Part shown: piece by piece, positions 1 to 54,788 of the stretch
Layout: each line of letters starts with the position of its first letter
How positions within the stretch are numbered: the stretch's first letter is position 1
Source: an uncultured Bacteroidales bacterium
GTDB lineage: Bacteria; Bacteroidota; Bacteroidia; Bacteroidales; UBA932
Length of the DNA stretch: 54,788 nucleotides
NCBI GenBank assembly: GCA_905233345.1
Contig: CAJODQ010000029.1
Span: 1-54,788, forward strand
Reading direction: 5' to 3'
The notes under the pieces: model-generated
Database searches by the model: none
Told to the model about the DNA's origin: nothing
Seen by the model: only the letters and a program-made list of their open reading frames with translations
Position numbers and translations under genes: made by a program

Positions 1-312
1 TTTGACGCCGGAATCCGAGGTGAAGAACAGCAGCATCGTCATGATGGCAATGGAGGTGGCCCAGGCCGGAACCGGCTCCAGGATCCACATCAGCGTGGCG
101 AAGGCGAATACGGCGATGATGCGCTGTTGGACGATGGTCAGCCCTTCGATGCCGAAGGCGCTGGCCGGAATCAGGAACAAGGTGATGGTGACAGCAGCGA
201 TAAAGATCAGGGAAGCAGTCCTGCGTTTGATCCGCGCTGCCTGGTGTTTCAGTTCCATGCCCATCTGGTAGATGGCTTCTACCAGATTGAAACCAGAAAA
301 GTTTTTAAACAT
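1..312 (-). CDS. SLC13/DASS-type anion transporter, N-terminal 104 residues (gene runs off the window)
   Basis: Reading the minus strand from the ATG at 310-312 gives an open frame of 104 codons that leaves the window. The protein has a basic, amphipathic start, one membrane segment (about residues 36-54) and a segment matching the start of SLC13/DASS (sodium:dicarboxylate or sulfate symporter) permeases, including the phrase FAFATLMWILEPVPAWATS. The substrate cannot be told from this part. A cobalamin riboswitch lies directly upstream, so expression should be repressed by B12. This is unusual for the family and suggests a substrate linked to B12 supply or B12-dependent metabolism (inference). 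There is no clear Shine-Dalgarno sequence. Confidence 0.8.
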   Translation of the reverse strand, partial: MFKNFSGFNLVEAIYQMGMELKHQAARIKRRTASLIFIAAVTITLFLIPASAFGIEGLTIVQQRIIAVFAFATLMWILEPVPAWATSIAIMTMLLFFTSDSGVK

Positions 313-328
313 GACAATACATTTATTA

Positions 329-351
329 AAGAGCCCTTGCCCGGGAACTCT
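329..351 (-). promoter_or_regulatory. Expression-platform hairpin of the minus-strand riboswitch
   Basis: On the minus strand an AGAG..CCC arm pairs with GGG.CTCT, followed by a short U/A-rich stretch, between the riboswitch P1 stem and the transporter start at 312. It is a plausible terminator-like or initiation-blocking hairpin; which of the two is unknown. Confidence 0.5.
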
Positions 352-358
352 GTTAATC

Positions 359-512
359 GCGCTTTTCCGGCAGGTTTCCTGACTCGATTCCTGGAACCTT
401 CCCATTTCCCGGAGGAAACAGTGGCAAAGACTTTCCTGGCAACCCTTGCGGGTGAATCTTACAGTAGCGGGCACTGCTCCGGCTTTTCACCGGATTCCCT
501 TTTAAAGACGCG
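359..512 (-). promoter_or_regulatory. Cobalamin riboswitch controlling the SLC13 transporter
   Basis: The minus strand shows the ordered landmarks of the cobalamin aptamer: GGGAATCCGGTG, AAAGCCGGAGCAGTGCCCGC and CTACTGTAA, then the B12 box GCCACTG at 419-425, GGGAAGG, and GAGTCAGGAAACCTGCC near the 3' end. A P1 stem can be drawn between 504-511 and 359-366. It starts about 30 nt after a TATCTTTG promoter element and ends about 46 nt before the transporter ATG. Confidence 0.93.
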
Positions 513-545
513 GACCGCCGGTCCTTGTCTCACCGAAAAGCGGTG

Positions 546-553
546 CAAAGATA
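546..553 (-). promoter_or_regulatory. Bacteroidota -7 promoter element TATCTTTG for the riboswitch-SLC13 transcript
   Basis: The minus strand reads TATCTTTG followed by C, matching the TAnnTTTG consensus. It would start transcription about 30 nt upstream of the aptamer. Confidence 0.7.
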
Positions 554-640
554 GCAAAAAAGGCATATCGGTGAAACGAATAAAATAGAAACCGTTTCAA
601 AAAACAATATCCCTTAGGCATAGGATATCATAATAATTCA

Positions 641-648
641 TACCTTTG
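641..648 (+). promoter_or_regulatory. Bacteroidota -7 promoter element TACCTTTG for riboswitch-btuB
   Basis: TACCTTTG matches TAnnTTTG and lies only 5 nt before the first base of the P1 stem, so the transcript would start essentially at the aptamer. Confidence 0.7.
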
Positions 649-652
649 CTAT

Positions 653-854
653 GATTTAGGTAATCGGGCGGCCGGAAGCCGCGCCGATGCAAGGGAACCC
701 GGTGGAAGACCGGGGCTGTACCTGCAGCTGTGATCCCCCTTGGCGTCCATCTCACAATTGCCACTGAGCGTAACGCTCTGCCTGTCTGAAGGCGTCGTTG
801 CAAGGCTTGGGAAGGCGAGACGGACCGGGGAAAGCCAGAAGACCTGCCTGAATC
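653..854 (+). promoter_or_regulatory. Cobalamin riboswitch controlling btuB and the cbiK-like lipoprotein gene
   Basis: The plus strand carries a second full aptamer: AAGGGAACCCGGTGGAAG, CCGGGGCTGTACCTGCAGCTGT, B12 box GCCACTG at 760-766, TTGGGAAGGCGAGAC, and CCAGAAGACCTGCC. P1 pairs GATTTAGG (653-660) with CCTGAATC (847-854). It has a long variable arm between the B12 box and the GGGAAGG motif. B12 binding should switch off the outer-membrane import genes that follow. Confidence 0.95.
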
Positions 855-866
855 CTTGAATGGACG

Positions 867-886
867 CACGCTCAGGAGCAAGCGTG
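867..886 (+). promoter_or_regulatory. Hairpin between riboswitch and btuB start
   Basis: CACGCT (867-872) pairs perfectly with AGCGTG (881-886), ending 7 nt before the btuB ATG at 894. With no U tract after it, it fits control of translation initiation rather than termination. Inference from position. Confidence 0.55.
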
Positions 887-893
887 GGGAAAC

Positions 894-3050
894 ATGAGGA
901 CAAAAAAGATTCTTCTCATCGGATGGGCCTTGTGCCTTGTCCAGACGCTGACGGCGCAATCGTATCTACAGGACACGATTCCGGAGACTGTTGTCACGGC
1001 CACCGGCACCATGCATCTGCTCAAGGACGTACCCGTGCAGACCGAGGTTATCACCAGCCGCATGCTGCAGGACTATGCCGGTCGTTCTCTGGAAGAAATC
1101 CTGGGAGGACTGACGGCAGCCTTTGCCTTCAACGAGGATGACATGGGTTCGCACATGCAGCTCGGCGGCCTGGGCAACAGCTATATCCTGATCCTGATCG
1201 ACGGCAAGCGCATACAGGGTGACGTGGGCGGCGAAAACGACCTTTCGCTGATCGACCCGCAGAACATCGAAAAAATCGAAATCGTCAAGGGCGCTTCCTC
1301 CGCCCTGTACGGCAGCGACGCCATCGCGGGCGTCATCAACATCATTACGCGCAAGCAACGGAACGAAGGTCTGCTGCTGGAGAACGGCACGCGCGGCGGG
1401 TCGTACAAAGACCTGCGCCAGCACAACGCCATCGGCTTGAAATACGGCCGTTTCAGCTCGCTGACCAACTTCCAGCTGCAGCACTCCGACGGCTGGCAAA
1501 ATACCTCCGTGGAGCATACCACGGGCACCCAACCGCCCGTCACCGATTCCAAGAACAAGACCGTGAACCGGCACACCAACGCCCAGGTCGGCGAACAGAT
1601 CACCTTCACGGCCTCCGACAAGCTGGAATTCTATGCCGGCGGCACCTATTATTGGAAACGCATTTACCGTCCCAACGGGAAATACGCCCAGTTCGACGTC
1701 CATACCTACGATCTGCAATACCGCAATGCATCGGCATCGGCCGGCGCCAAATGGCGTCCCAACGCCACCGACATCGTGACCTTTGACCTCGACTGGAACC
1801 GACACGCCTACATGTATTACTTCACGGCCACGACGTTGGTGGAGGACTACGAGAAAAGCAAGGGGACCATCTATTATCCCTATTACCCGTATCTGCCCGA
1901 CCAGACCGAGATGCAGAGCGACCAGCAGCGAGCCATGGCCAACCTGAAAGGCGTTTTCTCGCTGCCCGCCGAAAACCGGCTCAATACCGGTATCGAGTAT
2001 CGCTACGACTGGCTGTACGCCCCCACGCGGGTGGAAGGGGGGAGAGCCAGCGACTGGACGGCAGCCCTCTATGCACAGGATGAATGGCAGCACGATTTCG
2101 GGCGGAACCGGATCCAGCTGGCAGCTGGCGCCCGCCTGACCTGGAACGGGCAGTTTGGCGTGAATGTGTCGCCGAAGGTGTCCGCCATGCTGTCGCTCGG
2201 CCTACCCTGGCACGTCCGGGCCACCTGGAGCCAGGGCTTCAAGACGCCGACACCCAAGGAACTCCACTACCGCTACGTCAAGCAGATGAGCGGCACCTAC
2301 CTCTATCTGGGAAACCTGGGATTGCGTCCGCAGACCAGCAATTACTATTCGCTGGGTGGGGAATACATCCTGAACGGGCTGACCGTCAATGTGACGGGCT
2401 ATTACAACCACGTCAAGGACATGATCACGCTGGTGACCATCCCCAATTACGAGGCCCCCGCAGAGTATATCATTACCTACGACCCGGTCAAGACCCGGCA
2501 GTACCAGAACGTGGACGATGCCAGGACTTTTGGCGTGGACCTGAACATCCGCTACAACCTGCGTGAATGGTCCTTTGGCCTGGGATACAGCTGGCTCGAT
2601 ACGGAAGCGAACCAGTACGATGCCGAGCACGACCGGATGCGGCAGGTCACGATCGACGGCACCGCGCACCACAAGGGCAATCTTTTCGTCACGTGGAACC
2701 ATCGCTTCTCGCCGGATTACCGGCTGAGCGCGGGGCTCTACGGCCGCATGTCTTCGACCCGCTTCTATCAGGACGACGGCAATGGCAAGGGATACCAGAT
2801 CTGGCGCATCACGACCGGTCACGACCTGGGTCATTCCAAACAATGGATCTGGCGTATCGAGGCCGGCGTGGACAACATTTTCAACTATGTGGACCGCACG
2901 CCCCACGGCCTGCACCTGGGCACGACCACGCCCGGAACAACGGTGTTCCTGGGCCTGACCATCCGTTTCAATCACGGCAAGAAAGTATCTGACAAATTTG
3001 ATTCAACCATCAATAACAACTACAATTCAAAACAATATGAAGAAAACTAA
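894..3050 (+). CDS. btuB: TonB-dependent outer-membrane receptor, BtuB-like (cobalamin/corrinoid import)
   Basis: 718 residues. An N-terminal signal peptide (cut near residue 21) is followed by a TonB box (PETVVTATG, about residues 30-38), a plug domain with the usual SSALYGSDAIAGVINI signature (about 134-150), then a long beta-barrel of alternating aromatic strands. The preceding cobalamin riboswitch and the cob genes downstream support corrinoid uptake rather than siderophore uptake. A barrel-ending strand (VFLGLTIRF) is seen about 30 residues before the stop; the tail beyond it is polar and overlaps the next gene's start by 14 nt, so the natural stop may have been lost. Energy would come from TonB-ExbBD, not seen here. 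Confidence 0.92.
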   Translation: MRTKKILLIGWALCLVQTLTAQSYLQDTIPETVVTATGTMHLLKDVPVQTEVITSRMLQDYAGRSLEEILGGLTAAFAFNEDDMGSHMQLGGLGNSYILILIDGKRIQGDVGGENDLSLIDPQNIEKIEIVKGASSALYGSDAIAGVINIITRKQRNEGLLLENGTRGGSYKDLRQHNAIGLKYGRFSSLTNFQLQHSDGWQNTSVEHTTGTQPPVTDSKNKTVNRHTNAQVGEQITFTASDKLEFYAGGTYYWKRIYRPNGKYAQFDVHTYDLQYRNASASAGAKWRPNATDIVTFDLDWNRHAYMYYFTATTLVEDYEKSKGTIYYPYYPYLPDQTEMQSDQQRAMANLKGVFSLPAENRLNTGIEYRYDWLYAPTRVEGGRASDWTAALYAQDEWQHDFGRNRIQLAAGARLTWNGQFGVNVSPKVSAMLSLGLPWHVRATWSQGFKTPTPKELHYRYVKQMSGTYLYLGNLGLRPQTSNYYSLGGEYILNGLTVNVTGYYNHVKDMITLVTIPNYEAPAEYIITYDPVKTRQYQNVDDARTFGVDLNIRYNLREWSFGLGYSWLDTEANQYDAEHDRMRQVTIDGTAHHKGNLFVTWNHRFSPDYRLSAGLYGRMSSTRFYQDDGNGKGYQIWRITTGHDLGHSKQWIWRIEAGVDNIFNYVDRTPHGLHLGTTTPGTTVFLGLTIRFNHGKKVSDKFDSTINNNYNSKQYEEN

Positions 3051-4176
3051 ACTTTTGACGCTCGCCCTGCTGGTGGGGCTCGTATTCGGATTCGCCTCCT
3101 GCGACCCGATCAACAACGAGCAGTACAACTACAACGCTTACCAGCGTGCAGTGAATGAGACGGTCAAGTCTCAAAAGAAAAACAACAAGGTCATCCTGCT
3201 GGTCGCCTTCGGCTCGACCTGGCAGCAGGCTTTCGACACGTTCGACGCCACAGTAAATGCTTATAAACAAGCTTTTCCGGGCTATGACGTGTTCCTTTCC
3301 TTCTCTTCCGCCATCTGCATCAACCGTGCGGCTGCCGGCGAGAACGCCGCCGACGGCGCCGAGGTGCGCAATTACTATGCACCGCCGTTCTGGTACACCG
3401 CCTTTGCCCAGAAGGGGGTCATGTACAGTGAGATCGTCACCCAGTCGCTGCAGGTGATCCCGGGCGAGGAGTACGGCCGCGTGATCAACTACATCAAGGA
3501 CTTCGCCAACAACGCGAACGGCGACCTCGATGACGACTATCTGTCGAGGGTCAGCCTGAAACTCGGTGTTCCCCTCCTGCAGGATCCCGACAAAGACGTT
3601 CCGAACGTCGCCCGCGCCCTCGACAATCTCTACAAGAGCCAGGCGTCCAACGACCTAGTTGCCTTCATGGGCCACGGTAATCCGGATGAGTACGATACCT
3701 ACAAGGCCAATATCCGCTACGTCCAGTTGGAAGAGGCACTACAGGCCATCAACCCGCACTATTTCGTGGGTACCGTCGACATGATGGAAAACTTCAAGCC
3801 GCATGTGTATGCGCGCATGGCCGAAGCAGGGCTCAACACGGGCAACAAGAAATTGTATCTGCACCCGCTGATGTCCATCGACGGTGACCACGGTCACAAC
3901 GACATGGCTGGCGACGACCTGCCCGAGAAATTCGAAGGCAAGAGCTACACCTTCGCCGACCTCATGGCCGAAGCCAACGACGAGGGCGAGGTGGAAGACT
4001 GCAGCTGGAAGATCTTCTTCGGCGCCAACGGTTCCGGCTTCACCTGCAACAACGCAACGATGATCGAGAAGGGCCTGCTGGAACTTCCCACGATTCGCCA
4101 GGTCTGGATGGACCACACCCGCGATGCTATCAACGGTGAACCGCTCGACTACTACCACTCCAAAAATCCGGAGTAG
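3037..4176 (+). CDS. Exported CbiK-family cobaltochelatase-like lipoprotein
   Basis: 379 residues from the ATG at 3037, chosen because it starts a lipoprotein signal (basic start, hydrophobic core, Cys22 after FGFAS). The rest matches the CbiK (sirohydrochlorin cobaltochelatase) fold: a VAFGST start strand, a GHGN motif with the first metal-ligand His near residue 213, and PLMSIDGDHGHNDMAGD with the second His near 285. The C-terminus is longer than in cytoplasmic CbiK. The lipid anchor puts it in the periplasm or outer membrane, away from cytoplasmic corrin synthesis. Co-transcription with btuB under a B12 riboswitch suggests a role in cobalt or tetrapyrrole handling during uptake (inference). 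Followed by a terminator. Confidence 0.85.
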   Translation: MKKTKLLTLALLVGLVFGFASCDPINNEQYNYNAYQRAVNETVKSQKKNNKVILLVAFGSTWQQAFDTFDATVNAYKQAFPGYDVFLSFSSAICINRAAAGENAADGAEVRNYYAPPFWYTAFAQKGVMYSEIVTQSLQVIPGEEYGRVINYIKDFANNANGDLDDDYLSRVSLKLGVPLLQDPDKDVPNVARALDNLYKSQASNDLVAFMGHGNPDEYDTYKANIRYVQLEEALQAINPHYFVGTVDMMENFKPHVYARMAEAGLNTGNKKLYLHPLMSIDGDHGHNDMAGDDLPEKFEGKSYTFADLMAEANDEGEVEDCSWKIFFGANGSGFTCNNATMIEKGLLELPTIRQVWMDHTRDAINGEPLDYYHSKNPE

Positions 4177-4204
4177 TTTCATTTTTCATATAGTGTGTAT
4201 CCCG

Positions 4205-4235
4205 CCCCGCGATGCTGCCAGTCGCGGGGTTTTTT
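4205..4235 (+). terminator. Rho-independent terminator after the btuB-cbiK-like operon
   Basis: CCCCGCGA (4205-4212) pairs with TCGCGGGG (4222-4229), followed by six T. It lies 29 nt after the lipoprotein stop codon. Confidence 0.9.
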
Positions 4236-4238
4236 ACG

Positions 4239-4246
4239 TATCTTTG
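4239..4246 (+). promoter_or_regulatory. -7 element TATCTTTG for the CPBP gene
   Basis: TATCTTTG sits just after the terminator and 16 nt before the ATG at 4263. It gives the CPBP gene its own promoter. Confidence 0.75.
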
Positions 4247-4262
4247 CCAAAAAATCAACGAT

Positions 4263-5090
4263 ATGTCTATCCAATCGATGCCTGTGTGGAAATGGGCGCT
4301 GCTGTTGCTGGCCAGCCTGGTGCTGGGCTTTTTGATGTATGGTCTTGCCCAAGCTTTGGGAGATGCTGTCCCTGCCGGATGGCTGAGCTGGATCGTCAAT
4401 GCGGCCATGGCCGCAGCCATGCTTGCGCTCTATGCTTTGTTCGTCAATTGGTTTGAGAAGCATCCGGCCCGGGATATTCCCATGCCGAAGCTGGTGAGTG
4501 ATACCGCGAAAGGACTCGTCATCGGCTTCGTCTTTTTCATCGTCGTCGTTGGTCTACTGATGATTTTCAAGCTGTACATCCTGGATACCCCTGTCGTACC
4601 CGGCGATGCGATGCAGATCGTCTCCGCCTTCTTTATGTTTCTGGTCGTTGCGGTTGCGGAAGAGATCATCATGCGCGGCATCCTCTTCCGCTGGATCGAT
4701 GAGAAATGGGGTTTCGCCGTGGCGCTGATCATATCCTCGCTTATTTTCGGTTTCCTGCACATCGCCCAGCCCGGAGGCACCTGGTGGTCTTCGCTGGCCA
4801 TCGCCATCGAGGCTGGTCTGCTGCTGGGTGCGGCTTATAAATTTGCCGGGAACCTGTGGCTCCCCATCGGCATCCACTGGGCCTGGAACTTTACCCAGGG
4901 AAATGTGTTCGGCATTGCAGTATCCGGATCGGATGCCGGTGCATCGATTCTGCACGGGACCCTGTCGGGTCCCGACATCCTGACCGGCGGCATCTTCGGT
5001 GCCGAGGCGTCCCTGATCACGGTGATTGTCGGCTCGGCGCTCTCCGCCTGGTTTATCCTGCGCGTCTGCCGCCGAACAGAAAGGCGTTAA
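4263..5090 (+). CDS. CPBP-family intramembrane metalloprotease (CAAX protease-like)
   Basis: 275 residues starting at the ATG at 4263, which fits the promoter spacing; upstream in-frame starts would lie within the terminator. About eight hydrophobic segments. The CPBP/Abi motifs are present: EEIIMRG with the EExxxR signature near residue 133, FGFLHI with the second-motif His, and HWAWNF with the third His region. Members cleave membrane substrates or process peptides; the substrate here is unknown. It stands alone, with its own promoter, converging on the next gene, so a link to B12 is not implied. Confidence 0.85.
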   Translation: MSIQSMPVWKWALLLLASLVLGFLMYGLAQALGDAVPAGWLSWIVNAAMAAAMLALYALFVNWFEKHPARDIPMPKLVSDTAKGLVIGFVFFIVVVGLLMIFKLYILDTPVVPGDAMQIVSAFFMFLVVAVAEEIIMRGILFRWIDEKWGFAVALIISSLIFGFLHIAQPGGTWWSSLAIAIEAGLLLGAAYKFAGNLWLPIGIHWAWNFTQGNVFGIAVSGSDAGASILHGTLSGPDILTGGIFGAEASLITVIVGSALSAWFILRVCRRTERR

Positions 5091-5108
5091 GCCATTAAAA
5101 TCGTTTGA

Positions 5109-6374
5109 TTAATCATTGCTTTCGCCAGCCGCATACGCCGCCTTCTTCTTCATGATGTCCACGGGCACGTGGCGCAGGCTGTAGCGGATATGCTCGATGT
5201 AGATGTCCTGGATCGCTGGGATCTCGCCGATGCCTTCGAGGTGGGCGTCCACCTGCAGTCCCCGGGCTTCGAGTGCTTCTTTCCAGTCGACAGCGATGTC
5301 GTTCGAAGCGTGATCACCGGCCACAAAGAGCAGCGGGACGAGGGTTACCTTCCGGGCTTTATCGGCCTGCAGGCGGGCTAGCATCGTATCAAAGGTCGGG
5401 TAGCCCTCAATGGTCGCCACATGGATATGCGGATGGCCCTGCGTGGTGAACATGTAGTCGAGTTGGCTGTAGGTGGCGGTAGCGGGGGTGTAGGTGCCGT
5501 GGCCCACCAGCACGACGTGGTCGCCCGGCTGTCCGGCGGCGTCCGCATGCCGCGCTGCCAGGATCTCCACGACTTTCTGGCAATCCGCTACATCATAGAG
5601 CAGGGGAGCCCCGACGCGGATATCTTCGAAGCGCTCCGCTATGCTGGCCACGTCGCGGCGCAGCGATTCCATCTCGGCGCCTTCCAGCAGGGTGGTACTC
5701 TGCACGATGACATGCGCGTAGCCCTCGGACCGGAGTTGCTCCAGGGCCTCCAGCGGGGTTTGTTTCTCGATACCGCGGCCCTTCAGCCTGCGGATGACGA
5801 TGCGCGAGGTATAGGCTTCCCGCAGGGTCATCTCGGGAAAGGCTTCCGCTGCCTTGCGGTTGATGGCCTCGATGGTCTTCTCCCGGGTTTCGTCGTAGGT
5901 CGTGCCGAAATGGACCATCAGCAGTGCCGTCTGGCCGGCATGGCTGAGAAGGGTGGTATCCGTGGGAATGACGATGCCGTTGCCCAGGTCGAAGACCGCC
6001 AGCTGATCGTTTTCACGGGCAAAGGCCAGGGCGGCCTGAAGGCTGTCTTCGGGGAAGATGCGGCTGCTGTCGAAATAGTAGTGTCCACTCGCGTAATCGA
6101 GCCAGCCGCCGATGACATTGTCATGGGCCCGGGCGTGCTTGACAACGCGCTTCAGGCTCTTCCGGTCAAAACTGTTCTGGGTGGCGGCATAGGCGACGGC
6201 GATGCCCCGGGCAGGCTGCCGGAGCGAGTCGAGGCTCAGGGTGAAGCCGTCGGGGTACATCTGCCCCATGACCCAGACGATATTCTCCAGTTCCTTATCG
6301 GACAAGCGCTGTTGTGCCTGCCCGGTGAAGGGGAGCGTCAAAAGGAGAACAAAAAGCAGGAAAAACCTTTTCAT
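5109..6374 (-). CDS. Exported CbiK-family cobaltochelatase-like protein with extra N-terminal domain
   Basis: 421 residues. The start at 6374 is chosen for its signal peptide (MKRFFLLFVLLLTLPF..AQA, cut near residue 20) and its promoter. Residues about 23-145 form a domain I do not recognise. Residues about 150-400 are CbiK-like: LLMVHFGTTYDETREKT, then LVGHGT with a putative metal-ligand His near 291, and LVPLLFVAGDHASND with the second His near 354, followed by the usual GIGEIPAIQDIYIEHI end. With a cleaved signal peptide it should be periplasmic. It diverges from the cbiH-cbiC operon, so it is probably B12-related. A cytoplasmic role would need the signal to be non-functional. Confidence 0.85.
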   Translation of the reverse strand: MKRFFLLFVLLLTLPFTGQAQQRLSDKELENIVWVMGQMYPDGFTLSLDSLRQPARGIAVAYAATQNSFDRKSLKRVVKHARAHDNVIGGWLDYASGHYYFDSSRIFPEDSLQAALAFARENDQLAVFDLGNGIVIPTDTTLLSHAGQTALLMVHFGTTYDETREKTIEAINRKAAEAFPEMTLREAYTSRIVIRRLKGRGIEKQTPLEALEQLRSEGYAHVIVQSTTLLEGAEMESLRRDVASIAERFEDIRVGAPLLYDVADCQKVVEILAARHADAAGQPGDHVVLVGHGTYTPATATYSQLDYMFTTQGHPHIHVATIEGYPTFDTMLARLQADKARKVTLVPLLFVAGDHASNDIAVDWKEALEARGLQVDAHLEGIGEIPAIQDIYIEHIRYSLRHVPVDIMKKKAAYAAGESND

Positions 6375-6403
6375 AGCGTTGATTTCAGTTGGTTTTCGGA
6401 CAC

Positions 6404-6411
6404 CAAATTTA
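6404..6411 (-). promoter_or_regulatory. -7 element TAAATTTG for the exported cbiK-like gene
   Basis: The minus strand reads TAAATTTG, 29 nt before the ATG at 6374. It sits back to back with the cbiHC promoter. Confidence 0.65.
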
Positions 6412-6423
6412 CGAATAAAAATG

Positions 6424-6431
6424 TAACTTTG
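6424..6431 (+). promoter_or_regulatory. -7 element TAACTTTG for the cbi fusion operon
   Basis: TAACTTTG lies 6 nt before the cbiHC ATG at 6438, so the mRNA should be leaderless or almost so. No riboswitch fits between them. Confidence 0.75.
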
Positions 6432-6437
6432 TAGGAT

Positions 6438-7847
6438 ATGAAACAAGCGAAGATTTTTGTGGCCGGAATCGGGCCGGGAAGCGCGGGTGACGTGACGCCC
6501 GCGGTGCTTGAGGCCGTCCGGCAGTCCGATGTCATCATCGGGTATAAATACTACTTCCAGTTTGTCGAACCCTATGTCTCGCCGGGCGCCGAGTGTGTGG
6601 ATACGGGCATGAAAAAGGAGCGCGAGCGCGCCGAGGAGGCCTTCGTGCGGGCGGAGCAGGGAAAGACCGTCTGCGTGGTCAGTTCCGGTGACGCCGGCAT
6701 CTACGGCATGGCGCCGCTGATCTGGGAGATGAAGCGTGAGCGGGGGAGCGACGTCGAGATCGAAGTCCTGCCCGGCATCAGTGCCTTCCAGAAGGCCGCT
6801 TCGCTGCTGGGGGCGCCCATCGGCCACGATCTCTGCATCATCTCGCTCTCCGACCTGATGACGCCCTGGGAGACCATCGAGCGTCGCATCCGCGCCGCCG
6901 CCGTGGCCGATTTCATTACGGCGGTCTACAACCCCAAGAGCAACGGACGCTACTGGCAGCTCTACCGCCTGCAAGAGATCTTTCTGCAGCACCGCGACCC
7001 ATCCACGCCGCTGGGCTTCGTCCGACAGGCGGGCCGGGACGACGAGCAGGTAACTCTCACCACATTGTGCGATTTTAACCCGGAGGATGTGGATATGTTT
7101 ACTGTGGTGCTCATCGGTAACTCGCAGTCCTACAGCTTTGAAGGGAAGTTTATCACGCCGCGCGGCTATTACCGCGAAGACCGCGACGAAGGGGCAAAGG
7201 GCATCGGGCAGGAGATCATGATCGAGAGCTTCCGCACCATCGAAAAAGAACTGCGGCACCCCGACATCCCGCTGGGCCGCAAATGGCCGCTCCTGCACGC
7301 CATCCACACCACCGCTGACTTTGACATGGAGAACATCCTGCAGGTCGACGAGGGCGCTGTTGAGAAGTTGTGCGCCGGTTTTGCGGAAGGCCGGATCAAG
7401 ACCATCGTGACCGACGTGACCATGGCCGCGGCGGGCATTCGCAAGGGCGCGTTGCAGCGCCTGGGCGTGACGGTCCAGTGCTATCTTTCGGATCCGCGCA
7501 CGGCGGAGCTGGCGGCGGAGAAGGGGATTACCCGCACCCAGGCCGGCATCCGTCTGGCCGTGGAAGAGCACCCCGACGCACTCTTCGTGTTCGGCAACGC
7601 CCCCACCGCGCTGATGGAACTCTGCGCGCTCATCCGGCAAGGGAAAGCCCGGCCGGCGGGCATCGTTGCCGCTCCGGTCGGCTTCGTTCATGTGAAAGAG
7701 AGTAAGCACATGGTCAAGCCTTTCCGAGAAATACCTAAACTAATTGTTGAGGGTCGGAAAGGCGGCAGCAATCTCGCCGCCACCCTGGTCAATTCCATCC
7801 TCTGCTTCAACGATGCAGAGCAACTCAAACCCGGCCGCGATGTCTAG
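6438..7847 (+). CDS. cbiHC: CbiH-CbiC fusion: precorrin-3B C17-methyltransferase / precorrin-8X methylmutase
   Basis: 469 residues. Residues 1-about 240 are a tetrapyrrole methylase: GIGPGSAGDVTP at the start, VSSGDAGIYGMA and LPGISAFQKAASLLGAP motifs, and NPKSNGRYWQL. This is the CbiH/CobJ ring-contracting C17-methyltransferase. Residues about 260-460 match CbiC/CobH, which moves the C11 methyl to C12. The catalytic His is in LLHAIHTTADF near residue 287, with DVTMAAAGI and PVGFVHVKESK near the end. The two steps are not consecutive in the pathway. Its stop overlaps the cbiET start by 8 nt. Confidence 0.93.
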   Translation: MKQAKIFVAGIGPGSAGDVTPAVLEAVRQSDVIIGYKYYFQFVEPYVSPGAECVDTGMKKERERAEEAFVRAEQGKTVCVVSSGDAGIYGMAPLIWEMKRERGSDVEIEVLPGISAFQKAASLLGAPIGHDLCIISLSDLMTPWETIERRIRAAAVADFITAVYNPKSNGRYWQLYRLQEIFLQHRDPSTPLGFVRQAGRDDEQVTLTTLCDFNPEDVDMFTVVLIGNSQSYSFEGKFITPRGYYREDRDEGAKGIGQEIMIESFRTIEKELRHPDIPLGRKWPLLHAIHTTADFDMENILQVDEGAVEKLCAGFAEGRIKTIVTDVTMAAAGIRKGALQRLGVTVQCYLSDPRTAELAAEKGITRTQAGIRLAVEEHPDALFVFGNAPTALMELCALIRQGKARPAGIVAAPVGFVHVKESKHMVKPFREIPKLIVEGRKGGSNLAATLVNSILCFNDAEQLKPGRDV

Positions 7848-9027
7848 ACAGCGTTTCATCGTCATCGGCATGACCGACGACCGGGACGTCTGGTTCCCGC
7901 CGGAAGTGCGTAGCGCCATCGCTGCGGGCCGCGTCTTCTCGGGCGGCAAACGCCACCACGAAATCGTGGCGCCGTTGCTGCCGGAAAGCGCCCTTTGGAT
8001 CGATATCACCGTGCCGCTCACAGCGGTATTCGCGCAATATGAACCGCATACGGAGGTGGTGGTTTTCGCTTCGGGAGACCCGCTCTTCTTCGGCTTCGCC
8101 AATACCCTGAAACGCGAGCTGCCCGACGCGGAAATCATCGTCTATCCTTCCTTCAACTCCCTGCAGCTGCTCGCGCACCGTATGCAGTTGCCCTATGCCG
8201 ACCTGCGCACCGTTTCGCTGACGGGTCGTCCCTGGGACGCCTTCGACCAGGCGCTGATCACGGGCGAACGCCTGATCGGTGCCCTGACCGACCGCCAGAA
8301 AACCCCGGCAATGATCGCCCGCCGCATGCTGGACTACGGCTACGACAATTACCGGATGACGGTGGGGGAATGCCTGGGCAACCGCGAGACCGAGCGCGTC
8401 CGTACCCTGACCCTGGCCGAGGCTACCGAAATGGAGTTTGCCTTCCTGAACTGCCTGATTCTGGAACGCACCGCCCTGCGGACCCATCCCTTCGGCCTGC
8501 CTGAAAGCGACTTCGCGCTGCTCGACGGCCGCGTCAACATGATTACCAAGATGCCCATCCGGCTGCTGACCCTCAGCCAGTTGGACCTGGCCTGCCGGAC
8601 CTCTTTCTGGGACATCGGCTTCTGCACCGGCTCCGTCTCCATCGAAGCCCGCCTGCAGTTCCCCCACGTGAAAGTGACCTCCTTCGAAATCCGTGAAGCC
8701 GGCCGCGACCTGATGGAACAGAACGCACGCAAATTCGGCGCCCCCGGCATCGACGTTCATATCGGCGACTTTCTCGAAGCCGACCTCACGACCTTGCCCG
8801 CCCCCGACGCCGTCTTCATCGGCGGCCACGGCGGTCGCCTGAAAGAAATGCTCCAACGCATTGACCATGTCCTCCTGCCCGGCGGTGTCATCGTCTTCAA
8901 CGCCGTCAGCGACCAGAGCCAGACACTCTTCCAGGAAGGCATCGCCGCCCTCGGCCGCCGTATCACTGGCACGATGCATGTCGCCATCGATACCTTCAAT
9001 CCCATTACTATCTATAAAGCCGAATAA
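7840..9027 (+). CDS. cobL: CbiE-CbiT (CobL) precorrin-6Y C5,15-methyltransferase, decarboxylating
   Basis: 395 residues from the ATG at 7840, which overlaps the upstream stop and begins the CbiE-like first strand (RFIVIGM). Residues 1-about 190 are the CbiE tetrapyrrole methylase part, with ASGDPLFFGF and PSFNSLQLLAHRM. Residues about 200-395 are CbiT: WDIGFCTGSVSIEA is the SAM-binding loop and the end forms a Rossmann methylase. CbiE methylates C5; CbiT decarboxylates the C12 acetate and methylates C15. The N-terminal GxGPG loop is replaced by GMTDD, an oddity also possible in CobL homologues. Confidence 0.92.
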   Translation: MSRQRFIVIGMTDDRDVWFPPEVRSAIAAGRVFSGGKRHHEIVAPLLPESALWIDITVPLTAVFAQYEPHTEVVVFASGDPLFFGFANTLKRELPDAEIIVYPSFNSLQLLAHRMQLPYADLRTVSLTGRPWDAFDQALITGERLIGALTDRQKTPAMIARRMLDYGYDNYRMTVGECLGNRETERVRTLTLAEATEMEFAFLNCLILERTALRTHPFGLPESDFALLDGRVNMITKMPIRLLTLSQLDLACRTSFWDIGFCTGSVSIEARLQFPHVKVTSFEIREAGRDLMEQNARKFGAPGIDVHIGDFLEADLTTLPAPDAVFIGGHGGRLKEMLQRIDHVLLPGGVIVFNAVSDQSQTLFQEGIAALGRRITGTMHVAIDTFNPITIYKAE

Positions 9028-9034
9028 TCTGAAT

Positions 9035-10951
9035 ATGAGCCGTATAGCGATCATAGTCGTTTCTGAGTCCGCAATGCCTCTCGCTCAGCGCGTAGCGCAC
9101 AGCGTAGCGGAGCGGGCCGTGTGTTGGCCTGGTGGAGATTTCAGCGTTCCTCGTTGCGAGTGCTCGCAGCAACCGAGGGTTCTGAAATCGCCCCAGGACG
9201 GGCCCGCGGAGCGAAGCGATGTACAAATATTCACCAAAAAAGACATTGGACCCTACGCACCTTTTTTGAAGGAACACTGGACCGAGCTCGATGCCGTCAT
9301 CTTTATCGGCGCCCTCGGCATCTGTGTCCGCAGTATCGCCCCTGCCCTCAAGAATAAATACAACGACCCCGCCGTCATCTGCATCGACAGCACCGGCCAA
9401 TATGTAATTCCCGTCGCCTCCGGCCACGTCGGCGGCGCCAACAACCTCGCCCGCCAGATTGCCGAAACCCTCGGCGCCCAGGCCATCGTGACGACGCAGA
9501 GCGACAACGAAGGCCTTTGGGCCCTCGATACTCTCGACCGCCAGTTCGGATGGACCGCCGACACAACACCGGCCCGCATGAACCAGGCCATCTTCGCCTT
9601 CGTCCAGAAGCAGCCCACGGCGCTCCTGCTCGAAGTGCGTGACGCCGGTACCGCGTATCTCGAGCGAACCAAACCCGATCATGTGCAGATCTTCTTTCGC
9701 CGCGAAGACCTGGATCCCAAAGACTTCGACCTCGTGATCGCCGTCACGCCTTGCGCGCTGCCCGACCTGCCCGAAAACCTGCCCGTGCTGGCCTTCCGTC
9801 CGCCCGTACTGCACCTCGGCTTCGGCTGCCGCCGGCAATGCGACCCCGCCGGCATTCCCGATGCCATTGCGGCCCAACTCCGGGAAGCAGGCTTTTCCCC
9901 GAAATCCGTCGCTACGGTCGGTACCATCGAACTGAAGAAAGACGAAACCCTGCTCCAGGCCCTCCTGGCGCAGTTCCCGCAGGCACAGCCTGCCATCTAT
10001 CCCGCCGAGACCCTTGCCGCCATCGACGTGCCGAATCCCTCCGAAAAGGCCCTGGCCGCCACCGGCAGCGCCGGCGTGGCCGAAGCAGCTGCGCTCGCAG
10101 GAGCTCATGGTGGGCCGCTCTGGATCGAAAAGCAGAAAGGCAAAGTCACGGAAGGCAACGACTTTACCTTCGCGCTGGCGCAGGAAGCCGCTTCGCTGCG
10201 CGCCGGCCATATCGAAATCGTGGGGGCAGGTCCCGGCGACCCGGAACTTGTGTCCGTCCGCGGCAAGCGCTTCCTCGAGCAGGCCGACTTGATTCTCTAT
10301 GCCGGCAGCCTTGTACCCGTCGAACTGACGCATTACGCCAAGCCCGGCTGCACCGTGCGCAGCTCCGCCTCCATGGACCTGGAGGAACAGTTCGCCCTCA
10401 TGAAGGAATTCTATGACAAGGGCTTGCTGGTGGTCCGGCTCCATACCGGCGACCCGTGCATCTACGGCGCCATTCAGGAACAGATGGCTTTCTTCGACCG
10501 CTACGGCATGCACTACCACATCACGCCCGGCATTTCGGCTTTCCAGGCCGCCGCCGCGGCGCTCCGCTCCCAGTTCACCATCCCCGAGAAGGTGCAGACC
10601 ATCATCCTGACGCGGGGCGAAGGACGCACACCCATGCCCGAGCGCGAGCAACTCCACAAGCTGGCGCAGTCGCAGAGCACGATGTGCATCTATTTGAGTG
10701 CCGCCATCGTGGAAGAAGTGCAGGCCGAACTCCTGCAGGCCTATCCGCCGGAAACGCCCGTGGCCGCCTGCTACAAGCTGACCTGGAAGGAAGAGCGCAT
10801 CTATCGTGGTGAGCTGAAGGACTTGGCTAAGATCGTGCGGGACAACAATTTGACGCTCACTACGCTGCTTGTGGTGGGCGAGGCCATTGGCAACCGTGAG
10901 GGTCTCTCGCGGCTCTATGCCCACGAATTCAAACACCTGTTCCGGCCATGA
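9035..10951 (+). CDS. cbiGF: CbiG-CbiF fusion: cobalt-precorrin-5A hydrolase / cobalt-precorrin-4 C11-methyltransferase
   Basis: 638 residues from the ATG at 9035. Residues about 65-360 match CbiG: IFIGALGICVRSIAP, SGHVGGANNLA, and a C-terminal LGFGCRR..GIPDAI part. CbiG opens the ring-A lactone and releases acetaldehyde, an anaerobic-route step. Residues about 385-638 are CbiF/CobM: IVGAGPGDPELVSVRGKR, LHTGDPCIYGA, and PGISAFQAAAAALRSQFTIP. Both act on neighbouring intermediates. Between the first strand (to about residue 26) and the next expected strand (VQIFTKK) lie about 35 extra residues encoded by a large palindrome (9112-9207). Its stop overlaps the next ATG (ATGA). Confidence 0.92.
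   Translation: MSRIAIIVVSESAMPLAQRVAHSVAERAVCWPGGDFSVPRCECSQQPRVLKSPQDGPAERSDVQIFTKKDIGPYAPFLKEHWTELDAVIFIGALGICVRSIAPALKNKYNDPAVICIDSTGQYVIPVASGHVGGANNLARQIAETLGAQAIVTTQSDNEGLWALDTLDRQFGWTADTTPARMNQAIFAFVQKQPTALLLEVRDAGTAYLERTKPDHVQIFFRREDLDPKDFDLVIAVTPCALPDLPENLPVLAFRPPVLHLGFGCRRQCDPAGIPDAIAAQLREAGFSPKSVATVGTIELKKDETLLQALLAQFPQAQPAIYPAETLAAIDVPNPSEKALAATGSAGVAEAAALAGAHGGPLWIEKQKGKVTEGNDFTFALAQEAASLRAGHIEIVGAGPGDPELVSVRGKRFLEQADLILYAGSLVPVELTHYAKPGCTVRSSASMDLEEQFALMKEFYDKGLLVVRLHTGDPCIYGAIQEQMAFFDRYGMHYHITPGISAFQAAAAALRSQFTIPEKVQTIILTRGEGRTPMPEREQLHKLAQSQSTMCIYLSAAIVEEVQAELLQAYPPETPVAACYKLTWKEERIYRGELKDLAKIVRDNNLTLTTLLVVGEAIGNREGLSRLYAHEFKHLFRP
9081..9219. repeat. In-frame palindromic insert within cbiGF
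   Basis: Nested inverted repeats share a centre near 9160: GCGGGCC (9112-9118) with GGCCCGC (9201-9207), CCTGG with CCAGG, GATTTCAG (9137-9144) with CTGAAATC (9182-9189), CCTCG with CGAGG, and GCGAG with CTCGC at the tip. Weaker outer pairing extends to TCGCT (9081-9085) and AGCGA (9215-9219). The frame stays open through it and adds about 35 residues absent from the expected CbiG fold. No second copy was found in the window. Confidence 0.8.
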
Positions 10952-12723
10952 TCCTGATTCTCGGCGGAACGACGGAAGGAAGGCTCGCTGTCCGGGTGGC
11001 CGATGCGGCGGGTTCGCCGTATTGGTATTCCACGCGCGGCGAGCTGCAGCAGATCGAATGTAAGCACGGTACGCACATCACCGGCGCGCTCGACGAAGCG
11101 GCGATGGCGGCGTTCTGCACGGACCATGGCATCCGGCTACTGGTCGATGCGGCGCATCCCTTCGCCACCGAGCTCCACCAGACCGTCGCTTCCGTCGCCG
11201 AGTCGCTCGACCTGCCCGTCGTCCGCGTCGAGCGGAGCTATGCGGATGGACAAGAAGGGGTTATCTGGTGTGAAAGCTACGAGGAAACAATCTCCAGACT
11301 GGAAGCCGACGGCATCACCCGCCTGCTGGCCCTGACGGGCGTACAGACCATTGGCAAGCTGCGGCCCTACTGGGAAAGGCACGAGACCTGGTTCCGCATC
11401 CTGCGGCGCGATGAGTCGCTGGAAAAGGCGGCGCAGCAGGGTTTCCCGGCCGAACGGTTGGTCTATTACGAAGAAGAAGACGAAGCGGTGCTGATCGCTC
11501 GTCTGCAGCCGCATGCCCTCCTGACGAAGGAGAGCGGGGAATCGGGCGGCTTTCCGCAGAAGGTGGCGGCGGCGCAGGCCGCCGGCATCCCGGTCTACGC
11601 CGTCCGCCGTCCGACCTTGCCGGCCGGTTTTGAGATCGTTACGGGCGAGCACGGCTTGCGCAAGGCCATCGAGCGGCTCGTTCCGGGCTTCTTTCCGCTG
11701 CGCAGCGGCTTCACGACGGGCGCCTGCGCCACTGCCGCCGCCAAGGCTGCTCTCTTGGCTTTATTGGGAGAAAAAGTAGGGGATACGGTCGAAATCTTGT
11801 TTCCCGATGGCGAAATCCTTTCATTGCCGATAACTGATGTTAAGCCGCTGCAAGCCTCTGCCACCGTAATCAAAGACGCGGGAGATGATCCGGACGTGAC
11901 CCATGGCCATGCCATCGTTGCCACCGTCGCCTTCAGCGAACAGCCGGGCATCCATTTCCTGCAGGGCGAAGGCGTCGGCCGCGTGACCCTGCCCGGCCTC
12001 GGCATCCCGGTCGGCGGCCCTGCCATTAACCACGTGCCGCGCCAGATGATCGAACAGAACCTGTCGGCGCTCTACGTCGGCGGCCTCGACGTTACGATCT
12101 CGGTGCCTGATGGTCGCAAACTGGCTCAACGCACGTTTAATCCGAAACTGGGCATTGTCGACGGTATTTCCATCATCGGCACTTCCGGCATCGTGCGTCC
12201 TTTTTCCAACGAAGCGTTCGTCGAAGCCATCCGGCGTGAAGTCGAAGTTGCCGTGGCGGTCGGTTCGCCGATGCTGGTCATCAACTCCGGCGCCAAGAGC
12301 GAAGCTTTCTTGAAGGCCCGTTTCCCGGAACTGCCGCCTCAGGCTTTCGTCCATTATGGCAACTTTATCGGTGAAACGCTGAAGATTGCGGCAGAACTGG
12401 AGGTTCCGCAGGTGACGATGGGTATCATGCTGGGCAAGGCCGTCAAGCTGGCGGAAGGGCACCTCGACACGCACAGCAAAAGCGTGGTCATGAACAAAGA
12501 TTTCCTGAAGGAGGTGGCCCGCGAAGCCGATTGTTCGCCGGCTGCCGCCGAGGCCATCGACCGCCTGACGCTGGCCCGAGAGCTTTGGAAAGGGCTGCCC
12601 GAAGCGGACGCCCGGCGCTTCTTCTCCGCCATCCTCGACCGCTGCTACGCCACCTGCGCTACAGTTTATCCCGCCGCTACGCTCACCATCCTTTTGCTGG
12701 ACGAGGATGGAAACGTGTTTTAA
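10948..12723 (+). CDS. cbiJD: CbiJ(CobK)-CbiD fusion: precorrin-6A reductase / cobalt-precorrin-5B C1-methyltransferase
   Basis: 591 residues, ATG overlapping the upstream TGA. Residues 1-about 235 are CobK/CbiJ: ILGGTTEGR at the N-terminus (NAD(P)H site), LLVDAAHPFATE, and LLTKESGESGGFPQKVAAA. Residues about 245-591 are CbiD: RSGFTTGACATAAAKAA near 251-267, then IKDAGDDPDVTHG and GLDVTISVPDG. CbiD methylates C1 in the anaerobic route, supporting a cobalt-early pathway. It ends 2 nt before the convergent cobC stop and is the last gene of the fusion operon. Confidence 0.93.
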   Translation: MILILGGTTEGRLAVRVADAAGSPYWYSTRGELQQIECKHGTHITGALDEAAMAAFCTDHGIRLLVDAAHPFATELHQTVASVAESLDLPVVRVERSYADGQEGVIWCESYEETISRLEADGITRLLALTGVQTIGKLRPYWERHETWFRILRRDESLEKAAQQGFPAERLVYYEEEDEAVLIARLQPHALLTKESGESGGFPQKVAAAQAAGIPVYAVRRPTLPAGFEIVTGEHGLRKAIERLVPGFFPLRSGFTTGACATAAAKAALLALLGEKVGDTVEILFPDGEILSLPITDVKPLQASATVIKDAGDDPDVTHGHAIVATVAFSEQPGIHFLQGEGVGRVTLPGLGIPVGGPAINHVPRQMIEQNLSALYVGGLDVTISVPDGRKLAQRTFNPKLGIVDGISIIGTSGIVRPFSNEAFVEAIRREVEVAVAVGSPMLVINSGAKSEAFLKARFPELPPQAFVHYGNFIGETLKIAAELEVPQVTMGIMLGKAVKLAEGHLDTHSKSVVMNKDFLKEVAREADCSPAAAEAIDRLTLARELWKGLPEADARRFFSAILDRCYATCATVYPAATLTILLLDEDGNVF

Positions 12724-12725
12724 TC

Positions 12726-13256
12726 TTAAAAAGTCAGCTTGATGAGGCCGCCAAAGGGCGGCAGGGCGGCGAAGGCCGCCTCGGGGGTGACCAGGCCGGC
12801 ATAGACCTGGGCGGCCACCAGGACGCCGCCATGGGCGAAGACTGCAACGCGCTGCCAGGGCCGGATCCTGAGCTCGTCGAGGAAACGGCTCACGCGTTCG
12901 AACTGCTGCATGAACGACTCGCCGCCGGTAACGGGGGTGTGAATGTGGTCGGCGTACCATTCCTGCAGATGCGGGTCGGAGATGTCGTCGAAGAGCATCA
13001 TTTCCCATTCCCCGAAATTGATCTCCATGATGCGCGGGTCGCGCTCCGCATCGGGATAGCCGCAGAAGGCGGCCAGCCGCGTGCAGCGGGAGAGTGGACT
13101 GGTGTAGGCATGGTCAATGGGACCGCAGGCCTCCAGTGCCGCCTTGGTCACAGCGGCTTCTTCTTCGAAAGTCGTTTTCAACGGGACATCGGTCTGCCCG
13201 TAGCAAGTCCCGACGGGTACGTCGACGGCGGTATGGCGGATCAGGATAACTTCCAT
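12726..13256 (-). CDS. cobC: Alpha-ribazole phosphatase (histidine phosphatase family)
   Basis: 176 residues from the ATG at 13256. The phosphatase core is visible: LIRHT (catalytic His8), YGQTDVPL, SPLSRCTRLAAF, NFGEWEMM and the second His in FAHGGV. Size and neighbours (cobS directly upstream, cobU-cobT divergent) favour the CobC role of removing the 5'-phosphate in nucleotide loop assembly. It is probably co-transcribed with cobS, whose stop is 2 nt upstream. Start codons further upstream would run through cobS and are rejected. Confidence 0.88.
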   Translation of the reverse strand: MEVILIRHTAVDVPVGTCYGQTDVPLKTTFEEEAAVTKAALEACGPIDHAYTSPLSRCTRLAAFCGYPDAERDPRIMEINFGEWEMMLFDDISDPHLQEWYADHIHTPVTGGESFMQQFERVSRFLDELRIRPWQRVAVFAHGGVLVAAQVYAGLVTPEAAFAALPPFGGLIKLTF

Positions 13257-13258
13257 GG

Positions 13259-14029
13259 TCAGCACCAGTGGGGATAGGCAGCCATCACGGCGAGGTAGAG
13301 CGACAGCTCGCAGAGCAGGAAGGTGGCGCCGCAGCAGTCGCCGGTATAGCCCTGAATACGCTGCTTCATCAGTGTCCGGAGCAGCCACATCACCGCCACG
13401 GGTACCAGCAGCAACCATAAGAAACGATGCGGGAACCAGCCCAGGATGAAAGTGCAGATAAAGGCCGGCGCCAGCCCTCCGAAGAAGCAGAGCAGCAGCT
13501 CGCCCAGCGACATGCGCTCGTAGACCGTCTTGTTCTTGGCGGTCTCCTCGGTGCGGGCATAGGACAGGAAATTGATGAGCTGGGCGGCACAGCACTTGGC
13601 CCAGCAGTCGCCGCACAGGACCACCGCGATGAGCGTTTCACGCGGCAGGACAGTGGGCAGCTGCAGCAACGCGGCGTAATAGACGATGAGTCCGACCACG
13701 CCGAAGGTGCCGATGTGCGAATCTTTCATGATCTCGAGCGTGCGCTCGCGGGTCCGACCGCCGCCGAAGCCGTCGAAGAAATCGGCCAGCCCGTCTTCGT
13801 GCAGGCATCCCGTCAGGATGATGCGGATGAGCAGGGCCAGGATCCAGGCGATGGTCAGGGGAAAAACGCGGCTGCTGAGGAAGAGGGTCAGTGCCATCAG
13901 GCCGCCGGTGAGCCAGCCGACCCAGGGCCAGCGCGGCACCACCCGCTTGAAGCGGTCGGCAGGGACGTCCGTCAGCCGCCAGAAAGGCAGCCGCGTAAAA
14001 AACATCAGGGTGGCCAACAGCATCAGCAT
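13259..14029 (-). CDS. cobS: Adenosylcobinamide-GDP ribazoletransferase (cobalamin synthase)
   Basis: 256 residues with about six membrane segments. CLHEDGLADFFDGFGGG near residues 75-90 is the conserved acidic CobS motif, and RIQGYTGDCCGA near the end is the second conserved segment. The enzyme joins adenosylcobinamide-GDP to alpha-ribazole (phosphate) in the inner membrane. The ATG is 8 nt after a TACATTTG promoter element, so the message is nearly leaderless. It forms a two-gene operon with cobC. Confidence 0.93.
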   Translation of the reverse strand: MLMLLATLMFFTRLPFWRLTDVPADRFKRVVPRWPWVGWLTGGLMALTLFLSSRVFPLTIAWILALLIRIILTGCLHEDGLADFFDGFGGGRTRERTLEIMKDSHIGTFGVVGLIVYYAALLQLPTVLPRETLIAVVLCGDCWAKCCAAQLINFLSYARTEETAKNKTVYERMSLGELLLCFFGGLAPAFICTFILGWFPHRFLWLLLVPVAVMWLLRTLMKQRIQGYTGDCCGATFLLCELSLYLAVMAAYPHWC

Positions 14030-14037
14030 TGCAAGTG

Positions 14038-14045
14038 CAAATGTA
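14038..14045 (-). promoter_or_regulatory. -7 element TACATTTG for cobS-cobC
   Basis: The minus strand reads TACATTTG followed by C, 8 nt upstream of the cobS ATG. Confidence 0.7.
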
Positions 14046-14057
14046 GTGAATATTCGC

Positions 14058-14065
14058 TATCTTTG
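14058..14065 (+). promoter_or_regulatory. -7 element TATCTTTG for cobU-cobT
   Basis: TATCTTTG followed by CA lies 6 nt before the cobU ATG at 14072. It interlocks with the opposing cobS promoter: only 42 nt separate the two start codons. Confidence 0.75.
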
Positions 14066-14071
14066 CAATCG

Positions 14072-14584
14072 ATGAGTCACATCATATTGGTCACCGGCGG
14101 CGCCCGCAGCGGCAAAAGCACGTATGCGGAGGCCCTGGCGCTGCAACTGTCCGCAGTGCCGGTCTACCTGGCCACGGCCCGGATCTGGGACGACGAGTTT
14201 CGGGAGCGTGTGCGGCGGCACCAGGAACGCAGGGGCCCCCAGTGGACCAACATCGAGGAAGAGAAATACCTGAGCCGGCATGATCTGAAAGGACGCGTCG
14301 TGGTGGTGGACTGCCTCACGCTCTGGTGCACCAATTTCTTTTTTGACCTGGACAGCGACGTGGACCGGGCACTCGCGGCCCTCAAAGCCGAATTCGACCG
14401 CTTCACCGACCAGGATGCGACTTTCATCTTCGTGACCAACGAGATCGGCATGGGCGGCACTTCCGACAACGCGGTGCAGCGCCGCTTCACCGACCTGCAA
14501 GGCTGGATGAACCAGCACGCCGCCGCCCGGGCCAATGAAGTGGTCCTGATGGTCAGCGGCATCCCCGTCAAAATCAAAGGCTGA
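14072..14584 (+). CDS. cobU: Adenosylcobinamide kinase / adenosylcobinamide-phosphate guanylyltransferase
   Basis: 170 residues. The P-loop GGARSGKS is at residues 8-15. [16 protein letters not shown] holds the conserved His that becomes guanylylated, and [15 protein letters not shown] and [10 protein letters not shown] match the CobU family. It activates adenosylcobinamide with GTP for CobS. The ATG at 14072 is fixed by the adjacent promoter; the longer open frame upstream is antisense to cobS. cobT follows after 1 nt. Confidence 0.94.
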
Positions 14585-14585
14585 T

Positions 14586-15626
14586 ATGGAATTCACCATC
14601 ATACGTTCCGACCAGAAAATTCGCACGGCCCTGCAGGCGAAGATCGACGACCTGACCAAGCCCAAAGGCTCGCTCGGGATGCTGGAAGATCTCGCCCTCC
14701 AGGTCGGACTGATCCAGCAGACCCTCTCGCCGCAGCTGCGCCATCCGCAGAACATCGTGTTCGCGGCGGACCATGGCATCGTGGCAGAAGGGGTCAGCGT
14801 GGCCCCCAAGGAAGTGACCTGGCAGCAGGTGTGCCACTTCACGCATCCGCAGGGGACGGGCGGGGTCAATTTCCTCTGCCGCCAGCACGGCTTTACGCTC
14901 AAGGTGGTTGATGCGGGGGTGGACCATGACCTGCCGAAAGACCGCGGAATCATCGACCTGAAGGTGCGGCGCGGCACCAGCAATTTCCTGCGGGGACCGG
15001 CCATGAGTGAGGCGGAGATGGAACAGTGCCTGGCAGGGGGCGCACAAGTGGTCCGGCAGTGTGCCGAAGAGGGAAGCAATGTGCTGAGTTTCGGCGAGAT
15101 GGGAATCGGGAATACATCGGCTTCCTCGCTGTGGATGCACTGCTTTACCGGAATTCCGCTTGCGGAATGCGTGGGGGCGGGCAGCGGTCTCGACATCAAG
15201 GGTATCCTGCACAAGTACGACGTGCTCTCCCGTGCAAAGGAAAACTATCGCGGAGACGGATCGCCACGAGATATTATCCGCTGGTTCGGCGGATTCGAGA
15301 TGGTGATGGCCGTTGGTGCTATGCTCCAGGCCGCCGAGCTGAAGATGGTCATCCTGGTGGATGGCTTCATCATGACCAGCTGCATGCTGGCGGCGTCCCA
15401 GCTCTACCCGGAAGTGCTGGACTATGCCGTATTCGGCCATTGCGGCGACGAATCCGGCCACCGCAAACTGCTCGATGCGATGGGCGCCAAGCCCCTGCTG
15501 CACCTGGGCCTGCGCCTGGGCGAGGGGACCGGTGCCATCTGCGCCTACCCGATTCTGGACTCCGCCGTCCGGATGATCAACGAAATGGATAGTTTCAGTG
15601 CTGCTGACATAACCAAGTATTTTTAA
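14586..15626 (+). CDS. cobT: Nicotinate-nucleotide--dimethylbenzimidazole phosphoribosyltransferase
   Basis: 346 residues, the usual CobT length. Motifs: [15 protein letters not shown] near the start, [28 protein letters not shown], and [10 protein letters not shown] near residues 300-320 with the catalytic Glu. It makes alpha-ribazole phosphate from nicotinate mononucleotide and the lower-ligand base. It is the second gene of the cobU-cobT operon and completes the lower-ligand branch with cobS and cobC. Confidence 0.94.
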
Positions 15627-15641
15627 TATTTTATGTTCACC

Positions 15642-17189
15642 ATGAAAAAACTGTTTGTCATCGTATCGTTGCTCGCGCTGTGTCTGTGCGGCAACAACGC
15701 CCAGGCGCAGGTAGCGGAGTCTGCCGACTGGGCCATGAAGATCAAGGCCGAAGGCCTGAACAACTCCAAGATCGAGGAACTCTCCCAGTTCATGACCGAC
15801 TACCTCGGTTCGCGCCTGACCGCTTCCCAGCAGAAACGCCGTGCCGACAAGCTGGTTGTCGAGAAACTCACGGAGATGGGCCTCTCGAACCCCCGTTCGG
15901 CTTTCGCCATGACCTTCGAGCGTGGCGGCTGGGACGTGGTCAAGACCTATGCGGCCATGACGACGCCGTACTATTGCGCGTTTTCGGTCAACCCGCGGGC
16001 TTGGTCGGGCAGCACTGACGGCCTGGTCAAGGGCGAATGCATGCTCTTCAACGCCCAGACCAAGGAAGACCTGGAGAAGTACCGCGGCAAGGTGGCCGGA
16101 AAGATTCTGCTGCTGCCCTCCAATCAGAACTATGACATCAAGTTCGAGCCCCTGGCTTCGCGTTTCACCGAAGAAGAACTCGAAGAACTGACGAAGGACA
16201 ACCGTGGCACTGCCCGCATGCGCTTCCTGGGTGGACGTCCGAATTTCGACTTTCGCGCCATGATGGAGTTCCGCCAGCAGTTGGCCCAGTTCTATGCCAC
16301 GGAGAAACCGCTCTGCGTCGTCAATGGCAGCGGTTCCTTCAACGTGCCGTCCGGCTCGGGTGTCAACTACAAGGTGGGTGATCCGCAGCCCGTTCCCGAG
16401 ATCAACATGCCGCTTGAAGACCACGGCCGCATGGTCCGTCTGCTCCAGAAAGGCCACAAGGTCGAGATGGAGCTCGAGCTCATCAACGAATTTACGAACG
16501 ACTGCGAGGTCCGCAACATCTATGCGGAGATTCCCGGCACCGATCCGAAACTCAAGGACGAAATCGTCCTGCTGGGCGGTCACTTCGACTCCTGGCACGG
16601 CGGCTCGGGCGCAGCGGACAACGCTTCCGGCTGTATCGTGATGATGGAGGCCATGCGCATTCTCAGAGACCTGGGCTTCAAGCCCCGGCGCACCATCCGC
16701 CTGGCCCTCTGGGGTGGCGAGGAGCAAGGCCTCTACGGCTCGCGCGGCTACCTTGAGCAGTATCTCTACAAGGACGAAAAGAAGCTGCCCGGCTTCGACA
16801 AGTTCGCCCTCTACCTGAACATGGACAACGGCTCCGGCCGTTTCCGCGGCATCTACCTGGAACGAAACGACGCTGCCGTTCCTTTCTTCGAGGCCTGGAT
16901 GAAGGCCGTCGAGCCGCTGGGCTTCAACTACCTGTCGCCCCGCAACACCGGCGGTACGGACCACCAGTCCTTCACCCGTTACGGTCTGCCTGCTTATCAG
17001 TTCATCCAGGACGAGCTGGAGTATGGCCGTACCTACCACACCATCATGGACACCTACGAGCGCCTGTCGCTCAGCGATCTGCGGATCGACGCCACCATCG
17101 TGGCCTGGCTGGCTGCCTGCGCAGCGAACGATCCGGGCCGCATTCCGGTCTATCCGGTGGTCAACACGCGGCCGCGCATGCCTTTCTAG
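15642..17189 (+). CDS. Secreted M28-family zinc aminopeptidase with PA-type insert
   Basis: 515 residues from the ATG at 15642, chosen for its signal peptide (MKKLFVIVSLLALCLC..AQA, cut near residue 22). An in-frame ATG at 15633 would add three residues. Metal-site motifs: GGHFDSWHGGSGAADNASG (His and bridging Asp), WGGEEQGLYGSRGY (catalytic Glu pair), a later Asp in LNMDNGSG, and the final His in GGTDHQSF. The central part before the catalytic core resembles a PA insert. It probably trims peptides in the periplasm. It follows cobT by 15 nt but is unlikely to be part of B12 synthesis. Confidence 0.88.
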   Translation: MKKLFVIVSLLALCLCGNNAQAQVAESADWAMKIKAEGLNNSKIEELSQFMTDYLGSRLTASQQKRRADKLVVEKLTEMGLSNPRSAFAMTFERGGWDVVKTYAAMTTPYYCAFSVNPRAWSGSTDGLVKGECMLFNAQTKEDLEKYRGKVAGKILLLPSNQNYDIKFEPLASRFTEEELEELTKDNRGTARMRFLGGRPNFDFRAMMEFRQQLAQFYATEKPLCVVNGSGSFNVPSGSGVNYKVGDPQPVPEINMPLEDHGRMVRLLQKGHKVEMELELINEFTNDCEVRNIYAEIPGTDPKLKDEIVLLGGHFDSWHGGSGAADNASGCIVMMEAMRILRDLGFKPRRTIRLALWGGEEQGLYGSRGYLEQYLYKDEKKLPGFDKFALYLNMDNGSGRFRGIYLERNDAAVPFFEAWMKAVEPLGFNYLSPRNTGGTDHQSFTRYGLPAYQFIQDELEYGRTYHTIMDTYERLSLSDLRIDATIVAWLAACAANDPGRIPVYPVVNTRPRMPF

Positions 17190-17203
17190 CCTTTCCTGAA
17201 ACC

Positions 17204-18049
17204 ATGAAGACAATCGATGAAAAACCCGTCCAGATTTCGATGGACGATTATGTACTCACCGGCGGCGGTGCCAACGGGGAGAGCTATGATCACAAAACCG
17301 ATCCGAACCTGATGCTCAAACTCTACCTGCCGGGCAAGATCGAGCAGCCGCTCTATGAACTGCTGATGGCCCGCAAGGTCTATGAGATGGGGATTCCGAC
17401 CCCGAAGCCGGGCGACTATGTGGTGACGGATGACGGTCGTTACGGCATCCTTTTTCACCGTGTCGTGGGCAAAAAATCCTATTCCCGCGCCACGAGCGAT
17501 CACCCAGAACGGGTACAGGAGTATGCAGAAGAATTTGCCCGGATGTGTCTGGACCTGCATAAGGTTTACGTGGATACGACCCAGTTCGAGAGCGTCAAGG
17601 AAAGGAATTTCAAATATCTGGAACGCAATCCCTTCTTCACGAAAACCGAGAAAGACAAGATCGCGCGCTTCATTGATGATGCACCCGATACGGACACGGC
17701 CTACCACGGCGACCTGCAGTACAGCAATGCCATTTTCGTGGGTGACCAGCGCTATTTTATCGATCTGGGCGATTTCGGCTACGGTTACAACCTGTTCGAC
17801 GTGGGGATGGTCTATCTCTGCTGTTATCTCAGTAAAGATGAGTTCGTGAAGGAAACATTCCATTTGGACAAGCCCGTTGCGATGCGCTTCTGGGACTGCT
17901 TTGCGCCGGCATATTTCGGGGCCGACCGTTCCCTGAAATCCATCGAAGAAGAAATCCTTCCGTACGCGGGCTTGAAAACGCTGTTGGTCGAGGCCAACAC
18001 GAACTGCCCGATGCCGGAATTCCGCGCCGCGATGACGTTCCTTAAATAA
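17204..18049 (+). CDS. APH/choline-kinase-like phosphotransferase
   Basis: 281 residues. The kinase-like pieces are an N-terminal strand region with MLKLY (candidate ATP lysine), the catalytic loop YHGDLQYSNAIF near residues 167-178, and FIDLGDFGYG carrying the metal-binding Asp near 186-195. The arrangement is that of small phosphotransferases such as aminoglycoside, choline or thiamine kinases; the substrate is unknown. It starts 14 nt after the M28 stop and ends 3 nt before the convergent symporter stop. Confidence 0.75.
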   Translation: MKTIDEKPVQISMDDYVLTGGGANGESYDHKTDPNLMLKLYLPGKIEQPLYELLMARKVYEMGIPTPKPGDYVVTDDGRYGILFHRVVGKKSYSRATSDHPERVQEYAEEFARMCLDLHKVYVDTTQFESVKERNFKYLERNPFFTKTEKDKIARFIDDAPDTDTAYHGDLQYSNAIFVGDQRYFIDLGDFGYGYNLFDVGMVYLCCYLSKDEFVKETFHLDKPVAMRFWDCFAPAYFGADRSLKSIEEEILPYAGLKTLLVEANTNCPMPEFRAAMTFLK

Positions 18050-18050
18050 T

Positions 18051-18079
18051 CGTCATTCCCGGCTTGCCCCGGCATCTCT
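18051..18079. repeat. REP-like element (half copy) forming the end of the symporter gene
   Basis: CGTCATTCCCGGCTTGCCCCGGCATCTC-type sequence, related to the palindromes at 20691, 31495, 43734 and 48036. The minus-strand stop codon at 18053-18055 and the preceding codons of the symporter gene lie inside it. Confidence 0.7.
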
Positions 18080-18961
18080 CTCTTTTCGCCACATCTGCCA
18101 GCTGTTGAACAGGTTCTGCCAGATGGAGTAGAGGGCGGGGAAGACCGAGGCCAGTGGCAGCAGGTAGGTGTTTGCCAGCCAGATGCCCATGGCGCTGTTT
18201 TTCTGGCCGAGGATCTGGCCGCCGGCGATGCGGTCGCCGTATTTTCCGCCGATCCATTTGCCGAAGGCAAACTGCACGATACAGAAAAAGATGGAGGCAG
18301 CACCCATGATCAGGATGCTGCCTTTTTCTTCCGCGCCGTTGAGGAACATGAAGTCGATGGTCTGACCGAGGGTGATGGTCAGCGCCGCAGCCCAGAGGTA
18401 GAAAGAGAGTCCCTTGTAGCGGCAGAGAAAGTCGTTGACTTTCGGCGCGCAGCGCTGCAGGAAAAGAGCCACGAAGAAAGGCAGGGCGATGGTCGGGGCG
18501 ATGCGCCGGAAGATCAGCCACATCGACTGGAGCACGGGCAGATCCTGCATTGTTCCGATGAAGGAGAAGTAGATGGGTGCCACGATGGCCACCATGAGGT
18601 TGCCCACGATGGTGTAGGTGGTCACGGTCTCGCGGTTTGCGCCGAGAATGGTGGCGATGACCACCGACGAGGCTGCCACCGGGCAGAGCACGCCGCCCAG
18701 GATGCCTTGTGCCACTAGCTCACTGGCGCCTAGCGCCTTGGCCAGGTAGTAGCTGCCCAGCGAGACCACGATCTGGAAGAGCATGACCCACAGGTCGAGT
18801 CCCGTGACCTTCAGTTTCTTCATGTCGACCGCCACGTTGTTGAGCAGCAGGATGGTGAAGATCAGATACGGGGTCACGCCACGCAGAAAGACCAGCTGGT
18901 GGTGGAACAGGAGTCCCATCACGATGGCAAAAGGCAGGACGTACGCGCGCAGTTTGTGCAT
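18053..18961 (-). CDS. BASS-family (bile acid:sodium symporter-like) transporter
   Basis: 302 residues with about nine or ten hydrophobic helices. The segments ILGGVLCPVAASSVVIATILGA and GGQILGQKNSAMGIW resemble the two crossover-helix regions of BASS/SBF transporters. Bacterial members move pantoate, pyruvate or other organic anions as well as bile acids; the substrate here is open. It is last in the minus operon running from the HD gene, 1 nt after the nitroreductase stop. Its final residues (DAGASRE) and stop come from a REP-like palindrome, so the native C-terminus may differ. Confidence 0.8.
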   Translation of the reverse strand: MHKLRAYVLPFAIVMGLLFHHQLVFLRGVTPYLIFTILLLNNVAVDMKKLKVTGLDLWVMLFQIVVSLGSYYLAKALGASELVAQGILGGVLCPVAASSVVIATILGANRETVTTYTIVGNLMVAIVAPIYFSFIGTMQDLPVLQSMWLIFRRIAPTIALPFFVALFLQRCAPKVNDFLCRYKGLSFYLWAAALTITLGQTIDFMFLNGAEEKGSILIMGAASIFFCIVQFAFGKWIGGKYGDRIAGGQILGQKNSAMGIWLANTYLLPLASVFPALYSIWQNLFNSWQMWRKERDAGASRE

Positions 18962-18962
18962 C

Positions 18963-19592
18963 TTACAGGATCAGGTCGTGCACCACGATCTTGGGCACGT
19001 AGTGGATGCCGTCTTTGCGGTAGTATTTCAGGGGATCGCCGGCCTGGACGGGCACGAGTTCGATCTTTTCAGCAGGTTTGCCGATGGCCAGCAGAAGCAC
19101 GGGCTCGCAGGGGAGGCGGAAGGTTTCGATCAGGGCCTCGCGGTTGAAGGCGCCGATACAGATGCCGCCCAGGCCCATTTCGGTGGCTTTGAGCAGCATG
19201 CTCTGCGCGGCGATACCCACGTCCATGTGGACCCATTTGTCGGGCGTCACGTTGCTGCAGATGATGATGAAGGCTTCGGGCTCGGTGCCGGGGAAGGGCA
19301 GGTGGAGTTCGGGCAGGGCGCCGCCGAGTTTATAGAGGCCCTGCATCTTGTCGGATCCCGTGGCTTTCGTCAGGAGTTTGAAGCGGAGCACCTGCTGGTT
19401 GCGGCCCGAGGGAATGCGGGTGCAGACTTCCACGATCCGGCGCAGCTGCGCTTCGCTCACGACGCTCTGCTGGTCGTATCCCCGGTAGCTGCGGTTCTTC
19501 CGCAAAAGCGTACTCAGCGATGCCGTCGGCTTCTTCGCCGTCTTTTTGTTTCGAAGTTCTTCGAACTTATTTTCTAGATAGTTATCAGCCAT
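18963..19592 (-). CDS. Nitroreductase-family flavoprotein
   Basis: 209 residues from the ATG at 19592. FMN-binding features of the family: RKNRSYRGY near residues 30-40, RIPSGRNQQ, and DVGIAAQSMLLKATEMGLGGICIGAFN near 125-150, with an LLLAIGKP strand. Members reduce nitro compounds, quinones or flavins with NAD(P)H. The 20-residue charged N-terminal extension is unusual. It is co-transcribed between the chromate-transporter halves and the BASS gene. Confidence 0.85.
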   Translation of the reverse strand: MADNYLENKFEELRNKKTAKKPTASLSTLLRKNRSYRGYDQQSVVSEAQLRRIVEVCTRIPSGRNQQVLRFKLLTKATGSDKMQGLYKLGGALPELHLPFPGTEPEAFIIICSNVTPDKWVHMDVGIAAQSMLLKATEMGLGGICIGAFNREALIETFRLPCEPVLLLAIGKPAEKIELVPVQAGDPLKYYRKDGIHYVPKIVVHDLIL

Positions 19593-19608
19593 AATATAAA
19601 GTATCAAT

Positions 19609-20133
19609 TTAGATATAGAGCAGGATGCCGGCGACGGCCGACAGGCAGATCATCAGGATGGAATCGACCTTGAACCAGGTGGCTACGAAGCATACGAGGA
19701 AGATCACGTAGCTCTTCCAGTCGATGAAGGTCGAGCCGTTGACGAAGAGCAGCGCGGCGGCGCCGATCATGCCGCAGATCATGGGTTTCATCCACTTCAT
19801 GGCACCCTGCATGAAGCGGTTGTTCTTAAGCTTGGTGTAGAAGACCGTGATGAGCACCATCAGGGTCAGGGGCGGCAGGCAGACGGCTAGGGTGGTGAGC
19901 ATTGAACCCCAGACGTTGCCGGTCACGGTATAGCCCACATAGGTGGCGCAGTTGATGGCGATCGGACCGGGCGTCATCTGCGACACGGCCACGATGTCGG
20001 CCAGTTCCGTGGCGGTCATCCAGCCGTGGCGCGTTACCATCTCGTTCTGGATGAGCGACAGCATCGCGTAGCCGCCGCCAAAGCCGAAGAATCCGATCTT
20101 CAGGTAGGAAAGGAAGAGCTGCAGGTAGATCAT
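19609..20133 (-). CDS. Chromate-transporter (CHR) family half protein, second subunit
   Basis: 174 residues. FGFGGGYAMLSLIQNEMV at the start and VSQMTPGPIAINCATYVGY near residues 48-67 are the CHR-domain motifs, followed by hydrophobic helices. Short CHR proteins work as pairs in place of one two-domain ChrA; the partner directly upstream overlaps by 4 nt. Chromate export is the known role of some members, but many gut forms have no proven substrate. Confidence 0.87.
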   Translation of the reverse strand: MIYLQLFLSYLKIGFFGFGGGYAMLSLIQNEMVTRHGWMTATELADIVAVSQMTPGPIAINCATYVGYTVTGNVWGSMLTTLAVCLPPLTLMVLITVFYTKLKNNRFMQGAMKWMKPMICGMIGAAALLFVNGSTFIDWKSYVIFLVCFVATWFKVDSILMICLSAVAGILLYI

Positions 20134-20681
20134 CGGGCACCTCCTTCTTTCGGTTTTTCATACCAGGTCAGCACCACGCCAATCACGACGCCCGCCAAGA
20201 TGAACCAGATGGGGGAGACGCCGAGGTAGCAGATGACCGCCGCCACGGCGCAGCCCAGGAGCATGAAGTACCAGGGCAGGCGCTTGAGCATGTTGATGAA
20301 GGGCACGGCGATGAGGGCGATGACAGCGGGGCGTATGCCCTTGAACGCGGCCACGACGTAGCGGTTTTCGCTGAATTCGGTCAGGTAGATGGCGATGATC
20401 AGGATGATGACGAACGAGGGGATCACGGCGCCCAGCACGGCGAAGAACGAGCCCCACCAGCCGGCCATCTTATAGCCCACGAATACGGCGGTGTTGAGGG
20501 CGAAGGGGCCCGGGGCGGAGGATGCGAGGGCAAACTGGTCGTAGAACTCGTCTTTTTCGAACCATTTGCGCTTGTCCACGACTTCCTTCTCGATCATCGG
20601 GATCATGGCATAGCCGCTCCCGAAGGTAAACGCTCCGATCTTGAAGAACGCCCAGAACAATTGTAGGAGAATGGTCATCAT
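20130..20681 (-). CDS. Chromate-transporter (CHR) family half protein, first subunit
   Basis: 183 residues. FTFGSGYAMIPMIEKEVV and LASSAPGPFALNTAVFVGYK are the CHR motifs, with the same layout as the partner downstream but clearly different sequence, as expected for a heteromeric pair. The start (two successive ATG codons at 20676-20681) lies 1 nt after the HD-gene stop. Translational coupling to the partner through the ATGA overlap is likely. Confidence 0.87.
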   Translation of the reverse strand: MMTILLQLFWAFFKIGAFTFGSGYAMIPMIEKEVVDKRKWFEKDEFYDQFALASSAPGPFALNTAVFVGYKMAGWWGSFFAVLGAVIPSFVIILIIAIYLTEFSENRYVVAAFKGIRPAVIALIAVPFINMLKRLPWYFMLLGCAVAAVICYLGVSPIWFILAGVVIGVVLTWYEKPKEGGAR

Positions 20682-20682
20682 T

Positions 20683-21372
20683 TCATCTTTCTGTCATCCC
20701 GAGCGTAGTCGAGGGATCTTCCTCATGCCGGACTTGATCCGGCATTTCATGTACCCAAATATCTTCCAGCAACGCATCCATCGCCTCCTCGTCCTTCATC
20801 ATCGTGCGGAGTTCCGCCAGTCTGCGCGAATTCTCCGATCCGGGGAACCAGAGTTTCAGGTAGCCGCCTTCGCCGTATTTCTCGGCCAAGTGGGCCTTGG
20901 CGCGGGCCAGGTGTCCTTCTTTGTCGAGTTCCGGGTAGTGCTCCAGCCCGTACTGGACGGTGCGCACAACGATGGTGCGCGGGTCGATCTGGCGGTCGGC
21001 TTCGGCTACGATGCGGCCATAGATCGACCGCGGGGCGGTCTTGGCCGAAGCGCGGTGGTCTTCCACCGCCTCTTTCATCGTAACTCGCTGTTCTTCGGTA
21101 AAATAGTGCGGCAGCACCGGGTCGGCCATCAGGATCTTGCCCGAATCCGTATGGTGGTTCTCCCGCCCGTTTACGATGCCTAGGTCGTGGTAGGCTGCAA
21201 TCACGTAGACCATGTCGCGGTCCACGTTCACGCCCTGCTTTTCCAGCATGTCGGCCAGTTCGGCGCTCTGCCGGATCACGGTCGTGATATGGTCGAGCTG
21301 GTGCGCCTTGTCGAAATGGGTGTATCGCGGCAGGATTTCAGTTTCTATATACTGTTTCAGCTTGGTATCCAT
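20683..21372 (-). CDS. HD-domain metal-dependent phosphohydrolase
   Basis: 229 residues. HD-domain residues: KAHQLDHI near 23-30, AAYHDLGIVNGRENHH near 59-75 with the metal-binding His-Asp pair, and VEDHRAS near 105. The substrate is unknown (nucleotide or nucleotide-like). The last 20 residues (from MPDQVRH onward) and the stop are encoded by a REP-like element at 20691-20745, so the original C-terminus probably ended near residue 208. It heads the minus operon and has a leaderless-type promoter. Confidence 0.82.
   Translation of the reverse strand: MDTKLKQYIETEILPRYTHFDKAHQLDHITTVIRQSAELADMLEKQGVNVDRDMVYVIAAYHDLGIVNGRENHHTDSGKILMADPVLPHYFTEEQRVTMKEAVEDHRASAKTAPRSIYGRIVAEADRQIDPRTIVVRTVQYGLEHYPELDKEGHLARAKAHLAEKYGEGGYLKLWFPGSENSRRLAELRTMMKDEEAMDALLEDIWVHEMPDQVRHEEDPSTTLGMTER
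20691..20745. repeat. Compound REP-like element inside the 3' end of the HD gene
   Basis: Two palindromic units: TGTCATCCCGAGCG..GTCGAGGGATCT, and ATGCCGG (20725-20731) with CCGGCAT (20739-20745). Translated on the minus strand they give the terminal residues of the HD protein. Confidence 0.8.
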
Positions 21373-21380
21373 AGCAGATG

Positions 21381-21388
21381 CAAAGATA
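21381..21388 (-). promoter_or_regulatory. -7 element TATCTTTG for the HD-chromate-nitroreductase-BASS operon
   Basis: The minus strand reads TATCTTTG followed by C, 8 nt before the ATG at 21372. Probably a leaderless message. Confidence 0.75.
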
Positions 21389-21415
21389 CGATTTTTTTAA
21401 TCGCGTAAAGCTGCG

Positions 21416-21423
21416 TATCTTTG
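21416..21423 (+). promoter_or_regulatory. -7 element TATCTTTG for the TerB-DnaJ gene
   Basis: TATCTTTG lies 20 nt before the ATG at 21444. Confidence 0.72.
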
Positions 21424-21443
21424 AAGCCTGAAAGACTTGGAAG

Positions 21444-22229
21444 ATGGGAAAAATCAAATGGATTGCCGGTTTTCTGGGATGGGTCACCTGGGGACCCATC
21501 GGGGCGCTGCTCGGTTTTCTGGCCGGGACGTTTCTGGATGTCCAACTCGATGCTTCGCGTCGTCTGCTGGAGTCAGATGACGCTACGGGCCAGCGCCAGG
21601 CGACTGGGTCGCAGCGACAGACCGGAAATCGCAGCTATACGGCGGATGAACAGCGCAACAGCTTTATCGTCAGCCTGCTCGTGCTTTCTTCTGCGGTCAT
21701 CAAGGCCGACGGACAGGTCCGGCAGGCGGAGCTCGATCATGTGCGGTCGTTCATCCTCCGGAATTTCGGGTCCGATGTCGTCGACGAGGCTATGCGCATG
21801 CTGGACGGTTTGAATCGCCAGACGGTGAACATCTACGAAGTAGGTGGCCAGATTGCCGACCACATGAATTATTCGCAGCGCCTGCAGTTGTTCCACTATC
21901 TGACTGGAATAGCGACGGCGGACGGAGATTTCAGCGCATCGGAAAAGAGTGTGCTCGAGGCCATTGCCGGGGCCATCCGGCTCTCCAAATCCGATACTGT
22001 GTCGGTCATCGCGATGTTCTACAAGGACAAGGAGTCGGCCTATGCCGTTCTGGAAATTTCGGCTTCCGCCACGGACGAGGAGGTGAAGGCCGCCTATCGG
22101 CGAATGGCGATGAAGCATCATCCCGACAAAGTGGCAACGTTGGGGCAGGATGTCCAGAAGGCGGCGGAGGAGAAATTCCGCAAAATCCAGGAGGCGTATG
22201 AGACCATCAAGAAGGAGCGCGGGTTGTAG
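21444..22229 (+). CDS. TerB-DnaJ membrane-anchored co-chaperone-like protein (DjlA type)
   Basis: 261 residues. One hydrophobic N-terminal segment (about 6-32, glycine-rich as in DjlA) is followed by a polar linker, a TerB-like helical domain (about 68-185) with acidic metal-site patterns VIKADGQVRQAELD and IATADGDFSASE, and a C-terminal J domain (about 195-261) with HHPDK near 230, the HPD motif that stimulates DnaK. The domain order matches DjlA. Alone between two promoters. Confidence 0.88.
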   Translation: MGKIKWIAGFLGWVTWGPIGALLGFLAGTFLDVQLDASRRLLESDDATGQRQATGSQRQTGNRSYTADEQRNSFIVSLLVLSSAVIKADGQVRQAELDHVRSFILRNFGSDVVDEAMRMLDGLNRQTVNIYEVGGQIADHMNYSQRLQLFHYLTGIATADGDFSASEKSVLEAIAGAIRLSKSDTVSVIAMFYKDKESAYAVLEISASATDEEVKAAYRRMAMKHHPDKVATLGQDVQKAAEEKFRKIQEAYETIKKERGL

Positions 22230-22258
22230 AAATATTTGGTAATTACGAAGATGCGTAC

Positions 22259-22266
22259 TAACTTTG
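22259..22266 (+). promoter_or_regulatory. -7 element TAACTTTG for the transposase-derived gene
   Basis: TAACTTTG lies 4 nt before the ATG at 22271, giving a leaderless message if used. An intact promoter argues against simple decay. Confidence 0.65.
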
Positions 22267-22270
22267 GAAT

Positions 22271-23254
22271 ATGTTCGTACGCAGGCAGCACAACAAATCG
22301 GGATCGTTCAGCATTTATGTCGTGGACAAGAGCCGCGGCCGCTATGATATTGTCAAATCTTTCGGCTCGGCCCGGACGAAGGCCGAGGCCGACCTGCTCG
22401 AAAACAAGGCGCGCGAATGGGTGCGCGAGCAGGAAGGCGATCCCGAGACGCTCTTCGACCAGATGGACGAGGCGCAACTGCGGGAATACGCCGCCACGAT
22501 GGATGAAGGCCGCCTGGAACTGGCCGGCCCGGAGCTTTACTACGGCGAAGTCTTTGACCTGCTGGGGCTGGGGAAGGGGATGGACCCGCTGTTCCGACAT
22601 CTCGTTCTCTGCAGATTATACGCGCCGGGTAGCGCCTGGAAAGTTTGCGACTATCTGCGCCGCTATCTGGGGACCTGTCCGGAACGACCAGACGTTTATC
22701 GGGCCATCGATGGCTTCAATCTGTCGTCATGTGTTGCTGCTGCGGGCGTTCCGGCTATATGCTACGTGCTTTCAACGGCCATTCCCAAGTTGCCGTTCTG
22801 TCTGCTGTTGTCCGCCGACGGCACGCCGCTGGCCGGCCGCTTGATTGAACGAAAAGACGCACTGGCCAAGCACAACCAGGCTATCCAGCGTTTCTCCCGG
22901 AAGCATGGTGCGACAGAGCCGGTGGTCATTGTCCGGCGGGGTGTCGATGCCAGGGCGCTGGCTGCCTTCTTCAAGCAGGGAAAGAAAGATTTGAGCTTCA
23001 AGCCGCAGTTGCGTCGCCCGAAGGGCCGTGTCGAGGGGCTGCTGTGCGTCTCGTTGGCGGCGTATGCCGTGCAGTTCGCACTCGACCGTTTGCTTCGTTC
23101 ATCGGGTGCTTCCATCACGCTTCCTCAGATCCGCGAAGCGGCCCGCACCCTCTTCCGGCTCAACTACATCTCGCCCTACACCCGCCGCCCCAAATCGGTC
23201 CTCATCCAGATGACCCCCCTCCAGAAGCAGCTCTTCGATCTGCTGCATTCATAG
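22271..23254 (+). CDS. IS1634/IS4-like transposase derivative without a recognisable DDE core
   Basis: 327 residues, well short of the roughly 500-600 usual for IS1634-type transposases. The N-terminus (MFVRRQHNKSGSFSIYVVDK, GRYDIVKSFGSA) and the C-terminus (KGRVEGLLCVSLAAYAVQFALDRLL, then a DNA-handling tail) match that group. The middle keeps only LLLSADGTPLAGRLIERK; the segments expected to hold the three catalytic acidic residues are missing or replaced (VIVRRGVD where an Asp motif is expected). The frame is intact with its own promoter. Either an internal-deletion remnant or a retained DNA-binding protein. No clear terminal repeats flank it. Confidence 0.7.
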   Translation: MFVRRQHNKSGSFSIYVVDKSRGRYDIVKSFGSARTKAEADLLENKAREWVREQEGDPETLFDQMDEAQLREYAATMDEGRLELAGPELYYGEVFDLLGLGKGMDPLFRHLVLCRLYAPGSAWKVCDYLRRYLGTCPERPDVYRAIDGFNLSSCVAAAGVPAICYVLSTAIPKLPFCLLLSADGTPLAGRLIERKDALAKHNQAIQRFSRKHGATEPVVIVRRGVDARALAAFFKQGKKDLSFKPQLRRPKGRVEGLLCVSLAAYAVQFALDRLLRSSGASITLPQIREAARTLFRLNYISPYTRRPKSVLIQMTPLQKQLFDLLHS

Positions 23255-23277
23255 GCTTATTGCCTCCAGTGCGCGGT

Positions 23278-23365
23278 TATATGTCTTTCAGACCGTCGCG
23301 CCAAGGCGCGACCCCCCCCCCCTCCCTCTAATAGCCGAGGGTGGCTAAGGTCTTCAAGACATATA
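23278..23365. repeat. Structured palindromic element with three nested stems and a C11 tract
   Basis: An outer stem TATATGTCTT (23278-23287) pairs with AAGACATATA (23356-23365), and GACC (23291-23294) with GGTC (23349-23352). Inside are two hairpins: GTCGCGCC/GGCGCGAC (23295-23312) and CCCTC/GAGGG (23324-23341), separated by eleven C. The whole can fold as a three-way junction. No open frame covers it. Function unknown. Confidence 0.75.
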
Positions 23366-23445
23366 CCCTCGCTCTTACGGCAAATAGCGACATTATTGTC
23401 TCGTTCTAAGCATAGACACAGAATGCCTATCCGGGTTGCCAGAAT

Positions 23446-23497
23446 CATTTTGTGGCCAGAAAATAGCTGTTTTCGACAGAATTACGGCCACAAAATG
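23446..23497. repeat. 12-bp perfect inverted repeat in the gap between transposase remnant and hydrolase
   Basis: CATTTTGTGGCC (23446-23457) and GGCCACAAAATG (23486-23497) face each other across 28 nt; a partial third copy (TATGGCCAG) lies near 23522. The rest of the 23255-23536 gap holds the structured element above and no gene that I can see. It could be a small mobile-element end or a bidirectional terminator; there is no T tract, which speaks against the latter. Confidence 0.65.
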
Positions 23498-23536
23498 AGC
23501 CGTAGTTGCTAAATCCTCATTCTATGGCCAGGCTAT

Positions 23537-24283
23537 TTATTCGGCGGACAAAGTTATATGACGGATGCATTTCGCGACTTTGTCAGGATGGTCGACCAGG
23601 AGTTGGCCGTGGTTCATCTTGGGGAAGATTTCGATGTGAGCGGCGGGACAGAGTTCCTTCAGTAGATCGGCCTGCGGTTTGGCGACGAAGGCTTCCTTCG
23701 TGCCGTACCAGAAATGGATGTCCGGACCGGAGATGGATTCCAGCTTGTTGGTATAGACGGACTTGTATCCGTCGAGTACGGCGCGGCCGCCGCCGAAAGG
23801 ATAGACCTTCCTGCATTCGTCCAGCAGTACGTCGAAGTAGTGGGAATGGAACACCCGGCGCCAGAATCCCGTCCAGTGATAGCAGGTCCAGACATTGGCG
23901 CACTGGTAGTAGCGGAGCGGACCCACGAGCGACTTGGGCAGTGGCAGCAGGGGAGCGGCGTCCAGGATGGCGTGGTCCACGGCGATTTCGTTGCGCTCCA
24001 GCACGCGGGACAGGATCTTCCCGCCGAGCGACAAGCCGTAGGCGCAGTCCAGATGTCCGTCCTGTTGTTCTTTTACATTGGCGATGACCTGCGCCGCCTG
24101 GTCGTCGATTGAAGTAAAACGTGTGTATTTGCCCAGCGTGAACCCGTCTACCTGCACGGCGATGATGTCGAAATCGCCTTTCAGCAAGTCAATCAGCGGC
24201 AGGAAGATCTCATAAGATACCCCCAGCCCCGGTATCAGCATCAGCGTCGGCGCGCCTTCTTTTCCGAATCGTTTGAAATCCAC
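23537..24283 (-). CDS. Alpha/beta-hydrolase fold protein
   Basis: 248 residues. LIPGLGVSYEIFLPL near the start is the oxyanion region. GLSLGG near residue 82-87 is the nucleophile elbow with the catalytic Ser. A late Asp (GPDIHFWYGTKE) and MNHGQLLVDHP with the catalytic His near residue 225 complete the triad. The only available start is GTG at 24281-24283. The substrate is unknown. It lies 35 nt upstream of nothing on its own strand but the structured gap, and may follow the lipoprotein gene. Confidence 0.8.
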   Translation of the reverse strand: MDFKRFGKEGAPTLMLIPGLGVSYEIFLPLIDLLKGDFDIIAVQVDGFTLGKYTRFTSIDDQAAQVIANVKEQQDGHLDCAYGLSLGGKILSRVLERNEIAVDHAILDAAPLLPLPKSLVGPLRYYQCANVWTCYHWTGFWRRVFHSHYFDVLLDECRKVYPFGGGRAVLDGYKSVYTNKLESISGPDIHFWYGTKEAFVAKPQADLLKELCPAAHIEIFPKMNHGQLLVDHPDKVAKCIRHITLSAE

Positions 24284-24318
24284 AGCAAATTTTCCAGAAA
24301 CGATAATCCTGTGCAGGG

Positions 24319-24783
24319 CTATTCTATCGTGGCAACCAGGTTGCCGTTGAAAACGTATTCACCGTGCTGGATCTTGAAATGGACGTCATCCATGTAGATA
24401 ATGACACGTGAATCGGTCTTTTCTCCCAGCACCATTTTCCCCGTAAAAGTAGTAGTATATTCACGGATGTCGCTTGATAACCCGGCTCCGAAGTTCAGTC
24501 TCTTCAATTTGAGTTCACCACCTTGCGGTGTGTTGTCGTAGAAGTAGAAACTGAGCCAGATGTTCGTGAACACGCCCTTGCCATTGGTATGGCAGAGGAC
24601 GCCGGAGCATCCCGGTGCGTCTTGAGGGGCGCTGTAATAGACGGTTGTAAATTCCATCTTCCCGTCTGGCCCATTTACGGACAATTCTTTAAAAACGCTG
24701 CCTCCAAATCCGAATCCTTCTGTACATCCCGCAATCAGAAGAACTGTAAGGGCAAGTATGCCGGAGAAAAAGGTCCTTTTCAT
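24319..24783 (-). CDS. Small putative lipoprotein of unknown function
   Basis: 154 residues from the ATG at 24783, chosen because it begins a lipoprotein signal: basic start, hydrophobic run, and LLIAGC with the lipidated Cys near residue 20. The mature part is beta-rich (LKLKRLNFGAG, TTTFTGKMVLGEK, RVIIYMDDVHF). I recognise no family. It lies 35 nt upstream of the hydrolase gene on the same strand. Confidence 0.7.
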   Translation of the reverse strand: MKRTFFSGILALTVLLIAGCTEGFGFGGSVFKELSVNGPDGKMEFTTVYYSAPQDAPGCSGVLCHTNGKGVFTNIWLSFYFYDNTPQGGELKLKRLNFGAGLSSDIREYTTTFTGKMVLGEKTDSRVIIYMDDVHFKIQHGEYVFNGNLVATIE

Positions 24784-24857
24784 ATCATAAAAATAATAAA
24801 TATCAGCGAAAGACAAGTTTCTTAAATATAGATGCATTAGAGACGCAAACGTTGCGT

Positions 24858-26594
24858 TCATTTTGCCGGAAAAGAAATATTTATCTGAGCGGAGAACCAA
24901 CGGCCGTCGAGGGTCTGGCCGACGAGGCGGAGGCAGCAGCCGTCGGGAAGTTCGGGCAGGGTGATGTCGGCATGGCCGGAGGCGTCCGTGCGGATGCAGG
25001 GATTCCAGTAGAACGTGCCCTGGTGCCTGGGCGCGGTGGCAGGTGACGGGCCAAAGGTCTTCGGCTTCTGCCAGCCGAGGGGAAGGAGGCCGATGGTGTT
25101 CTTGGGCCCGGAGTCTTGTTTCGTCAGCATTGTCTCATCGAATCGACGCATTTCCAGCAGCACGACAGCAGCCTCCTTGTACAAGGCGGCCTCGGCTCCT
25201 CGCAGGACATAAAGGTTCTGGACGTCCCGGACGCTTAAAGATGTGGCGTCTTCCCAATCGTCTTTGCGTATCCCGTCCATATAGAGCCGGACGGGACCAT
25301 AACTGGCAGAACTGTCATACTCGACTTTTCCTTCGCGGATGACGGCGCGTTGTTTGACGGAGCCGCTTCTGGCTGTAAACAAGGCCCGGGTCGTAGACCT
25401 GGATGGATCATCAGCCAGGCAGATCATGCCCGGCCAGGTTGCCACGATATAGGTCAACAGGTCCATGTCGTCGTACTTCTCCAATTCTTCCCGCAACTTG
25501 ACCTGCCTCCACTCGAACACAGTGGAATAGGGGGAGACTCTGCGTTCCGGACGATAGAAAGAGGATTTCCGCTCGGCAGAAACAGTGGCGGCTTCAATGG
25601 TGTCGTTGGCAGCGGCAGGGGTAACCATTTCTTCGAGGCGCTGGCTGATGGAGGCTGTATCCGGGATTTCCTCTGAAATAGCATATGTCGGTCCGTAATC
25701 GAAAGGCCTGGCGAAGGTTTCCTCTTCAGTGTCAGGAAATAGATCCTTGGCGCCATTGACATGGATTGTAAACAGCGTTCCTTCCGGGAAATCCAGGTCA
25801 GGAATACGGAACAGTTGTCCTTCTTTGCCGCTGATACTGTTGTCACTGTCAATGTCTGTTGAAACATAGTAGCCGATATCTTGCGACATGATAGCTACGC
25901 TGTACTGTTCCGGAAGCCGCCGGCGGACGCTCTTGATACGGAAGGCGAGTTCCTGGGCGTACTCGCGCGGGCCTTCCACGAGGCTTGCCGACAGGACGGC
26001 CGGGATAGCATGCTCTTGCTGATAGTCGAAATCCGCATAGCGCCCGGGAACGACTGACAGGGTGAAATTGCCGGCGACTGGGCTTCCATCGGTGTCAACC
26101 AGCGACACTGACAGATGTCCTTCAGGATCGAATGCGAGCTTTGCTTGCACTTGCTCATCGTTATCTTCCTGAGCCGGTTGCATTGCAAACAGGCTAGGTA
26201 TCGTACCTGTACCTCGGATCAGCACCCGCGTGTGGAATAACGCCTCCGCAGGCCAGTCTTTCTGTGCCAGGGTATAGGCACGCAGCGTGTACCAGCCGCT
26301 CTCCAAATCTTCCGGCAATTCCATCTGCCCCAAAAACATCCCGCCACGCTCCTTCAGTTTGATGCGCTTCACCACAGACCCGGCACCGTCGCGCAGCAAC
26401 TCTACGTACAGGAACTTGCTGGTCGCTGCCGCCCCTTCCACATCAGAAATCCATCCCCGCAACCACACCGTCTCGCCCGCCGCATACAGCGACCGGTCGC
26501 AGCACACCCGCACCCGCTCTTCCGCGTGAAGCGGCGTGACGATGCCCAGCATCAGGCAAAAGGCCGGCAGAAGGGAACAAAAGAAACGGTTCAT
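24858..26594 (-). CDS. Exported MG2-like protein with C-terminal TonB-plug-like segment
   Basis: 578 residues from the ATG at 26594, chosen for its signal peptide (cut after PLHA near residue 24). The N-terminal part is like the first macroglobulin domains: VRVCCDRSLYAAGETVWLRG, SGWYTLRAYT. The middle is acidic and beta-rich. Around residues 420-510 a plug-like pattern appears (LLTYIVATWPGM, then VRDVQNLYVLRGAEAALY), but no barrel follows. The end (ASGHADITLPELPDG) is another beta domain. Such MG2-plus-plug proteins are common in Bacteroidota and of unknown function. It follows the permease array after 44 nt and may be co-transcribed. Confidence 0.72.
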   Translation of the reverse strand: MNRFFCSLLPAFCLMLGIVTPLHAEERVRVCCDRSLYAAGETVWLRGWISDVEGAAATSKFLYVELLRDGAGSVVKRIKLKERGGMFLGQMELPEDLESGWYTLRAYTLAQKDWPAEALFHTRVLIRGTGTIPSLFAMQPAQEDNDEQVQAKLAFDPEGHLSVSLVDTDGSPVAGNFTLSVVPGRYADFDYQQEHAIPAVLSASLVEGPREYAQELAFRIKSVRRRLPEQYSVAIMSQDIGYYVSTDIDSDNSISGKEGQLFRIPDLDFPEGTLFTIHVNGAKDLFPDTEEETFARPFDYGPTYAISEEIPDTASISQRLEEMVTPAAANDTIEAATVSAERKSSFYRPERRVSPYSTVFEWRQVKLREELEKYDDMDLLTYIVATWPGMICLADDPSRSTTRALFTARSGSVKQRAVIREGKVEYDSSASYGPVRLYMDGIRKDDWEDATSLSVRDVQNLYVLRGAEAALYKEAAVVLLEMRRFDETMLTKQDSGPKNTIGLLPLGWQKPKTFGPSPATAPRHQGTFYWNPCIRTDASGHADITLPELPDGCCLRLVGQTLDGRWFSAQINISFPAK

Positions 26595-26599
26595 TGATG

Positions 26600-26607
26600 T
26601 AAATGTA
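26600..26607 (-). promoter_or_regulatory. Possible weak -7 element TACATTTA before the MG2-like gene
   Basis: The minus strand reads TACATTTA, one mismatch from TAnnTTTG, 5 nt before the ATG at 26594. A TTTTGG further upstream could be the -33 part. Confidence 0.4.
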
Positions 26608-26638
26608 CGCAAATTCTTGTTGTCCGCCAAAATGGGAT

Positions 26639-29047
26639 TTATTCTTTTTTGAGCACGCCCGACGGATTCTGGCTTGTCACGCGGAGGGTTTGGAGCGTGA
26701 CGATGGCGGCTGAGAAGAGGATGATCACGAATGTTGCTGCAATGAAAAAGAACGGATGCAGCGTGATCCTGTGGGCGAAATGTTTCAGGAGTTCTTCGCA
26801 TAACCAGTAGGCGAGGGGGATGCCTGCCAGGCATGCGATCAGGACAATGAGCAGATAGCTTCGGATATTCTTCCATGTCTCACTGGCCACGGTACCGCCG
26901 AACACCTTCCGGATGGCGATGTCGTGCTCTTTGAGCGTCACGAACCAGGTACTGAGACCCATCAGTCCCAGCAGCGAAAGAACCAGCATCAGAATGGAGA
27001 ACATGGCAATGACGACCATCGAGGCACGCTCTGTTTGCAGCGACTGTTTGTTGAGGTCTGGGACATACCCCATGATATGCGGCGCTTTGTAGACGCCCCA
27101 TGCGCGGTCAAGCGTTTCTTTCAGGCAATCGAGAATCGCTTTCTCAGCTGCGCCATGCGGGCCTGTGGTCTTGATGGCCAGCGACTTCCAATAGGCTGTC
27201 GGGCTACGGTAATAATCCTCCATGACAAGGACATATGCATTTTTGTCATCTGTGAAGTTGGCGCGGAAATCCGCAATGATGCCCCCGATGGTCGTTGCAT
27301 CCAGCCGTCGCATCTGCTCTTCCGTGAGTTGGATGTCATCTGGATTCAGATTCATCTGACGGACCATCGATTCCGTCAGCCAGGCGACACGTTCTCCCTC
27401 CCGCTTATAATCACGAATCTTGTGAAAACCGTAGCAGTCAAATCCTTCCTGGCTCACAATGAGCTTGTTGAGCATATAGCCGGAAATATATACATCTCCG
27501 TCCTCTCCGGTGCCTGCCCTCAGCTTATTATCGCCATTTTCATCTTCCAGATAGACCGCCTCATGGAGTCTGCCCGGATGGTCGTACACTTTTCCTGCTT
27601 TCTCGACGCACGGCAGTCGCCGGATCGCTTCGAGGGCGGGGTCAAGTTCGTGATGGGCGTAAGGGCCGTAGAAATAATACACATCGTCGACCTCCACGCC
27701 GAGCGGAAGATGGACCAGTTTCCGGTATTGGGCCGTGTAGACGAACGATCCCACCAGCAGCACCATGGTGACGAAGCATTGTATGAAGACAAATACTTTG
27801 CTGAATACCAGCTTATTGCGAGTGCGCAGTTCGCCCTTGATTACATCAACGGCCTGGTAGCGCGAAATGATCAGGGCAGGGACCAGACCCGCCACTGCGC
27901 TCACGATCAGAATCAGCATGACATACAGCAGCAGGTTTCTGCCGGTCAATGCCACCCGGATGTCGAAGCCCAGCCGGTTCAGGCGGAAAAGGTTGTTGAT
28001 TTCCGGCACGATGGCATACGACAGGACCAGTCCCAGCAGGAAGCATAGCAGCGTCATTCCTGCCGACTCGCGCAGCAGTCGCAGGATGATCTCGCCGCGA
28101 GAGGAACCGAGCAGTCGCCGCGTTGCCATCTCCTTGGAGCGGAAAGTGCCCATGGCCACATTGAGCGCAATGTAGTTGAATACGGCAAACAACAATAGCA
28201 CAAGGCTCAGGGCCAGCAAGGCGCGGAATAACAGTGCGTCCGTCTGGGTCAACGAGTTGCAGGGGGTGCCTGAAATTTCGTCGTAGCGGAACAATCGCAC
28301 GGAATCGTCGATAATCTTATCGAGTTCTTCAGAGGGAGCGCGATCGAAAAAGGAGGCATAGTTGACTTTGGCCGCCGCGCGGATTTTTCGCGTCAGTTCG
28401 TCCCGGTCGGTACCGGGCTTCACCTTGAAGAAGCAGAAATCTTTCTGGTGGGTACGCTGCGGATTCTTCCAGTAGAACTGGAGTGTCGGTCCGGCGATGT
28501 TGATCAGCACGTCGTGCGGCAGCATCAATGAGCGTTCATAATCGCCGACGATGCCCTCGATCGTGTATTCCACGTCGTCGAGGATAAAATGCTTTCCTAC
28601 CGCATCCCGGCCGTAACCGATCCGACGGGCAAACGATTCCGAAACAAGGGCATTTGTGATATCCCGCAGCACTTCCGGATTTCCTGAAATAAAATGCGTC
28701 GGGAAGAAATCAAAGAAATCGAGGTCGCAGAGCAGGAGTTCTATGCTGTAGCTTTCTTCTCCCACTTTGATGTCGGCCGGCCGCGTGGCGCTGAAGAGTG
28801 TTGTCTGCTCCACTTCCGGAATGTTTTTTTTGAGAAACTCCGGCTGGTCGAAGCATCCGGCCAGATAGTCCCCATACAGCGAAAAGGTATAGATCCGTTC
28901 GTAGTCCCGGTTCTCGTGGTTTACCTGCCACAGATCGTTTACATAGCTCATCAAAGGAATGATGAACGCCAGCGCGATACTGATGCCCAGTACCTCGATG
29001 GTGCTATAGAGCTTGTTTCGGGAGAGAAACTTCAGATAACTTTTCAT
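26639..29047 (-). CDS. FtsX/MacB-type ABC transporter permease 1 (intact)
   Basis: 802 residues. Layout of large Bacteroidota FtsX permeases: TM1 at about 20-40, a periplasmic domain to about 275, three TMs with SKEMATRRLLGSSRGE (about 315-330), TM pair and the linker DVIKGELRTRNKLVFSKVF, a second periplasmic domain (about 450-680), then three TMs with HDIAIRKVFGGTVASE and the family end SQNPSGVLKKE. The repeated (R)K(V/L)(F/L)G motifs mark the coupling segments to an ATPase. It is last of six paralogues in the array; no ATPase of its own is adjacent. Confidence 0.85.
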   Translation of the reverse strand: MKSYLKFLSRNKLYSTIEVLGISIALAFIIPLMSYVNDLWQVNHENRDYERIYTFSLYGDYLAGCFDQPEFLKKNIPEVEQTTLFSATRPADIKVGEESYSIELLLCDLDFFDFFPTHFISGNPEVLRDITNALVSESFARRIGYGRDAVGKHFILDDVEYTIEGIVGDYERSLMLPHDVLINIAGPTLQFYWKNPQRTHQKDFCFFKVKPGTDRDELTRKIRAAAKVNYASFFDRAPSEELDKIIDDSVRLFRYDEISGTPCNSLTQTDALLFRALLALSLVLLLFAVFNYIALNVAMGTFRSKEMATRRLLGSSRGEIILRLLRESAGMTLLCFLLGLVLSYAIVPEINNLFRLNRLGFDIRVALTGRNLLLYVMLILIVSAVAGLVPALIISRYQAVDVIKGELRTRNKLVFSKVFVFIQCFVTMVLLVGSFVYTAQYRKLVHLPLGVEVDDVYYFYGPYAHHELDPALEAIRRLPCVEKAGKVYDHPGRLHEAVYLEDENGDNKLRAGTGEDGDVYISGYMLNKLIVSQEGFDCYGFHKIRDYKREGERVAWLTESMVRQMNLNPDDIQLTEEQMRRLDATTIGGIIADFRANFTDDKNAYVLVMEDYYRSPTAYWKSLAIKTTGPHGAAEKAILDCLKETLDRAWGVYKAPHIMGYVPDLNKQSLQTERASMVVIAMFSILMLVLSLLGLMGLSTWFVTLKEHDIAIRKVFGGTVASETWKNIRSYLLIVLIACLAGIPLAYWLCEELLKHFAHRITLHPFFFIAATFVIILFSAAIVTLQTLRVTSQNPSGVLKKE

Positions 29048-29060
29048 ATTTTTGTTCTTA

Positions 29061-29150
29061 CTGCGGGTAGCGTCCCATTTTTTTGTAGGGTACCTTCAAA
29101 TTCGGGCTTTTTTGACGGTAGTGTCCCACATTTTGGGACGCTACCGTCAC
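29061..29150. repeat. Permease-linked double-hairpin element, copy 1
   Basis: Two related imperfect palindromes of the type GACGGTAGCGTCCC-loop-GGGACGCTACCGTC, separated by TTCGGGCTTTTTT. It fills the gap between the permease 2 stop and the permease 1 start. The same order and spacing occur at 33793-33882, and a rearranged copy at 40076-40157. Confidence 0.85.
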
Positions 29151-29152
29151 TT

Positions 29153-31487
29153 CTATTCATTTTTCAGTGTATCGGCCGGATTCATCCGGGCGGTCTTGAG
29201 ATAGTGATACAGCACCACGACGGCGCACAACAACCCCGCAATCACCAGCGCCAGCAGGAACACCGATGGCAGGAATCCCACCCGGTGGGAGAACTGCTGC
29301 AGGTAATATTTCACCACCAGCCAGCCGATGGGCGCCGCGATTACATAGCAGATAGCTACGGTCTTCAGATACAGTTTCAGGCCCTCCGAGGTGATCTGGC
29401 CCATATCGGCCGAACACCCGCTTCACGGAAATCTCCATCTTTTTGTACTGCACATCCATCAATACCTGGCCCCAGATGCCTACCAGCGACAGCAGGATGG
29501 CCAGCAGGGAGAACAGCCATACGGCCAGCCGCATGCGCTCCTCTCCGCTGTACAGGTTTTTGCCGATGGCGTCATAGAACAGTATCTCGAACTGCATCGT
29601 CGGGTCCATCTCGGTTAGGACGACCTGGATCTTTTCTACGGCCGCCAGACGGTCCGCGCCCTCGGCCAGACGGATATGGGCAAAAGGCATCGAAAAGTAA
29701 TCCTGCCCGACCACCTGGAAGCCCACCGGCCCGTCGGCCTTTCGCAGGGAAGTGATGTTCACATTGTTCACGAAGCCCACGACCGGCGCGCCTTCGCCGA
29801 ATTCTTCCGGATAGACCTTTGCCTCTGCGCCGTATTCCATCATGTCCTGGGTGAAGAGGATGGGACCCAAATCATTTTCGCGGAAACCGCGCCCCTCGAC
29901 CACCTCGAGTCCGAGCACTTGCGGGAGGCTCCAGCTGCAGTAGATCATGCTCATCATCACCGGCCCTTTTCCGAAATCGACGCCGTCTGTGGAATAGGTG
30001 TCCGAGCCTCCGACGACATCCATAGCGTAGGCCACGTCTTCCACTTCGGGGAGGGCGCACAAGCGATCCCGCAGCCAGTCTGCCTTGTTCCGGCAGTTCT
30101 CTCCGCCGATATCCACCACAGCCAGGTTATTCTTGTCGTAGCCGCAGGGATATTCCTGCATAAACTGGCTCTGCCGCTGCACGAACAGCACGAAGATGAG
30201 CAGGGCCGTGGAAATGACGAACTGCACGCCCACCAGGATGGCGCGGAGATTCTTTCCGGAAGCCGAAAGGCCGTAATTGCCTTTCAGGATCAGGGCCGGC
30301 TGACCCGCGGTCGAATAGATGCCTGGCCAGATGCCGGCCAGGATGCCGGTGGCCAGCGCCACGGCTCCCACGAACAGCAGCAGACCCCAGTGCTTGCTGA
30401 GGCTGAAGGACTGCATCAGAACACCCCGGGTCAGCAGCGACTCGGAAACCGGGCCCAGTAGCAGCGCTGCCACCACAAAGGCGCAGCAGCACCAGATTAC
30501 GGCTTCCGCTACCACCAGGGCGCGCAGCCGCGCTGTCGACGAACCCAGTATCTTCTGCAGGTTCACGCTTCGGATGCGCAGCGGCGTCAGCGCCACATAG
30601 AAGTTGGTGAAGTTGATCAGGCCGATGCACAGGATCAGGATGGCGATCGCGATGAGCAGGTTCAGTTGCGAACGGCTGCCGCTCCTGTAAATATTGCCTT
30701 CGTTCCGGAAGTAGATGCTGGTCAGCGGGACAAGCTCGATGGGCGTCAGCCAACCCTCGTGCGGGGCAAAATCAAAATGGGCATTGAACTCATCGGCCAC
30801 GGCCTGGGCATTCCCGGCATCGTCCAACAGCAGGTAACAGATAAAATTGGCTGCGCCATAGGATCCTTTCTGGATGTCTCCGACGGTCATATACAAGTTG
30901 TTCCCGATCTGCGTATTGGTAGGCAAGTCCTCATAGACGCCCGTCACCGTGGTTTCGCCTGGAAGCTCCCGAAATTTGACATCCATCTTCAGCAACTTGC
31001 CGAGCGCCGGCTCCCCGGGGAACAGGATTTCCGCCAGCGAGCGGGGAATGATCACGGCATTGGGGCCTTCCAGCGCGTGGGCGTCGCCCTCGACCATCTT
31101 GAGGCCGAACACATCGATGAAACGTTCCGAGGCAAAGATGAGTTCGCGCTTGAAACCGGTTGTTGTCTTGCCTTCTTCGGCCACGCTGAAAAAGACATCC
31201 CCAAAGAAGGGGACGAGGGTACATCCCACTTCGATGTGGGCCGAGGACGCGATGACATCATCGGCAAAACCCCGCGGCAAGATGTTGCGGAACAGCGTCT
31301 CGTCGCCTTCCTTGTCGACCCGGAACACCCGCTCGGCCGTCGGATGGCACTTGTCAAACGACAGTTCATACTCCGCCTGCAAGAAGATCAGGGCGAAAGC
31401 CACGAATGCCGCCACCAACCCCGTGAAGTTTAGGATCACCGCCACCGGATACCGGCGAATCAGACTCTTGATGTTTCGTAGTATCAT
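29153..31487 (-). pseudogene. FtsX/MacB-type ABC transporter permease 2, frameshifted near its 3' end
   Basis: The frame from the ATG at 31487 is a normal permease to VKRVFG near residue 693, then switches to unrelated sequence. The expected last 83 residues (from MGQITSEGL to the family end ARMNPADTLKNE) are intact in another frame, 29153-29404. Restoring GGCGCCGAT in place of GGCCGAT at about 29405-29412 (a 2-nt loss) would rejoin them as ..VFGADMGQIT.., matching permease 4 (VFGADVSSE). Otherwise it has the same two periplasmic domains and TM groups. If the indel is real, the last TMs are lost and the transporter is probably inactive. Confidence 0.85.
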
Positions 31488-31494
31488 ATCACAT

Positions 31495-31523
31495 TCGTCA
31501 TCCCGGGCTTGACCCGGAATCTC
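31495..31523. repeat. REP-like palindrome between permeases 3 and 2
   Basis: TTCGTCATCCCGGGCTTGACCCGGAATCTC-type copy: CCGGGCTTGACCCGG forms the hairpin. It lies in the 37-nt gap between the two genes. Confidence 0.75.
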
Positions 31524-31524
31524 T

Positions 31525-33779
31525 TTATTCTTTTTTCAATTCTATGGCCGGATTCGTCTTTGCCGACTTCAATACCTGCCAGATGACGGAGACAAAAGCG
31601 ATAAGCCCAGTGAGCAGCACGGCCACCACGAAAATCCACCAATAGCCTTCCAGCCTGTAAATGAAATCTTTGAGGTATTCCTGCGCGGCATAGACCGCAA
31701 TCGGAATGCCGATGACAAGCACCATGTATTCGCGTATCGTTCTCCATGCCTCGGTGTCCATTGTACCGCCGAAGACCTTCCGGACGGCAATGTCACGGGA
31801 TTTTTCATCGGCATAATAGGTACTCATGGCCACCAGGCCCAGCAGAGCGATGATAATGGAGAGGAGCATAAAGATCTCCACCAGCCTCATATTGTTACGG
31901 GCCGGTCTCCAGGCCTCAGCGATATTCTCGTCAATCCAGAAAGCTAAGCTGCCGTAGTTCTGCTTGCCCTTGATATAGTTTTCGTAAGCGTCCATGATCT
32001 GCGCTTTCGCCGCTTTCCGGTCCGGGGTGGTTTCTATGACCCATCCGGCGAAAGGAATGTCATCAGAGCGCATCAACGAAACAATGGCATAGTCTTCTTC
32101 TCCCATATTGGCACTGTTGGTCGGAAAGGATTTGAAAACGCCGGCAACCTGTTCGCATCCCTTCGTCCGTCTGCTCAACGTGCCGCTGATGTCATGATAG
32201 TCAGCATCGAAACCGGTAGCGGTAAAACTCTTGTCCGAGAACCATACACTGTTGAATTGTGGCGCATGGAAGTCCTCAAGGATTTCAAATCCGAACATCG
32301 AAAAAGCAGTACTGTCCATCCTGATCAGTTTGTAGAGAATGTCTTGTCCATCCCGGGTGGTGCTGTACTGGCCCATATTGATACTGCCTGGCACACCTGA
32401 ACTTCTTCCGATCCGTCTTACGCAGGGAAGCGCCTCAAGGGCATCTTTCAAAGGAGCATCGTCTTCGCCGGAAAAAACCTTGAGGAAGAAGATGTTCTCG
32501 ATGTTGCAGTTCATCGGTCGCTCCTGTGTCTTTCGCATTTGCGCCTCCATCGTGACGGCCAGCGCTATCAGGATGACGGCCAAAGTGTTTTGCAGCACGA
32601 TGAATACCTTGCTGAAAACCATCTTGCTCTTGCGCCGGTATCCGCCTTTCATAACGTCCACGGGTTTGTAGCGACCTGCCATCATGGCCGGGAAAATGCC
32701 ACAGAGCGCTCCCACAAGCAGAATGATGACGATATATGCCACGATATAACCCGGAGACCAAATGACTTTAATCGGGATATCCGGATTGTTCAAAAGCGCA
32801 TTCATAGCCGGGCAGAAGGCTTCCGCAAGCAATAGCCCGGCCGCAAAGCATACTGCGGTAAACGCGATGGATTCGGCCACGTACTTCCAGATAATACCGG
32901 CCCTTGATGCTCCGGACAATTGCCTCACGGCCATTTCCTTTGCCCTCTTTCCGGTGAGAGCGACAGACAGGTTGATGTAGTTCAGAATGGCCGAAAGAAG
33001 GAGCAGAAGCCCAACCAGCATCAGAATTCTGAGTGTCGCTTTTCCTTGAAAAACAATTCATCATACCTTGAAAGTTCCAGATGTTCAAAGAAAGCCTGCC
33101 CATAGATGCCTGAATATACATCTTTGCAAACGGCTTCCAATTTGTCATAGAATACTTTCCTGTCTGTCCCGGGCCGGACCTTGAGTAACGTGACCGTGCT
33201 GCCATAGTTGTCGAAAGGCTGCCAGTCGTCTTTGTAAACAGCAGCATTGAGGAATATATCATAAGGCTTGATGACCGTGCCCTTCAGGTCGTCCAATATG
33301 GCACCCACCACATAGCTGTTCCCGCTGATGTCAAGGGCGTCACCCATCGAAAGGCTGTATTTTTTGGCAAAAGAGGCTGAAAGAATGACATGGGTCGGAG
33401 CTGAAAGCACATCTGCGGAGCCTTCTACAAAACGAAACTGAGGACATATCTCAAAGAACGCCGGTTCTACACCAACGCTTTCTGCCTCCGTATTCTCTCC
33501 CCGAATGACTGGATGTACAGCTACATTGCACATCCTGGAAACGGACTCAATTTCCGGAATGTCTCCAATGGCATCAGGGAAACCATACGTCAGCGCAGGG
33601 AATCCCGGCGTCCCAGGCACATAAACCCGCTCCCGGTCCGGATGCTCCCATGTCACGGCATATTGCTGCCATACATAGGAACCTATGATGATCACAAACG
33701 CCAGGCTCACGGCCAGCCCCACCGCCTCGATGGCGGTGTAGAGCTTGTTGCGGGAGAGAAACTTCAGATAGCTTTTCAT
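31525..33779 (-). pseudogene. FtsX/MacB-type ABC transporter permease 3, split by a frameshift
   Basis: The N-terminal frame (33021-33779, 252 residues) ends with KRHSEF. The C-terminal frame (31525-33021, ATG overlapping the stop as TGATG) gives 498 residues from MLVGLLLLLSAILNY to the family end NPAIELKKE. Reading the second frame upstream of its ATG gives TLRILMLVGLL, which lines up with LTVVVLLLLLSAIFNY of permease 4. So one base is missing near 33036-33042. First 36 residues are almost identical to permease 4. It may be a real split or a sequencing error; as written, TM1 and the first periplasmic domain are separated from the rest. Confidence 0.82.
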
Positions 33780-33792
33780 ATTTTCTTTCTTA

Positions 33793-33882
33793 CTGCGGGT
33801 AGTGTCCCATTATTTTGCAGGGTACCGTCAAATTCGGGCTTTTTTGACTGTAACGTCCCTCTTTTGGGGACGCTACCGTCAC
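33793..33882. repeat. Permease-linked double-hairpin element, copy 2
   Basis: Same two palindromes and TTCGGGCTTTTTT spacer as copy 1, between the permease 4 stop (33885) and the permease 3 start (33779). The two copies differ at scattered bases on both arms, some compensating. Confidence 0.85.
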
Positions 33883-33884
33883 TC

Positions 33885-36251
33885 TTATTCTTTCTTCAAC
33901 TCAATCGCCGGATTGGTCTTTGCGGCCTTCAGGGTTTGCCAGAGGACGGTGCCGAAGGCGATGGCCAGGGAGATGAGGACGGCGGCCACGAAGACCCAGC
34001 CGTAGTTCTCGATGCGGTAGGCGAAGCGTTGCAGGTAGATGCGGGAGGCCCAGACGGCCAGGGGGATGCCAATGGCGCAAGCGATGCAGACCAACAGCAT
34101 GTAACTGCGAACATTCCGCCAGGTTTCACTGCTCACATCGGCCCCAAATACCTTGCGTACGGCGATCTGCTTTGTATTCTCGTCGGCAAAATACGTACTC
34201 ATGGCCAGCAGGCCCAGCAGGGAGATGAGAACCGCAAGGACCGCAAAGAGTTCTACGAGGCGCAGGGTCCGCCGCTCCGGCTCCAGCTGTTTGTAGTTCA
34301 AATCCCGGACGAATCCATAGGTCCAGGCCGGCTCATCCACGCCGGATGTTTCCAGTCGGTATTCCCGGTAGGCCTGCCGGATCTGCTGGTCGTAGGAAGG
34401 GTCTTCGTCGGTCGTCTGGATCAGCAGATAGTTGGCGAACTGGAGTTCTTCGACAGGTACTACGATCACCGCACCGTTTGGATTGGATTCACTGTCGGAG
34501 GCGGAAGACGTCGGATAATCGGTCACAATGCCGCCGATATACTCCGGTTTGGCGCCGTTCGCGCTGATTCTTCGGGGAAACACTGTCGATGTATCCGACA
34601 CATTCGCTGCATTGAAGGCCGACCGGCTCATCCAGATGGAGTGCGGCAGCGGATGTCCGAAATCTTCCTCTACTTCCAACCCCAATAGCCTGAAATAGGT
34701 CGAGTCGCCCAGAATCAACGGCATCTTGACATAATGCTCTTCGTCGGCCTGGACGCCCATGGTAAAGTTGATTCTTCCGGGCAGGCCGCGGCCAACGCCG
34801 ACCGCCTTGACGAAAGAAAGCCGCTCCACCTTGTCCTTGAAGAGTTTCATCATGTCGTAGTCCCGGGCGGAGTATTCGATATAATACAGATTGTCCACCG
34901 CGGCATGCGTGGGCCGCGTGAGCATATGGCGCATCTGCACCTCCATCACCAGCGCCAGGGCAATCAGAAAAACGGCCAGCACATTCTGCACGACGATGAA
35001 AATGCGGCTCAGCACCATCTTGTTCCTGCGGCGCAGCGTGCCCTTGATCACGTGGGATGCTGCAATGGCCGGAAGCAGTCCGCAAAGGGTGCCCAGCAAC
35101 AGAATGGCGGCGATGTATGCCACAATGTATCCGGGCGTCATCATAAAGGAAAGCTTCACGGTGGAATCCATCCCCAGTGAAAGTATATTCGGATCATTCG
35201 TGGACACAAGATCGTTCAACATCGGCACCAGCCACCAGGCGAGCAGCAGCGCTGCGACAAAACACACGGCGGTGAAGGCCACGGATTCCCCGATATACTT
35301 CCATAGGATACCGGTTTTGTCGGCGCCCAGCAGGCGCCGCGTGGCCATTTCCTTGGCGCGTTTCCCCGTAAGCGCGAGGCTCAGGTTGACGTAGTTGAAG
35401 ATAGCCGAAAGCAGCAGCAACAACACGACCACCGTCAGCAGGCGCAGCATCTGGCGGTTGCCTACACGCGTGAGGCCGTTGCTGTTTCCGGAATGAAAGA
35501 ACGCTTCATCCATTCGCCACGGCCGCCATTTGTCCACGTTCTCGGCTTTCCAGGTAGCATCGTAGTTATTGTGCAAAAGCGCCTTGACCTTGGCTTCAAC
35601 GTCGGACAGATTCGCATCCTCCCGAACACGGTACCAGGTAGAATAGTTGCCGATACTGTTGAACTGTTTGCTCTGGCTGGCCGCCCAGCTGCCGGATATG
35701 TGTGTGATTACGTCACAGGACATAATGTAGGTGCCGTCAAAATCGGCAAAGATGCCCTTGACGGTACGGTCGGTTTCATCCACGTTCAGCAGGCTCCCGA
35801 TCAGGCTCTCGCTGCCTTTCGCTATGCGGCGGGCCAGCGATTCACTGATCAGGATATCGTTCTTGCCGACAAAATCCTCCACATTCCCTTCCACGATCCG
35901 ATACTGCGGGAATACCTCGAAGAAAGCGGCGTCCGCCTCCATACCGCTGACGGTAAACTTGTCGTCTCCGGTTTTAACGATCGGCTGCCACAGCAGGGCC
36001 ACGTGGGTTGCCGCCTCCACTTCAGGGATATTCATCTCCAACTCCTCTTTGTCCCAATAGGTCAGGCCCAGATACTCACTGGTCCCCAGGACAAACGTGC
36101 GCTTCCACTGCGGTGACTCGTGCGCCACCTCGTACTGCTGCACCACGTAGCTGCCAATCAGGATCACAAACGCCAGACTCACGGCCAGCCCCACCGCCTC
36201 AATGGAGGTGTAGAGCTTGTTGCGGGAGAGGAATTTCAGATAGCTTTTCAT
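33885..36251 (-). CDS. FtsX/MacB-type ABC transporter permease 4 (intact)
   Basis: 788 residues with the full family layout: TM1 (about 18-38), first periplasmic domain (to about 280), LLTVVVLLLLLSAIFNYVNL (TM2), KEMATRRLLGADKTG coupling segment, TM3-TM4, linker HVIKGTLRRRNKMVLSRIF, second periplasmic domain, and a last TM group with IAVRKVFGADVSSE and the end NPAIELKKE. It is the best reference for repairing permease 3, its closest paralogue here. No clear promoter is seen in the 53 nt between it and the divergent ORF6N gene. Confidence 0.87.
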   Translation of the reverse strand: MKSYLKFLSRNKLYTSIEAVGLAVSLAFVILIGSYVVQQYEVAHESPQWKRTFVLGTSEYLGLTYWDKEELEMNIPEVEAATHVALLWQPIVKTGDDKFTVSGMEADAAFFEVFPQYRIVEGNVEDFVGKNDILISESLARRIAKGSESLIGSLLNVDETDRTVKGIFADFDGTYIMSCDVITHISGSWAASQSKQFNSIGNYSTWYRVREDANLSDVEAKVKALLHNNYDATWKAENVDKWRPWRMDEAFFHSGNSNGLTRVGNRQMLRLLTVVVLLLLLSAIFNYVNLSLALTGKRAKEMATRRLLGADKTGILWKYIGESVAFTAVCFVAALLLAWWLVPMLNDLVSTNDPNILSLGMDSTVKLSFMMTPGYIVAYIAAILLLGTLCGLLPAIAASHVIKGTLRRRNKMVLSRIFIVVQNVLAVFLIALALVMEVQMRHMLTRPTHAAVDNLYYIEYSARDYDMMKLFKDKVERLSFVKAVGVGRGLPGRINFTMGVQADEEHYVKMPLILGDSTYFRLLGLEVEEDFGHPLPHSIWMSRSAFNAANVSDTSTVFPRRISANGAKPEYIGGIVTDYPTSSASDSESNPNGAVIVVPVEELQFANYLLIQTTDEDPSYDQQIRQAYREYRLETSGVDEPAWTYGFVRDLNYKQLEPERRTLRLVELFAVLAVLISLLGLLAMSTYFADENTKQIAVRKVFGADVSSETWRNVRSYMLLVCIACAIGIPLAVWASRIYLQRFAYRIENYGWVFVAAVLISLAIAFGTVLWQTLKAAKTNPAIELKKE

Positions 36252-36268
36252 TTTGGAGATATAATGCT

Positions 36269-36276
36269 TATCTTTG
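36269..36276 (+). promoter_or_regulatory. -7 element TATCTTTG for the ORF6N-domain gene
   Basis: TATCTTTG lies 28 nt before the GTG at 36305. Confidence 0.7.
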
Positions 36277-36304
36277 TTCAGGTTCTAATAATTGAGAGAT
36301 ATGA

Positions 36305-36865
36305 GTGCAGAACCTCATCCATGAGATTCGAGGAAAGAGAGTAATGCTGGATTTTGATCTGGCTAGGTTGTACCAAGTAAAAACCGGGGAGTTGAACCAG
36401 ACGGTGAAACGAAACTTGAAACGCTTTCCACCAGACTTTATGTTCCAACTGTCGGCAGAAGAAGTCAGAGATATGATGTCACAATTTGTGATATCATCGA
36501 AAAGAAAGAATTCTGCCCCACCTTTTGCTTTTACCGAACAAGGCATAGCGATGCTTTCAGGAGTGTTGCGAAGTGATATCGCTATCGAAGCAAACATCGC
36601 CATTATGCGTGCCTTCGTCCAAGTTCGGGAGTACCTGTTGACGGCTTCTTCTGTTTCGTCCGAGTTGAAAGAACTCCGTTCCAAGGTTGATCTGCTTGCC
36701 CTCCAGCGGGAGGAAGACCTTGGCGCCGTCAATGACTTGTCGGAAGATGTCCGGCAGGACATCGACAATCTGTACATGGCTATTGCCGACCTCTCATCCA
36801 AACTAGAGGAGAAGAAGAACAAACCTCGGCGTAAGATTGGTTTCCAGCAGAACATAGAAGATTGA
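36305..36865 (+). CDS. ORF6N-domain (KilA-N type) DNA-binding protein
   Basis: 186 residues. Residues 1-about 85 match the ORF6N domain: HEIRGKRVMLDFDLARLYQV, LNQTVKRNLKRFPPDFMFQLS, FAFTEQGIAMLSGVLRS. The remainder is helical and charged, probably a coiled coil (about 115-170). Such proteins come from phage or other mobile DNA and often regulate. The start must be the GTG at 36305, because TGA ends the frame directly before it; an ATG at 36301 is out of frame. It is the only plus-strand gene within the permease array and its stop abuts the permease 5 stop with no gap. Confidence 0.8.
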   Translation: MQNLIHEIRGKRVMLDFDLARLYQVKTGELNQTVKRNLKRFPPDFMFQLSAEEVRDMMSQFVISSKRKNSAPPFAFTEQGIAMLSGVLRSDIAIEANIAIMRAFVQVREYLLTASSVSSELKELRSKVDLLALQREEDLGAVNDLSEDVRQDIDNLYMAIADLSSKLEEKKNKPRRKIGFQQNIED

Positions 36866-39202
36866 TTATTCGTTCTTTAACGATTCCACCGGATTGGCCC
36901 GGGCAATCCTCAAACAGTTCAGCACCACCACGCCCAGCACAATCAGCAGCACCAAGGCGGCTCCACCAATGAAATAGAGCGGATTCAGCGACACTTTTTC
37001 GGCAAACTGCTCCAGCCATTTGTGGGCCACGAAGTAGGCGGCCACACAGGCAATCACAGCCATTACGGCGGACAGTTTCATAATGTCGGTGGCAAACACA
37101 CCAAGGATGTCGCGGGTCGTAGCGCCATTGATTTTCCGGACGGCCATTTCCTTGCTGCGACGCAGGCTTTCATCGCGTATGAAGCCGATGAGGCCCAGCA
37201 GTGCAATCAGCAGCGAGAACACGGCGCCCAGCGCCATGGTGTTGCGCATCTTCTTGCTGTCGTCGTATGCGGCCCGCATCTCATCCTCGTAGGATAGGAT
37301 GTTTATTTCCCGGCCCTCCAAGGCCTGCTCCAGAGCCTGACGAACCTTCGGCAACGCTTCCGGCCTTACCTTGAAGAAGGTATGCGGCATCCAGGAACTC
37401 ATTGAACCGATCTCCCCATAGAACAGGGCGCTGGGGCGCTGGTCCACCCCTTGCAGATTGCCGATAAGGTAACTCTTGTACACACCAGAAATGGTGAAAT
37501 AACTCCGCTCTGCGTCGCGTGAACGGTCGTGGCCGGTAATGAACACTTGCTTGCCAACGGCGCCGTCGCTCCAGTCAGTAAACTCCGCCATCTTGGTCAC
37601 AAACTTTTCGTCCACCACAATTTCAGAGGAGTCCCGGGGTGCACGGCCTTCCAGAAACTGGATATCCATCAGGTCATAGAAATCTGGAGAGCATTCATAC
37701 TGGTCTGCAATGTTAAATAGTTCCCGGTTGTCATCAGGTAGATAAACATTATCACCGTTGGAGCCTTGGAAGGGTAGATTGTAGGCGGCTGCCACAGCGC
37801 TTACTTCCGGAAGACTTTTCAGCGTCTGGTGTGCCCGCGTCAACGCCTGCCGGTCTCCGTCGAACATGTCAAAGTAGTACAGATTCTTGTAGTCGTAACC
37901 TGTATCGGCATGGGACACTTTCTGGTATTGCCGGCCGGTGATGAGCATCATCACCACCAGAAACACGTTGATAAGCACCTGCACGCCCAGGAGGCCCAGT
38001 TTCCAGTTCCGGGATTTCTCAGTATAGTTTTTAAGCGCTGCATACACCGGAATCCGCTGATAGAGCTCTGCCGGAACCACAATCGAAATCACCAGCACAA
38101 AGAGGATCACAGCGACGATGGCCACGATGCTCCGCGGCACCAGCAGGGTGGTGAACGGCACACCTAGGAGGTTCTCCACGATGCCCCTGCCGGCAAAGAT
38201 GATAACGGCAGCGATCGCCAAGGAAAGAACAATGTGCAGCAGGGCTTCCTTCGTCAGCATTCCATAAATGTGCTTACCCTCTGCGCCGTAGCACTTGCGA
38301 ACGCCCACTTCCTTGGAACGCTTCACCAGGGAGGAAATCACAATCAGGATGTAGTTGAGGAGGGAAATCAGGATGAGCAGCGCCGCCACAATAGACAGCA
38401 GAATAACCATCTGACGCACCTCAGGGGCCGATGTATGCATCTTGCTGAAGGGCTTCAGGAAATAACGGAAGGTGTTCCCCTGAGCCTCGATCTGCTCCAG
38501 CGGCTGGTGGGATTCCTGCATTTTCCGGATGCCATCGGTCAGGGTATTCGGGTCCACGCCCGGCATCAGTTTTACATAGCCCTTGTACCGGTCGTTGCCA
38601 TTCCAGTTATCGGTGCTCTGCTTGCCGTAGGTCTCCATCGAAAGGAGAATGTCGTAGTCCAGGCTGCCATTTTTCGGAAAGTCCTCAAACACGCCCTCGA
38701 TGGGCAGTTTCAGCCCCGCCATGTCTTCATTGTAGATCTGTTTTCCGATGCATTCCTGCACTCCGCCCATCTTCTCCGCGAAGCTCCGGCTCACCATCAC
38801 GCCGCCCCATTTACCCAGGATCTTCACCGGATTACCGGCCAGGATAGGCCTGTCGAACACCTTGAAGAAACAGGTATCGGCACAGACCAGAGTAGCCTTC
38901 AGTTTATTGCCTTCCTCGTCCAGATAGGTATCGCCATTGAAGACAAACGTGGTGCGCGTGCCACATTCAACGCCCGGGACCTCTTCCATAAAGCCCACGG
39001 CCACGGCACCGCTCACCTGGCCATAGTCCTTCTCATTCCCTTGCATGGAGATCCAGGTGTTGATGGTGTACACCCGGTCGATGTCCTTGTAGAAACTGTC
39101 GTAACTCAGTTCAAAGAACACCTTGGCAATGAGTACGATGCCCACGGCCATCCCCACGCCCAGAGACAGAACTTTGATCAGAATATCGTTCTTTATTTTC
39201 AT
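36866..39202 (-). CDS. FtsX/MacB-type ABC transporter permease 5 (intact)
   Basis: 778 residues from the ATG at 39202; a GTG at 39244 would add 14 basic residues with no homology. TM1 is at about 8-28, closer to the N-terminus than in the other permeases. The first periplasmic domain contains FFKVFDRPILAGNP. The coupling segments are RSKEVGVRKCYGAEGKH and RSKEMAVRKINGATTRD, and the end is ARANPVESLKNE. It follows the ATPase gene (gap 157 nt with two small hairpins) and is probably its main partner with permease 6. Confidence 0.85.
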   Translation of the reverse strand: MKIKNDILIKVLSLGVGMAVGIVLIAKVFFELSYDSFYKDIDRVYTINTWISMQGNEKDYGQVSGAVAVGFMEEVPGVECGTRTTFVFNGDTYLDEEGNKLKATLVCADTCFFKVFDRPILAGNPVKILGKWGGVMVSRSFAEKMGGVQECIGKQIYNEDMAGLKLPIEGVFEDFPKNGSLDYDILLSMETYGKQSTDNWNGNDRYKGYVKLMPGVDPNTLTDGIRKMQESHQPLEQIEAQGNTFRYFLKPFSKMHTSAPEVRQMVILLSIVAALLILISLLNYILIVISSLVKRSKEVGVRKCYGAEGKHIYGMLTKEALLHIVLSLAIAAVIIFAGRGIVENLLGVPFTTLLVPRSIVAIVAVILFVLVISIVVPAELYQRIPVYAALKNYTEKSRNWKLGLLGVQVLINVFLVVMMLITGRQYQKVSHADTGYDYKNLYYFDMFDGDRQALTRAHQTLKSLPEVSAVAAAYNLPFQGSNGDNVYLPDDNRELFNIADQYECSPDFYDLMDIQFLEGRAPRDSSEIVVDEKFVTKMAEFTDWSDGAVGKQVFITGHDRSRDAERSYFTISGVYKSYLIGNLQGVDQRPSALFYGEIGSMSSWMPHTFFKVRPEALPKVRQALEQALEGREINILSYEDEMRAAYDDSKKMRNTMALGAVFSLLIALLGLIGFIRDESLRRSKEMAVRKINGATTRDILGVFATDIMKLSAVMAVIACVAAYFVAHKWLEQFAEKVSLNPLYFIGGAALVLLIVLGVVVLNCLRIARANPVESLKNE

Positions 39203-39242
39203 CCTTCGAGTTCGTTGCCCATCTTTCCGCTGCAACGGACGC

Positions 39243-39292
39243 ACCTGTCAATCAGGTATTTACGATATGTGATCCCCTCGCTTTTAGAGGGG
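39243..39292. other. Two small hairpins between ATPase and permease 5 genes
   Basis: ACCTG (39243-39247) with CAGGT (39253-39257), and CCCCTC (39274-39279) with GAGGGG (39287-39292). Neither is followed by a clear T tract on the minus strand. They may affect relative expression of the two genes. Confidence 0.4.
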
Positions 39293-39359
39293 CCAACTTT
39301 TACAATCCGTTGATAATCATGTGCGTACATTGCAGCGAGAGAAAGGGGAGGGGATTTGC

Positions 39360-40040
39360 TTACAGTTCATTCTTGACATCAGAGACGATCTGACCGTCGA
39401 AGAGGTCAATCGTCCTCTGGGCCTGAGCTGCGTCCTTCTGGGAGTGGGTCACCATGACGATGGTGGTGCCTTCATGGTTCAGCTCCTTCAGCAGGTCCAT
39501 CACCTCTTTGCCGTTCTTGGAGTCCAGGTTACCGGTCGGCTCATCGGCCAGGATCAGCTTCGGGCCGGCCACAACGGCACGGGCAATGGCAACGCGCTGC
39601 TGCTGACCGCCGGAGAGTTGCTGCGGGAAATGCTGGGCGCGGTGGCTGATGGCCATGCGCTTCATGATCTCCGTGACTTTGGCCTTGCGCTCACTGGCAC
39701 TGATGTTCAGGTAGCGGAGCGGCAGCTCAATGTTCTCATAGACATTCAGTTCGTCAATCAGGTTGAAACTCTGGAACACAAAGCCGATGTTGCCCTTGCG
39801 GAACTTGGTGCGCTCCTTTTCTTTCAGGCCGCCGACTTCGGTGCCGAGGAGTTCATAAGAGCCGCTGGTGGGATTGTCCAGCAGGCCCAGGATGTTCAGC
39901 AGCGTCGATTTGCCGCAGCCCGAAGGACCCATGATGGCGACGAACTCGCCGTCCTTGATTTCGAAGGAAACACCATTGAGAGCAGTAGTCTCGATCTCTT
40001 CCGTCCGGAAGATTTTTGAAAGGTTGGAAACTTTAATCAT
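39360..40040 (-). CDS. ABC transporter ATPase (MacB/LolD type)
   Basis: 226 residues from the ATG at 40040. Walker [10 protein letters not shown] is near residue 39-47, the signature LSGGQQQR near 143-150, and Walker [13 protein letters not shown] near 162-173, with the switch His in MVTHS. The size and the [10 protein letters not shown] start are typical for ATPases serving FtsX-like permeases of the mechanotransmission class. It is the only ATPase gene beside six permease genes, so it may serve several of them. Confidence 0.93.
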
Positions 40041-40075
40041 AATTTTATCGTAATTAAATATGTTTCTATGTGATG

Positions 40076-40157
40076 GAGGCGTCCCGTTTTTTAGGACGTT
40101 ACCGTCAAAAACGGCCATTTTTGCGGGTAGCGTCCCGTTATTTTGCAGGGTACTGTC
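40076..40157. repeat. Permease-linked double-hairpin element, copy 3 (rearranged)
   Basis: Contains GGCGTCCCGTTTTTTAGGAC, TTACCGTCAAAAACGGCC, and the unit GCGGGTAGCGTCCCGTT..TGCAGGGTACTGTCA, the same parts as copies 1 and 2 but in a different order. It fills the gap between the permease 6 stop and the ATPase start. Confidence 0.8.
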
Positions 40158-40160
40158 ATT

Positions 40161-42467
40161 TTATTCATTTTTCAGTGATTCGACAGGGTTGGCACTCGCC
40201 GCTCTCCAGCTCTGGAGCGTAACGACGGCCAGGGTAATGGCAGCAACGGCGAGCAGCGCCACGAGGAAGATCCATACCGGCACAGGAGCCTGATAGGCAA
40301 ACAGTAAGCGACTGGAGCCGCCAGCAGGAAACTAATACCTGCCATTACCAGATATTTCTTATTGATCATCTGCAAGATGCTGCCCACAGTAGCGCCATTC
40401 ACGCGCCGCACGGCAATCTCCTTGCGGAGGAACTGCGTTTCAAAGAACACCAGGCCGATAATTCCGATGATGGCAATCAGCAGGGCCACGAAGGATGCGA
40501 TGGTAATCAGTTTTCCAAGCGACTGCTCGCTCTGGTACATATCCTCAATCCATTTGTCCAGATGACTGACGGTTATCATATGGGGTTCCCGTCTGGGGTC
40601 GAACAGCACCCTTGATATAATCTGAAACATCCTTGAAATCGGCCCCGGGGACAGTCCGCACATACATCGTTCCGAAAGACCGCCATCCTTCTTTGCCCCA
40701 ATTATAAAGCACTATCGGGCCCATTGCGTGTTGCAGACTCTTGAAATTGAAATCCTTCACAACACCGACAATCTCACAGTTATCCACGTGGCCGTACATC
40801 AGACTTCCAACGTGAAACTGTGGAAACATCTGCATGAAGGTTTCATTGGGAATTATGCTGCCGCTCTCATTCTGGTTGTCCGACTCACGGAAGTCACGGC
40901 CTTCCACAATCTGCAGCCCGAAGAACTGCACGAAATTATTATCCACGGGCAGTACTTCCATGAATACCTGATTACCGTCATCCCCGGTACGGCTCCAACC
41001 CATTTTCCCATCGGAAACAATTGGACTGTCGCAGAAGGTCACGTCTTCAATGGAAGGATTCTGCAACAAATGGCTTCTCAGGGCATCTTTCTGGTTCCCA
41101 GCCGGATATCCGCACCTGGTCTGAAGGACGCCTGCTTCGTCAAAGCCCATATCCTTCCCAATCATAAACTTGGTCTGCACGCTCACGAACAAGGCCATCA
41201 AGATGAAAAGGAAAGATAACACGAACTGAAGCCCCACAAGCATATTGCGAAGGGCTTTGCCCTTCACGCTGGTTCCATAAGAGCCTTTCAAGACCAATGC
41301 GGCAGGCTGGGAAGTGGAATACAGGGCCGGGGCAAGGCCGGCGATGACTGCCGAGACCAGCGCCACACCCAGCATCAGCGCCAAAATGCCTATGTTATCC
41401 TTCAACGCAAGACTGTCCGACACATACGATGCCCAGGAAGTCCCTGCCACCACGTGCATGACAAGGCAGGCTATCGCAAACGCGACGAGCGCGATAAGCC
41501 CGGCGTGCAGCAGCTGGCGCACGATCAAAGAACCGCGACCTTCTCCCAGTACCTTACGCGTGTTGATGTTCTTGATGCGGAAAGGAATCTCCGCGAAAGC
41601 AAAGTTGATGAAATTGATGATGGCGATAAGAATCAGCAGGATGGCAATGGAGGCCAGCGTGATGGAAATCGCCTTGTTGGCGCTGGCAATATTGGCCCGG
41701 ACATCCCGTTCGAAATGGGCATCATGCACGTTGCTGATGCGGAAACCTCTGCGGAATTCATCCGCTTCGTCAGCATCGAAATCATTTCCGTATTGTTCCA
41801 AAACGGCATTCTCCATCAACGCCTCTGTCAGGGATGGATCTTTCAGCTTTACAAAAGCAAGGAAGGACCACTCGTTGGTGTTATCAAGGAATTCGTCACC
41901 CAGATTAACAAGCACGCCATAGTGCATGTTGGAGTTTTTGGGCATATCCTTGAAAACGCCAACGACTTGAACTTCCACTCCGTTACCGGCCTTGAAATTT
42001 TTGCCAAGGGCACTCTCGTCGCCGAAGAAGGTCTTCGCATATTCCTCGCTCACGACCGCCGTCTCGCCGGCGATGAATTCCCTGGCCGAGCCCTCAACCC
42101 ACTCAAATGGGAACACGGAGAACATGGAACTGTCAACTCTGGCAGAGGGAACGGAAAACACCGTCTCTTCCCCGTCTTTCTTTAATGTAACTTCGTGGGG
42201 CATAGTCCAGTAAGTCCCCAGAGCCTCGATATTGGGACTGGCCGTTTTAATGATTTCAATCATCGGCCGGGAAAAGGACGTGCTGAACAACCCCTTGTCC
42301 ATCCAGTTGTTCTCCATCCGGAACACCTGCTTGTGTCCTTCGTAATTGGCATCATAGGTCGTATCCCAGCGCACCTGCACCATCAGGATCATTGCAGCGG
42401 CAAACGCCACGCTCATACCCAGGATGTTAATCAGCGTCGAGACGCCGGTTTTTCTGAATATCTTCAT
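40161..42467 (-). pseudogene. FtsX/MacB-type ABC transporter permease 6, with two frameshifts in the last fifth
   Basis: The frame from the ATG at 42467 is a normal permease to about KDVSDYIKG. The correct continuation (VLFDPRREPHMITVSHLDKW to LLAAPVAY) lies in a second frame, and the ending (FAYQAPVPVWIFLVALL to SANPVESLKNE, stop at 40161-40163) in a third. One extra G in a G run at about 40609-40611 and one lost G near 40302-40304 explain both breaks. Without repair the last three TMs are lost. It lies 3 nt after hlyD and before the ATPase, the place of a core MacB-like subunit. Confidence 0.85.
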
Positions 42468-42470
42468 TGC

Positions 42471-43727
42471 TTAAAACACTAATACATCACTATCCCCGTA
42501 TGTCTCATACCCGGAGGTAATCACCTTCTCGCCGGGCTCCAGGCCTTCCAGGACTTCGTAGTACTGCGGATTCTGGCGGCCGATGCGGATTTCCCGCTTC
42601 ACAGCCTTGGTGCCCTCTTTGTTAACGACATAAATCCATTTTCCGCCGGTTTTCTGGTAGAAGGTGCCGCGCGGGATGATGACGGCCTCCTCCGGCTGGC
42701 CCAGCTGAAGGTTCAGGTAGTAGGTTTGGCCGGCGCGGATGTTGTCTGGCTGCTCGCCGTCGAATTTGAAATCGGCCTTGAATTTGCCGTCACGGACTTC
42801 CGGATAGACCTTACGAATGACGGTGGAATAGGTCTCTCCCTGGCGCTCGAAAGTAGCCTCAAGACCTGCTACCACGCGGTCAATGTAGTGTTCATCGATC
42901 TGCGCTTCCACTTTGTACACACCCACGCTGTTGATCTGGCCGATCTTGGTGCCGGAGGAGATGCTCTGGCCGAGTACCACGTCCAGGAGTCCCAGTTCAC
43001 CGTCGATAGGGGCCTTGACGACGAGGTTGCTCTTGCGCTTGCGGATCATCTGCATGTTGAGCTGCATGTTGTCCAGGGATTCTTCCATGCGGTCGATCTG
43101 CGTGCCGCGGTACAGGCTGTCCTGCTTGGAACGCTCGAGAATCAGGTCATATTTCTGTTTGGCCAGGCGGTAGTCCTCTTCGGCCTTGAGATAATCTTCC
43201 TTGGCGATGAGTTTGTCTTCGTAGAGGGCCTTCTGCTGCTCGTAAGCACGGCGCAGGCGCTCCACGTTGGTGCCGTATTCCAGCACGTTCTGGCGTACGT
43301 CCAGCTTCTGCTGCTCCATCTGGATCTGCGTGTTACGCAGGATATTCTCCTTCTCCGCAAGTTCAGCCTCGGAGTTCAGGATCTGCAGGTCCAGGTTGTC
43401 GTTGTTGAGAACCAGAATCGCGTCGCCGGCCTTGACGGGGGAGCCCTCCTCGATGAGGATCTTTTCCACGATACCGCCTTCCTGCGGGCTCAGCTGGATG
43501 GTCGTCATCGGCTGCACACGTCCGCTGATGCGGATATAGTCGTTGAACTCGCCCTTGACAGCGCTAGAGATCGTTAAGGTATCCTTGTCCACGCGCAGGG
43601 TCTTGTTGTTCGGCCGTGCGATGAGGTAAATGACAAACACCAGTAGCAACGCTCCCAGCCACCAGGGCAGGGCTTTCTTTGTAAATGCCACACGCCAACC
43701 CGTTTTCTTCTCGATGATCTTATCCAT
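42471..43727 (-). CDS. HlyD/MacA-type periplasmic adaptor (membrane fusion protein)
   Basis: 418 residues. One TM (about 22-38), a first beta-barrel strand, a biotinyl-lipoyl half (GGIVEKILIEEGSPVKAGDAI), a long coiled-coil hairpin (about 115-245, rich in heptads and charged residues), the second lipoyl half (VVKAPIDGELGLLDV), then beta-barrel and membrane-proximal domains. It bridges the ABC permeases and the TolC channel. It follows tolC after 39 nt that hold a REP-like palindrome and precedes permease 6 by 3 nt. Confidence 0.92.
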   Translation of the reverse strand: MDKIIEKKTGWRVAFTKKALPWWLGALLLVFVIYLIARPNNKTLRVDKDTLTISSAVKGEFNDYIRISGRVQPMTTIQLSPQEGGIVEKILIEEGSPVKAGDAILVLNNDNLDLQILNSEAELAEKENILRNTQIQMEQQKLDVRQNVLEYGTNVERLRRAYEQQKALYEDKLIAKEDYLKAEEDYRLAKQKYDLILERSKQDSLYRGTQIDRMEESLDNMQLNMQMIRKRKSNLVVKAPIDGELGLLDVVLGQSISSGTKIGQINSVGVYKVEAQIDEHYIDRVVAGLEATFERQGETYSTVIRKVYPEVRDGKFKADFKFDGEQPDNIRAGQTYYLNLQLGQPEEAVIIPRGTFYQKTGGKWIYVVNKEGTKAVKREIRIGRQNPQYYEVLEGLEPGEKVITSGYETYGDSDVLVF

Positions 43728-43733
43728 ATCCTT

Positions 43734-43763
43734 TCGTCATTCCGGGCTTGACCCGGAATCTCA
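43734..43763. repeat. REP-like palindrome between tolC and hlyD genes
   Basis: TCGTCATTCCGGGCTTGACCCGGAATCTCA-type copy; ATTCCGGG pairs with CCCGGAAT around CTTGA. A perfect hairpin. Confidence 0.8.
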
Positions 43764-43766
43764 TAT

Positions 43767-45107
43767 TTATTGGTTAATATATTCTACTCCGTTGTAATAT
43801 CTGACCACTGCCTGCTTGATGAGATACTTGAACAGGCTGTTCATCTCATCGGCCTGGGCCTTCAGGTAGTTGTTGTTCGCGGTCTGGAATTCCAGCTGCG
43901 AAATCAGGCCCTGCTCCAGTTTCTTGAGGTTCAGGGTGTAGGCCTCGGCCTGCACTTCGGCCTTGCGCTGTGCCTGTGCGTAGGCCGATTCCGCGCCGTC
44001 GCGGTCCTGGATGGCCCGGCGCACTTCGCTTTCCACATCCCGGCGCTTCTGGTCGTATTGTGCTGTCATCTTCTTGACGGCGTTGCGCTTGCGCGCCACG
44101 TTTCCCTGGCCTTCCAGCCGGTTGTAGATGGGAATCGATAGCGAGAACTGGATGTACTCGCCCTGGTGGTTGCGCAGCTGCGTAGCATAGGGATCCAGCA
44201 GAATGTCCTTGCCGGGGTAGTTGAAGTAGCTGGTGCTCCAGCCGGCGTTGAGGCTCAGGCTGGGGAAGAGCTGGCCGATGGCCGTGCTGAGTTCGCGTTT
44301 GGCGTTGTCGAGGTTCCATCCGGCGATCTTCACGGCCGGATCGTTGGCCAGGGCGTAATCGACGATCCCTTCCGTATCATAATAGCCCGTCTGACCCGGA
44401 ATCTTGGTATCGATAACCAGTTCCCGATCCACCGGCCAGAACAGCAGGTCGGCGAGGTTCATGAGCTGGTCGTTGTACATGTTCCGCGCATTGATGGCTT
44501 CATATTTCCGGTCGGCCAGGTCGGCCTCGGCCTGGACCACGTCGGCCGGGCTTTTCTGGCCGATCTCTTCCTGCTTTTGGGCCTTGGCGAGCAACGACTC
44601 CGCTGCTTCGACCTGTACTTGATATATATCGGACAAGCGTTTGTAATACACGACATTGTAATACGCTTCCATCACGGCAAGACAGATATCTGCTTCTACC
44701 TGTTTTTCCTGCGTCCGGCCAATGGCCAGCGCCGTTTTCGAGATCTTCATGTTGTTGACCGCGCTGAAACCGTCGAACAGCATGATTCCCGCTCCCAGGG
44801 AATAACCGTTGTGGAAGGAAGTCTCGGTCACGTAGATATTGGTCTCCGGGTCAATGCTGCGGCCGAAGTTGTAGTAGGCGTAGGTATTCCCGCTGATGGA
44901 GGGCGTGAACGCCTTGAGCACGGCATTCCGCCGCGCGATCTGCGCGTCGCCGATCTCGGCCTGCTGGATCCGCACCTTCGTGGAGTTGGAGATGGCGTAT
45001 TCCATGCAGTCCCGCAGGGTCATGACTTTCGGCTCCTGGGCCCCCGCCACGAAGGCGGAGAGCCCCATTGCCGTTCCTATAACCAATCTTAAAAACAGTG
45101 TTTTCAT
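43767..45107 (-). CDS. TolC-family outer-membrane efflux protein
   Basis: 446 residues from the ATG at 45107, chosen for its signal peptide (cut after FVAGA near residue 23). Two TolC repeats are visible: each has a long helix (RRNAVLKAFTPSISGN..YYNFGRS; and ELSTAIGQLFPSLSLNAGW) followed by barrel strands and further helices (KMTAQYDQKRRDVESEVRRAIQDRD). It provides the exit duct for the exporter. It heads the operon tolC-hlyD-permease 6-ATPase-permease 5 and has a sigma-54-type promoter 30 nt upstream. Confidence 0.92.
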   Translation of the reverse strand: MKTLFLRLVIGTAMGLSAFVAGAQEPKVMTLRDCMEYAISNSTKVRIQQAEIGDAQIARRNAVLKAFTPSISGNTYAYYNFGRSIDPETNIYVTETSFHNGYSLGAGIMLFDGFSAVNNMKISKTALAIGRTQEKQVEADICLAVMEAYYNVVYYKRLSDIYQVQVEAAESLLAKAQKQEEIGQKSPADVVQAEADLADRKYEAINARNMYNDQLMNLADLLFWPVDRELVIDTKIPGQTGYYDTEGIVDYALANDPAVKIAGWNLDNAKRELSTAIGQLFPSLSLNAGWSTSYFNYPGKDILLDPYATQLRNHQGEYIQFSLSIPIYNRLEGQGNVARKRNAVKKMTAQYDQKRRDVESEVRRAIQDRDGAESAYAQAQRKAEVQAEAYTLNLKKLEQGLISQLEFQTANNNYLKAQADEMNSLFKYLIKQAVVRYYNGVEYINQ

Positions 45108-45136
45108 TTTACATCTCATGTGACGCGCAGAATGGG

Positions 45137-45152
45137 AGCATCTGCTGTGCCA
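45137..45152 (-). promoter_or_regulatory. Sigma-54 (-24/-12) promoter for the exporter operon
   Basis: The minus strand reads TGGCACAGCAGATGCT: TGGCAC at -24 and TGC at -12 with correct GG-to-GC spacing (TGGCAC-N5-WTGC). It lies 30 nt before the tolC ATG. CAGTTTGGCACAGC is repeated identically at the second site near 47898-47911. Confidence 0.8.
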
Positions 45153-45207
45153 AACTGATTAATGTGCAGTAAATCAACTTTTTGCGAAATCCCGAAAAAA
45201 AGAAAAA

Positions 45208-45250
45208 GTGTAAAGTCCTTTTACAGGTCTTTACACTTTTTCCTTTACAC
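45208..45250. promoter_or_regulatory. Activator-site candidate (CTTTACAC palindromes) upstream of tolC; also terminator-like for the kinase gene
   Basis: GTGTAAAG (45208-45215) faces CTTTACAC (45229-45236), and a third copy CTTTACAC is at 45243-45250. They lie about 55-100 nt upstream of the sigma-54 -24 box, the usual position for an NtrC-type activator. On the minus strand the same palindrome is followed by a T-rich run, so it may also terminate the kinase transcript, which ends at 45261. Confidence 0.6.
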
Positions 45251-45260
45251 TTCGGATGGA

Positions 45261-46142
45261 CTATCGGAACGTCAGTTCAAAAGCAGTTTGGCTGTCATCG
45301 CTCCGCAGCAGTTCGATGCTGCCGTTGTGGTTGCGCATGATCTGGCGGGAGATGCTCAAGCCGATGCCGGAACCTTCCTTTTTGGTGGTGTAGAACGGAA
45401 TGAAGATCTGCTCCTGGGCGGAGGCGGGGATGGGCTCGCCGTCGTTGGCCACGCAGACGATGACTTCGTCGTCCTGGCCCATCCGGGCTGAGATATCGAT
45501 GTGCTTTGCGCCCGCTTGCAAAGCGTTCTTGATCAGATTGATGAGGATCTGGGAAATCTGGCCCTCGTCGGCATAGATCATCAGGTCGGGTTCTTCGGGC
45601 CGATAGGAGCATGTGGCGCCGCAGGAGGCGGCGAATTCGCTGTTCAATGCAATGACGCCGTCTATCAGCTCCTGCAGGTCCAGTGCCTTGCGGATGGGCT
45701 TTGCCACGCCCGAGAGCTGCCGGTAGGTTTCCACAAACTTGATGAGATTCTTGGAAGAGTCGCTGATGGTCTCCAGTCCGGCCTTGATGTCGAGTTCGCT
45801 GTGGCCGTTCTCATCTACTGACCTTGCCATCATGTCGGAGAGCGAGGAGATGGGCGCGACGGTATTCATGATCTCGTGCGTGAGCACGCGGATGAGCTTG
45901 GTCCAGGAATCCTGCTCGTGGGCCTGGCGCTGCTTCTCGAAAATGATGCGGATGCGGTTGAGGGTCCGATTGAACTTGTTTCTGTCCTGAAAACGGAAGT
46001 TGAGTTCCCCGTCCTCCAGGGCGTCCATCATATAGGCCACCTTCTTGATGTCATTCCGTCTGGTTCTGATGGTGACAACCACCGCCACTATGACAGCGAC
46101 GATGGCTGAGGCTCCCACGATATGCCAGACGGTGAAGGTCAT
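45261..46142 (-). CDS. Histidine kinase (HisKA/HATPase), sensor-poor
   Basis: 293 residues. One TM (about 8-25) and almost no periplasmic part, then a short HAMP-like linker, the H box RVLTHEIMNTVAPI with the phosphorylated His near residue 89, the N box ILINLIKNALQAG, and G boxes VANDGEP and GSGIGLSISRQI. It should phosphorylate the regulator encoded just upstream; its ATG overlaps the regulator's stop (ATGA). With no clear extracytoplasmic sensor it probably senses a membrane or cytoplasmic cue. Confidence 0.9.
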   Translation of the reverse strand: MTFTVWHIVGASAIVAVIVAVVVTIRTRRNDIKKVAYMMDALEDGELNFRFQDRNKFNRTLNRIRIIFEKQRQAHEQDSWTKLIRVLTHEIMNTVAPISSLSDMMARSVDENGHSELDIKAGLETISDSSKNLIKFVETYRQLSGVAKPIRKALDLQELIDGVIALNSEFAASCGATCSYRPEEPDLMIYADEGQISQILINLIKNALQAGAKHIDISARMGQDDEVIVCVANDGEPIPASAQEQIFIPFYTTKKEGSGIGLSISRQIMRNHNGSIELLRSDDSQTAFELTFR

Positions 46143-47482
46143 AGGCCGTACTTTTTGAGTTTCGCGTATAATGTGGGCCGGCTGACGCCCAGCAACTTGG
46201 CGGCCGCAGAGATGTTGCCGTTACTCCGCTGCATGGCCTCGCGGACCAGCCGCTCTTCTTCGGTGTCATCGTGCAACAGACCCCGGGGCGCGGCGGACTG
46301 CGATCCGGCATCTCGTTGGATGTCCTTCTCCGAGAGTTCCTTCCCGTCAGAAAGAATGACCGCCTTCTCGATGCGGTTCTGCAGCTCCCGGATGTTGCCG
46401 TTCCATGCCTGCTCCTGCAGTATTTCCGCTGCTTCGGGATCGATGCCCGTCAAGGGGCGATGGTATTTTTCGGCATAGCGCTCCAGGAACAGTTCCGCCA
46501 GCGGAACGATATCCTCCTTGCGCTCCCGGAGCGGGGGAAGGGCGATGTGCACCGTGTTGATGCGGTAGTACAGGTCCTCGCGGAAGCGGCCTTCCCGCAC
46601 CAGCTGTTCCAGATTCATATTGGTGGCGCAGATGAGCCGGATATTCACCGGAATTGCCTGGCTGCCGCCGACCCGGACTACGCTGCGGTTCTGGAGAACG
46701 CGCAGCAGTTTCGCCTGCAGATGCAGCGGGATATTGCCGATTTCGTCCAGGAACAGCGTCCCGCCGTCGGCCTGCTCAAATTTGCCCACGTGATCCGTGT
46801 GCGCATCCGTAAACGCGCCCTTGACGTGGCCGAAAAGCTCGCTCTCGAACAGCGTTTCGGTAATGGCTCCGGCGTCAACAGCGACCATCTGCTTCCCGCT
46901 CCGGAGGCTGTGCGCGTGGATTTCGCGTGCCAGCACGTCCTTGCCGGTGCCGTTCTCACCGGTAATCAGCACGGTGGCGTCGGTGGGCGCGATTTTGTCG
47001 ACAGTCTTCCGGATGGAGAGCATGGCAGGGGAGGAGCCCCAGTACATGGGCGAGGCGGTTGTCTCGACGGAGGTAGTTTGGCCTTTCGCTTTCCGGGCTT
47101 TGTCCCGCGCCGCGGTCAGCACCTCGATGAGCTTGTCGTTGTCCCATGGCTTCACGATGAAATCAAAGGCACCGCGCTTCATCCCTTCCACGGCCAGCGC
47201 GATATCTGCATACGCCGTGAACAGTACCACTTCCACTTCAGGCACCATCTTCTTGATCTCAGCGGCCCAGTAAAGGCCCTCATTCCCCGTATTGATAGAA
47301 GTGTTGAAGTTCATGTCCAGCAGCACCACATCCGGCTGGAACTGCTCCAGGGAACCCACCAGCGTCGCCGGCGAAGGAATTGTCTTCACCTCCGCAAAAT
47401 GCAGCGGCAGAAGGATTTCCAGTGCCCGGCGAATCCCGGCATTGTCATCCACGATCAGTACCTTTCCTTTCTTCGTTGCCAT
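46139..47482 (-). CDS. NtrC-family sigma-54-dependent response regulator
   Basis: 447 residues from the ATG at 47482. Receiver domain (about 1-125): LIVDDN acidic pair, phospho-Asp in VVLLDMNF, conserved Lys in VKPWDN. AAA+ domain (about 140-375): Walker A GENGTGKD, the sigma-54 contact loop GAFTDA (the usual form is GAFTGA), Walker [13 protein letters not shown]. Fis-type HTH at the C-terminus ([23 protein letters not shown]). It likely binds the CTTTACAC sites and activates the tolC and its own promoters (inference from layout). Confidence 0.93.
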
Positions 47483-47506
47483 AATCCAGAGTTCAAATTT
47501 AGTCAA

Positions 47507-47836
47507 TTATTCCACACGCGCAACTACCGGCCGTTCCATCACGATGCGCAGGCCCATGGGCGTCTCCTGAAACTGAATGACCTTGGCTCCATTCTTCGCA
47601 AACAGTTCGGCCAGATCCGACGTGTCCAGATTGTCCGGCACCTGCACGGAAAAGAACCCGTCCTTATCCGTCACCGCCACATTCCGGCGGGCAGGTTTAT
47701 CCACATTCACAACCACCATCTTCATCCCCACGACCGGATTGCCATCCTTATCGGACACATAACCCCGGACCGTCTTGGCATTTACCATCACAGCGCTCAT
47801 CAGCACCACCAGCAGAAGAACAAATACGCGTTTCAT
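47507..47836 (-). CDS. Small exported carboxypeptidase-regulatory-like (CarbopepD_reg) domain protein
   Basis: 109 residues from the ATG at 47836. Signal peptide (MKRVFVLLLVVLMSAVMVNA, cut near residue 20), then one beta-sandwich repeat: VRGYVSDKDGNPVVGMKMVVVN and VAVTDKDGFFSVQVPDN are the hallmark strands, ending with an alpha/beta piece like the start of a SusC N-terminal domain. It is the first gene of the operon with the regulator (gap 24 nt) and kinase, so it could be a signal-linked periplasmic partner; this is inference. Confidence 0.78.
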   Translation of the reverse strand: MKRVFVLLLVVLMSAVMVNAKTVRGYVSDKDGNPVVGMKMVVVNVDKPARRNVAVTDKDGFFSVQVPDNLDTSDLAELFAKNGAKVIQFQETPMGLRIVMERPVVARVE

Positions 47837-47890
47837 AACTTTAGAAATGATTAAATTGTTAAACATTCATTGTCGTTTGCCACCTTCCCA

Positions 47891-47906
47891 CACACCCGCT
47901 GTGCCA
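47891..47906 (-). promoter_or_regulatory. Weaker sigma-54-type promoter before the regulator operon
   Basis: The minus strand reads TGGCACAGCGGGTGTG: a perfect -24 half but GT in place of GC at -12. It lies 55 nt before the ATG at 47836. The shared CAGTTTGGCACAGC at both promoters supports it. Confidence 0.5.
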
Positions 47907-47962
47907 AACTGGCAATATGCTAACAATCAATATGTTCCGGCTTGCGCGTGATTGTAAATTCT

Positions 47963-48002
47963 CTTTACACTTTTACAAAAAACGTAAAGCCGGGCTTTAC
48001 AC
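47963..48002. promoter_or_regulatory. Activator-site candidate (CTTTACAC/GTAAAG) upstream of the regulator operon
   Basis: CTTTACAC at 47963-47970, then GTAAAGCC (47984-47991) facing GGCTTTAC (47993-48000), extending to CTTTACAC at 47995-48002. It lies about 57-100 nt upstream of the -24 box, the same geometry as at tolC. Flanked by a 10-bp inverted repeat (47937-47946 and 48019-48028). Confidence 0.55.
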
Positions 48003-48035
48003 CCGGCTCTTATGTCTTGCGCAAGCCGCAAAAAA

Positions 48036-48090
48036 AGATCCCGGGTCAAGCCCGGGATGAGGGAGATGCCCGGTCAGGCCGGGCATGACG
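48036..48090. repeat. Tandem REP-like palindromes between the M20 gene and the regulator operon
   Basis: Two units in a row: GATCCCGGGTCAAGCCCGGGAT and GATGCCCGGTCAGGCCGGGCAT. Each is a hairpin of the same family as the copies elsewhere. They lie between the M20 stop (48108) and the activator-site region. Confidence 0.85.
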
Positions 48091-48107
48091 GGCGGGTGTG
48101 GGATTCA

Positions 48108-49454
48108 TCAGAAGTACTGATAGAACTTCGCGATCGACTCCATGCCTTTGAAGAGCTGGTCCAACAGATAACTCTCATTGGGGGAGTGGATGAAGTCGCG
48201 CTCGAGGCCGAAGCCCATCAGGAGCGGGTCGGCGTGGAGGGCGCGCTGCATCTCGGCCAGGATAGCGATGCTGCCGCCGCCACGGCTCGGCACCGGCTCG
48301 ATGCCGTAGACCTCGCCCATGGCCTTCGCCGCTGCCTTGTATGCCTTCGAGGAAATCGGAATCAGGAAGCCGTCGCCCCCGTGCTTCTCCTCGACCTTCA
48401 CCGTCACGCCCTTCGGCGCGATGGCCTTGAAGTGCTTTGTGAAGAGCTTCGCGATGGTCTTCGAATCCTGGTTCGGCACCAGGCGCATCGAGATCTTCGC
48501 ATGCGCCTCGCTGGGGATGACGGTCTTTGAACCCTCGCCGATGTAGCCGCCCCAGATGCCGTTTACATCGAGGCAGGGCCGGATGCCCACGCGCTCCAGC
48601 GTCGTGTAGCCCTTCTCGCCCGTCAGCGCCTTGACGCCCAGGCTGGCCATGTATTCCTTTTCATTGTAGGGAGCCCGGCCCAGCATCTTGCGGTCTTTTC
48701 GACTCAGCTCCACCACGTCGTCGTAGAAGCCCTTAATTGTGATGTGGCCGTTCTCGTCGATCAGCGAATCGATCATCTTGCAGAGCGTGTTGATCGGATT
48801 GTAGACCGCGCCGCCGTAGTGGCCCGAATGTAGGTCTTTCTTCGGACCCGTGACCGTGACTTCCATGTAGGTGATGCCGCGCATGCCGCAGTTGATGGAC
48901 GGGATCTTCTCGTTGAGCATCGTCGTGTCGGAGACCAGGATGATGTCGCAGGCCAGCAGCTTCTTATGCGTCTTGATCCACTTCGAAAGCGCCGCCGAGC
49001 CCATCTCTTCTTCGCCTTCGAAGATGAACTTCACATTGTGGCGGAGCTTGCCGGTGCGTACCAGGAACTCGAACGCCTTGATGTGCATGAAGGTCTGGCC
49101 CTTGTCGTCGTTCGCGCCGCGGGCGTAGATGGCCCCGTCGCGGATCTCCGGCTCGAAAGGCGGGGAGACCCAGAGGTTCAGCGGATCGACCGGCATCACG
49201 TCGTAGTGGCCGTAGACCAGGATGGTCGGCAGCTTCGGATCGAGGATCTTTTCGCCGTAGACCACGGGGTGCCCGGTGGTTTCCATGACCTGTGCCTTGT
49301 CGGCGCCAGCTTCCAGCAGCAGTTCGGTCAGCCGTTTCGCACAACGGCGCATGTCCTGCTTGTGCGCTTCTTCGGAACTGATGGACGGAATACGGAGCAG
49401 CGAGAACAATTCGTCAAGAAAACGCTCCCGATTTTTTTCAATGTATTGTTTCAT
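48108..49454 (-). CDS. M20-family dipeptidase
   Basis: 448 residues from the ATG at 49454. Metal-site motifs: VYGHYDVMPVDP near residues 77-88, ARGANDDKG with the bridging Asp, and EGEEEMGS with the catalytic Glu near 140-147. The dimerisation domain follows (DLHSGHYGGAVYNPINTL). A late HSPNESY holds the last metal-binding His region. Members cut dipeptides such as carnosine-like or general dipeptides in the cytoplasm. No signal peptide. Divergent from tig. Confidence 0.92.
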   Translation of the reverse strand: MKQYIEKNRERFLDELFSLLRIPSISSEEAHKQDMRRCAKRLTELLLEAGADKAQVMETTGHPVVYGEKILDPKLPTILVYGHYDVMPVDPLNLWVSPPFEPEIRDGAIYARGANDDKGQTFMHIKAFEFLVRTGKLRHNVKFIFEGEEEMGSAALSKWIKTHKKLLACDIILVSDTTMLNEKIPSINCGMRGITYMEVTVTGPKKDLHSGHYGGAVYNPINTLCKMIDSLIDENGHITIKGFYDDVVELSRKDRKMLGRAPYNEKEYMASLGVKALTGEKGYTTLERVGIRPCLDVNGIWGGYIGEGSKTVIPSEAHAKISMRLVPNQDSKTIAKLFTKHFKAIAPKGVTVKVEEKHGGDGFLIPISSKAYKAAAKAMGEVYGIEPVPSRGGGSIAILAEMQRALHADPLLMGFGLERDFIHSPNESYLLDQLFKGMESIAKFYQYF

Positions 49455-49478
49455 AGCGATTTTGTTTACCATTTCCTA

Positions 49479-49486
49479 CAAATATA
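49479..49486 (-). promoter_or_regulatory. -7 element TATATTTG for the M20 dipeptidase gene
   Basis: The minus strand reads TATATTTG, 25 nt before the ATG at 49454. Confidence 0.65.
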
Positions 49487-49498
49487 GCTATTTTTTTG

Positions 49499-49506
49499 TA
49501 TATTTG
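49499..49506 (+). promoter_or_regulatory. -7 element TATATTTG for tig-clpP-clpX
   Basis: TATATTTG followed by CG lies 39 nt before the tig ATG at 49545. Only 12 nt separate it from the opposing element. Confidence 0.68.
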
Positions 49507-49544
49507 CGTCCCTTTATGGCAAATAGAATATATTAATCCCTGAT

Positions 49545-50864
49545 ATGAAAGTCAAGAAGAACCAGATTGACGATCTCAACATGACCGTCAGCATCGCCCT
49601 CGAGAAAGAAGACTGGGCGGAACTCAGAAAGAAGAAACTCAACGAGTATCGTCGCAACGCAGACATCCGCGGCTTCCGCCGCGGCATGGCGCCGATGTCG
49701 CTGATCGAGAAGATCCACGGCGGACAAGCGTTGGCCGAAGTGGTCAACCAGCTCGTTACCGACGAACTCAACAAATTCATCGAAAAGAACAAACTCAATA
49801 TCCTCGGCGAACCGCTTCCGAGCGAGAAACCCGTCGAGAACAACTGGGATGATCCCCAGAAGCTTACCTTTGATTTCGACCTGGCCATCGCCCCCGAAGT
49901 CAACATCAATGTCACCGCTGATGACAAGATCCCGTATTATAATGTGACCGTCACCAAGGAAGCCCTCGCCGACTACAAGAAAGGCCTGCTGAAACAGTTC
50001 GGCCAGCTCGAGAGTGGTGAAAAGGCCGGCGCCGACGACTTCGTCATCGCCGACTTCGTGAGCGGCGATCAGAAGGTGGAGGGTGCCTATGTGGCCCTGC
50101 GCAGCATGAGCGACGACGTGAAGAAGAAATTCGTGGGCCTGAAGAAAGGCGACAGCAAGCAGGTGGACATCGTGAAGAGCTTCCCCAACGAGGCCGACCG
50201 CGCCGCCATGTTCCACGTGAAGAAGGAAGAACTCGACACCCTTCCCGCAAAGTGGACGATGACCGTGAACGACGTGAAGACCTTCGTCGACGCCCCGCTG
50301 ACCCAGGCCACCTTCGACCAGATCTTCGGCGAAGGCAACTGCAAGGACGAAGCCGAGTTCGACGCCAAGGTGAAGGAACGCCTCCAGGACGAATACGCCC
50401 AGGAAAGCGACTACCGCTTCATGATCGACGCGAAGGAGTATCTCATCGACAAGGCCGCCATCCAGCTGCCCGACGCCTTCATGAAACGCTGGATCAAATA
50501 TGCCAACGACGGCAAGTTCACCGATGAGCAGATCGAGGCCGAATACGACCTCTTCGCCAAGGATTTCCGCTGGAACATGATCCGCGGAAAGCTCATGAAG
50601 GACAACGACCTGAAGGTGGAGAAGGAAGACGTGATGAAGCAGGCCAAGAGCATGGCTGCCTACCAGTTCGCCATGTACGGCATGCAGAACGTGCCCGATG
50701 AGCACCTGACCAAGTATGCGGAGCAGCTGCTCAGCGACCGCCAGCAGGCCGACCGCATCATCGAGAAGGTGCAGGACGACATCGCCCTGAGCTGGGTGCG
50801 CAAGACCGCCACGATTGAAAAGAAGAAGATCTCGCTCGAGAAGATGCGCGAGCTCACCAAATAA
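49545..50864 (+). CDS. tig: Trigger factor chaperone
   Basis: 439 residues. The N-terminal ribosome-binding part holds DIRGFRRGMAPMSLIEK near residues 40-56, matching the GFRxGxxP signature. The middle is a divergent PPIase-like (FKBP) domain, and the long C-terminal part is the helical cradle (residues about 240-439). It binds the ribosome exit tunnel and shields nascent chains. The tig-clpP-clpX order is widespread, and this context confirms the call in spite of the divergent sequence typical of Bacteroidota. Confidence 0.92.
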   Translation: MKVKKNQIDDLNMTVSIALEKEDWAELRKKKLNEYRRNADIRGFRRGMAPMSLIEKIHGGQALAEVVNQLVTDELNKFIEKNKLNILGEPLPSEKPVENNWDDPQKLTFDFDLAIAPEVNINVTADDKIPYYNVTVTKEALADYKKGLLKQFGQLESGEKAGADDFVIADFVSGDQKVEGAYVALRSMSDDVKKKFVGLKKGDSKQVDIVKSFPNEADRAAMFHVKKEELDTLPAKWTMTVNDVKTFVDAPLTQATFDQIFGEGNCKDEAEFDAKVKERLQDEYAQESDYRFMIDAKEYLIDKAAIQLPDAFMKRWIKYANDGKFTDEQIEAEYDLFAKDFRWNMIRGKLMKDNDLKVEKEDVMKQAKSMAAYQFAMYGMQNVPDEHLTKYAEQLLSDRQQADRIIEKVQDDIALSWVRKTATIEKKKISLEKMRELTK

Positions 50865-50874
50865 CGATTGACCC

Positions 50875-51558
50875 ATGACCGAATTCGAGAAATACGCCAT
50901 CCGTGGCCGTGGCATCAGCTCGCTCAGCCTGCATCGGTTCAATTCCATGTACGACAGCTACATGAACCCGATGATCATCGAGGAACGCCAGCTCAACGTC
51001 GCCCAGATGGATGTGTTCAGCCGCTTGATGATGGACCGCATCATCTTCCTCGGCTGTCCCATCAACGACGATGTGGCCAACATCATCCAGGCCCAGCTCC
51101 TCTTCCTGGAGAGCAACGACCCGAAGGCCGACATCATGCTCTACATCAATTCACCGGGCGGCGTGGTCTACTCCGGCCTGGGCATCTACGACACGATGCA
51201 GACCATCCAGCCCGACGTGGCCACCATCTGCACCGGCATCGCTGCTTCCATGGCCTCGATCCTGCTGGCGGCCGGCGCACCGGGCAAGCGTTCCGCGCTC
51301 CCGCATTCGCGCGTGATGATCCATCAGCCGATGGGCGGCGCCGAGGGCCAGGCTTCCGAAATGGAAATCACCGTCCGGGAGATCCTCAAACTCAAACAGG
51401 AACTCTACCAGATCCTCTGCGACCACACGGGCAAACCCATGGATGAAATTGTCCGGGATGCCGACCGCGACTTCTGGATGACAGCCGAAGAGGCGGTGAA
51501 ATACGGCATGGTAGACCGCATTGTTGAAAAGAACAAGCATGGCAAAGAAGAAAGATAA
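50875..51558 (+). CDS. clpP: ATP-dependent Clp protease proteolytic subunit
   Basis: 227 residues. [19 protein letters not shown], the catalytic Ser in [14 protein letters not shown], and the catalytic His in [10 protein letters not shown] are all present. The N-terminus is about 25 residues longer than in E. coli ClpP, as is common in Bacteroidota. It forms the tetradecameric peptidase chamber. Its 3' end overlaps the clpX start by 20 nt in another frame. Confidence 0.96.
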
Positions 51559-52795
51559 TCACGAAGGCGCAGATCACTGCGCCTTTTGTGGTCGTGGACC
51601 GGACGAGGTGGAACTGATGATCTCCGCGGGAGACGTGTCCATCTGCTCCGACTGCGCCCGCATGGCCTACGAATATGCCAAGGAAGCCCTTAATCCGGGC
51701 AGTGACGAACACATCCGCACCAACGGCAAGATCGTGGGGGAGAGCAAGCTCTACAAGCCGGCTGAAATCAAGGCCTTCCTCGACGAATACGTGATCGGGC
51801 AGGATGAGGCCAAGCGTTTCCTGGCCGTGGCGGTGTACAACCACTACAAGCGCATCAACCTGAAAGACGACCTGATCGAGAAGTCCAACATCCTGATGGT
51901 GGGACCCACCGGTACCGGCAAGACGCTGCTGGCGCGGACCATCGCCAAGATGCTCAACGTGCCCTTCGCCATCGTCGACGCCACGGTGCTGACCGAGGCG
52001 GGTTATGTGGGTGAAGACGTCGAGAGCATCCTCACGCGCCTGCTGCAGGATGCGGATTACGACGTGTCGAAAGCCGAGAAGGGCATCGTCTTCATCGACG
52101 AGATCGACAAGATCGCCCGCAAGAGCGACAACCCGTCCATCACGCGCGACGTGTCGGGCGAAGGCGTCCAGCAGGCCCTCCTGAAGATCCTGGAAGGTAG
52201 TATCGTGAACGTTCCGCCCCAGGGCGGCCGCAAGCACCCCGAGCAGCGCATGATCTCGGTCAACACCGAGAACATCCTCTTCATTTGCGGCGGTGCTTTC
52301 GAGGGCATCGACCGCTACATCGCCCAGCGCCTCAATACCCAGGTGATTGGCTATGGCGCGCGCAAGAAACACGAAATGATCGACACCGACAACCTCGTGC
52401 AGTACGTGGCGCCGCAAGACCTGCGCGCCTACGGCCTGATCCCCGAAATCATCGGTCGACTGCCGGTGCTCTGCCACCTTGACCCGCTGGACCGTCCCAC
52501 GCTGCTGGCCATCCTGACTCGGCCGAAGAACGCCCTGGTGAAGCAGTATCAGGAACTCTTCGCCCTCGACGGCATCAAGCTGAAGATCAAGCCCGAGGTG
52601 CTGGAGTTCATCGTGGATACCTCCATCCAGTACAAGCTCGGCGCCCGCGGCCTGCGCTCCATCTGCGAAGCCATCATGACCGACGCCATGTTCGATGCGC
52701 CCACCAGCCGCCGCAAGCAGCTGACCATCACGCTCGACTATGCGAAGGAAAAGATCGAGAAATTCGCAGGCAAGATGATCGGCCTGGAATCCTGA
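51539..52795 (+). CDS. clpX: ATP-dependent Clp protease ATP-binding subunit
   Basis: 418 residues from the ATG at 51539. The N-terminal zinc finger (CAFCGRG and CSDCAR, residues about 14-43) is followed by the AAA+ domain: Walker A GPTGTGKT near 123-130, [15 protein letters not shown], Walker [12 protein letters not shown], and the sensor and C-terminal region GARGLRSI. It unfolds and feeds tagged proteins to ClpP. Translation is probably coupled to clpP by the overlap. Confidence 0.96.
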
Positions 52796-52830
52796 CAAGC
52801 CAATTCATTCCGAAACCTACTTATACGATA

Positions 52831-54735
52831 ATGAAAATCAACTCAGCCGATGCTCTCGAAAGCATCCGACGGAAAGCGTCCAAAGCGCTGACCGTCCGGG
52901 AGGCCAACAAGCGCTCCGGTACCACAGCGCCCTGCGGCCTGGACACGGGAACACCCCACATCCAGATCCTCTGCTGCGGCGGTACGGGTTGCAAGGCTTC
53001 CGAAAGTGCGAAGATCGTGGAAAACTTCCATGCATCGATCCAGGAACACGGTATCGCCGACAAGGTGGACGTGATCGTGACCGGTTGCTTCGGTTTCTGC
53101 GAAAAGGGCCCGATCGTCAAGGTCATGCCCGACAATACCTTCTACACCTCTGTCCGCCCCGCGGACGTGGAGGAGATCGTCAGCTCCCATATCATCGGTG
53201 GCCAGCGCGTCGAGCGCCTGCTCTACCTCGATCCGGGCAACGGAAGGCATGTGAGCGACTCCAAGCACATGAATTTCTACCGCAAGCAGATGCGCGTCGC
53301 GCTCCGCAACTGCGGCGTGATCAATCCGGAAGACATTACCGAGTACATCGGCCGCTACGGCTACCGGGCCCTGGCCCAGAGCCTGAAGCGCCCCAGCCAG
53401 GAAGTGCTCGACGACATCAAGGCCTCCGGCCTGCGAGGTCGCGGCGGCGCCGGTTTCCCGACGGGCACCAAGTGGGAGATCGCCCGCAAGTTCAAGTCGG
53501 ACGAGAAATACGTGGTCTGCAACGCCGACGAGGGTGACCCGGGTGCGTTCATGGACCGCTCCATCATGGAAGGCGACCCCAACTCGATCGTCGAGGCCAT
53601 GACCATCTGCGGCTACTGCATTGAGGCACACCACGGCCTCATCTATATCCGTGCCGAGTATCCGCTGGCCGTTGAGCGCCTGAAGATCGCCATTGCCCAG
53701 GCCCGCGAATACGGCCTGCTGGGCAAGGACATCCTCGGTTCGGGGTTCGATTTTGACATCGAGATCCGCTACGGCGCCGGCGCCTTCGTCTGCGGCGAGG
53801 AAACCGCTCTCATCCACTCAATGGAAGGCAAGCGCGGCGAGCCGACGCTCAAGCCGCCGTTCCCGGCGGAAGCGGGTTACATGGGCAAGCCGACCAACGT
53901 GAACAACGTGGAGACCCTGGCCAACATCCCGGTCATCCTTACGCGCGGCCCCGAGTGGTTTTCATCGATCGGCACCGAGAAATCGAAAGGCACCAAGGTC
54001 TTCGCCCTGGCCGGCAAGATCAACAACGTGGGCCTGATCGAAGTGCCCATGGGCACGACCCTGCGCGAGATCATCTACGACATCGGCGGTGGCGTGAAGA
54101 ACGGCAAGAAATTCAAGGCCGTGCAGACCGGCGGTCCGTCCGGCGGCTGCCTGACCGAGAAACACCTCGATATTCCCATCGACTACGAAAGCCTGACGGC
54201 TGCCGGCTCGATGATGGGCTCCGGCGGCATGATCGTCATGGACGAAGACGACTGCATGGTGTCCGTCGCGAAGTTCTACCTCGAATTCACGGTGGGTGAG
54301 TCGTGCGGCAAGTGCACGCCCTGCCGCATCGGCAACAAACGCATGCTCGAGATCCTGACCCGCATCACGGAAGGGAAGGGCGAGATGGCCGACCTCGACC
54401 AGCTCCAGAACCTGGCTTCCGTCATCAAGGACTCGGCGCTCTGCGGTCTGGGCCAGACCTCCCCGAACCCGGTGCTCTCGACCCTGGCCAATTTCCGCGA
54501 CGAGTACGTGGAGCACGTACGCGCCCACAAGTGCCGCGCGAAGAAGTGCAAGGCCCTGCTGACCTACACCATCGACCCGCAGCGCTGCAAGGGCTGCTCG
54601 GCCTGCCTCAAGTCCTGCCCCGCGCAGGCCATCATGGGCGAGAGCCGCAAACCGCACGTTATCAACCCGTATGTCTGCATCCGTTGCGGCATGTGCACCT
54701 CGCGCTGCCATTTCGGTGCGATTTCCGTCATCTAG
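52831..54735 (+). CDS. hydB: NADH-binding iron-sulfur flavoprotein, HydB/HndC (NuoF-like) subunit of an electron-bifurcating hydrogenase
   Basis: 634 residues. N-terminal thioredoxin-like [2Fe-2S] domain (about 40-125; Cys in ILCCGGTGC and TGCFGFC). NuoF core with the FMN/NADH loop GRGGAGFPTGTKW, CNADEGDPGAFMDR, and CGEETALI. SLBB domain, then the 4Fe-4S motif ESCGKCTPCRIG. C-terminal two-cluster ferredoxin (CKGCSACLKSCP and CIRCGMCTSRC). This order matches HydB/HndC. A NuoE/HydC-like partner is not seen upstream; clpX is. The next gene starts like HydA, supporting the hydrogenase reading over complex I. Confidence 0.9.
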   Translation: MKINSADALESIRRKASKALTVREANKRSGTTAPCGLDTGTPHIQILCCGGTGCKASESAKIVENFHASIQEHGIADKVDVIVTGCFGFCEKGPIVKVMPDNTFYTSVRPADVEEIVSSHIIGGQRVERLLYLDPGNGRHVSDSKHMNFYRKQMRVALRNCGVINPEDITEYIGRYGYRALAQSLKRPSQEVLDDIKASGLRGRGGAGFPTGTKWEIARKFKSDEKYVVCNADEGDPGAFMDRSIMEGDPNSIVEAMTICGYCIEAHHGLIYIRAEYPLAVERLKIAIAQAREYGLLGKDILGSGFDFDIEIRYGAGAFVCGEETALIHSMEGKRGEPTLKPPFPAEAGYMGKPTNVNNVETLANIPVILTRGPEWFSSIGTEKSKGTKVFALAGKINNVGLIEVPMGTTLREIIYDIGGGVKNGKKFKAVQTGGPSGGCLTEKHLDIPIDYESLTAAGSMMGSGGMIVMDEDDCMVSVAKFYLEFTVGESCGKCTPCRIGNKRMLEILTRITEGKGEMADLDQLQNLASVIKDSALCGLGQTSPNPVLSTLANFRDEYVEHVRAHKCRAKKCKALLTYTIDPQRCKGCSACLKSCPAQAIMGESRKPHVINPYVCIRCGMCTSRCHFGAISVI

Positions 54736-54741
54736 TCGCGT

Positions 54742-54788
54742 ATGGAAAAGAAAATCAATCTCAGTATCGATAAACGTCCCGTGCGCGT
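54742..54788 (+). CDS. Start of a probable HydA-like [FeFe]-hydrogenase subunit (15 codons, runs off the window)
   Basis: The ATG at 54742, 6 nt after the HydB-like stop, opens MEKKINLSIDKRPVRV. This looks like the first strand of a 2Fe-2S ferredoxin-like N-terminal domain, as at the start of HydA and of NuoG. Too short to tell these apart; the neighbour suggests HydA. Confidence 0.45.
   Translation, partial: MEKKINLSIDKRPVR

What the first reader, a model, noticed from the sequence alone, without database searches (positions are those of the whole stretch)
9081..9219. In-frame palindromic element inside cbiG-cbiF
A long nested palindrome (9112-9207) with hairpin arms to the tip sits within the coding frame and inserts about 35 residues at a loop between the first and second CbiG strands without a stop. 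This resembles the in-frame palindromic elements known from Rickettsia genes. I know of no such description for B12 genes in Bacteroidota.
Basis: partly seen in the sequence, partly recalled or inferred. Interest (0 to 1): 0.75.

Follow-up and report, generated by a model that had tools for sequence, protein, structure and literature searches.

The report
Palindromic DNA inserts inside bacterial genes
The window carries one copy of a previously unnamed family of folded DNA repeats that has spread through a group of uncultured rumen bacteria and often sits inside working genes without breaking them, adding about 35 amino acids to the protein.

Summary
Confirmed and extended. The palindrome at 9112-9207 is real and in frame. 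Of 36 aligned CbiG sequences that cover the site only the window has it whole; two relatives keep its left end. It belongs to a dispersed family: a covariance model finds 137 matches in 18 of 40 genomes of the window's genus, against 0 of 294 other genomes drawn from the order and 0 of 394 from the phylum under a shallow search. The fold is strongly supported: 93.4% of cells pair, covariation 0.747 versus 0.226 shuffled, 0/500, with nearly fixed internal loops. About 64 of 137 copies lie in frame in unrelated genes, in either orientation. Outer arms are often unique to a copy, up to 29 bp, complementary, and can mirror host codons. Near-identical cores occur at unrelated sites, and a few cbiD copies look flipped in place. 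Best reading: a non-autonomous mobile hairpin that works like the Rickettsia palindromic elements, with arms and orientation remodelled by template switching. The mobilising enzyme is unknown, and orthologous copies mostly decay on one side.

The parts
9035..10951 (+). cbiG-cbiF fusion gene that hosts the insert (CbiG_N, CbiG_mid, CbiG_C, TP_methylase)
   Evidence: frame open (which lists an upstream start; the ATG at 9035 is my choice); Pfam matches
9102..9220 (+). probable extent of the whole element with outer extensions (model match 9104-9213)
   Evidence: comparison with relatives; edges are approximate
9112..9207 (+). palindromic core with outer arms GCGGGCC / GGCCCGC
9126..9137 (+). conserved left internal-loop box GGCCTGGTGGAG
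   Evidence: column counts on 106 copies: all but one of these columns over 90% (the 22 seed copies were picked with this box, the other copies came from the model)
9137..9144 (+). middle stem, 5' side (partner 9182-9189)
   Evidence: fold; helix 3: 7 of 7 pairs with changes on both sides, 95.5% of cells paired
9149..9178 (+). inner stem and terminal loop
   Evidence: fold; helices 5 and 6
9182..9189 (+). middle stem, 3' side
9189..9192 (+). conserved right internal-loop box CGC(C)
   Evidence: columns 130-132 over 90%

Best explanation
The insert is one copy of a dispersed, non-autonomous mobile DNA hairpin of about 95-120 nt, found so far only in one genus of uncultured, mostly rumen, Bacteroidales. 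SHOWN: many copies in 18 of 40 genomes of the genus; a fold kept by paired changes, with nearly fixed internal loops; near-identical cores at unrelated sites; in-frame copies in unrelated genes; both orientations; outer arms complementary and often unique to a copy. INFERRED: copies spread as a folded single strand (DNA, or a DNA copy of RNA) recognised through the fixed internal loops by an enzyme not yet identified. Insertion, or later replication across the hairpin, copies flanking host DNA into inverted arms by template switching and sometimes flips the core in place. Selection against broken genes leaves in-frame, stop-free copies in loops, where they are translated as a disordered peptide that needs no function.
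For: Dispersal. Fold: 93.4% of 2558 cells paired, 23 of 25 pairs with two-sided changes, covariation 0.747 against 0.226 (0/500 shuffles) and 38-44% paired in the six slid versions. In 21 stem pairs the cells are 1954 Watson-Crick, 32 G-T and 163 other (four pairs next to the internal loops, where G-T is common, were left out), which fits a DNA-level constraint. Mobility: by the script's rule 54 of 61 near-identical core pairs sit at different sites, of which 21 are pairs among seven G007 copies and at least 2 are orthologous after all; one 73-nt core is identical in G024 cbiD and G004 ABC-F with different arms. Genes: 63 of 137 in frame by a coding-frame scorer, against 10 between same-strand frames that differ and 1 with a stop; about 64 after inspection; 17 representatives scanned for domains. 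Arms: 41 of 132 copies exceed the 99th percentile of mismatched left/right arms, 13 exceed the maximum; 29 of 29 bp in G018 cbiD. In G036 cbiD about 17 bp over the codons ADAATA, which have counterparts in element-free sites (AESATA in L070), are mirrored on the other side with one 1-nt gap; similar mirroring in glycerate kinase. Flips: 110 of 216 orthologous-site pairs are in opposite orientation; for 8 of 50 such copies the flipped orthologue is nearer than any copy elsewhere, for example G063/G028 cbiD at 0.94. Template switching is reported to homogenise arms and invert spacers in coding DNA (PMC8604942, passages).
Against: No mobilising gene was identified. Y1 transposase matches occur in 17 of 18 carrier and 10 of 22 other genomes (Fisher p 0.0017, confounded by descent). 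In 10 Y1 loci scanned (7 from carriers) no copy was found, but by coordinates one copy, G063:C2:59422, lies 1.6 kb from a Y1 match, just outside the fetched locus. For 42 of 50 copies with a flipped orthologue a copy elsewhere is at least as close, so fresh insertion explains those as well. In 19 chosen orthologous pairs one-sided changes (53 to mismatch, 20 to G-T) outnumber two-sided Watson-Crick changes (50, mostly in a few pairs), so pairing is not kept up efficiently in place. Only 10 of 70 copies outside the in-frame set have arm scores of 12 or more, and 31 of 62 inside it, so long arms are not general. I found no empty/filled pair from near-identical genomes. Some G007 copies sit beside other repeats and may have spread by recombination.
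Confidence: 0.68

Rival explanations
1. A REP-type element: the hairpin is moved by a REP-associated tyrosine transposase (RAYT, Y1_Tnp) encoded in these genomes, as is proposed for GTAG-REPs.
For: Y1_Tnp matches in 17 of 18 carrier against 10 of 22 other genomes of the genus. One copy (G063:C2:59422) lies 1.6 kb from a Y1 match and another (G063:C31:12247) 4.4 kb (coordinates). Cutting of single-strand hairpins by such enzymes is recalled.
Against: 0 of 10 Y1 loci scanned (up to about 1.5 kb each side; 7 from carriers, 3 not; 58 further matches not scanned) carry a copy. GTAG and CGTC are not enriched at the ends: 17 and 25 of 136 copies against 20.8 and 27.7 in letter shuffles. The element is longer than the 20-40 bp REPs of PMC3733652 (abstract, passages). 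G018 has 9 copies and no Y1 match, though its contig C40 ends 1.8 kb past the orthologue of the G063:C2 copy, so a gene there could be missing from the assembly.
Confidence: 0.3
2. A structured RNA with a host function (terminator, mRNA stabiliser or regulatory RNA) that happens to lie inside reading frames.
For: Strong covariation and fixed internal loops; in three copies the arm begins 1-2 nt after what reads as a stop codon (L003, L048, L058; the gene was listed only for L003).
Against: No Rfam match in the window region or 11 loci with copies; both orientations at the same gene position; unrelated host genes; few G-T pairs in most stems; one-sided decay between orthologues.
Confidence: 0.08
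3. Opposite orientations come from repeated insertion into the same permissive loops, not from flipping in place.
For: The same loops also take other repeats (CbiG: CGTC-like palindrome in L062, L063 and L070, a third repeat in L064 and L068; glycerate kinase of G024). For 42 of 50 copies another site holds an equally near or nearer copy. G004 and G033, with near-identical flanks, have different elements in the ABC-F linker.
Against: G063/G028 cbiD (0.94) and G023/G018 and G023/G011 cbiD (0.95, 0.92) are nearer to their flipped orthologues than to copies elsewhere.
Confidence: 0.45
4. An old CbiG loop that is palindromic by chance.
For: None beyond one sequence.
Against: Dispersed copies and absence from the other CbiG rows that cover the site.
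Confidence: 0.01

Closest known systems
Rickettsia palindromic elements (RPE)
   Same: Palindromic repeats (about 150 bp in the review), inserted in frame in unrelated proteins, about half of 44 in R. conorii in ORFs (PMC10969869, passages).
   Different: Different phylum; here the fold has fixed internal loops, arms are often site-specific and can mirror host codons, and copies occur in both orientations at the same site. No sequence comparison with an RPE was made. PMC3733652 (passages) says R. conorii RPE end in CGTC; CGTC is not enriched at the ends here.
GTAG- and CGTC-tagged REPs, including intragenic ones
   Same: Palindromes, many downstream of coding regions, some inside genes; CGTC repeats also reported in Bacteroidetes (PMC3733652, passages).
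   Different: 20-40 bp with a tetranucleotide tag; here about 95-120 nt without enrichment of either tag, and no copy in 10 Y1 loci scanned. A CGTC-like palindrome is present separately in these genomes.
Bacterial MITEs
   Same: Short, non-autonomous, inverted-repeat elements that sometimes give in-frame fusions (PMC10969869, passages).
   Different: No abutting direct target duplication beyond 1 nt in 14 of the 24 G007 copies; terminal arms are not fixed.
Coding palindromes of Nematomorpha mitochondria and template-switch hairpins
   Same: Perfect inverted repeats in coding DNA, template switching proposed (PMC6649704, PMC8794818, PMC8604942; passages).
   Different: Those are described as local palindromes; here a core recurs at unrelated sites. 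The yeast spacer inversions in the passages are of a few bp; the core here is roughly 80-100 nt.

Membership tests
Rickettsia palindromic elements | Palindromic element found in frame inside unrelated protein genes and outside genes | tested here: met
Rickettsia palindromic elements | Sequence homology to a described RPE family | not tested
   No RPE sequence was fetched or compared
Rickettsia palindromic elements | Host in Rickettsia | tested here: not met
   Nearest named relatives are Bacteroidales assemblies
GTAG/CGTC REP | 20-40 bp hairpin with GTAG or CGTC at one end | tested here: not met
   Element about 95-120 nt; GTAG in 17 and CGTC in 25 of 136 copies' end zones, 20.8 and 27.7 expected
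GTAG REP / REPtron | RAYT gene flanked by the repeat | tested here: inconclusive
   0 of 10 scanned Y1_Tnp loci hold a copy (68 matches were listed, 7 of the 10 are from carriers); one copy lies 1.6 kb from a Y1 match by coordinates
MITE | Terminal inverted repeats shared between copies | tested here: inconclusive
   GCGGGC/GCCCGC arms in 31 of 70 copies outside the in-frame set but 3 of 62 in-frame copies
MITE | Direct target-site duplication | tested here: not met
   14 of 24 G007 copies tested: abutting direct repeat 0 nt in 13 and 1 nt in 1; 3 of 14 share a 4-nt word at unequal offsets; copies of other genomes not tested
Known structured RNA | Match to an Rfam covariance model | tested here: not met
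   window 8500-9800 and 11 loci; the only line at E<=1 was a microRNA model away from the element

The most novel reading that the evidence does not exclude
A hairpin element that makes its own outer arms from the target, by inverted duplication of flanking host DNA at insertion, and that flips inside coding genes, so that one site can encode two different in-frame peptides: a class of target-copying, invertible, protein-coding palindrome not described in the papers I could search.
Probability: 0.3. Interest if true: 0.87.

Novelty: new variant of a known kind. Interest (0 to 1): 0.74.

Why it matters
In-frame palindromic elements are best known from Rickettsia, and how they move is, as far as I know, an open question. 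A second, well-sampled lineage with dozens of copies, closely related species, site-specific arms and apparent in-place flips gives material to test the mechanism directly. It also shows a route by which conserved enzymes gain about 35 new residues at once, and by which a loop may be rewritten by turning a hairpin round.

Tried and rejected
Rfam: nothing on the element. Phage records: no match for the 221-nt region. Viral contigs: an exact 26-mer of the commoner subfamily, 0 hits; the window's own subfamily was not searched there. Loose pattern with 3 mismatches in the own genome: 59 hits against 28 for the reversed control, 3 of them at the copies already known, so patterns were dropped for a covariance model. 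Y1_Tnp as mover: correlates, adjacency not shown. Copy pairs in opposite orientation 335 bp apart (G018:C93, G063:C2) looked like transposon ends; the two sites are orthologous, so it counts as one case and was not pursued. The idea that pairing is continuously kept up in place was not borne out. In-frame calls rest on a home-made hexamer scorer with thresholds I chose; three of its 63 calls lie at an ORF edge or before the likely start (G001:C29, G001:C15:34686, G034:C10:66976), and four copies that it missed are in frame by comparison with orthologues or CbiG rows (the window, G018:C156:16873, G018:C156:29189, G063:C29).

Full report
What is in the window. The cbiG-cbiF fusion runs 9035-10951 (frame, start chosen by me; Pfam domains). 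Between about residues 22 and 62 it carries an extra stretch encoded by a nested palindrome, 9112-9207. Of 40 aligned CbiG sequences, 36 cover the site and only the window has the whole insert. AlphaFold on that alignment gives mean pLDDT 88.6 with residues 31-57 below 50, between helix 11-30 and strand 62-67.

A dispersed family. The own genome holds three matches: this one, one in frame in an ABC-F-like gene, and one just after the stop codon of a poly(A)-polymerase-like gene (both names are my reading of the ORFs, the ABC domains of an orthologue are). A half element in its glycerate kinase is not among the three. Sequence search finds matches in 9 of 61 near genomes, all of one genus. A covariance model from 22 copies, picked with the box GGCC.GGTGGA, finds 137 matches in 18 of the 40 genomes held of that genus; at most 95 candidates per genome were scored, so this is a lower bound. 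A second model finds nothing in 294 other genomes drawn from the order or 394 from the phylum; the two draws overlap, and only 12 and 9 candidates per genome were scored under stricter filters, so divergent copies could be missed. A truncated copy that I read in the ABC-F linker of G027, a genome without a match, shows that counts of carriers are low. The genus is unnamed here; the nearest named relatives are Bacteroidales assemblies, mostly from rumen and other forestomach samples.

The fold. On 106 model-aligned copies, 25 pairs in six helices give 93.4% paired cells against 63.3% shuffled, covariation 0.747 against 0.226, 0 of 500 shuffles as high; sliding the partners by 1-3 columns drops pairing to 38-44%. 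For this 100 of 128 fetched regions were given; the 28 left out are all 12 of G063, 10 of G007 and 6 of G032, G033 and G036. The alignment was fitted to a model with most of these pairs and leans towards it; the MAFFT alignment of 22 copies gives 22 of 31 pairs with two-sided changes. The left box GGCCTGGTGGAG and right box CGC are nearly fixed while the stems vary. Cells of 21 stem pairs are 1954 Watson-Crick, 32 G-T, 163 other. I left out four pairs beside the internal loops (27-139, 28-138, 46-118, 47-117), in three of which G-T is frequent. I take the scarcity of G-T in the rest as a sign of a DNA-level constraint; the comparison with usual RNA families is from memory.

Genes and frames. 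A hexamer scorer trained on long open frames of the same loci and the window of 137 copies in frame inside a gene (29 in element orientation, 34 against), 10 between same-strand frames that differ, 1 in frame with a stop, 25 between opposite strands, 34 undecided and 4 at contig edges. By inspection I drop three and add four, giving about 64. Clusters among the 69 proteins looked at (the 63 and six added by hand): ABC-F-like proteins 23, CbiJ-CbiD 10, glycerate kinase-RNase HII 6, aminotransferase of the cobalamin cluster (CobC-like by my reading) 6, HI0933-like 4, pairs in DnaX, a PrmC-like methyltransferase, TrmO and an endo/exonuclease-phosphatase, and 12 singletons (Pfam matches for 17 representatives). 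The PrmC-like pair is two copies in one ORF, of which one probably lies before the true start. Two of the singletons added by hand (G004:C17, G034:C9) look like wrong frames and are not counted.

Mobility and arms. Of 61 pairs of copies with near-identical cores, 54 lie at different sites by the script's rule; 21 of these are pairs among seven G007 copies, and at least two pairs (G004:C7:413182/G024:C120 and G036:C38/G007:C143) are orthologous by the test. The cbiD copy of G024 and the ABC-F copy of G004 share a 73-nt core exactly and have different arms. The G007 copies share a 71-nt core; several sit beside other repeats, so recombination in arrays may have helped. Arm complementarity, scored for 132 of 137 copies against mismatched left and right arms, exceeds the 99th percentile in 41 copies and the maximum in 13; among 62 in-frame copies 31 score 12 or more, among the other 70 only 10 do. 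The common arm GCGGGC/GCCCGC is seen in 31 of those 70 and 3 of the 62. In cbiD of G036, G018 and G011 the downstream arm runs into codons that have counterparts in element-free cbiD genes, and its mirror image stands upstream; in glycerate kinase the upstream host codons are mirrored downstream. This is what an inverted duplication of target DNA would look like. I cannot tell whether it arises at insertion or later.

Orientation. Of 216 pairs of copies at orthologous sites, 106 agree and 110 are opposite (111 and 110 by the looser rule). For 8 of 50 copies with an opposite partner that partner is closer than any copy elsewhere, chiefly the cbiD copies of G063/G028 and G023/G018/G011. Those few are good cases of flipping in place; for the other 42 repeated insertion is as good. 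Template switching is reported as a source of both arm homogenisation and spacer inversion in coding DNA (PMC8604942, passages; also PMC8794818, passages, and PMC6649704, passages).

Results against my reading. In 19 orthologous pairs, some sharing members, one-sided changes (73) exceed two-sided Watson-Crick changes (50), with 5 two-sided changes to non-pairs. The 19 were chosen: 15 of 21 same-orientation pairs at identity 0.84 or more (three identical pairs and three others left out) and 4 of 9 flipped pairs at 0.85 or more. So the fold decays in place; I read this as the fold serving spread, not the host, but it also limits the template-switch account. No mobiliser is known: Y1_Tnp matches are commoner in carriers (17 of 18 against 10 of 22), 0 of 10 scanned Y1 loci hold a copy, 7 of them from carriers, and one copy lies 1.6 kb from a Y1 match just outside the scanned locus. 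No abutting direct target duplication beyond 1 nt in 14 of 24 G007 copies. GTAG and CGTC ends are not enriched.

Comparison with the known. The behaviour matches the Rickettsia palindromic elements as described in a review (PMC10969869, passages); the original papers were seen only as references. Intragenic REPs and CGTC repeats in Bacteroidetes are described in PMC3733652 (passages); this element differs in length and tag, and the link to a RAYT is open. Searches for palindromic in-frame elements and one adding Bacteroidales and rumen listed, among the titles shown, no description of this family; most subscription papers are not held, so this is weak evidence of novelty.

Noticed in passing
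window 48066-48090: A 25-nt exact match to the CGTC-like palindrome that sits in frame in the CbiG loop of L070; related ones in L062 and L063.
   Followed up: partly
L068:2079-2150, L064:2061-2143: A third dispersed repeat of about 75 nt (translated SVSLPKKGRFTGYHPP or EHFSASE), in frame in the same CbiG loop and matching many other fetched loci.
   Followed up: partly
L314 / L315 (G033:C3, G036:C22): Glycerate kinase regions of two species 99% identical including the element: recent transfer or a misbinned contig.
   Followed up: no
L220:1427-1979, L262:1501-2053: Two copies of the element in opposite orientation exactly 335 bp apart in two genomes at orthologous sites.
   Followed up: partly
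L206, L162, L212 and other G007 loci: Composite repeats: CGTC-like palindrome ending, this element, then a shared GATGGCGCGCC-like stretch.
   Followed up: no
L322, L320, L324: Half elements left in glycerate kinase of G000, G011 and G004, as if one side of the hairpin had been deleted (my reading).
   Followed up: no
G063:C2:59422-59529 and Y1_Tnp match G063:C2:61130-61390: A copy of the element 1.6 kb from a Y1 transposase match (coordinates), just outside locus L275.
   Followed up: no
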